Below the pieces are notes generated by a model that had not been told where the DNA came from, did no database searches, and saw nothing but the letters and a program-made list of their open reading frames with translations. Of a DNA stretch of 32,686 bases, positions 1-32,686 are shown piece after piece (positions within the stretch are counted from its first letter, which is position 1; each line of letters begins with the position of its first letter). This DNA comes from Chloroflexota bacterium. Lineage in GTDB: Bacteria; Chloroflexota; UBA6077; SHYK01. The stretch spans positions 1 through 32,686 of the forward strand of contig DASRDP010000157.1 of NCBI GenBank assembly GCA_035652535.1. The letters run 5' to 3'. The translations under genes and the position numbers were made by a program.

Positions 1-217
1 GATTGAGGATGGCCGCCCGGTGCCGCGCCATCTCCGTCTCGTCGCTGCCCGGCTCCGGCTCTTCAATCGGGCGGTCCGGCACCTTGAGGAGGTCGATTTC
101 CGCGCGCTCTTCCTCGCGCGCGCCCTCCGCGATGCACTCCGCAAGGCGCTCGATGACGCCGAATCGACTGTAGTAGACGATGAGAATGCGAATTGTTTTG
201 CTCGGCTCGAACACCAT
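1..217 (-). CDS. WrbA-like flavodoxin / NAD(P)H:quinone oxidoreductase, N-terminal part (runs off left edge)
   Basis: Only the first 72 codons lie in the window, read leftwards from ATG at 217-215. Residues 10-22 (IRILIVYYSRFGV) form the first beta strand and FMN phosphate-binding loop of a flavodoxin fold. They are followed by an amphipathic helix (IERLAECIAEGAREE) and a second strand (IDLLKVPD), which is the order at the start of WrbA-type NAD(P)H:quinone oxidoreductases. Proteins of that family bind FMN and reduce quinones by two electrons in the cytoplasm. An AAGG/GGGTGG purine-rich stretch lies about 10 bases before the ATG. The gene is downstream of, and on the same strand as, the solute-binding protein gene, with a gap of about 100 bases, so co-transcription is possible. 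Other flavodoxin-fold reductases cannot be excluded from this fragment. Confidence 0.72.
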   Translation of the reverse strand, partial: MVFEPSKTIRILIVYYSRFGVIERLAECIAEGAREEERAEIDLLKVPDRPIEEPEPGSDETEMARHRAAILN

Positions 218-318
218 GACGATTCACCACCCTTGAAAGGAATCTCGTCCCTGGGATGCTCGTACTCATCCGCGCCCGAGACTGTATTCCTCGACGCCGC
301 TCGGCTCGATGGGGGGCT

Positions 319-2052
319 TTATGAGCGCCATTTCCACTCGTGAATGTGCAGGAACGTGCCACTGGTGCTCGGCGTCTGGCGAGCCACCGGCCCGACCAAC
401 GCGCCAACGAGCGCGTTGGTCTCCGCGTTGTACATCAGCGGGATCACTGGCACCTCTTCGCTGATGATCTTGTCCATCTCCGCGACGTGTTTGATCCGCT
501 CGTCGCGGTCCAATGTGGTGCTATACGCATCGAACGCGGCGTCGTACGCCCGACTACTCCAACCGCCCCGGTTGTTCCCGCGCCAGCGGTTTTCGGGCCG
601 GGGGATCTGCTCGCTGGTGTAATTCACGTGCTGGTAGCCACCGCCCCGGATCTGAAGACCGGGCAGAAGCGCGCGTGTTTGTGGATCGCGGATCTGCGCA
701 GCGGGCACGACCCGCTGGCTGGCGTCGAATCCGGATTTCCGAAGGCTGTCCACGTAGTTGCTCGCCTCGCTTTCGTTCTTCGTGCCTGCGGAGGTCGCCA
801 CGCTAAAGCGAACGTTCTCGCCATCGCGCCCGACGAAGAAGCCGTCGGCGCCCCTGGCGTAGCCGGCTTGTTCCATAAGCTGCTGCACGGCGCGAGGGTC
901 GAAATCGTGCTTGCGAATCACCTTCTCGATCTCGGAATAGTACGCCTCACGCGGCGAGGTCAGCGTCTGTGTCGGTAGGCTCTTGCCGGCGGCGAGCACT
1001 TCCACAGCGCTGGTCACGTCCAATCCGAACGCGATGGCGCTCCGAACTTGGACGTCCAGCAGTGCAGGCGTCTCCACCACATCCGGCCGCAGCTGAACCA
1101 CGGCGGCGCGAAGCGAGACGGGCGAGTAGAGCACTGTGCCACCGCCGCGCTCGGGGAGCTGCTGCTCGAGCGTCTGACCGTCCGTGACCGATAGGATGAA
1201 GTCACTGATGAAGTGGATTTCGCCGGAAAGGAGATTCGCGACGGCGGTCTGGGGGTCCGGAATGATGCGAAGCTCGATACGGTCGATTTTGGGTCGTCCG
1301 AATACGTAACCGTCGAACGCGCCTGCGCTGATGGATGAGCCGGGCTCGATCGATTCGACGCGATATGGGCCGAGCCCGACATATTCCGAGGTCCAAAACG
1401 GCATCGCAATGAACGCTTCCGGGTCGAGATTTGCGAACGGCTCCTGAAGGACGTGCTCGGGCAATGCCTGAAACCCCACGGTCGTGCCGTCCGTGAGCGC
1501 CGCTGCCTCGGGGTATGGCTCCCGCCACCGAATGACGACGGTCCGCGGGTCAGGGGCGCGCACCTCCTCCATCAGACCGATCGGAGGCGTCGTGGCTGCG
1601 CCGAGCTGGGGCGATGCGTAGACGCGCCAAGCGAAGACAAAGTCGTCCGCGGAGAGCGGCGTTCCATCGTGCCACGTCAGATTGGGCTTGAGATGATAGC
1701 TCGTCTCCATGCGCCCATCCGGGAACACCTTCCAGGTCTCGGTGTTGAGGGCGGGCAGGGCCTCCGCGAGCATTGGCTGCGTGACTCCCTTCTCGTCCTC
1801 GTAGTCCAACATGGCGTTGAAGAGGAATAGCGGCGGATCCAGGGCCCCCGAGAAATCGACAAGGTGTTTGGCCGCCAAGCTTGGAAGCTCGCCGCGCAGC
1901 GCAATCACCAGAGTTCGCTGCGGCTCAGACTGTTCCGCCTGGCCCCCGCCCGCGGGCTGCCGACCGGCGGAACCTGGACCCGAGGCGGTGCATGCGAGGA
2001 GCGGGAGGAGCACCAACAGTACCGCGGGAGTGGCGAAAGCGTTTGGTTTCAT
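319..2052 (-). CDS. ABC transporter substrate-binding lipoprotein, family 5 (oligopeptide/dipeptide type)
   Basis: A 577-residue extracytoplasmic solute-binding protein of the DppA/OppA family (SBP_bac_5). The ATG at 2052 is chosen because GGAG lies nine bases upstream; an in-frame TTG at 2067 overlaps that site. The N-terminus is a lipoprotein signal with lipobox LLAC ending at Cys21, followed by a Gly/Gln-rich linker. Family features are the early LVIALRGELPSL strand, the segment YHLKPNLTWHDGTPLSADDF, and the late region with DRDERIKHVAEMDKIISEEVPVIPLMY. Family members capture peptides, nickel or other small solutes and deliver them to an inner-membrane ABC permease. No permease or ATPase of that system is in the window, so this is an orphan binding protein and the substrate is unknown. 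Confidence 0.88.
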   Translation of the reverse strand: MKPNAFATPAVLLVLLPLLACTASGPGSAGRQPAGGGQAEQSEPQRTLVIALRGELPSLAAKHLVDFSGALDPPLFLFNAMLDYEDEKGVTQPMLAEALPALNTETWKVFPDGRMETSYHLKPNLTWHDGTPLSADDFVFAWRVYASPQLGAATTPPIGLMEEVRAPDPRTVVIRWREPYPEAAALTDGTTVGFQALPEHVLQEPFANLDPEAFIAMPFWTSEYVGLGPYRVESIEPGSSISAGAFDGYVFGRPKIDRIELRIIPDPQTAVANLLSGEIHFISDFILSVTDGQTLEQQLPERGGGTVLYSPVSLRAAVVQLRPDVVETPALLDVQVRSAIAFGLDVTSAVEVLAAGKSLPTQTLTSPREAYYSEIEKVIRKHDFDPRAVQQLMEQAGYARGADGFFVGRDGENVRFSVATSAGTKNESEASNYVDSLRKSGFDASQRVVPAAQIRDPQTRALLPGLQIRGGGYQHVNYTSEQIPRPENRWRGNNRGGWSSRAYDAAFDAYSTTLDRDERIKHVAEMDKIISEEVPVIPLMYNAETNALVGALVGPVARQTPSTSGTFLHIHEWKWRS

Positions 2053-2125
2053 GACGGGCAACTCCAATCAAGGAACTGCTGCGATGGCCACCAGGGATCA
2101 CACTCGTCCCCACTAGCATAGGTCT

Positions 2126-2146
2126 CGCTGGCGAATCATGCCAGCG
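2126..2146. promoter_or_regulatory. 7-bp inverted repeat between divergent genes (candidate operator)
   Basis: CGCTGGC (2126-2132) and GCCAGCG (2140-2146) are perfect inverted copies separated by seven bases, centred in the intergenic region between the divergently transcribed solute-binding protein and universal stress protein genes. A weak minus-strand promoter can be drawn around it (CTGGCA at 2144-2139, 18-base spacer, TATGCT at 2120-2115), so the repeat would sit over the minus35/spacer of the solute-binding protein promoter. It could bind a dimeric regulator or form a hairpin. Confidence 0.35.
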
Positions 2147-2159
2147 CTTGATCGAGCGA

Positions 2160-2188
2160 TTGACGGTGTCGGGGGCACTGCATAGACT
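2160..2188 (+). promoter_or_regulatory. Sigma70-type promoter for the universal stress protein gene
   Basis: TTGACG (2160-2165), a 17-base spacer and TAGACT (2183-2188) match the housekeeping promoter pattern at five of six and four of six positions. The predicted transcript would start near 2195 and have a GC-rich leader of about 100 bases before the ATG at 2299. The leader repeats the sequence GTGGCCGGC at about 2239 and 2272. This is the best-matching promoter I found in the window. Confidence 0.45.
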
Positions 2189-2298
2189 GCCGAACATCGT
2201 GATCCATGAAGCGCTGGGGCAAGTGTCGCGGGGCTCTGTGGCCGGCGGGTGCCCGGACGCTCCGGCGCACAAGTGGCCGGCCATGCCGGGAGGAATGA

Positions 2299-3120
2299 AT
2301 GATCCAGAAGGTGCTCGCCCCATCGGACGGCTCGGAAGAGAGCGAAAAGGCGCTGCCGCTAGCGGAGCAGATCGCCCGAGCGAACGACGCCGAGCTGGTG
2401 CTGGTTTGCGTCATTGACAACCCCGGGTTTCCCGCCCGTCCCGGCGCGACCGACGAGGCGATCGAGAAAGAAGCCGCGGCCCATATGGCCGAGACCGAGG
2501 CGCGGATTCGCGCCGGGGGGACCCGCGTGCGCGCCATTCTGGAGCGCGGGCCCGCCGCGGCGATGCTCCTGGACCGCGAGGCCGCGGAAGCGCCAGACTT
2601 GGTCGTCATGGCCACGCACGGCCGCTCCGGGCTCGCACGCTTCGCCCTTGGGAGCGTGACGGACCGAATGGTCCGCGAGGGATCCGCGCCGGTCCTCATC
2701 GTCCGCCGCTCGACACCCGCGTCGACGAGACTGGAGAACGCCCTCGTCATGCTCGATGGCTCGGGATTCGGGGAGGGGGCGCTCGCCCTCGCGCGCAGCC
2801 TGGCGGGGGCGCCGCTTCGAGCCGTGACGTTGTTTCGAGCGGTCGCCGACCCGCGCGACCGGAGCGCCGCGCAGACGTATCTCGACGGCGCGGCTGGGAG
2901 TCTCAAGGGTAGCGGCGTGGAGACGAGGACGGCGATCGACGTCGGAGACCCGCGATTCGTGACAGAGCGGGCGGCCAAGGGGCATGATCTGGTGATCCTC
3001 GCAACCCACGGCCGCGGCGGCTTCGACCGCTGGCGGCACGGCAGCGTCGCCGATTACATCGTCCGCCAGCTCGAGCAGCCCGTCCTGCTGGTCCGCGCGC
3101 GGGACGATCGCGTCAGCTAG
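2299..3120 (+). CDS. Universal stress protein with two tandem UspA domains
   Basis: A 273-residue cytoplasmic protein made of two Usp domains, about residues 1-140 and 146-268. Each ends with the nucleotide-binding pattern: MATHGRSGLARFALGS in the first and LATHGRGGFDRWRHGS in the second. Both are followed by a hydrophobic strand (PVLIVR, PVLLVR). The usual first glycine of the G-2X-G-9X-G(S/T) motif is alanine in both copies, a substitution that is common in this family and need not abolish ATP binding. The start at ATG 2299 has GGGAGGA four bases upstream. Tandem Usp proteins are stress-induced and often bind ATP; the specific role is unknown. The methyltransferase gene follows after 43 bases on the same strand. 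Confidence 0.92.
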   Translation: MIQKVLAPSDGSEESEKALPLAEQIARANDAELVLVCVIDNPGFPARPGATDEAIEKEAAAHMAETEARIRAGGTRVRAILERGPAAAMLLDREAAEAPDLVVMATHGRSGLARFALGSVTDRMVREGSAPVLIVRRSTPASTRLENALVMLDGSGFGEGALALARSLAGAPLRAVTLFRAVADPRDRSAAQTYLDGAAGSLKGSGVETRTAIDVGDPRFVTERAAKGHDLVILATHGRGGFDRWRHGSVADYIVRQLEQPVLLVRARDDRVS

Positions 3121-3163
3121 CGACGGCGTACGCGCAAACAACACCTGGAGGCCAGCGCTGCAG

Positions 3164-4486
3164 ATGGCAGACGTGTCTCGCGGGATCCCTCTCGCCAATC
3201 GATTGGAGCTGCTCCTGGACCGGCTCGGCGTCCAGGCGGCGCACTTCTGCGCCCGCGCGCCGCAGGATCTGCAGGGGCTGATCCACTCGGCTCCGCAGCG
3301 CATCGCCTCCCTCACCCTCGTCGGGGCCAACGCCCGACCTGAGGCGCTCGCGACGGTCGGCCGCGGGCTCCACTGGATCACTGGCGATGGGGGATCCATC
3401 GGCGCGGTCATGGCGCCGCGCCTCGCGTCGGCAAACGTCGGCGAGGTCACCGTGCTTCGGGGATACGACGAGTACCAGTGGAGCGACACCATCGCCGATC
3501 GGGCGGACGAGGTCTTCGCGGCCATTGCCGCGTTCTGGGAGCGGGTGAGCGGCACGCCCGCGCCGCGGGCCATCACGAGGGACGAGGAAGGGGATGTCGC
3601 GGAGCTGTCCTACACCGCCCGAGGGAGCGGCCCGCCCGTGGTCCTGCTCCCGCTGGGTCTCGCCGCGCACCAGTGGGACGCGCTACTCGCCCGGCTGCAC
3701 GGGGGATTTTGCACGGTCGTGCTGGGTGGCGCGCACCTTTCGCCGGTCAAGATGTTGGAGGCGCGCGGCGCCAGCGACTACGGCCGCGTCGCGCTCGGCA
3801 TTCTCGATCTCGCCGGGCCGCGCGCTGGCGAATCGCTCATCGAGGTCGGGTGCGGCTCGGGCGCGCTCCTCCGTCGGATCGCCCGTGGCTATGCGCTCGG
3901 CCGGACCGTTGGGCTGGACGTCAATCGCTACCTGCTCCACGAGGCGGAGGCGCTGGTCCATCGGGACGGCCTCGCCGAGCGCATCGCGCTCCGTGAGGGC
4001 TCGGCGGAGGCCATCCCCTTCCCCGACGCGCGCTTCGACGTGGTCTTCACCAGCACCGTGATGGAAGAAGTCGACGCCGATCGGATGATGGCGGAGCTGG
4101 CGCGCATCGCGAAGCCAGGCGGCCGCGTCGCGGTCGTCGTGCGCGCGGTGGACCGGGGCTCCTGGACGAACGCCGATCTGCCCGAACCGCTGCGCACGAG
4201 GATCGAGAGCTCGGGCGGGGGAGGCATGGACGAGCGCGGCTGCGCCGACGCGAGCCTCTATCGCCGGATGTACGAGGTGGGCCTCACAGATGTCCAGGGA
4301 GGGCCCGCGTGGGCCTGGACGCGGCCGGGCGACGGCTGGTGGGAGCAGATCGACGCGCAGATTCGCTCGCGCCTCGACGCGGAGGCCGCGGAGGCGTGGA
4401 CGAAATCGATCGCGTCGAGCGTGGCCCGCGGCTTCCCGGTCTGGGTGGCCCGCCCGTTCCACTGCGCCGTCGGAACGAAGGGGTGA
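3164..4486 (+). CDS. SAM-dependent methyltransferase fused to degenerate alpha/beta-hydrolase-like segments
   Basis: A 440-residue protein with three parts. Residues 14-126 resemble the C-terminal two thirds of an alpha/beta hydrolase: LLDRLGVQAAHF and RIASLTLV flank the place of the nucleophile elbow, and YDEYQWSDTIADRADEV resembles the last strand and helix. The elbow reads CARAPQD and has no G-x-S-x-G serine. Residues 148-180 look like the first strands of such a hydrolase (GSGPPVVLLPLGLAAHQWD), with PLG in place of the usual HG. From about residue 200 there is a class I methyltransferase domain (type 11, UbiE-like): LIEVGCGSG at 225-233, VGLD at 249-252, AIPFPDARFDVV and a post-motif at AKPGGRVAVVV. 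The substrate is unknown. GGAGG lies 12 bases before the ATG. The hydrolase parts appear catalytically dead; this is inference from motifs. Confidence 0.82.
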   Translation: MADVSRGIPLANRLELLLDRLGVQAAHFCARAPQDLQGLIHSAPQRIASLTLVGANARPEALATVGRGLHWITGDGGSIGAVMAPRLASANVGEVTVLRGYDEYQWSDTIADRADEVFAAIAAFWERVSGTPAPRAITRDEEGDVAELSYTARGSGPPVVLLPLGLAAHQWDALLARLHGGFCTVVLGGAHLSPVKMLEARGASDYGRVALGILDLAGPRAGESLIEVGCGSGALLRRIARGYALGRTVGLDVNRYLLHEAEALVHRDGLAERIALREGSAEAIPFPDARFDVVFTSTVMEEVDADRMMAELARIAKPGGRVAVVVRAVDRGSWTNADLPEPLRTRIESSGGGGMDERGCADASLYRRMYEVGLTDVQGGPAWAWTRPGDGWWEQIDAQIRSRLDAEAAEAWTKSIASSVARGFPVWVARPFHCAVGTKG

Positions 4487-4509
4487 GCGTTCAGCTGCCC
4501 CCACCCCCA

Positions 4510-4594
4510 CCCTCCCCCGCTTCGACGGGGGAGGGAGCTCACGAATGCGCCTCGCCCCTCGCCGGGGGAGAGGCCGGGCGCGCCGTCAGGCGCG
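4510..4594. repeat. Three consecutive palindromes, REP-like intergenic element / bidirectional terminator
   Basis: Three hairpins follow one another between convergent genes. The first is a perfect 10-bp stem (4510-4519 with 4526-4535, loop CTTCGA). The second pairs GCCTC and CCCC (4549-4558) with GGGG and GAGGC (4564-4574) across a small internal loop. The third is a perfect 6-bp stem (4579-4584 with 4589-4594, loop GTCA). GC-rich strings of this kind are typical of dispersed intergenic palindromes. They could end transcription from both sides, though there is no T-tract. The third hairpin contains the stop codon of the minus-strand gene. Confidence 0.6.
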
Positions 4595-6895
4595 GCCGGG
4601 TGAGGGGGCCGACGCGCTGTTTCCCCGCGCATCCTCCAGGGCGCGATACACGCGCTCCGGCGTGATGGGCAGCTCGCGAATGCGCACGCCGACGGCGTCG
4701 CGCACGGCGTTGGCGATTGCCGCGGCGACGGCGCTGTTGTTTGTCTCGCCCACGGACTTCGCGCCGAACGGCCCGGGGCCCGCCTCGGGCGGAAGCAGCA
4801 CGGTGCGGAGGCGCGGAATGTCCATCTGCGTGGGGAGCTTGTAGTCCGCAAGGCTCCCCGCGACGATCCTGCCGCCGTCGACCAACAGCTCCTCCATCAT
4901 GGCGTTACCAAAGCCGTAGACGAATCCGCCATCGAGCTGGCCCTGGTATGCGATGGGATTGATCACCGTGCCCGGATCGATGGCCAGCACCGCCTCGATC
5001 GGCTGCACGGCGCCCGTCGCCGGGTCGACCTCCACCTCGATGACGTACCCGTAGAAGCTCACGCCATCCGGCCGATCCTCGCGGTTGACGGCGCTGTCGA
5101 ACTCACCCTTCGCCTCAACCGCGCCTCCGCGCAAAATTTGCTCTGCCACCGACTCGAACGGCGCCGACTCGCCCCCGTCGGCGACGAAACGCCCACCCTC
5201 GATCCGCACCTGGCCGGCCGGCCAGCCCATCACCTCGGCCGCCAGCTCCTCCAATTTGCTCTTCAGCAGCGTAGCGCTCCCGATGGTCGCCTGCCCCACG
5301 ATGTGCGTGACGCGGCTCGACCCGGCGCCGGCGTCGGGCGGCGCTTCCGCGGTGTTGCCGTACCGGACGACGACGCGCTCGGGCTCGACGTTGAGCACCG
5401 CGGCCGCCACGCGCCGGACGACGGTGGCTGAGCCGCTGCCCTGGTCTGGCGTTCCGTAGAGGGCTTCGACCTTGCCGCCCGGAATGAGGCGCAGCAGGAT
5501 CTCGGTCTTCCCCTGGCCGATCCCGTGGTGGCGAATGACGACGCCGCGTCCCCGATTCGGCGGCAGCGGGACCTTCCCCCAGCCCGTCTCCCTGCGCAGC
5601 AGCTCGAGTAGCTCCTCGCCCCGCGAGTGGTGGACCGGGTGCCCCGCCGTACTGATGTCCCCGGAGCGGATCACGTTCATCACTCGAAACTCGAGCGGAT
5701 CGATCCCCATCTCCCGCGCGATGTGGTCGATGTGCTCCTCGCCCGCCAAGTCCGCGATCGTCGCACCGGGCGCGCGCATATGACCGGAGGGCGTCGTGTT
5801 GGTGTATACGGTGAAGGTCTTGAGGTCCGTGTGCGCCACGCTGTATGTGTCGAGCGGATCGAACGCGGCGGCGATGTTCGGGCCGGGCATCGGCTTGGCA
5901 CCGCCGTAGGCCCCGCCGTTGAAGTAGGCGCGCTGCTGATGCGCGAGGAGCCGCCCGTCGCGCGTCACGCCCGTGCGGAGATAGATCCGTGCGTCGTGCC
6001 GCGGGCTAGTGTTGGTCAGCTCGTCGGCGTACGTCATCACGGACTTGATCGGACGTCCGGTGGCCTGTGCGAGAAAGAAACACGGAAACTCCTCGATGGT
6101 GTGACCCTTACCGCCGAAGTCGCCCCCGATGAACATCGAGTCGACGACGATCCGCTCTTCCGGGGTCCCCGTCGCGATGGAAAGCTGATGGCGAAGGGAG
6201 AACGGAGCCTTATTGGTGGACCGAACGTGCACAGTTCCGTCGCGCTCGACCCACACGACGCAGGCGTGGGGCTCGATGTAGCCTTGATGCTGCCGCGGAC
6301 CCACGTAGACGTCCTCGAAGATTCGATCCGCTCGCTCGAAGACGCGCTCGATCTCTCCTTCGCCCTTGTGCGCCTCGAGATAGCCCTGCAGGTTGGGGTG
6401 GGGCCGCGGGGGACGCTCGCCGCCGAGGTAGTAGTAGCCTTCCGGGTTCGGGTGGAGGATCGGAGCGCCGTCCCGGAGGGCCTCCTCCGGATCGAACACC
6501 GCCGGCAGCTCCTCGTACTCGACGTGGATGAGACGCACGGCTTCCTCGGCCGCCTCACGCGTCTCCGCCGCGACCGCGGCGATGCGCTCGCCGATGTACA
6601 GCACGCGGTCGTACGCCAGGACCGGCCAGTCGTAGAGAAAGCGCCCGAAGCGCCGCGGGCCGACGTCGCGGCCGGTAATGACGGCGTGGACGCCCGGAAC
6701 CTTCTTCGCGGCCTCGGTCTCGACGTGCAGGATCCGCGCGTGCGGGTATGCGCTCGTCGCGAATTTTGCCCACAGGGTGCCCGGGAGCTGCAGATCCCCC
6801 GTGTATTGGGCGCGACCGCTCACCTTTAGCGGTCCCTCGATCCGGTACTCGGGCTCGCGCAGAACCTCGTCGATCTCAGGGGTAACATGGAACAT
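4586..6895 (-). CDS. Xanthine dehydrogenase family, molybdopterin-binding (large) subunit
   Basis: A 769-residue molybdenum hydroxylase catalytic subunit (aldehyde oxidase / xanthine dehydrogenase / CoxL superfamily). The N-terminal a/b-hammerhead domain covers about residues 18-130 (KVSGRAQYTGDLQLPG). Molybdopterin-binding motifs follow: IGGDFGGKG with GGDFGGK at 257-263, then SGHMRAPG near 370, and the C-terminal FGAKSVGE, where Glu717 corresponds to the catalytic base. The CO dehydrogenase active-site loop with Cys is not visible, so CO oxidation is unlikely; an aromatic aldehyde, purine or N-heterocycle is more likely. The ATG at 6895 has GGAG ten bases upstream. The FAD and 2Fe-2S subunits normally encoded beside it are absent on both sides, so it is an orphan. 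The last residues (SAPSPGRA) are encoded within the palindromic repeat. Confidence 0.9.
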   Translation of the reverse strand: MFHVTPEIDEVLREPEYRIEGPLKVSGRAQYTGDLQLPGTLWAKFATSAYPHARILHVETEAAKKVPGVHAVITGRDVGPRRFGRFLYDWPVLAYDRVLYIGERIAAVAAETREAAEEAVRLIHVEYEELPAVFDPEEALRDGAPILHPNPEGYYYLGGERPPRPHPNLQGYLEAHKGEGEIERVFERADRIFEDVYVGPRQHQGYIEPHACVVWVERDGTVHVRSTNKAPFSLRHQLSIATGTPEERIVVDSMFIGGDFGGKGHTIEEFPCFFLAQATGRPIKSVMTYADELTNTSPRHDARIYLRTGVTRDGRLLAHQQRAYFNGGAYGGAKPMPGPNIAAAFDPLDTYSVAHTDLKTFTVYTNTTPSGHMRAPGATIADLAGEEHIDHIAREMGIDPLEFRVMNVIRSGDISTAGHPVHHSRGEELLELLRRETGWGKVPLPPNRGRGVVIRHHGIGQGKTEILLRLIPGGKVEALYGTPDQGSGSATVVRRVAAAVLNVEPERVVVRYGNTAEAPPDAGAGSSRVTHIVGQATIGSATLLKSKLEELAAEVMGWPAGQVRIEGGRFVADGGESAPFESVAEQILRGGAVEAKGEFDSAVNREDRPDGVSFYGYVIEVEVDPATGAVQPIEAVLAIDPGTVINPIAYQGQLDGGFVYGFGNAMMEELLVDGGRIVAGSLADYKLPTQMDIPRLRTVLLPPEAGPGPFGAKSVGETNNSAVAAAIANAVRDAVGVRIRELPITPERVYRALEDARGNSASAPSPGRA

Positions 6896-6994
6896 CGATC
6901 GTTCTCCGGCGCACGCTCTCGTCGCGATTGTATCCGGAGCTCGGCCGACCGGAGCACGGCAGTATACTTAGGAAACTGGGCGATGGATCCCGCC

Positions 6995-7012
6995 CGGATA
7001 CCCGCGTATCCG
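6995..7012. promoter_or_regulatory. 7-bp inverted repeat in divergent intergenic region (candidate operator)
   Basis: CGGATAC (6995-7001) and GTATCCG (7006-7012) are perfect inverted copies with a four-base centre. They lie in the 213-base region between the divergent molybdenum hydroxylase and CPA2 antiporter genes. A TATACT hexamer, nearly self-complementary with its flank (AGTATACT, 6961-6968), sits 27 bases to the left and could serve as a minus10 element on either strand, but I find no convincing minus35 partner. Confidence 0.3.
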
Positions 7013-7032
7013 AATCGCCAACCGGCTGATGG

Positions 7033-7066
7033 CTCCTGGTAGCACCAAACACTGGCGCGCCAGGAG
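7033..7066 (+). promoter_or_regulatory. Structured leader ahead of the antiporter pair
   Basis: CTCCTGG (7033-7039) can pair with CCAGGAG (7060-7066), and within the same span CTGGCGCGCCAG (7052-7063) is a perfect 12-base palindrome, so two mutually exclusive hairpins are possible. GCGCCAGG recurs at 7077-7084. The element ends 43 bases before the GTG start of the CPA2 antiporter. Alternative pairing upstream of an ion transporter fits an attenuator or ion-sensing leader, but no known riboswitch class is recognised. Confidence 0.3.
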
Positions 7067-7108
7067 TCTCTTTGTGCGCCAGGCTTGCCGATATATGGGG
7101 AGGATAGT

Positions 7109-8290
7109 GTGGACAGCCAGTGGTCGGTCGCGGCGCTGTGGATGGGGCTCGCCCTGGTCGCGAGCCTGGTTTCGATCCGCATCGGTGTTTCCGTGGCGCT
7201 GGTCGAAATCCTGGTCGGCGTGGTGGGCGGAAACTTTCTCGGCCTGCACACGACGCCGTGGATCGACTTCATCGCCAGCTTTGGGTCCGTTCTGCTGACG
7301 TTTCTGGCTGGCGCCGAGATCGACCCAGCATCCCTTCGGCGCCACTGGAAGCCAAGTATCGTGATCGGCGCAATCTCCTTCGCGGCGCCCTTCGCGGCCG
7401 CCTGGGCGTTCACGGAGCTGGTGGCCGGCTGGGACCGGTCGGCGGCGCAAATCGCCGGCGTCGCCCTCTCGACGACGTCGGTGGCCGTTGTCTACGCGGT
7501 CATGGTCGAGACTGGCCTCAACCAAACGGAGATCGGCAAGCTGATCCTCGCCGCCTGCTTCGTCACCGACCTCGGAACAGTCGTCGCCCTCGGCGTCATC
7601 TTCGCCAACTTCAATGCCTGGATGGCCCTCTTTGCAGTGGTCACGGTGCTCGTCCTGCTGATCCTTCCGCGCGTCATGCGTCTTGTGTCTGCACGGCTCG
7701 GCGCGCGGGTGTCGGAGCCGGAGGTGAAGTTCCTCTTTCTCACGCTCTTCGGGCTCGGCGCGCTGGCCTCGGCGGCCAAGAGCGAAGCCGTGCTTCCCGC
7801 CTACCTCGTCGGCCTGGTGGTCGCGGGCGTGTTCGTGAACGATAAGACGCTCGTGCACCGACTCCGTTCCATCGCCTTTGGCTTGCTCACGCCCTTCTAC
7901 TTTCTGAAGGCGGGCCTGTTCGTCTCCCTCCCCGCCGTCATCGCCGGCATCGGCCTCATCGCATCGCTGTTCGGGTTGAAGATGGGATCGAAGCTGCTCG
8001 GCGTGTGGCCCGTCTCGCGAGCATTTCGCCTCCCGACGGGGAACGCCACGTACACGTCGCTGCTCATGGCGTCGGGCCTCACCTTCGGCACGATCTCGGC
8101 CCTCTTCGGCCTCACCAACCACATCATCACCCAGGCGCAATACACGATTCTCGTGACCGTGGTGATCGGAAGCGCCGTCGTCCCGACCATGATCGCCCAG
8201 TCGTTCTTCCGACCGAAGGTCGAGAATCCGGAACGGGCGGCGGAGGTCGCGGAGGGCGCTCCAATCCTGCTGGAAACCGTGAATCGGTAG
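7109..8290 (+). CDS. Cation/proton antiporter, CPA2 (Na_H_Exchanger) family
   Basis: About 393 residues, almost entirely hydrophobic with roughly 11-12 membrane segments, matching the PF00999 transport domain without a C-terminal TrkA/RCK domain. The GTG at 7109 is chosen because GGGGAGG lies five bases upstream; an in-frame TTG at 7085 would put that site inside the gene. The conserved core reads LSTTSVAVVYAVM followed by AACFVTDLGTVVALG. The single Asp in the TDLG motif (rather than Asn-Asp or Asp-Asp) resembles the QD motif of electroneutral K+/H+-type members, so K+ or Na+ for H+ exchange is likely. The next gene, 45 bases downstream, encodes an unrelated antiporter, so the pair probably forms an ion and pH homeostasis operon. 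Confidence 0.87.
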   Translation: MDSQWSVAALWMGLALVASLVSIRIGVSVALVEILVGVVGGNFLGLHTTPWIDFIASFGSVLLTFLAGAEIDPASLRRHWKPSIVIGAISFAAPFAAAWAFTELVAGWDRSAAQIAGVALSTTSVAVVYAVMVETGLNQTEIGKLILAACFVTDLGTVVALGVIFANFNAWMALFAVVTVLVLLILPRVMRLVSARLGARVSEPEVKFLFLTLFGLGALASAAKSEAVLPAYLVGLVVAGVFVNDKTLVHRLRSIAFGLLTPFYFLKAGLFVSLPAVIAGIGLIASLFGLKMGSKLLGVWPVSRAFRLPTGNATYTSLLMASGLTFGTISALFGLTNHIITQAQYTILVTVVIGSAVVPTMIAQSFFRPKVENPERAAEVAEGAPILLETVNR

Positions 8291-8335
8291 CTGCGCCGCG
8301 ACCGCGAGGGCTATCTCGCGCCATGGAGGGGGGCC

Positions 8336-9742
8336 GTGCAGCCCGAGCTGACGGGGCACTGGGCGGGGGTCGCCTCGGTCGCGATCTTCCTACTTGCCTA
8401 CGCCGCCGTGGTGGGGGAAAAGCGGCTCGGCCTCCATAAGTCGGTTCCCGTGTTGGTGGGCGCGGGTGCGATCTGGGTCCTGACCGGCATTGCCTACGCT
8501 CAGCACGGAATCTCCGGCCAAGCATCTGATGCCGCGCTGCACAATGTGCTGGACTACGCCCAGCTCTTTCTGTTTGTTTTGGTGGCGCTGACGTACGTCA
8601 ACACGGTGAGCGAACGTGGCGTGTTCGACGCGGTTCGCGCGTGGTTGATAAGTCGCGACTTGTCAATGCGAGCGTTGTTTTGGGTCACCGGTCTGCTGGC
8701 ATTTCTCATGTCTCCGGTCGCGGACAACCTCACCACCGCGCTGGTCCTCGGTTCAATCGCGGTGTCCGTGGGTCAGGGTCGGCCAAGATTCATCAGTCTC
8801 GCCTGCATCAATATCGTGGTGGCCGCCAACGCGGGCGGCGTTTTCAGCCCATTTGGTGACGTCACCACCCTCATGGTGTGGCAGAGCGGCACGGTTTCGT
8901 TCACCGGCTTCTTTCCGCTAGCCGTTCCCGCGCTCGTCAACTGGCTCGTGCCGGCCGCGATCATGTCCCTGCACGTGGACGATGGCAAGCCCCAGCCGGT
9001 CACCGAAAGCGCGGTGCTTGAGGCAGGGGCTCTGACCGTGACGCTCCTGTTCTTCGTGACGATCGCTTTGACGGTGTCGCTTCACAGCTTCCTGCATCTC
9101 CCATCGGCAATCGGCATGATGTTCGGTCTGGGCCTGCTCAAGCTCTACAGCTACTCGCTCAACCGCGGCACCGCCCCGCTGCAGATCGACGCGCTGGAGG
9201 AGGTCTTTGCCGATGCAAGTGACTCGGAGGTCGACGGCGAGCGCGACATCGAACCTCGTGCGGCCATCAGGCGGGCGCCGAGCCCGAAGCCGTTGCGAAC
9301 GTTCGAGCTCATGGAGAAGATCGAGTGGGACACGCTGCTGTTCTTCTACGGAGTTGTTCTCGCGGTCGGTGGCTTGAACGCGCTGGGGTATCTCGCCAAG
9401 GTGTCGTCTCTACTCTACGGCGGCCTTGGCTCCACTATGGCGAACGTCCTGGTTGGCCTCTTGTCGGCCGTCATCGACAACGTGCCCGTCGTGTTCGCCG
9501 TGCTCTCGATGGGCTTGACGATGTCGCAAGGGGAATGGTTGCTCGTCACCCTCACCGCGGGAGTGGGAGGATCCTTGTTGTCTGTCGGGAGCGCGGCCGG
9601 CGTCGCGCTCATGGGAATGGCGCGCGCGAATTACACCTTCGGCGCGCACCTGCGATGGAGTTACGTGATCGCCCTTGGATATGCGGCGAGCGTTGGGACG
9701 CACATGCTCGTGAATCGAGCACTGTTTGAAGGCCACCCATGA
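8336..9742 (+). CDS. nhaD: NhaD-type Na+/H+ antiporter (CitMHS/ArsB superfamily)
   Basis: A 468-residue membrane protein with about 12 hydrophobic segments. NhaD-like landmarks are SPVADNLTTALVLGSIA after the third or fourth segment, and NIVVAANAGGVFSPFGDVTT, in which the conserved polar residues line the transport path. A second repeat half has SAVIDNVPVVFAVLSMG and LTAGVGGSLLSVGSAAG. The inverted-repeat arrangement of D-N-x-T/P motifs is typical of the ion transporter superfamily. A hydrophilic cytoplasmic loop of about 45 residues (near residues 285-330) separates the halves. The GTG at 8336 is preceded by GGAGGGGGG. The family exports Na+ or Li+ in exchange for H+ at alkaline pH. It lies close behind the CPA2 antiporter and is probably co-transcribed with it. 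Confidence 0.86.
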   Translation: MQPELTGHWAGVASVAIFLLAYAAVVGEKRLGLHKSVPVLVGAGAIWVLTGIAYAQHGISGQASDAALHNVLDYAQLFLFVLVALTYVNTVSERGVFDAVRAWLISRDLSMRALFWVTGLLAFLMSPVADNLTTALVLGSIAVSVGQGRPRFISLACINIVVAANAGGVFSPFGDVTTLMVWQSGTVSFTGFFPLAVPALVNWLVPAAIMSLHVDDGKPQPVTESAVLEAGALTVTLLFFVTIALTVSLHSFLHLPSAIGMMFGLGLLKLYSYSLNRGTAPLQIDALEEVFADASDSEVDGERDIEPRAAIRRAPSPKPLRTFELMEKIEWDTLLFFYGVVLAVGGLNALGYLAKVSSLLYGGLGSTMANVLVGLLSAVIDNVPVVFAVLSMGLTMSQGEWLLVTLTAGVGGSLLSVGSAAGVALMGMARANYTFGAHLRWSYVIALGYAASVGTHMLVNRALFEGHP

Positions 9743-9873
9743 GCGAGGAGGGCGGGGCGGCGGTCGGGCTCGGCATGCTTTCGGGGGATGAACTTCGTTC
9801 CGTCGCTGTACACTCCTCCCGGGGACAGGCCATGTACGGCTCATTCAGTCGCCGACGTACATAGATCCCGTCA

Positions 9874-11661
9874 ATGTTCGCCCGACTCCAGACGCGTATC
9901 GCGGCGGGCTACATCGGGCTCATTGCGCTCATCCTTCTTGCCCTCGGCGTGTATCTCGTCTGGTTTCTGCGCGCCCACCAGCTTGCCGCGCTGCAAGACC
10001 AGCTTCGCCAGCAGGCCGCGCTCGTCTCCGACCTCGCCCTCAACGAGATCGAGACGCACGGGCCATCGGGCCTCGACCCCCTGGCCAAGCGGATCGGCGG
10101 CCAAATCGGGTCCAGAATCACCATCATCGCCATCGACGGGACAGTTCTCGGCGACTCCGAAAACGATCCGGCCACGATGGAGAACCACGGCAGCCGCCCA
10201 GAAGTGGTGGCGGCGCTTCGAACAGGGGTCGGCCTCAGTCTGCGGCTCAGCGCCACCATGGAGGAGAGCCTCCTGTACGCAGCGGTGCCAATCGCGCCGT
10301 CGGGCGGCGCGCCGGTTGGCGTGGCGCGGGTTGCCGTTCCCATGTCGGTCGTCGAGAATGCGCAGCGTCGAACTCTCATCGCGCTAGCTGGCTCCTTCGC
10401 CGTCGCGGCGCTACTCGCCGTGGCGCTTGCGATCCTCCTGGCCGGCGTTACAACGTCGCGCATCCGCGCGCTTACGCGGGCTGCCCACCGACTCGCGGCT
10501 GGCGGACCGGCCGAGATGAGCCGCGTCGCGGGCGACGACGAGGTCGGCCTCCTGGCGCGAACGCTCGGCGACGTGACGCGGCACTTGAACGCACAGATTC
10601 AGGCCGCTGATGCCGACCGCGGCCGGTTGGCCGCGGTGCTGGAGCACATGGGTGATGGGGTCGTCATGGTGGACGGCCAGGGGTGCGTACAGATCCTCAA
10701 CGCGGCGGCTGGTCGACTCCTCGCCGTCGATCCTGCGGCCGTCGTGCGCCAATCCGTGATCTCCGCGCTGCGCGACCACGAGCTGGCGCAGCTCGTGCAG
10801 GACGCGATGGCCGATGGAGATCAAGGCGAGCGGACGACCGTGATCGATCTCTCGCATCCAAGCCATGGGCGATTCGTCCAGGCGAGCGCCGTCGCCATAC
10901 CGGCCCGCGGGCCCACCGATCCGCGCGTGCTCCTCATCCTGCACGATGTGACGGACGTGCGCCGCGCTGAGGTCGTACGCCGGGAGTTCGTCGCGAACAT
11001 CTCCCACGAGCTGCGCACGCCGGTCGCCTCCTTAAAGGCGCTGGTCGAGATCCTTCAGGATGGAGCGATCGAGGACCGGTCCGTGGTGCACGAATTTCTG
11101 CGTCGGATCGACGTGGAGGTCGACCGCCTCGCCCAGCTCGTGGCGGAGCTACTCGATCTGGCCCGCATCGAGTCGGGGCAGGTGCTGCTTCGCCGGGAGC
11201 CCATTCTGCTGAGCGACGTCGCCTCCGCGGCTGCTGAGCGATTGCGGCCGCTGGCGAGCCGGCGGGGCGTCGACCTCTCCATCGATGCATCTGCCGATCT
11301 CCCGACCGTTCTCGGCGACGCGGCGCACATGGAGCAAGTGGTCGTCAATCTCGTCCACAACGCGATCAAGTTCACGCCGGCCGGTGGCTCGGTGCGCGTA
11401 TCGACGAGGGCGCAGGATGGACGAGTCGCGATTGTCGTCGCCGATACAGGCGTCGGCATCAAGCCCGAGGCGCTCCCGCGCCTGTTTGAGCGCTTCTACA
11501 AGGGCGAGCCATCTCGGTCCGGCGGCGGCACCGGGCTCGGCCTCGCCATCGCCAAGCACGTGGTCCAGGCGCTCGGCGGCACGATCTCTGCCGCATCTCC
11601 CGGCGAGGGGCGGGGCGCCACGTTCACCATCTGTTTTCCGGTGAGCGACGGCGGCTGCTGA
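9874..11661 (+). CDS. phoR: Phosphate-regulon sensor histidine kinase PhoR-like
   Basis: A 595-residue membrane kinase. Residues 10-31 form the first membrane segment. An extracytoplasmic sensor region of about 135 residues follows, then a second segment near residues 168-193, a HAMP linker, a PAS domain near 250-360 and a HisKA dimerisation domain. His378 lies in EFVANISHELRTPVASL. The ATPase domain shows VVVNLVHNAIKFTPAGG (N box), VADTGVGI (G1 box) and GTGLGLAIAKH (G2 box), all intact. The domain order TM-sensor-TM-HAMP-PAS-HisKA-HATPase is that of PhoR in Gram-positive and Chloroflexota-like bacteria. It is next to pstS and pstCAB-phoU-phoB, which supports a role in phosphate starvation sensing, but it is not beside phoB. 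I see no clear ribosome-binding site before the ATG. Confidence 0.85.
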   Translation: MFARLQTRIAAGYIGLIALILLALGVYLVWFLRAHQLAALQDQLRQQAALVSDLALNEIETHGPSGLDPLAKRIGGQIGSRITIIAIDGTVLGDSENDPATMENHGSRPEVVAALRTGVGLSLRLSATMEESLLYAAVPIAPSGGAPVGVARVAVPMSVVENAQRRTLIALAGSFAVAALLAVALAILLAGVTTSRIRALTRAAHRLAAGGPAEMSRVAGDDEVGLLARTLGDVTRHLNAQIQAADADRGRLAAVLEHMGDGVVMVDGQGCVQILNAAAGRLLAVDPAAVVRQSVISALRDHELAQLVQDAMADGDQGERTTVIDLSHPSHGRFVQASAVAIPARGPTDPRVLLILHDVTDVRRAEVVRREFVANISHELRTPVASLKALVEILQDGAIEDRSVVHEFLRRIDVEVDRLAQLVAELLDLARIESGQVLLRREPILLSDVASAAAERLRPLASRRGVDLSIDASADLPTVLGDAAHMEQVVVNLVHNAIKFTPAGGSVRVSTRAQDGRVAIVVADTGVGIKPEALPRLFERFYKGEPSRSGGGTGLGLAIAKHVVQALGGTISAASPGEGRGATFTICFPVSDGGC

Positions 11662-11676
11662 TCGCGGTTCCTCTCT

Positions 11677-11701
11677 CCCCTGCCGCGGCGGTGGGCGGGG
11701 G
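11677..11701. terminator. Hairpin between convergent phoR and pstS
   Basis: CCCCTGCC (11677-11684) pairs with GGCGGGGG (11694-11701) through one T-G wobble, with a nine-base loop. It fills the 48-base gap between the stop codons of the convergent phoR and pstS genes, the expected place for a shared terminator. There is no T-tract. Confidence 0.35.
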
Positions 11702-11709
11702 TCCGAGCC

Positions 11710-12900
11710 CTATGGCAGGACCGGCTGCCCGTTGGCCGTGATCTTATGGATGAGCGCCTCAGCCTTTTCCACCGCGTTGGGCGAGAGCGGCGCGTAGAAG
11801 AGGTCTGCGCTGAACGTCTGGCCCTGGGTAAGCGCCCATGAGAGGAAGTAGGCGAGGGTTCGGGCCTTCGCGGCGTTGGTCTGGTCCGCGTACACCAGGA
11901 TCCAGGTAAAGCCCGCGATGGGATACGCCGCCGGATGGGTGGAATTCGTGAGCATGACTTGCATCGTGTCCGGCAGCGACACGCCCTGCATCGCGACCGT
12001 CGTCCCGTCCAGGGTCGGCTCCACCCACTCCCCGGCGGCGTTTTGCAGGCTTGCCCACACGAGATTGTTCTGCACCGCGTACGCCAGCTCGACGTATCCA
12101 ATGGAGCCGGGAAGCTGGGCGACCTGGCCGGCAACCCCGGCGTTTTGCTCGCCGCCCAGGCCCGTGGGCCAATTGACCGACGTCCCGGAGCCGACTCGCT
12201 GGGACCACGCCGTGCTGACCTTCGAAAGATAGTCGGTGAAGATGAAGGTCGTGCCCGATCCGTCCGATCGATGGACGACGATGATGTCCTGGCTCGGGAG
12301 CGAAAGCCCGGGGTTCGCGCTCGCGATTCGCGCATCGTTCCACTTGGTCACCTCGCCGAGGTAGATCCCGGCGAGCGCGTCAGGAGTGAGCCGGAGCTGG
12401 CCACGCTGGAAGCCCTGCAGATTCACGATGATGGCCTCGGCGCCGGCGGTCATCGGGATCATGATCGTGCCCGGCGCCGCGTCGAGCTGCGCTGGCGTCA
12501 GAAGGCCGTCGGAAGCGCCGAAGTCGACGGTGTGGTTCGTGTGCTGGCTGATCCCGCCACCTGATCCGATGGCCTGGTAGTTGATCTGCACCCCGCATCG
12601 TTGGTGGTACTCGGCGAACCAGCGGGTATACAGGGGCGCTGGAAACGTCGCGCCGGCTCCGGTCAGGCTCGTCGCCGATCCGGCCGGCGGGCACATGGTC
12701 AGCGACTGCCCGGAGCTCGTGCTGCTTTCGGCGTCCCCCGGCGCTGCTGCCCCCTGCGCGCCGGTACCGCGTACCGGCGCTGGCGAGCCGCCGGCTTGCG
12801 ATGGGATCGGTGCGCTCGAGGGCGCGCCGCACGCGACTAGGAGTGCCGCGGCAACGGCGCCGACGAGCAGAATTCGAGCTGTGGGGTGACGCGTGCCCAT
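11710..12900 (-). CDS. pstS: Phosphate ABC transporter substrate-binding lipoprotein PstS
   Basis: A 396-residue phosphate-binding lipoprotein. The ATG at 12900 has GAGGAG ten bases upstream; an in-frame TTG at 12906 is less likely. A hydrophobic signal ends with lipobox LVAC at Cys24, followed by a Pro/Ser/Gly-rich linker. The mature domain begins with GAGATFPAPLYTRWF, the PstS signature. Phosphate-contacting motifs AIGSGGGI, DFGASDG and HRSDGSGTTF are all present. It binds phosphate outside the membrane and delivers it to PstCA. The gene is transcribed opposite to pstCAB and divergently from it, and converges on phoR, unlike the usual pstSCAB operon. This arrangement would let PstS be made in excess under its own promoter. 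Confidence 0.95.
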   Translation of the reverse strand: MGTRHPTARILLVGAVAAALLVACGAPSSAPIPSQAGGSPAPVRGTGAQGAAAPGDAESSTSSGQSLTMCPPAGSATSLTGAGATFPAPLYTRWFAEYHQRCGVQINYQAIGSGGGISQHTNHTVDFGASDGLLTPAQLDAAPGTIMIPMTAGAEAIIVNLQGFQRGQLRLTPDALAGIYLGEVTKWNDARIASANPGLSLPSQDIIVVHRSDGSGTTFIFTDYLSKVSTAWSQRVGSGTSVNWPTGLGGEQNAGVAGQVAQLPGSIGYVELAYAVQNNLVWASLQNAAGEWVEPTLDGTTVAMQGVSLPDTMQVMLTNSTHPAAYPIAGFTWILVYADQTNAAKARTLAYFLSWALTQGQTFSADLFYAPLSPNAVEKAEALIHKITANGQPVLP

Positions 12901-12945
12901 AGCCAAAAACTCCTCGAAGTGGACCCAGACGAGGTCCTCGCCGCC

Positions 12946-12951
12946 AGTATA
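12946..12951 (-). promoter_or_regulatory. Minus10-like element of pstS promoter
   Basis: On the minus strand TATACT occupies 12951-12946 and matches TATAAT at five of six positions. It would start a transcript near 12939, giving a leader of about 39 bases before the pstS ATG. No minus35 match lies at 16-18 bases, which is the pattern of activator-dependent promoters, where PhoB would replace the minus35 contact. The region just upstream (CTGATCATCAC) is a possible activator site but is not a clear Pho box. Confidence 0.35.
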
Positions 12952-13047
12952 GGCAGTGATGATCAGATCGACGTGACGTTTCGGTCAATGTGAGCGAAAG
13001 CTTCCGTGAGCGCAGAGAGAACGTCGAATGCGAGGCTCGTCGCGCCC

Positions 13048-14169
13048 ATGGACGCCTATCTCCGACTTTATCGAAACTTCATCTTCGGCTTATTCACCTT
13101 TAGGATCGCCCGGGTATCCTTTGAGCGGGATGATGACAACACCGTACGCGCTCAGCAGGGAACGGCGATTCGCCTCGTAAACCCGATCGACACGCGGCTC
13201 ACCGCCGCTCGAGGCGCGCGAGCCACGGGACCCCTTGCCCGGGCGCTTGCGCCCGCCGTCGGTCTCCAGGACGCCCTCTTTCACGGCGCGGCGAGCGTCA
13301 TGGGGCTCCTCATCGTGGTCCTTGCGGCGCTCCTCGTCGCGACGATGCTCGAGCGTGGAATCGATGCCTTCTCGGCGTTTGGCCCCACGTTCGTCGTCAC
13401 CTCCACGTGGAACCCGGTGGTGGGCGAGTTCGGGGTGCTGCCGGCTATTTACGGCACCATCGTCTCGTCCATGCTGTCGCTCGTCATTGCCGTGCCCGTT
13501 GGGATCGGCGCAGCGATCTTCATCGTGGAGCTGGTCCCCAGGTGGGTCGCAGAGCCGGTGTCCTTCATCATCGAGATGTTGGCCGCCATCCCCAGCGTTA
13601 TCATCGGTCTGTGGGGGCTGTACGTCGTGGTGCCCATCGTGCGTCAGATCGAGGCGTTCGTCGGGCCGCGCCTCAGCTTCATCCCGCTGTTCACCGGCCC
13701 CGCGTACGGGATCGGCCTGCTCGCCGCGTCTCTCGTGCTGGCGATCATGGTGCTCCCAATCCTGACGGCGGTGACGCGCGATGTGCTCCGGGCGGTGCCA
13801 AGCTCGCAGCGAGAAGGCATGCTGGCGCTCGGGGCGACGCGGTGGGAGACGATTACCCGCGTGGTTCTGCCATTCGGGCGCCAGGGCATCGCCGGCGCGA
13901 TCATCCTCGCGCTGGGGCGGGCGCTGGGCGAGACGCTCGCGGTCAGCATGGTGATCGGGAACCAGTTCAAGATCAGCGGCTCGCTCTTTGCGCCCGCTAC
14001 GACGCTCTCGAGCCTCATCGCGACCCAGTTCCGCGAGGCTGACAACCCCCTGTACGTCTCCGCCCTCATCGCGGCGGGATTCGTTCTCTTCTGCACGACG
14101 ATCGTCGTGAACGTCATAGCGCGCCTCCTGGTGTGGCGGCTCTCCCGCGTGCCGGGCGGAAGGAGTTAG
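13048..14169 (+). CDS. pstC: Phosphate ABC transporter permease PstC
   Basis: An inner-membrane permease subunit with about six membrane segments beginning near [17 protein letters not shown]. The ABC permease EAA loop is [18 protein letters not shown], followed by [17 protein letters not shown], the PstC signature after the loop. It forms the phosphate channel with PstA. The start is uncertain. The first in-frame candidates are GTG 13006 and ATG 13048 (373 residues), and neither has a good ribosome-binding site. No in-frame ATG, GTG or TTG follows until 13300, inside the first membrane segment. The first 35 codons or so from 13048 include rare codons (TTA, AGG) and promoter-like repeats, so the real protein may begin later at an unusual codon, or a frameshift may hide its start. 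PstA follows after three bases. Confidence 0.88.
13055..13120 (+). promoter_or_regulatory. Pho-box-like direct repeats with minus10 element at the 5' end of pstC
   Basis: Short T-rich units recur at helical spacing: GCCTATC (13054), CTTTATC (13066), CTTCATC (13077) and CTTATTC (13089), spaced 12, 11 and 12 bases. PhoB/PhoP-type boxes are built from direct repeats of 11 bases. TTCACC (13093-13098), a 16-base spacer and TATCCT (13115-13120) form a plausible promoter whose minus35 overlaps the last repeat. The region is AT-rich compared with its surroundings. It overlaps the open 5' extension of pstC, which makes the true pstC start uncertain. Confidence 0.35.
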
Positions 14170-14172
14170 CGG

Positions 14173-15015
14173 GTGTACGAGATCGCGCTGAGGCGCCGAG
14201 TCGTCGACCACCTCATGGTCGCGCTGTGCGGGCTTGCGGCGGCGATTGGCGTTGGGGTGCTGGGCGTGCTCCTCATCCATGTTGTCGTGAACGGCGTTTC
14301 CGCGCTCACGCCGGCGCTCATCACGAGCCTCCCCACGCCGCTGGGAGTCGAAGGCGGAGGCATCGCCCACGCCATTATCGGCAGCGCCATCATCGTCGGG
14401 ATCGCATGCGTCGTCGGGATCCCGCTCGGCGTTGGGGCGGGCGTGTACCTCGCCGAGTACGCGGGGCCGCGCGCGGGCGCGCTGGTGCGGTTCACGGCGG
14501 ACGTGATGACCGGGGTCCCCAGCATCGTGGTCGGCATCTTCGGATTCGCCCTTATCGTGACGCGGACCGGCGCCTTTTCTGCCCTGGCGGGGTCCTTCTC
14601 CCTCGCCGTCATCGCCATCCCCATCGTGGCGCGGACCACCGAGGAGGTCTTCCATCTCGTTCCCCTGGAGCTGCGCGAAGCATCGCTGGCCCTTGGCATC
14701 AGACGGTGGCGGACGATCTCCAGCGTCGTGCTCCCCACCGCGTCGGCCGGTGTCATCACCGGGGCTATGCTGGCGCTGGCGCGCATGGCCGGCGAGACGG
14801 CGCCGCTGATCTTCACGACGCTGGGAAACAACTTCTGGAACGTCGACCCCACGCGGCCGACGGCGGCCATGACCCTCACGATCTTTCAGTACGCGATCTG
14901 GCCATACGCCTACCTCCAGCGGCAGGCATGGGCGGCGTCGCTCCTGTTGCTGCTCGTCATCCTTGTCCTCAACGTCGCCGTGCGGCTCACGTACCGGAGC
15001 TATCGAGGGAGCTGA
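14173..15015 (+). CDS. pstA: Phosphate ABC transporter permease PstA
   Basis: A 280-residue permease with about six membrane segments. It starts at GTG 14173, seven bases after GGAAGGAG at 14158-14165, which lies in the end of pstC. Landmarks are [20 protein letters not shown] and [14 protein letters not shown], then the EAA loop [20 protein letters not shown], followed by [20 protein letters not shown], the PstA hallmark. It pairs with PstC to form the transmembrane channel and contacts PstB through the EAA loop. The stop at 15015 lies two bases before the pstB ATG, so the genes are translationally close. Confidence 0.94.
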
Positions 15016-15017
15016 TC

Positions 15018-15869
15018 ATGACCCAGCCTGCTGTCCGCCCGTGGTCCGCGCCGACCGTCGCGCCCCCGACTCCCCGCGCCGGCTCGCGCGCAGAGGACGC
15101 CATCAGCATCGACATCCGCCATCTCTCGGCCTGGTACGGCAAGAAGCAGGCGCTCGACGACATTTCGCTCGGGATCTTCGAGCGGCAGGTGACTGCGATC
15201 ATCGGCCCGTCGGGATGTGGGAAGACCACCCTCATTCGGTGCCTCAATCGCATGCACGAAGTTGCGCCCCAGGCGCGGGTCGAGGGAGAGGTCGAGTTCG
15301 AGGGCCGGGACATCTATGATCCGTCCGTCGACCCGACCGCGCTGCGCCGCGCTGTCGGCATGGTCTTTCAGCGGCCCAACCCGTTCCCCACGATGTCGAT
15401 CTTCGACAACGTGGTCTCCGGCGTTCGGCTCGTCGGGGGGACACGGCGTGGTAGTCTTCAAGAGATCGCCGAGCGAAGTCTGCGTCGGGCGGCCCTGTGG
15501 GACGAGGTGAAGGATTCGCTGAAGCGGTCGGCAATCGGCCTCTCCGGGGGGCAGCAACAGCGCCTGTGCATCGCGCGGGCGCTGGCGGTCGAGCCGCGGG
15601 TCCTCCTGATGGACGAGCCGTGCTCGGCGCTCGATCCGATTGCGACCCTGCGCATCGAAGAGCTGATTCGCTCGCTTCAGGAAGAGATCACCATTGTGAT
15701 CGTCACGCACAACATGCAGCAGGCCGCGCGCGTGTCCGATCGCACCGCGTTCATGCTGGCAGGGGAGGAGCGAATCGGCAGGCTCATCGAGGTCGGCCCA
15801 ACGTCTCTGATCTTCACGAACCCGCAGGACCATCGGACCGAGGACTACATCACGGGCCGGTTCGGATAG
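15018..15869 (+). CDS. pstB: Phosphate ABC transporter ATP-binding protein PstB
   Basis: A 283-residue ATPase. The ATG at 15018 is preceded by GAGGGAG, seven bases upstream, within the end of pstA. The reading frame stays open far upstream inside pstA, but that part is not homologous to PstB. Walker A is [12 protein letters not shown] and is followed by LNRMHEVAP; the Q loop is VFQRPNPFP, a PstB hallmark; the signature is [15 protein letters not shown]; and Walker B is [13 protein letters not shown] with the D loop. The switch His is in [12 protein letters not shown]. About 30 Pro/Ala-rich residues precede the ABC domain. It energises phosphate import by PstCA. Confidence 0.95.
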
Positions 15870-15894
15870 GGACAGGGCGGCCACGGAGGCGCAC

Positions 15895-16560
15895 ATGCGG
15901 ACACGAAGCACGTTTGATCGCGAGATCAAGCTCCTCGAAGACGAGCTGCTCGCCGCGGGCAGCATGGTCGAGAAGCAGATCGAGCGCGCCATGATCGCCC
16001 TGCGAAACCTGGATCACAATCTCGCGCGGCGCGTGATCGATCAAGACGCCGAGATCGACCGCCTCCGCTACACGATCGAGGAGCTGGCGATCCAGATCAT
16101 CGCGACGCAGCAACCCATGGCGTCCGATCTCCGGGTCATCATCGCCGCGCTCAGCATGATCGTGGACATGGAGCGGATGGGTGATCATGCCGAAGGTATC
16201 GCCAAGATCGTCCTCATGCACGCGGACCAGCCGCTCTTGAAGCCCCTGGTAGATCTGCCGCGCATGGCCGAGATCGCGACCGGCATGCTCCGGCGCTCGC
16301 TGGACGCCTTTGTCGCGCGCGACGTCGAGGGTGCCCGCCGGGTAATGGCGCAGGACGATGAGATCGACTCCCTCTACGACCAGGTCTATCGCGAGCTGCT
16401 GACCTATATGTTGAACGACCCGCGCACGATCGACCGCGCGACGTGGCTCCTCTGGGCCGCGCACAACCTCGAACGCATCGCCGACCGCGCGACCAACATC
16501 GCGGAGCGCGTCATTTTCCTGGTCACCGGACACATGGAGGACGCGAACGCGCAGCGTTAG
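15895..16560 (+). CDS. phoU: Phosphate transport regulator PhoU
   Basis: A 221-residue all-helical protein with two PhoU three-helix repeats. Metal-binding signatures appear in each half: IVDMERMGDHAEGIAKI in the first and NLERIADRATNIAERV in the second. The ATG at 15895 is preceded by GGAGG at a seven-base spacing. PhoU links the Pst transporter to the PhoR kinase and represses the phosphate regulon when phosphate is ample. Its place between pstB and phoB is the common order. The stop codon lies nine bases before the phoB ATG. Confidence 0.95.
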   Translation: MRTRSTFDREIKLLEDELLAAGSMVEKQIERAMIALRNLDHNLARRVIDQDAEIDRLRYTIEELAIQIIATQQPMASDLRVIIAALSMIVDMERMGDHAEGIAKIVLMHADQPLLKPLVDLPRMAEIATGMLRRSLDAFVARDVEGARRVMAQDDEIDSLYDQVYRELLTYMLNDPRTIDRATWLLWAAHNLERIADRATNIAERVIFLVTGHMEDANAQR

Positions 16561-16569
16561 GCATCCTTG

Positions 16570-17271
16570 ATGCAGATCCTCGTCGTCGACGACGAGCCGA
16601 GCCTCGTCCAAACCATCGCCTATGCACTCCGAAAGGAGGGCTACGAGGTGGTGACCGCGGCCGACGGGGCGGTTGGCCTGGAGATCGTTCGGCAGAGCCA
16701 GCCCAACCTCATCGTCCTGGACCTCATGCTCCCCGGTGTCGACGGACTCGAGGTGTGTCGACGAATTCGGCGCGTCAGCTCAGTGCCGATCATCATGCTG
16801 ACCGCACGGGCTGAGGAAGTGGATCGCGTCATCGGCCTGGAGGTGGGCGCCGACGATTACCTCACCAAGCCCTTCAGCGTGCGCGAGCTCGTGGCGCGGA
16901 TCCGCGCGCAGCTTCGGCGGTACGAGCTGGTCCGCGAGGAGGTGACCTCGAGCGGGGGTGACCTATCGACTCCCGACGTGCTGGACGCGGGCAACCTGCA
17001 CATCGACGTCCGCGCCCACCGGGTAACCCGGGACGACGAGCTGATCCCCCTCACGCCCAAGGAGTTCGACCTCTTGATCGCCCTCGTTCGCAATCGTGGC
17101 AAGGTCCTCTCGGCCGCCCGACTCTTGGAAACCGTCTGGGGGTACACCGACCCAGACACGCGCACCGTCACCGTCCACATCCGGAGTCTGCGCAGCAAGA
17201 TCGAGGCGGACCCGTCGAACCCGACGCGTATCGAGACGGTGCGCGGGGTCGGCTACCGATATCGAAAGTAG
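16570..17271 (+). CDS. phoB: Phosphate-regulon response regulator PhoB/PhoP (OmpR family)
   Basis: A 233-residue response regulator. The receiver domain spans about residues 1-118 with acidic pocket VVDDE, phospho-acceptor Asp51 in IVLDLMLPG and Lys100 in YLTKPF. The winged-helix DNA-binding domain covers about residues 137-233 (LTPKEFDLLIALV, VWGYTDPDTRTVTVHIRSLR, RGVGYRYRK). ATG 16570 is preferred over the TTG directly before it. PhoR would phosphorylate it under phosphate limitation, and it would activate pst and phosphatase genes. It is the last gene of the pstCAB-phoU-phoB string and is followed after eight bases by the secreted phosphatase gene. Confidence 0.92.
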   Translation: MQILVVDDEPSLVQTIAYALRKEGYEVVTAADGAVGLEIVRQSQPNLIVLDLMLPGVDGLEVCRRIRRVSSVPIIMLTARAEEVDRVIGLEVGADDYLTKPFSVRELVARIRAQLRRYELVREEVTSSGGDLSTPDVLDAGNLHIDVRAHRVTRDDELIPLTPKEFDLLIALVRNRGKVLSAARLLETVWGYTDPDTRTVTVHIRSLRSKIEADPSNPTRIETVRGVGYRYRK

Positions 17272-17279
17272 CTGGTGGC

Positions 17280-18272
17280 GTGCGTTCGTCGACTCGGGCT
17301 GTCCGCATGCGCTTCGCGCTTGCGTTCGCCATCCTTCCACTTATCGCGGCTGTCGTGGTCGGCGCGATGTCTCGGGCGACCAATGGAGGATCAGGGCAAC
17401 GCAGCGAACGTCCGCAGTACGACCATATCTTCGTGATCGTGGAGGAAAACGAGGAGGCTAGCAGCGTCATCGGCAATGCCAACGCGCCGACGTTCAACCA
17501 GTTGGGGCGGCGGTACGGGACCGCCACCAACTATTTCGGCGTCATCCATCCTAGCGAGGGCAACTACGTTGCGCTCACCGATGCGGATGCCCATGGCATT
17601 ACCGACGATCACTCGTACTCCACACACCAGTTCAACAACCCGTCGCTCGTCAGTCGACTGGAGGCGGCCGGCCTCACGTGGAAGGGCTACTTCCAGAGCC
17701 TGCCGAGCCCGGGGTTTACCGGACCGTGCTGGCCCGACTCGTCGCGTTGCCTCTACGCTTCCAAGCACAACGGCTTCATGAACTTCTCGCAGATCTCGGG
17801 GAACGCAGCGGAGCTGCAGAAGATAGTCCCAGACACCGTGCTCGTGGACGATCTCGCTCAAGGGACCCTCCCGAATTACAGCTTCATCGTTCCCGACCAG
17901 TGCCATGACATGCACGGGCTCGGCATGTGCCCGGACCTCCAGACGAACGTCGCAGTCGCAGACGATTACCTCAAAACGATTGTCGAGGCCATCACGGGGT
18001 CTCAAGCCTGGGCCACTGGCCGAAACGCGATCGCCATCACGTTCGACGAAGGCGACTCCAACTTGGGCTGCTGCGACGCCGTCCCGGGTGGCGGCCAGAT
18101 CCTCACCATCGTGATCACCAACCGTCAGACCGCGCCGATTCAGGATCCGACCCCTTACAATCACTACTCCCTGGTGGCAACCATCGAGAAGGCGTTTGGT
18201 GTCCCATGCACGCAGTTCGCCTGCGATACGGCGAACGTCCCGACGATGGACACGCTCTTCGAACTGAACTGA
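17280..18272 (+). CDS. Secreted phosphoesterase, PF04185 family (acid phosphatase / phospholipase C-like)
   Basis: A 330-residue protein with an N-terminal hydrophobic signal or anchor at residues 11-29. Catalytic landmarks of the alkaline-phosphatase-superfamily phosphoesterases are present: FVIVEENEE (Glu55 and Asn57 region), HPSEGNY with candidate nucleophile Ser92, PDQCHDMHG (Asp206, His209), ITFDEGDSN (Asp256, Glu257) and PYNHYSLVATIEKAFGVP with metal-site His295. Paired cysteines in the mature part (for example 150 and 157, and 310 and 315) fit an exported enzyme. It probably hydrolyses phosphate monoesters or phospholipid head groups outside the cell. Its position eight bases after phoB makes it a likely phosphate-starvation effector. 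The GTG at 17280 is used; an ATG at 17307 would give a shorter signal. Confidence 0.85.
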   Translation: MRSSTRAVRMRFALAFAILPLIAAVVVGAMSRATNGGSGQRSERPQYDHIFVIVEENEEASSVIGNANAPTFNQLGRRYGTATNYFGVIHPSEGNYVALTDADAHGITDDHSYSTHQFNNPSLVSRLEAAGLTWKGYFQSLPSPGFTGPCWPDSSRCLYASKHNGFMNFSQISGNAAELQKIVPDTVLVDDLAQGTLPNYSFIVPDQCHDMHGLGMCPDLQTNVAVADDYLKTIVEAITGSQAWATGRNAIAITFDEGDSNLGCCDAVPGGGQILTIVITNRQTAPIQDPTPYNHYSLVATIEKAFGVPCTQFACDTANVPTMDTLFELN

Positions 18273-18355
18273 ACGCCAGCGAGCCGGGCCATCACCGGCC
18301 ACTGGAATGCGTTTACCCCTCTGTAACCGCCCATGACCATGTCGGTAGCCGCCGC

Positions 18356-18390
18356 GCGCCATGATCCAAGCCTGGGGCGAAGCATGGCGC
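18356..18390. repeat. 8-bp inverted repeat ahead of the DUF2171-like gene
   Basis: GCGCCATG (18356-18363) and CATGGCGC (18383-18390) are perfect inverted copies around a 19-base loop, in the 168 bases between the phosphatase gene and the DUF2171-like gene. It could be a weak terminator, an mRNA hairpin or an operator. Confidence 0.35.
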
Positions 18391-18440
18391 TCGCCACGTC
18401 GAGCCCCGCGGCGACAGGCTGGAGGACTATGGAGGAGACC

Positions 18441-18704
18441 ATGAGCGCGTACCAACCAGTCGATCCCTTCCTGCGACTCACCGTGGGCGTGCCGATCTAC
18501 ACGGACGACGGACAGAAGATCGGGACCGTGAAGGAGATCCGCGGACGCAGCTTCAAGGTGCAGACAGGGCTGCTCCAGAGGGATTACTGGCTGTCGGCCG
18601 ACTGCCTCGATTCCGCGACTGCCGGCGAGCCTGCCATCCTCCGTGTTGCGAAGGATGAGCTGGACCGGTTCAAGGAAGACGAGGCGCCTGAAGCCGCAGC
18701 CTAA
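18441..18704 (+). CDS. Small DUF2171 / PRC-barrel-like protein
   Basis: An 87-residue soluble protein starting at ATG 18441, which has GGAGG five bases upstream; upstream in-frame ATG codons at 18333, 18339 and 18429 lack such a site. The core (LTVGVPIYTDDGQKIGTVKE, RSFKVQTG, DYWLSADCL, LRVAKDELDRFK) has the strand pattern of DUF2171 and the related PRC-barrel fold. These small proteins are frequent in Chloroflexota and Deinococcota and often appear in stress gene neighbourhoods. No enzymatic residues are evident and the function is unknown. Confidence 0.7.
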   Translation: MSAYQPVDPFLRLTVGVPIYTDDGQKIGTVKEIRGRSFKVQTGLLQRDYWLSADCLDSATAGEPAILRVAKDELDRFKEDEAPEAAA

Positions 18705-18908
18705 TTGCAGACCCGGGATTTGGCTCACCGTACCGATCCCACCGCGGACTCGGCGACACGGAAACCACGCGTGGCGTACACTTCCGACGGCCGGTGACGG
18801 CCTTCCACCGACATCCGAGCACAAAAGGCGCACGCCACGACCGCATCCCCTCCACACAAGCCCAGCGGGACACGCTCACGGACATGGCCGCGGCAGCGGG
18901 CGGCGCGC

Positions 18909-19358
18909 GTGCTTCGGGCCACTCCGCAACAAGGGACGTGGCCGTTGCCGTTCCAACGCGCGTGGAACTGGTTTGACCGTTTGGGCGATCTTCAGACCGC
19001 CGCGCTGCTGGTATTCGCGGTGATCGGGCTGGGGTGCTTGAGCGTGCCGCTTTTCTCAATCGGTTTGTCCGAGCCCACGTACTCAGCCACACCAGTGGAA
19101 ACGATTCGCGCAGCGGCAAGTCCAGCGGCGCCGTTCGCGACGCCGACGGCGCAGGTCGAGGTGCGTGCCAAGACCGCCCCGATCGGCGTGAATCTCCGCC
19201 GGGCGCCAAGCCCGAAGGCCGCATTGATCGTCACGCTGCCGCCATCGACAGAGGTCGAGATCCTGGGTGACCCGACCCCAGGGGACGATGGATTGTGGCA
19301 GCACGTCCGCACCGGCGACGGCCTGGACGGCTGGATGATCGCGAGCGCGCTGGAGTAA
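18909..19358 (+). CDS. Membrane-anchored bacterial SH3 (SH3b) domain protein
   Basis: A 149-residue protein with one membrane segment at about residues 29-51 (LQTAALLVFAVIGLGCLSV), an Ala/Pro/Thr-rich linker, and a C-terminal SH3b domain at about 83-149 (GVNLRRAPSPKAALIVTLP, VEILGDPT, LWQHVRTGDGLDGWM). SH3b domains bind cell-wall peptides or act as docking modules; here the domain would face outward. The GTG at 18909 is the only in-frame start before the membrane segment and has no strong ribosome-binding site, so the N-terminus is uncertain. A 203-base gap precedes it; a poor promoter-like pair (GCGACA at 18753, TACACT at 18777) is all I see there. Confidence 0.68.
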   Translation: MLRATPQQGTWPLPFQRAWNWFDRLGDLQTAALLVFAVIGLGCLSVPLFSIGLSEPTYSATPVETIRAAASPAAPFATPTAQVEVRAKTAPIGVNLRRAPSPKAALIVTLPPSTEVEILGDPTPGDDGLWQHVRTGDGLDGWMIASALE

Positions 19359-19447
19359 CGCGGGCGATCCCGAAAGCGAAATGCAACTGTGATGGCTACA
19401 CCCTTGACGGAACGAGCGCCCGCGGCCAAAAGTCGTGTGAGGTGATT

Positions 19448-19479
19448 TCTCCGCGTGCGGCTGCGCCCTCACGCGGAGA
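19448..19479. promoter_or_regulatory. 9-bp perfect hairpin upstream of the second OmpR-type regulator
   Basis: TCTCCGCGT (19448-19456) and ACGCGGAGA (19471-19479) pair perfectly around a 14-base loop. A competing pairing of GTGAGG (just upstream) with CCTCAC (inside the loop region) is possible. The element lies between the SH3b gene and the regulator gene, ending 48 bases before the regulator ATG. It may be a terminator without a T-tract, an operator or an attenuator. Confidence 0.4.
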
Positions 19480-19527
19480 CGCGGGCAACGCGGCGCGCAC
19501 GGTTTGGGCGTGAAATGGGGGACGCAA

Positions 19528-20274
19528 ATGGGGCCGAATGAGAGAACGCCGAGCGCACTGATTGGCGTCGTCGACGACGACCCACGAATTCTTCGGCTCC
19601 TCCAGCGGAACCTGGAGAGCGGTGGCTACCGCGTCGTGACCGCCAGCTCGGGTGCTGGCGCGCTCGACCTCATGCGCGCCCACCGGCCCGATCTGCTCAT
19701 CCTCGACCTGCGCATGCCAGGCATGAACGGATGGTCTGTCCTGACCCGCCTGCGGGAGTTCAGCTGGACGCCCGTCATCATCCTCACGGGCATTGACGAT
19801 GAGCAGGACATCGTAACGGGACTTGAGGCCGGTGCCGACGATTATGTGACGAAGCCCTTTGCCCCGCGCGAGCTGCTTGCACGCGTTTCGGCCGTGCTTC
19901 GTCGAGCCCGCCAGGTGCAGGCGGACGTCGCCCCGATGGCGTTCGCTAATGGCGGGCTCGAGATCGACTACGGGACCCGATCCGTGCGCATCGACGGGCG
20001 CTCTATTCCCCTCACCGTCACCGAGTACCGGCTTCTCGCCCAGCTCGCCCAGCACGTCGGTCAGATTGTTCTCCAGGAAGATTTGCTCACGCGCATCTGG
20101 GGAAAGGGTTACGAGGACGAGGTCCACATTCTGCGCGTGAACATCGCGCGCCTCCGCGCCAAGCTCGGGGAGAGCGCCGACGACGCCCGCTATATCGAGA
20201 CAAAGCCGGGCGCCGGATACCGGATGCCCAAGTTCGAGCCCGCTCTCGCGGCTTCGGCTTCCGTCCTCGGCTGA
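19528..20274 (+). CDS. OmpR/PhoB-family response regulator (second copy in window, orphan)
   Basis: A 248-residue regulator. The ATG at 19528 has GGGGGA five bases upstream; earlier in-frame TTG and GTG codons are less likely. The receiver domain shows GVVDDDPR, phospho-acceptor Asp60 in LILDLRMPG and Lys109 in YVTKPF. The winged-helix domain follows from about residue 140 (LTVTEYRLLAQLAQ, DEVHILRVNIARLRAKL, KPGAGYRM). All residues needed for phosphorylation and DNA binding are present. No kinase gene is adjacent, so its partner and targets are unknown. It converges on the export operon that follows. Confidence 0.87.
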   Translation: MGPNERTPSALIGVVDDDPRILRLLQRNLESGGYRVVTASSGAGALDLMRAHRPDLLILDLRMPGMNGWSVLTRLREFSWTPVIILTGIDDEQDIVTGLEAGADDYVTKPFAPRELLARVSAVLRRARQVQADVAPMAFANGGLEIDYGTRSVRIDGRSIPLTVTEYRLLAQLAQHVGQIVLQEDLLTRIWGKGYEDEVHILRVNIARLRAKLGESADDARYIETKPGAGYRMPKFEPALAASASVLG

Positions 20275-20289
20275 GCGATTGCCCTGTTC

Positions 20290-20303
20290 CCGCGCCGCCG
20301 CGG
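20290..20303. terminator. Short GC hairpin between convergent genes
   Basis: CCGCG (20290-20294) pairs with CGCGG (20299-20303) around a four-base loop. It occupies the 41-base gap between the stop codons of the convergent regulator and permease genes. It is a weak candidate with no T-tract. Confidence 0.25.
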
Positions 20304-20315
20304 CCTTCGGACCGT

Positions 20316-21572
20316 CTACTCGTACCGTAGGGCATCGATCGGGTTGAGCCGCGCCGCGCGCAGCGCGGGGTAGATCCCAAAGAACAACCCGACCGCCGCC
20401 GACACGCCGACCGCGAGCACCACTGACTCCGGCGCGATCACGCTCGGGATCGCCTGCGTGCCGATGCTCACCTTCCCGACCGCGCGCGATATGCCGATTC
20501 CCAGCAGCACGCCAACCGCGCCCCCGGCCACGCTCACGACAACCGCTTCGATGATGAACTGGGCCAGAATGTCTCGGCGGCGGGCGCCGACGGCCTTGCG
20601 TATCCCGATCTCGTGGGTCCGCTCGGTCACCGATACCAGCATGATGTTCATGATTCCGATGCCACCGACCGCTAGCGAGATCCCGGCGACCGCGCCAAGA
20701 AACGCCGTGAAGAGGCCGGTCACCTGGTTGATCGTCGCAAGAAAATCGCGCTGCGAGCTGATGACGAAGTCATCGGTCGCCACGCGGTGGCGCTGCCGAA
20801 GCAGCTCGCCGATGGACTGAATGGCCTGGTCGATCTGCCCCTCGCTGGCGACCTGCACGGTGATCGTTCCCACGAGGTTGCCCGCCTGCATGGAGCGGGA
20901 CGGGCTCAGGCGAGTCATCACGGTCGTGATGGGCATGAATGCCTGGTCGTCCAGATTCTGAAAGCCACCCCCGCCCTTGGTCTCCATGACTCCGATCACG
21001 CGGGCGTTCGTCCCGGATTCGCCGAAGGCGCTGATACGCACCATCTCGCCGATGGGATCGGAATCGCCGAAGAGGTTTTGCGCTACGGTGGCGCCGAGGA
21101 CGATCACGCTCGACCGCGCGGCGACCTGCGTGTCGTTGATGAATTCCCCGGAGGCAACGTGGAAGTTGCGCACCAACTCGTAGTCCGGCGTGACACCAGC
21201 GACGCGGGACCGCCAGTTCTCGCCGTGGGCGATGAATTGCGCAGGCACGTCGCGCTCGGGCGCGACGCCGCTCACGAGCTCTGGCAACTGCTCCCCGATG
21301 GCCTGCGCGTCCTCGTAGGTCAGAGTCTGCGCCCCGCCAAATCCGCCCGCGACGTTTGTCTGTTGGCGGGCCTGGCCGGGGCTCACGAAGAGGAGATTGG
21401 TGCCCAGGGATTGGACCTGCGCGGTGATCGAGGCCTGCGCTCCCTTGCCGAGAGACATCAGCGCTATCACGGCTGCCACCCCGATGATTACGCCCAGCAT
21501 CGTCAGCGATCCGCGAAGCTTGTTCGCGGCCAGCGCGCGTACCGCCACGCGAAAGCTTTCGAATAGGCTCAT
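20316..21572 (-). CDS. MacB-like ABC transporter permease (FtsX/MacB_PCD)
   Basis: A 418-residue permease. ATG 21572 is chosen because AGAGGG lies six bases upstream and because the preceding ATPase gene stops 19 bases before it. An N-terminal membrane segment (LTMLGVIIGVAAVIALMSLG) is followed by an extracytoplasmic MacB-type periplasmic core domain at about residues 45-280, then three membrane segments of the FtsX domain with SVTERTHEIGIRKAVGARR and YPALRAARLNPIDALRYE, the usual C-terminal ending. Type VII ABC exporters of this kind move substrates by mechanotransmission, together with the ATPase and the adaptor encoded upstream. The substrate is unknown; lipids, antimicrobial peptides and macrolides are typical for the family. 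Confidence 0.9.
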   Translation of the reverse strand: MSLFESFRVAVRALAANKLRGSLTMLGVIIGVAAVIALMSLGKGAQASITAQVQSLGTNLLFVSPGQARQQTNVAGGFGGAQTLTYEDAQAIGEQLPELVSGVAPERDVPAQFIAHGENWRSRVAGVTPDYELVRNFHVASGEFINDTQVAARSSVIVLGATVAQNLFGDSDPIGEMVRISAFGESGTNARVIGVMETKGGGGFQNLDDQAFMPITTVMTRLSPSRSMQAGNLVGTITVQVASEGQIDQAIQSIGELLRQRHRVATDDFVISSQRDFLATINQVTGLFTAFLGAVAGISLAVGGIGIMNIMLVSVTERTHEIGIRKAVGARRRDILAQFIIEAVVVSVAGGAVGVLLGIGISRAVGKVSIGTQAIPSVIAPESVVLAVGVSAAVGLFFGIYPALRAARLNPIDALRYE

Positions 21573-21591
21573 CGATACCCTCTTCGATTCC

Positions 21592-22431
21592 TCACGCGGC
21601 TTCGCGACTCGGAAGGCGCCGGAGCACCTCGTCCGCCTGGACGGGATTCGGCACGACCTCGTCGCTATCGATTCGACCGTCTCGAATCCGCACAATACGT
21701 CTGGTGTGCTGGGCGATGTCCGGCTCGTGGGTCACGGCGATGATGGTGATGCCGCGATCCCGATTGAGACGCTGGAGCAGCTCCATGATCTCCTCGCTCG
21801 ATCGGGTGTCGAGGTTCCCGGTCGGCTCGTCGGCGAGCAGGATCGCGGGGTTGTTGATGAGCGCGCGGGCGATGGCGACGCGCTGCTGCTGGCCACCGGA
21901 CAGCTCGGCCGGGCGGTGGTGCATGCGATCGCCCAGTCCCACCTCCAAAAGCGCGGCAGCGGCCCGCTGCTTCCGATCGTGCACGCCGGCGTAGATCAGG
22001 GGAAGCTCCACCTGCTCGGTGGCGGGGATCCGCGGCAGGAGATTGAATGTTTGAAAGACGAAGCCAATCTTCCGGTTCCGAATGGCCGCCAGCTCGTCGT
22101 CGGAGAGGGTGCTCGTCTCGATCCCGTCCAGCTGGTATGACCCGCCCGTTGGCTGGTCCAGGCAGCCAATGATGTGCATGAGAGTCGACTTCCCCGAGCC
22201 GGACGGTCCCATGATGGCGAGGAATTCCCCGCGATGGACGTCCAGGTCCACGCCGCGGAGCGCGCGCACGACGTTCTCGCCGAGTCGATATTCCTTCGAC
22301 AGGCCGCGAATCCGGATCACCGGTGTCTCATTCGCGCCTCGCGCTTGGTCGGCGGGCAAGGGACGGGTCTCAGGCGGGCGCTCCTCACCCCGATCTGGCT
22401 TTCTCTCGGTCCCGGTCTCAAGCGTGCGCAT
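21592..22431 (-). CDS. MacB/LolD-type ABC transporter ATP-binding protein
   Basis: A 279-residue ATPase. Its ATG (22431-22429) shares a base with the stop codon of the adaptor gene (TAATG), indicating translational coupling. After about 38 charged residues the domain shows Walker [13 protein letters not shown], followed by [11 protein letters not shown]; the Q loop is [10 protein letters not shown]; the signature is [15 protein letters not shown]; and Walker B is [12 protein letters not shown], with the switch His in [10 protein letters not shown]. These are hallmarks of the LolD/MacB/FtsE group. It powers the permease encoded 19 bases downstream. Confidence 0.94.
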
Positions 22432-24893
22432 TAGAAGCCACCTCCTGGCGCGCGTGCGCCACCGGGCGCGCCGACGCCGGCTCCGGGAACTGCGGCCCGA
22501 GCCGCGGTCGCCGGCAGCACGACCTCGTCGCCCTCCCGCAGGCCGGACAGAACCTCGGAATACTGGTCGTTTGCAATTCCGACGGTCACGGTCTGGCTCT
22601 GCGGGCCGCTCGGTGTGACGAGCTTGACGGTTCGAGTCTGTCCACTCTTCGTGAGGGCGCGGTTCGGCACCATGAGCGCGTCATCCTTTTTGGCCGTCGT
22701 GATGGCGGCCGTCGCCGTCATGCCGGGGCGAACGTCCTGCGCGTCGATCATGGTGATGGAGACGAGATAGCTGACGACGCCCTGCATCGTCGTTCCCGAA
22801 GGTGAGATAGCGCCGACCTCGCCCCTGAACCGACGGTCCGGCAACGCGTCGAACGTCACGACAGCTGGTTGTCCGACGGCGATCTGGGGAATGTCCGTCT
22901 CGCCGATCTGCACGTCCGCGCGGACCTGCGCCGCGTTTACGAGGGTAATCCCCGACTGGGTGGTGCCGCCGGTGATGGTCGCCGCGGCTCCCGCCGCGGT
23001 CTCGCCCTGGTTCATGTTCACCGCCCCTACGACACTGGCGAAGGGCGCCGTGAGGGTGGCGTTATCGAGATTGAACTCGGCCGTCTCGAGGTCCGTTTGC
23101 GCCTGACGGACGGTCGCGCGCTGGGCGTCGATATCAGTGGCAAGGTACGGGACACGCTTCAGATCGAGGTTGGCCTGCGCCTGAGCAATGGCGTCTCTCT
23201 GCGCCTCGATGTCGTAGCTGGTCGCCGGGTTCGACGTCGTGTCCAGCTTCGCCCGCGCCGCCTGCAGCGCCTGCTGAGCGGCCAGGACGTCCGAATCGAG
23301 GGGTGAGGTGAGCTGGTCGAGGCGCGCCTGGGCCGATCGAACTGATGACGTGCTGGCATCGACCGCCGTCTGCGCAGCCGCGAGGCTCGCGCTGGCGCCG
23401 GTCGCCGCAACCTGCGCCTCACGATCTCGCGCCGCCACGAGGCTGGCCTGGGCGGCCGTCACGGCTCCCTGAGCGGCCGCCACGGCGTCGGCGCTCGGGG
23501 AGAGGAGCTGATCCAGCTTCGCCTGCGCGCTGGCAAGCGCCGCCCGCGCGCTATCGGCGTCAGCCCGCGCCGATGCGACGTCCTCCGCCCGCGGAGCTAC
23601 GAGCGCATTGAGCTTGGCCTGCGCCGTCGAGAAATTCGACTGAGCCGCGTCGACCTGAGCGGTCGCGGCGGCGATCTCTTCATTGGTGGGGCTTTGCTGG
23701 AGCTGGACAAGCTTGGTCTGCGCGCTGTCGACATTGGTTTGTGCCGCGGCGACCGCGTGGTCGTCGGCCAGCAGCTGGGCGGACTCCGCCGGTGTGAGGC
23801 CGGAGAGTCGCGCCGCGTTGGCCTCGGACGTCGTTGTGGGCACCGGGACCCGAGCGGCTGCGTAGTCGGCCGCGCGCTTCGCGATCGCGGCCTGGAGGGC
23901 GGACTGCGCCGTCGACAAGGCCGACCGAGCCGAGGCGAGATCCACGCTCGATGGCCCGACCTTCACCTGGGCGAGATTCCGCTGTGCTGCATCGAGCGCC
24001 CCGCGCGCGCTGGCAACGGCCGCGCGGTCCGCGGTCACGTCGTTCGCTGACGGGTTGAGCAGCACGTTGAGTCTCCCCTCAGCGCTCTGCAGCGTGTTCC
24101 GCGCCGTCTGGACGGCCGTCTGCGCGGCAGCCACGTCTGCTGGCTGCGGGCTGAGCAGCGCGTTCAGTTTCTGCTGCGCGCTGGCCAGCTCAGCTTCCCC
24201 GCTGACCACCCCGGCCCGTGCGGAGACCTGATCCGTTGCGGCCTGGATTTGCGCATCCTGGAGCTTGGCGAGATCGCTCGTCAGCTGGGCCTGCGCGCTC
24301 TCCATCGCGCCCTGGGCCGCCACCAGGTCAGCGCCCTGCGGCGCGAGGAGGACCTGCAAGCTTGCCGTCGCGGCATCCACCGCGGCCTGGGCCGCCGCGA
24401 CGTCCTCCGGTCGACCGTACTGCATCCCGGCGAGCTTCGCCTGCGCGGCGGCCAACGCGGCCTGCGCGCCCTCCACGTCCTCGACGCGTGGTCCGTCGAG
24501 CATCTGGCGCAGCTTGATCTGCGCCACGTTCAGCCGCGTTTCGGACTGTTGAATCGCCAGGCGCAGGTCGGCAGAATCGAGGCGGGCCAGGGGTTGGCCT
24601 TCCTCGACCTGGTCGCCCACGTGCACCAGGACCTCGGCGATGGTGCCCGAGCCGCGGAAGTTCACCCGGCTCAGGGCCGACGAGGCGACGGTGCCCGTCG
24701 CATTGACGGTCGCGGCGATGGAGCCGCGCGTCACGCGGGCGGTCTGCTGGGTGGTGGGCCCGGGCGACGGGTGCACCCGGTTGTAGACGACGTACGCCGC
24801 CGCGACGGTCGCGACGAGCGCGATGAGGGCTGCGAGAATGGGTCCGATCGCCGGGGCGCGCCGCCGGCTCAGACCTGGCGCTGCGATCCGCAT
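22431..24893 (-). CDS. HlyD/MacA-like membrane fusion adaptor with giant repeat-built helical hairpin
   Basis: An 820-residue adaptor, about twice the usual length of the family. ATG 24893 has GAGGAGGAG immediately upstream, so a GTG start at 24920 is rejected. Residues 17-37 form a membrane anchor. A lipoyl half ([27 protein letters not shown]) precedes an Ala/Gln-rich helical region at about 112-612, and the second lipoyl half ([19 protein letters not shown]) follows. Beta-barrel and membrane-proximal domains come next (residues 655-800), and the tail is Gly/Ala/Pro-rich. The helical region consists of 12 degenerate units with a P-x3-D-(V/I/L) type motif. The protein should link the MacB-like permease to an outer structure. 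No TolC-like gene is present. Confidence 0.9.
23130..24479 (-). repeat. Twelve-unit protein repeat in the adaptor hairpin
   Basis: This segment encodes residues 139-588 of the adaptor. Units begin with a motif of the form L-x2-L-x-x-P-x3-D-(V/L/I)-x-x-A. The acidic residue of each motif sits at 139, 164, 189, 253, 285, 318, 406, 438, 469, 535, 561 and 587. Spacings are 25, 25, 64, 32, 33, 88, 32, 31, 66, 26 and 26, so they are multiples of about 25 or 32 and read almost the same in either direction. The centre, residues 349-368, is a Pro/Thr-rich turn. Confidence 0.75.
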
Positions 24894-25079
24894 CGGCTCC
24901 TCCTCGCGCGCGCTGATCACCTACATCGTGCCCGTTGGAGGAATGCGCGCCCAAGGAAACCGGGGGTGGCCGTCGCTACCCGTGCAGCGTGTTTTGCAGG
25001 CTATCCGACAGGGTGGGCGCAATTGCGCGGCGGATCTCGGTCTGTGGCAGCCGGTGGTGGCCTCAGCGGACCCGGCTTA

Positions 25080-25095
25080 CGGTCCGCCAGGACCG
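25080..25095. terminator. 6-bp hairpin downstream of the hexaheme cytochrome gene
   Basis: CGGTCC (25080-25085) pairs perfectly with GGACCG (25090-25095) around GCCA. It lies 27 bases after the stop codon of the minus-strand cytochrome operon and upstream of the adaptor gene. It is a modest terminator candidate. The remainder of the 228-base gap (24894-25121) shows no gene or clear promoter. Confidence 0.3.
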
Positions 25096-25121
25096 GCTCC
25101 TTGTCCCCAGCCGACCCGATG

Positions 25122-26492
25122 CTATGGCGAGCTGGAAACGCGATGGACCGTCGTGACCGAATACGGTCGTCCCTGGGCGTGGCAGAGCGCGCACGACTCG
25201 ACCCCGCCCGACGTTTGGCTCGCCGCGTGGGCAAACGCCTGTGGGCTGTCGTGGCACCCCGTGCACGCAGCCGTCACGGGCGGAAGCTCGCGTACGACCT
25301 GTCCGTCCAGGATCACGCGCAGCGCCGCCGACGCTTCGAGGGTCTGGCTGATCATGTACGAGTCCTGTACATGGCACAGCGCGCAGTTCGCCCGGTCTTT
25401 CGGAAAGGGGTGGACGGCCGCGAGATCGACCGGCTGCGGCGCCGTCGGGGACCCGCCGTAGACGACGAACGGACGCGTGAGGTCCTCGCCGGTGTGGATT
25501 CGGTGGATGAAGTTGCGGAACTGTACCGGTTCGGGTGGCAGTGGCCCGCCGACCGCCATCCGCTTATCAGCATCACTTTGCGTCGCGTTGTGGCACATGA
25601 CGCAAAACTCGGTGTTGCGGCGCGTGCCTCCATGCGTCGCCAGCGTCCCGTGACAGGCGTTGCAGTTCTCCGTTTTCACGATCTGGCGTCGCGGCACCGG
25701 CGCGGGATCCGTGACCGGGAAGTAGAAGACCGTGTTGTAGCCAACGTCGCGAGCGGGTGGGACGCCGGCAACGGCGCTGGGAAACTCCAAATAGCCCTCG
25801 GTGGCGACGGCAAACGTGCCTTGCGCCTCGGCGGGAAGCTGGGCGCGAAAGACGTAGCGCGCGGAGCCGTCGGGCAGGCTTTCCGCCCGCCGAGCGTCCT
25901 CGCGCTGCGCCCATTGGTAGTCGACCGTCGGGCCGGCAACGGTGAGGTTCAGGGCCGTCATCTCGGACGGCGCGATGGCCTGCCCCGCGTTGTCCCGGAT
26001 GCGGAACCGAACGGACGGGCTCTGGCCCGGCGCCCCGCTCGCTTCGAGCACGTCGAAGTTCACCCCGCGGACCGGCGGCGGCGACACGTCCGGTGGCTCC
26101 GGCTCCGACGGGATCGCGATGTAGGCGATGACGTTGACGAGCTGATCGTCCGAGAGCTGGTCCGGCGCGAACCCGGGCATCTGCGCGGAGCCCCGCCGAA
26201 CCTGGGTCCGGATCAGGGCCGTGCGCTCTCTTGTGGCCATATCGAAGGACTGTCGGCCCTCGGTGTGGCATTCCTGGCACTGCGCACGAAATACGAGACG
26301 GCCCGCCTGCCGGTCGGCGTGAGTCAGATCGACCTCGCCCCCCTGCGCGCTCGTCGATGGAGCCGTCGCAGCCGGCGGCGCTCCGGGAGCGGCGGTCATC
26401 GAGAATCGGTTCACCACGACGGCGAGCAGCACGCCTACCAGTAGTGCGAGCGCGACCAGGGCGATGCCGGCGCGGTCGCCGAGCGCGGTCAT
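25122..26492 (-). CDS. Hexaheme c-type cytochrome: monoheme domain plus OmcA/MtrC-like multiheme domain
   Basis: A 456-residue exported cytochrome with an N-terminal membrane anchor at residues 8-28. Six CxxCH haem sites are visible, with His at 76, 281, 301, 374, 414 and 438. The first belongs to a class I cytochrome c domain (about 55-128) with likely axial Met105 in SAQMPGF. A beta-rich stretch (140-265) follows. The rest has the layout of OmcA/MtrC-family cytochromes: NCNACHGTLATHGGTR, FCVMCHN, FIHRIHTGEDL and NCALCH. The ATG overlaps the cytochrome b-c stop by four bases (ATGA), with GGAGGGGAG upstream. It is the last gene of the Rieske/cytochrome b-c operon, so it probably takes electrons from that complex to an acceptor outside the membrane. 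Confidence 0.85.
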   Translation of the reverse strand: MTALGDRAGIALVALALLVGVLLAVVVNRFSMTAAPGAPPAATAPSTSAQGGEVDLTHADRQAGRLVFRAQCQECHTEGRQSFDMATRERTALIRTQVRRGSAQMPGFAPDQLSDDQLVNVIAYIAIPSEPEPPDVSPPPVRGVNFDVLEASGAPGQSPSVRFRIRDNAGQAIAPSEMTALNLTVAGPTVDYQWAQREDARRAESLPDGSARYVFRAQLPAEAQGTFAVATEGYLEFPSAVAGVPPARDVGYNTVFYFPVTDPAPVPRRQIVKTENCNACHGTLATHGGTRRNTEFCVMCHNATQSDADKRMAVGGPLPPEPVQFRNFIHRIHTGEDLTRPFVVYGGSPTAPQPVDLAAVHPFPKDRANCALCHVQDSYMISQTLEASAALRVILDGQVVRELPPVTAACTGCHDSPQAFAHAASQTSGGVESCALCHAQGRPYSVTTVHRVSSSP

Positions 26493-27928
26493 TTGCTCCC
26501 CTCCGAGAACGACATGACGTATTGCGCCACTTCCTCCACATCCTCATGGCTGAGCTGCCCCAGAAATGCGGGCATGATGGCCGTGCGCGACATCCGTTGC
26601 GGCTCCTCGATGTAGGAGTGGATGTAGTTTGCATCGCGGCGCTTGCCCTCACCGACCAGCGATGGCGCCTCGGCGGTCCCCTCTCCGCTCGCGCCGTGGC
26701 AACCGGCGCAGTACTGGCGGTACTGCGTTCGGCCGAGGACCTGCATCGCCGTCAGGCGGACGCCGTGCTCCTCCACCCCGGCCGGCGGCGTCGTCAGCAT
26801 CGCCGCGGTGGTAAGGAATCCGATTCCCCCGGCGAGTAGGACCGCCACACCGCTGGCCATCGGCCGTTTGCTGAGGCGACGCTCGCTTCCCGCGTCGAGG
26901 AACGGTAGGAGAACGAGCGCCACGAACGCCAGGAGCGGCAGCAGGACCACCCCAACCCACTCGAGCTGACCGGGAAAATACTTGAGGAGCTGGAAGAGGA
27001 ACAGGAAATACCACTCGGGCCTCGGGATGTATGCGGTATTCGTCGGGTCGGCTGGCGCCTCGAGCGGCGCGCCGAAGACCATCGCCAGACCCAGGAGCAC
27101 GAGGAACACCACCACGGCGATGGTGAGGTCTTCGACGATGATGTCGGGCCAGAACGGGCGCCCCGCTTGCTTGAAGAATGCGTAGCGGGCCGCGTCGGGC
27201 CGATAACCCCGCGTCGCTTCTTCTTCGCGAAGGCGCTCCGCCGCAGCCTGCTCGGCATTCCAGAGGGTCGGTGGCACGGACACGCCATGCCAGATCACCA
27301 GCGCGACGTGGCCGACCAGGAGCGAGATCAACGCGCCCGGAAGGAGAAGCGTGTGGAGGGCGTAGAAGCGCGTGAGAGCGGCGGCGCCCAGCTCAGTGCC
27401 CCCGCGCGCGAGCCGCAAAACGAAGTCCCCAATCAGCGGGATCGTCCCGGCCATGTTCGTCCCAACGCTCGTCGCCCAATACGCCTTCTCATCCCATGGG
27501 AGCAGGTAGCCCGTGAACGAAAAGGCGAGGGTGAGGGCGAGGAGCCCAACGCCGAGGAGCCACGTCACCTCCCGCGGGCGCTTGTAGGCGGCGAGCGTGA
27601 ACACGACGACGAGGTGCGCGCCCACGAGGACCACCATCGCGCTAGAGCCCCAGTGATGAAGTCCGCGGACGAGGCGGCCGAAGGCGACGCGATCGTTGAT
27701 GTACGACACGCTCTCATACGCGTGGTCCGGAGTCGGCGCGTAATACAGGGCCAGGACGACGCCGGTCACCAGCTGCAGGGTGAACACGAAGAGAGCGGCG
27801 AAGCCGAGCGTGTAGAGCAACCCGACGCCGAGGGGCACATTGCGCAGGAACAGCGTCCTGCCCAGCGTCGTGGTCCCGGCTCGCTCTTCGAGCCATTCGC
27901 CCAGGGAGCCCGCGCGGACGAATCGCAT
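26489..27928 (-). CDS. Cytochrome b (N- and C-terminal domains) fused to cytochrome c
   Basis: A 479-residue core subunit of a quinol-oxidising bc complex. Membrane helices of the cytochrome b N-terminal domain carry haem ligands His91 and His105 (14 apart) and His192 and His207 (15 apart). The 15-residue spacing is typical of cytochrome b6/b6f and Gram-positive types. The quinol-oxidation motif PEWY is at 304-307 in the C-terminal domain. After a last helix (about 358-379) comes a fused class I cytochrome c with CAGCH at 407-411 and axial Met452 in AIMPAFLGQLS. The fusion replaces a separate cytochrome c1. The gene starts eight bases after the Rieske gene and overlaps the hexaheme cytochrome gene. 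Confidence 0.93.
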   Translation of the reverse strand: MRFVRAGSLGEWLEERAGTTTLGRTLFLRNVPLGVGLLYTLGFAALFVFTLQLVTGVVLALYYAPTPDHAYESVSYINDRVAFGRLVRGLHHWGSSAMVVLVGAHLVVVFTLAAYKRPREVTWLLGVGLLALTLAFSFTGYLLPWDEKAYWATSVGTNMAGTIPLIGDFVLRLARGGTELGAAALTRFYALHTLLLPGALISLLVGHVALVIWHGVSVPPTLWNAEQAAAERLREEEATRGYRPDAARYAFFKQAGRPFWPDIIVEDLTIAVVVFLVLLGLAMVFGAPLEAPADPTNTAYIPRPEWYFLFLFQLLKYFPGQLEWVGVVLLPLLAFVALVLLPFLDAGSERRLSKRPMASGVAVLLAGGIGFLTTAAMLTTPPAGVEEHGVRLTAMQVLGRTQYRQYCAGCHGASGEGTAEAPSLVGEGKRRDANYIHSYIEEPQRMSRTAIMPAFLGQLSHEDVEEVAQYVMSFSEGSK

Positions 27929-27936
27929 GGCGGCGC

Positions 27937-28494
27937 CTACAGCGCGACCCGGTTCGGGACGCCGACCTGGAAGTCCTGGTACTGCGTCATCAAGAGTCCG
28001 CCGTCGATCCGATACCTCAGCTCATCCATGGCTCTCGGCGGTGGCCCATCGAGGACGCGGCCGTCATCGCGCGCGAATACGCCGCCGTGACACGGGCAGA
28101 CGAACGTGCTGGACTCGGCGCGGTAGCCCACGAGGCACCCCAGGTGGGTGCACCGAGCGTTGCGCACAACCACGTTCTCTTCCGTCGATCGATACACCCA
28201 TACCGCACGGGGGAGCGTTGTCTGGAGGTATCCGTCGGCACGGCGGATCCCGAACTGAACCATGCGTGGTTGGCCGACGGCGAAGTCGGCGACCTGACCC
28301 AGGGAGATCCAAGGAGACTCGTCGCGGCGGCCTGCGGGCGAGACGATGGCGCCGATGACCGGCACGCCCAGCGCCGCCGCGAGAAAAGCGCCCAGCCCGG
28401 CGCCGACCCGAGCCAGGAGCGCTCGGCGCGTACTCGTTCCCGGTTCTGACCGGTCGTCGGCCTCCGACCGCGGATGCCCCGGCGGGATTGTCAT
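27937..28494 (-). CDS. Rieske 2Fe-2S protein of the bc complex
   Basis: A 185-residue iron-sulfur subunit. The N-terminus has a twin-arginine-like STRRALLARVGAG followed by a hydrophobic helix (residues 31-52) that acts as Tat signal and anchor. Cluster ligands are Cys115 and His117 in CTHLGC, and Cys133 and His136 in CPCHGG; the other cysteines (120, 135) would form the disulfide typical of high-potential Rieske proteins. It takes one electron from quinol at the Qo site and passes it to the cytochrome c domain. AGAGGTGG lies about seven bases before the ATG. It is the first gene of a three-gene minus-strand operon. The 194 bases upstream, shared with the divergent cupredoxin gene, show no strong promoter. 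Confidence 0.94.
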   Translation of the reverse strand: MTIPPGHPRSEADDRSEPGTSTRRALLARVGAGLGAFLAAALGVPVIGAIVSPAGRRDESPWISLGQVADFAVGQPRMVQFGIRRADGYLQTTLPRAVWVYRSTEENVVVRNARCTHLGCLVGYRAESSTFVCPCHGGVFARDDGRVLDGPPPRAMDELRYRIDGGLLMTQYQDFQVGVPNRVAL

Positions 28495-28688
28495 CCGTCA
28501 CCACCTCTGCCCGCCAAGTGTAAGCAATCGGCCGATCACGGAGGCACCAGCCAGCGCGGTAGTTCGTGGCTATCCAAAAGGAGGGGCCGCGTTGGAGTCG
28601 TGCCAATATCGAAACGTTGCTCTAAGGTGCTGATGGGTGCACACTTCTCACAGGACTCCCGATCTTCGTGCGGAGGAGATATGCGTTC

Positions 28689-29177
28689 ATGAATAGCATC
28701 ACGCGCTGCCCGTGGGGACGCCGCGCCACCGTGCTGGCGATAGCGCTCATCGCACCCGCCGCCGTTCTGCTCTCGGCCTGCAATAGGGGCTCGGCGCCGG
28801 TCACCACCATCAACGTGAGCGGTGCTGACTTTGCCTTTACGCCGGACAAGGTTTCGGTGCCGGCCGGCAAGGTTCACCTCGTCTTTACCAACCAGAGCAC
28901 GACCAACCAGCACGAGCTGTGGGTCTATCCACAGAACCAGCCGCGCCTCCAGGAGATGGTTCAGGCAAAAGAAGCCGGGCAGGACGTCGAAGAAAAGGAC
29001 TACCTCCAGAACGTGGCGGGGGACGTTGAGGACGTGCCGACCGGTCAGACGCAGAGCTTCGATGCCACGCTCCAGCCAGGCACGTACGAGTTCGGCTGCT
29101 TCGTGACCAGCACCGTGGATGGTCGGCCACGGAACCACTACGCCCTGGGTATGCATTTCCAGCTCCAGGTCATCTAA
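28689..29177 (+). CDS. Cupredoxin-like copper lipoprotein
   Basis: A 162-residue lipoprotein with lipobox LSAC at Cys31 after a hydrophobic signal. The ATG at 28689 follows GGAGGAG by ten bases. The mature domain has a cupredoxin strand pattern (INVSGADFAFTPDKVSVPAG, VHLVFTNQS). Type 1 copper ligands are suggested by His75 in TNQHELW, Cys137 in YEFGCF, His150 and Met155 in NHYALGM. The Cys-to-His loop is 12 residues, longer than in typical small cupredoxins, and a charged insertion (about residues 82-112) precedes the last strands. It would carry single electrons at the outer membrane face. Its position, divergent from the bc operon, suggests it exchanges electrons with that chain. Confidence 0.78.
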   Translation: MNSITRCPWGRRATVLAIALIAPAAVLLSACNRGSAPVTTINVSGADFAFTPDKVSVPAGKVHLVFTNQSTTNQHELWVYPQNQPRLQEMVQAKEAGQDVEEKDYLQNVAGDVEDVPTGQTQSFDATLQPGTYEFGCFVTSTVDGRPRNHYALGMHFQLQVI

Positions 29178-29218
29178 CAATCGCCTCTCGTGCGACCGCA
29201 CCAACAGGGGAGAAGCGA

Positions 29219-30331
29219 ATGATTGTCGGGGTGCCGAAGGAGATCAAGGACAGCGAGCGGCGCGTCGCCGTGACGCCAAGCGGCGCCCACGCGCTCTGCG
29301 CAGCCGGCCATACGGTCGTGGTCCAGGCCGACGCCGGCACGGGGAGCGGATTCGCCGACGCCGAATACGCGGATGCGGGCGCGCGCATCGAGAAAGACGC
29401 GGCGGCCGTGTGGGCTGCCGAGATGGTGGTGAAAGTGAAGGAGCCGCTTCCGGCTGAGTACGCCATGCTGGCGGCCGGGCAGATTCTCTTCACCTATCTG
29501 CACCTCGCGGCGGAGCCCGAGCTGACCCGCCAGCTCGTGGAGCGAACGGTTACGAGCATCGCCTACGAGACGGTTCAGTCCGCCGATGGTCGACTGCCGA
29601 TCCTCGAGCCGATGAGCGAAGTCGCCGGCCGCATGGCGCCCCAGGTCGCCGCGCAGCTCCTCACGCACGTCGGCGGCGGGCGCGGGCTGCTCCTCGCGGG
29701 CGTGCCGGGCGTGGCTCCGGCCCGCGTCATCATCCTCGGCGCCGGCACGGTTGGAGCGAATGCCGCTCGAATCGCGTTGGGCATGGGCGCAGACGTGACC
29801 GTCTTCAATCGGGGGCTCGACCGGTTGCGCGCGCTGGACACGACATTGAACGGGCGCGCCACGACGATGGCGGCGCATCCCGAGTCAATCGCGGAGGCTG
29901 TCCAGACCGCGGACGTCGTGATCGGAGCCGCCCTGGTCACGGGAGCGCGGGCGCCGCGCCTGGTGACGGAGGCGATGGTCCGAACGATGCGGCCGGGCTC
30001 CGTCATCGTCGACGTCGCGGTCGACCAGGGCGGGTGCGTCGAGACGATCCGTCCGACCAGCCACACGCATCCGACATACACGCTGCATGATGTGGTGCAC
30101 TACGCGGTGCCCAATATGCCGGGCGCGGTGCCGCGCACGTCGACGATCGCCCTCACGAATGTGACGCTCCCGTACGTTCGGCTCATCGCGGAGCGCGGCT
30201 TCCAGAGCGCGGTCACCTCTCCGGAGCTGGCCGCCGGGGTGAACACGTACCGGGGTGTGGTGACCCATCGCGCCGTGGCGGAGGCAGTCGGCCTCCCGTT
30301 TGTTCCGCTCGGGGACGCCCTGGCACGCTAG
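29219..30331 (+). CDS. ald: Alanine dehydrogenase
   Basis: A 370-residue NAD-dependent L-alanine dehydrogenase, matching the usual length. The start IVGVPKEIKDSERRVAVTP is the family signature. Pyruvate-binding Lys74 (VKVKEP) and catalytic His95 (FTYLHL) are present, as are the NAD-binding GAGTVG at 174-179 and the essential Asp269 in VDVAVDQGG. The C-terminal HYAVPNMPGAVPRTST is also diagnostic. It interconverts L-alanine and pyruvate plus ammonia in the cytoplasm. GGGGAGAAG lies four bases before the ATG. It follows the cupredoxin gene by 41 bases on the same strand but has no obvious functional link with it. Confidence 0.96.
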   Translation: MIVGVPKEIKDSERRVAVTPSGAHALCAAGHTVVVQADAGTGSGFADAEYADAGARIEKDAAAVWAAEMVVKVKEPLPAEYAMLAAGQILFTYLHLAAEPELTRQLVERTVTSIAYETVQSADGRLPILEPMSEVAGRMAPQVAAQLLTHVGGGRGLLLAGVPGVAPARVIILGAGTVGANAARIALGMGADVTVFNRGLDRLRALDTTLNGRATTMAAHPESIAEAVQTADVVIGAALVTGARAPRLVTEAMVRTMRPGSVIVDVAVDQGGCVETIRPTSHTHPTYTLHDVVHYAVPNMPGAVPRTSTIALTNVTLPYVRLIAERGFQSAVTSPELAAGVNTYRGVVTHRAVAEAVGLPFVPLGDALAR

Positions 30332-30333
30332 AC

Positions 30334-30347
30334 CGCGCCGTGGCGCG
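30334..30347. terminator. Hairpin between convergent ald and histidine kinase genes
   Basis: CGCGCC (30334-30339) and GGCGCG (30342-30347) are perfect inverted copies with a two-base centre, filling the 24-base gap between convergent stop codons. The loop is tight and there is no T-tract, so termination is only a positional inference. Confidence 0.25.
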
Positions 30348-30355
30348 TCGTAGCG

Positions 30356-31942
30356 CTATGGGCCTGCATCCACGGTCGAGCGCTCCGGGACGGTGGACGC
30401 GGTGGCGGCGATGGGTAGCGAGAAGCGCACGGTTGTCGCATTGCCGGCGCTCTCGGCCCAAATATTGCCGCCATGGGCCGCCACCAGCTCCCTGCACACG
30501 TAGAGGCCGAGCCCGAGACCCGGCATCCGCTGGACGTGCGCCGCGCGGCTACGGAAGAATCGGTTGAACAGATGGGGCAGCTCGTCGGACGGAATCGCAA
30601 CGCCACGGTTGGTCACCGCGACGTGCACCGATCCGTCCTGTTGGTGAACCTCTACCAGGACCTCTGACTCGGGCTCGCCGTACTTCCCCGCGTTCGAGAG
30701 GAGATTCACCAGCACCTGCTCGACGCGAGCGGGATCGGCGTCGACGGCGGGAAGGTCACCTTCGAAGCGCATTTGCACCGGATGCCCCTCCAGGACATCG
30801 CCCGACCGGTCGACCACCTCCGGTACGAGCCGATCCAGATGCACGCTGGTGCGCTCCAGCCGAAGCTGGCCCGCCCCGAGCCGAGACACATCCAGCACGT
30901 CGCCAATCATGCGGTAGAGCTGGCGGGAGCTGGCGAGGATGTGGCTCAGCGCAGCCTTCTCCTGCGGGTTTGGCGCCGCTTGCTCGGCGAACATCTCGAG
31001 CAGGTTGGCGAACGCGGTGATGGCGGCGACCGGCTGGCGAAGGTCGTGGGCCACCGCCGAGGTCCACTCCTCCCGCATCCGTTCCAAGTCCTTGAGCCTG
31101 GAGATGTCCTGCAGGATCACCACGGCCCCTCGGACCTCGCCGTCGCCGTCGACCACCGGGCGGGCGCTCCCAAGCACGGGAATCTCCCTGCCATCGGGCC
31201 GCCGCAGCAGCTCCTCCTCCTGTGCTACGGTCTCGCCCGCGAGGGCTCGGCTCGCGAATAGCTCGTGCTCCGCCCAGGGGTGGCCGTCCGGTCGACAGAC
31301 GATCCCCAGGAGCTGGGCGCGGCCGCCATAGGGCTCGATGGGGCGGCCGAGTAGACGCACGGCCTCCGGGTTCGTCGTGATGTGGCCGTCCTGGGAGTCG
31401 AAAAACAGAATGCCGTAGGGCGCACTGTCGAGAATGGCGCGCACGCGCGCGCGTCCCGCTTCCGCTTCCGCCCGCGCGAGCCGCTCGCTTTCGAGGAGCC
31501 GCTTGCGCTCGATGGCATAGCGGATCGATCGGAACAGAAGGTCGCCGCGCACGTCCCCCTTGAATAGGTAATCCTGGGCCCCTTCGTGTACGGCGCGGAT
31601 CGCGAGCGACTCATCGGCCAACCCGGTGAGTACGATGACCGGGAGCTCCGGGGCCGCGGCCCGTGCGCGGTGAAACGTGTCGAGGCCTTGCGCCTCGGGC
31701 AGGCTCAGGTCCAGCAGCACGACGTCGACGCCGCCGGCGGCGATTCGTTCCAAGCCCGTGGTCAAGTTGTTGGCGTGCTCGATCTCGACCGATCGGCTCG
31801 GTAGCTCCGCGAGCATCTCGCGAATCAAGCGCGCATCGCCCGGGTTGTCTTCAATGAGGAGCGCAACAAACGGGCGCGAGTCCAGGGCCGCTACTCCGAG
31901 GTCTGTGTCACTCGCCGAGGGCGACACCACGAATCCTATCAC
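30356..31942 (-). CDS. Hybrid REC-PAS-histidine kinase, soluble
   Basis: A 528-residue cytoplasmic protein with no membrane segment. Domains in order: receiver (about 25-145; acidic IEDN, phospho-acceptor Asp78 in VVLLDLSLPE, Lys128 in YLFKGD), PAS (about 165-285), HisKA with His299 in SAVAHDLRQPVAAI, and HATPase (N box VLVNLLSNAGKYG, G2 box GLGLGLYV). The G1 box reads VTNRGVAIP, with Asn where Asp is usual, a variant seen in related kinases. An N-terminal receiver controlling a kinase suggests a phosphorelay step. The GTG at 31942 is taken as start, but a GTG pair at 31930-31925 with AGGA just upstream is also possible. It follows the Rcp1-like regulator by 32 bases. Confidence 0.88.
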   Translation of the reverse strand: MIGFVVSPSASDTDLGVAALDSRPFVALLIEDNPGDARLIREMLAELPSRSVEIEHANNLTTGLERIAAGGVDVVLLDLSLPEAQGLDTFHRARAAAPELPVIVLTGLADESLAIRAVHEGAQDYLFKGDVRGDLLFRSIRYAIERKRLLESERLARAEAEAGRARVRAILDSAPYGILFFDSQDGHITTNPEAVRLLGRPIEPYGGRAQLLGIVCRPDGHPWAEHELFASRALAGETVAQEEELLRRPDGREIPVLGSARPVVDGDGEVRGAVVILQDISRLKDLERMREEWTSAVAHDLRQPVAAITAFANLLEMFAEQAAPNPQEKAALSHILASSRQLYRMIGDVLDVSRLGAGQLRLERTSVHLDRLVPEVVDRSGDVLEGHPVQMRFEGDLPAVDADPARVEQVLVNLLSNAGKYGEPESEVLVEVHQQDGSVHVAVTNRGVAIPSDELPHLFNRFFRSRAAHVQRMPGLGLGLYVCRELVAAHGGNIWAESAGNATTVRFSLPIAATASTVPERSTVDAGP

Positions 31943-31974
31943 ACGGCCGCGGTGTCGTTCGGGACGGTCCGCTG

Positions 31975-32433
31975 TCAGGCGATCGGCGGCGGATCCCCCG
32001 GAGTACTGGGCGGAAGGGTCACGATAGAGAACCAGAATCGGTCGATTCCGGCGATCACCGCCAGAAACTCGTCCAGGTCGACTGGCTTCGTAATGAATCC
32101 TGCCGCCTGGAGATCGTAACTCTGGAGCACGTCCTCGGTGGCCTGGGATGTCGTGAGGACGACCACGGGAATCTGGCGCAAACGCTCGTCGGCCTTGATC
32201 TCTGCCAGGACCTGGCGGCCGTCCTTCCGCGGCAAATTCAAGTCGAGCAGGATGAAGTCGGGCCGCGGACAGCTGCCGTAGGGGGTCTCGTGGCGCAGCA
32301 TCGCCATGGCTTGTGCGCCGTCTGTAGCGACGGTGAGTCGATTCCGGACGGAGGCTTCCTTCAGCGCTTCCTGGGTCAGCCGTACGTCAGCCGGGTTGTC
32401 CTCGATGAGCATGATGTCTACTGGCCGAAGCAC
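31975..32433 (-). CDS. Single-domain response regulator, Rcp1-like
   Basis: A 152-residue receiver-only protein. GTG 32433 is chosen because GAGGAGG lies eight bases upstream and the receiver begins right after it ([15 protein letters not shown]). Phospho-acceptor Asp64 is in [13 protein letters not shown] and Lys116 in [11 protein letters not shown]. The insert between strands ([13 protein letters not shown]) and the [13 protein letters not shown] segment are typical of Rcp1/CheY-like partners of phytochrome-type and PAS kinases. It has no output domain, so it likely acts as phosphotransfer intermediate or by protein contact. It is directly upstream of the REC-PAS-kinase gene and probably works with it. 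Confidence 0.88.
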
Positions 32434-32561
32434 TGGGTGCGCCTCCTCGAATCCTGGCTGCGAATAGAGCGTACGCACCCGTGCCAGGCCTCCGCCAGAA
32501 ACACCGGGGTGGTCCTTGATGGGTGGCGCGCGGCCCACCCACCTGAGCGGGCCGTTCTGCG

Positions 32562-32686
32562 CTACGAGGGTGGATCGAGGGGTACGAGGCGATGCTGCAT
32601 CGCGTATGCGATGACCTGTGCGCGATTTTTGACGTGCAGTTTGTCGAGAATGTTCCGCAGGTGGTACTTGATGGTGTTCTCGGTGA
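32562..32686 (-). CDS. LuxR/NarL-family transcriptional regulator, C-terminal end (runs off right edge)
   Basis: The last 40 codons of a gene entering from the right edge, ending at the TAG at 32564-32562. The sequence [20 protein letters not shown], followed by [12 protein letters not shown], is the recognition helix and final helix of a GerE-type helix-turn-helix. It is preceded by nothing else in the window, so the N-terminal domain (receiver, PAS or ATPase) is unknown. It is on the same strand as the Rcp1-like regulator and hybrid kinase, 128 bases before them, and may be an upstream member or the DNA-binding output of the same signalling set. Confidence 0.82.

Follow-up and report, generated by a model that had tools for sequence, protein, structure and literature searches.

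A Rieske/cytochrome b operon ending in a hexahaem protein with half an MtrC-type cytochrome in a likely monoderm Chloroflexota bacterium

With which partner does a quinol-oxidising complex exchange electrons when its operon ends in an MtrC-type multihaem module and its host probably has no outer membrane? The question is raised by three genes in a 32,686-nucleotide stretch of Chloroflexota DNA, here called the window, for which the original prediction had proposed a route of electrons from quinol outwards to an external or periplasm-like acceptor. The three open reading frames read in the window lie on the minus strand and encode 185, 479 and 456 aa. Eight bases (27929-27936) separate the Rieske gene from the cytochrome b-c gene, while the stop of the latter overlaps the start of the hexahaem protein, P0001, in an ATGA on the coding strand (26489-26492). 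The tight linkage that had been predicted was verified in its coordinates, gap and overlap, and the three genes are one operon with the following features:

27937..28494, minus strand: Rieske [2Fe-2S] protein, 185 aa (Pfam PF00355, 1.6e-10; motif reading)
26489-27928, minus strand: cytochrome b-c fusion gene, 479 aa (Pfam Cytochrome_B N and C parts, C-terminal cytochrome c)
26789..27928, minus strand: cytochrome b part of the fusion (Pfam PF00033, 2.5e-45; PF00032, 4.8e-10)
26501..26746, minus strand: monohaem cytochrome c domain at the C terminus of cytochrome b (PF13442, 6.5e-10; PF00034, 6.7e-9)
25122..26492, minus strand: hexahaem protein P0001, 456 aa, last gene of the operon
26403..26486, minus strand: membrane helix of P0001, residues 3-30 (AF2 helix 3-30; hydrophobic sequence)
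26103..26345, minus strand: monohaem domain of P0001, residues ~50-130 (PF13442, 1.1e-12; 35% to L070, a relative of the same class)
25707..26066, minus strand: beta-barrel domain of P0001, residues ~143-262 (AF2, Foldseek, MtrF profile match from 365)
25125..25688, minus strand: pentahaem domain of P0001, residues ~269-456 (PF22113, 5.6e-32; invariant columns; tree)

The first two genes have the features of a bc complex. The Rieske protein carries an N-terminal membrane helix after a twin-arginine motif (motif reading), and both of its cluster boxes, CTHLGC and CPCH, are intact, as in bc complexes. Cytochrome b joins a b6-type N-terminal half and a subunit IV-type C-terminal half in a single polypeptide; its two His pairs (91/92-105 and 192-207, the second b6-like with 14 residues between) and its Qo motif, PEWY, are likewise those of a bc complex. 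No Cys for a c-type haem ci was found in this chain outside its c domain, which has the haem site CAGCH at residues 407-411 of cytochrome b-c. According to Pfam, two c-type haem domains are encoded next to the Rieske protein, the one fused to cytochrome b and a monohaem domain in P0001. In the reading favoured below, this operon specifies a quinol oxidoreductase of the complex III kind that is built on the Rieske protein and cytochrome b and has a larger c-type arm.

P0001 begins with the membrane helix, in agreement with the predicted anchor, followed by a short Ala/Pro linker, a His/Met-type monohaem domain, a beta-barrel and a pentahaem module. Six CXXCH motifs are present, at residues 72, 277, 297, 370, 410 and 434, and an IHRIHTGE motif lies at residues 329-336. 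The monohaem domain is a CBB3-type Pfam match (residues 61-125, 1.1e-12) with the haem site CQECH and a likely distal Met in MPGF; it is related, at 35%, to the second c domain of the b-c-c chain of L070, in which this domain is fused after the first in the cytochrome b chain.

The remainder of P0001 had been described as an OmcA/MtrC-like module. Pfam places Mtrc-MtrF_II-IV_dom (PF22113) at residues 269-450 (E 5.6e-32), with 111.1 bits against a gathering cut-off of 30, and the NCBIfam model for OmcA/MtrC decahaem cytochromes, TIGR03507, matches at 2.7e-53 with 181.5 bits, under its cut-off of 209.3; the alignment is confined to the second half of the model (positions 333-672 of 672). The MtrF profile match lies at MtrF 365-638 (sequence E-value 4.9e-33), and in a tree that splits the N- and C-halves of decahaem proteins at 100/100, P0001 groups with the C-halves. 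The beta-barrel is the counterpart of MtrC/MtrF domain III, as the top 15 Foldseek matches are all MtrF, MtrC, UndA or OmcA, and the pentahaem domain is the counterpart of domain IV. The AF2 model, made from 8 sequences, has a mean pLDDT of 55.5, being good in the barrel (mostly 72-94 over residues 141-230) and poor in the pentahaem domain (<50). In the alignment, five His residues outside the CXXCH motifs are invariant (287, 330, 333, 422 and 450), one candidate distal ligand for each haem of the module, which would fit bis-His ligation; a PHROGs search gave no match. Judged from the sequence, these OmcA/MtrC-type matches are far beyond chance, and the module is half an MtrC (domains III-IV), not a full family member. 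The likeness held in the Pfam match, the IHRIHTGE motif and the CXXCH layout, but P0001 has one barrel-pentahaem repeat with five haems plus the monohaem domain, instead of the ten haems and two repeats of a whole OmcA/MtrC protein.

The distribution of the operon was surveyed in 400 Chloroflexota genomes, all 29 genomes of the class and 393 of another class. The predicted synteny recurs in one further genome, a sister genome of the same family (G001, locus L002), which repeats the gene order of the window: Rieske, then cytochrome b-c at 74%, then the hexahaem gene, full-length, at 63%; dN/dS against this genome is about 0.22 and 0.13, at high dS. Among the 29 class genomes the full-length fusion occurs only in the two that carry this cytochrome b-c, and the fusion and this cytochrome b-c are both absent from three other family members. 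No full fusion was found outside the sister genome in the surveyed Chloroflexota sets. The other strong matches span the module only (about residues 139-455) and belong to stand-alone decahaem genes or fragments, and ordinary decahaem relatives are scattered across Chloroflexota as stand-alone genes. The hexahaem gene fusion is real and rare. In genome G018, a 321-aa frame at the start of a contig resembled another half-MtrC but was rejected: contigs C126 and C9 overlap, and the two apparently hold one ordinary decahaem gene that is broken at the contig ends. In class relatives L071, L073, L074, L076 and L078, Rieske-b-c genes adjoin haem-copper oxidase genes; together with the L070 fusion, these neighbours tie this bc complex to the c-type pool. 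The operon of this family is not at the oxidase locus. The restriction of the fusion to two genomes counts against the explanation favoured below.

Omp85 was not found in the window's genome, which is 98.3% complete, by a search that matched 7 of 14 control genomes; the host is therefore likely monoderm, as had been presumed. The same genome encodes a caa3 oxidase with a fused c domain, a soluble cytochrome c, Ccm genes and an alternative complex III (ACIII) with a pentahaem ActA, the locus of which was found with PF03916 (the NrfD_2 model matched neither genomes nor controls). Apart from P0001, ActA was the one protein that a general multihaem model detected in this genome, genome counts resting on family searches; when the genome was searched with the MtrC-type module of the window, ActA did not match and no second OmcA/MtrC protein was found. 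As ACIII already covers the flow from quinol to oxidase, its presence counts against the role favoured here and may leave a separate role, including extracellular electron transfer (EET), for the bc complex. In the sister genome, genes for a GMC flavodehydrogenase and a Gluconate_2-dh3 small subunit lie directly 3' of the hexahaem gene, an adjacency seen once, at a contig end, and not conserved in the window. This pair has 79% and 64% identity to a pair on another contig of the window's genome (C27), which has no cytochrome or haem-protein gene nearby.

The reading that we favour, with about half of our confidence, is that P0001 is a c-type arm of the bc complex through which electrons are exchanged with partners beyond the membrane, the GMC flavodehydrogenase being a possible one. 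The Rieske protein, cytochrome b-c and P0001 would assemble as one complex, in which quinol electrons would pass from the Rieske protein to the fused c domain, to the monohaem domain of P0001 and then, via a soluble cytochrome c or cupredoxin, to the caa3 oxidase. That P0001 was placed to accept electrons from the quinol-oxidising complex had been predicted, and its operon position is consistent with such contact. The pentahaem half would form a redox junction at the outer face of the membrane, taking electrons from a partner there or giving them to it. The best named candidate partner is the GMC flavodehydrogenase with its gluconate-2-dehydrogenase-type small subunit, because the sister genome has such a pair directly after its hexahaem gene, and the closely related C27 pair has no cytochrome gene nearby. 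One half of MtrC can fold on its own, with bis-His haems, and works at -400 to 0 mV; the substrate sites, at which FMN, Fe(III) citrate and OmcA are reduced, lie in MtrC domains III-IV (PMC12304082). Entry from a dehydrogenase into the c-type arm is preferred over exit, because a low potential is expected of bis-His haems; the haem potentials of P0001 could be raised relative to the MtrC type.

Spelled out, the originally proposed route would lead electrons out of the bc complex by way of the monohaem domain and the half-MtrC, and the acceptor at the surface of the monoderm cell could be a mineral, a flavin, a humic substance or something else. The retained half is the one with the substrate sites named above (PMC12304082), the absence of Omp85 suggests that there is no outer membrane to cross, Geobacter bc complexes are encoded with multihaem cytochromes (PMC2825233), and one Chloroflexota isolate performs bidirectional EET (PMC5808234). 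However, haems of the MtrC type (-400 to 0 mV) would be ill suited to take electrons from the high-potential branch of such a complex, and their mismatch with the Rieske and His/Met haems would weaken the Q cycle. The anatomy points the same way: P0001 has a membrane helix and short linkers without a lipobox or collagen-like spacer, whereas in another Chloroflexota class a collagen-like spacer is present in five decahaem relatives and a lipobox-like motif in four of them. The window holds no MtrCAB-like or MtrA/MtrB-type conduit genes, and the outer membrane and assembly machinery that accompany an MtrCAB conduit are not indicated, no Omp85 being found. ActA as the only other multihaem protein, the lack of a second OmcA/MtrC protein in the genome and the aerobic caa3 oxidase also count against this route, which we regard as rather unlikely. 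From thermodynamics and anatomy, external electron export is not the likeliest use of the fusion; quinol-driven outward reduction is possible, and delivery to an external acceptor, be it solid or dissolved, is a minority possibility. It is decidedly doubtful that the bc complex of a monoderm acts as a one-piece quinol:extracellular-acceptor oxidoreductase, with the substrate-reducing MtrC half fused to its c-type arm; if true, energy-conserving quinol oxidation and EET would be united in one complex without a conduit.

In a plain complex III without a side partner, the hexahaem subunit would be an extended wire or docking arm to the caa3 oxidase, like ActA plus ActE. This is unlikely, though a serious contender: the bc genes beside haem-copper oxidase genes in class relatives and the same mono- plus pentahaem logic in the genome's own ACIII agree with it, but five added haems of a normally low-potential type would be unneeded, the operon lies away from the oxidase locus in this family, and the MtrC half that was kept is the substrate-binding one. 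The bc complexes of iron oxidisers can run in reverse. Here the half-MtrC might be fed by Fe(II), an organic substrate or another external donor, while the bc complex runs uphill and reduces quinone for NADH and ACIII serves forward respiration. Two quinol:acceptor complexes within one genome and an entry module of low-potential type suit this idea, but the stretches read showed no genes for carbon fixation or donor oxidation, and we consider it improbable. P0001 as a subunit of a nitrite or tetrathionate reductase or as another catalytic multihaem enzyme was rejected as highly improbable: a weak NrfH match via one motif is outscored by far by the MtrC/MtrF models, each of the five haems has its invariant candidate distal His, and matches to NrfA or tetrathionate reductase are absent.

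The fusion shows the barrel-pentahaem repeat of MtrC to be a portable unit: one half, which in the Shewanella protein meets the substrates, has been attached to a respiratory quinol oxidase, and this in a lineage apparently without an outer membrane. The operon is also a compact system in which to test if a Q-cycle complex can be connected to multihaem modules of low potential, and which way the electrons then flow.

The collections and literature searched yielded no bc complex described as having an MtrC-type module; multihaem subunits of other kinds are already known from such complexes, which makes this one a variant. The Rieske/cytochrome b complexes of anammox bacteria (Kuste4569-4574 and Kustd1480-1485; PMC12954380) and Geobacter (GSU2930-2937; PMC2825233) also have multihaem c-type subunits that replace or join a simple c1. 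These are not described there as MtrC-type, whereas here cytochrome b bears its own c domain and no NAD(P) module is present. Within the class, a Rieske-b6-subunit IV-11-haem locus (L082 in genome G016) likewise ends in a membrane-anchored multihaem protein, with a weak PF22113 match (4.1e-8); unlike the window operon, it has eleven haems in another layout, split b6 and subunit IV genes and two predicted membrane segments. ACIII resembles the operon in oxidising quinol towards a mono- plus pentahaem arm (ActE and ActA), but its NrfD-like and Mo-enzyme-like core is unrelated to Rieske/cytochrome b. CbcL, MtrH and MtoC (PMC6295460) also fuse a membrane quinol oxidoreductase to a multihaem part, by means of a six-helix b-type unit instead of a Rieske/cytochrome b complex. 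With OmcA, MtrC and MtrF (TIGR03507, PF22113), P0001 shares the barrel and pentahaem repeat, the CXXCH order, the IHRIHTGE-type distal His motif and the fold match; it differs from them in its one repeat instead of two, its total of six haems, its N-terminal helix and His/Met-type monohaem domain, its score under the TIGR03507 cut-off and its place in a bc-complex operon.

The hexahaem protein P0001 is encoded by the third gene of a bc operon that lies where the original prediction placed it, on the minus strand; 8 bases separate the first two genes, and the last two overlap by ATGA. Pfam and NCBIfam assignments are concordant for all three products:

27937-28494, minus strand: Rieske protein, 185 aa
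26489-27928, minus strand: cytochrome b-c fusion, 479 aa
25122-26492, minus strand: P0001, 456 aa, with six CXXCH motifs

This is the only bc complex in the genome. Divergent from the operon, a gene at 28668-29177 (+) encodes a cupredoxin-type lipoprotein (PF13473) whose His, Cys, His and Met residues follow the order of a type 1 copper site; this lipoprotein is possibly a mobile electron carrier for the bc complex. Downstream, at 20316-24920 (-), lie genes for a MacB-type permease, an ABC ATPase and a HlyD/MacA-type protein of 829 aa that is rich in helical repeats, in a presumed monoderm host.

P0001 is built from the following parts:

residues 3-30: membrane helix
residues ~50-130: small cytochrome c; haem motif CQECH, distal Met probably supplied by MPGF
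residues ~143-262: beta domain
residues ~269-456: pentahaem domain

The resemblance of the protein to OmcA/MtrC cytochromes holds for homology, but it extends to one half of these proteins only. A profile search aligned the beta and pentahaem domains to residues 365-638 of MtrF (sequence E-value 4.9e-33), and the first 15 Foldseek matches of the AlphaFold model, which is confident in the beta domain only, were MtrF, MtrC, UndA and OmcA. In a tree of decahaem relatives from other genomes, each cut into an N and a C half, the halves were resolved with full support and the P0001 module of beta and pentahaem domains grouped with the C halves, whose alignment holds exactly five invariant His outside CXXCH, one per haem. 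By sequence, the module is therefore the counterpart of MtrC domains III-IV, and each of its haems has one candidate distal ligand.

Stand-alone decahaem genes 44-48% identical to the module occur in Chloroflexota of the same order (G008), elsewhere in the phylum (G269) and in another class (G412), as well as in five loci labelled Deltaproteobacteria or Proteobacteria (L003-L007); an Acidobacteria record (L008) holds a relative at 38%. No bc complex lay beside them in the neighbourhoods read. The monohaem part is assigned to bc complexes, as the class relative G018 has a cytochrome b C-half with two consecutive c domains, the second being 35% identical to it. The simplest history would be a b-c-c complex whose second c domain split off and was fused to half a decahaem gene. 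The composite operon was found only here and at locus L002 of G001, a MAG ('Chloroflexi bacterium') that belongs to this family, with a Rieske gene, a cytochrome b-c 74% and a hexahaem protein 63% identical; three other family members (76-88% complete) have neither of the latter two genes. Comparison of these two copies gives a dN/dS of about 0.22 for the hexahaem gene and 0.13 for cytochrome b, both rough estimates as dS is near 1.35. The L002 Rieske gene (near 6300-6850, +) reads SPCH in place of CPCH, a cluster-ligand Cys to Ser change reflecting either a MAG error or a changed cluster.

The host, presumed from the outset to be a monoderm, is likely to be one, because Omp85 was not found in its 98.3% complete genome while 7 of 14 control genomes were positive. 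The genome also encodes a caa3 oxidase with cytochrome c, Ccm genes and an alternative complex III (ACIII) comprising five-haem ActA, Mo-like and FeS parts, ActD, ActE and two NrfD-like multi-helix proteins; in this ACIII (L084:3440-11300) the ActB part is split into a Mo-enzyme-like gene and an FeS gene. Family searches, which used one general family model and were not a full haem census, returned ActA as the only multihaem protein besides P0001. This inventory is not itself unusual, as Hug et al. (2013, PMC3971608) reported that one Chloroflexi genome encodes two PetAB complexes together with ACIII, caa3 and a decahaem cytochrome.

Gene order, domains, candidate ligands and conservation are established from sequence. 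In the inferred path, electrons would pass from the bc complex with its fused c domain to the P0001 monohaem, and from there to an oxidase branch or the pentahaem junction. That they leave through the half-MtrC to an external acceptor, the outward route originally proposed, is plausible though unproven: the half kept bears the substrate sites in Shewanella (PMC12304082), for which reason it may also serve soluble acceptors, flavins for example, but no onward electron-transfer partner was found. Furthermore, five decahaem OmcA/MtrC-type relatives among those read in another Chloroflexota class (L097, L099, L100, L101, L102) carry collagen-like GXX spacers, 18-57 residues long, close to the N terminus, preceded in four of the five by a lipobox-like motif that a script detected, an arrangement suited to a surface protein held off a membrane, whereas P0001 has short linkers only. 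These relatives are possibly wall-spanning surface cytochromes of monoderms.

Acceptors of a Q-cycle complex must be more positive than the quinol couple. Truncated (domains I-II) and full MtrC both titrate between -400 and 0 mV (PMC12304082). Forward flow into such haems would thus cost the complex its energy gain, a loss that would not arise if a low-potential donor reduced the P0001 monohaem. A suggestive candidate donor is a GMC oxidoreductase with a Gluconate_2-dh3 subunit, encoded directly after the hexahaem gene in L002. Contig C27 of the window's genome holds a counterpart of this pair (79% and 64% identity), and the 16 kb read there encodes no haem protein. Gluconate 2-dehydrogenase is among the membrane-associated flavoenzymes that have a c-type cytochrome (PMC6472588).

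The hexahaem fusion is real and rare. Anammox bacteria (PMC12954380) and Geobacter (PMC2825233) also have bc complexes with multihaem subunits, and another is encoded in the class relative G016 (L082:1365-4550), where one operon comprises Rieske, b6 and subunit IV genes and that of an 11-haem cytochrome whose C terminus bears a membrane helix. The novelty of the operon described here lies in the attachment of an MtrC-type half to the c-type arm of its bc complex.
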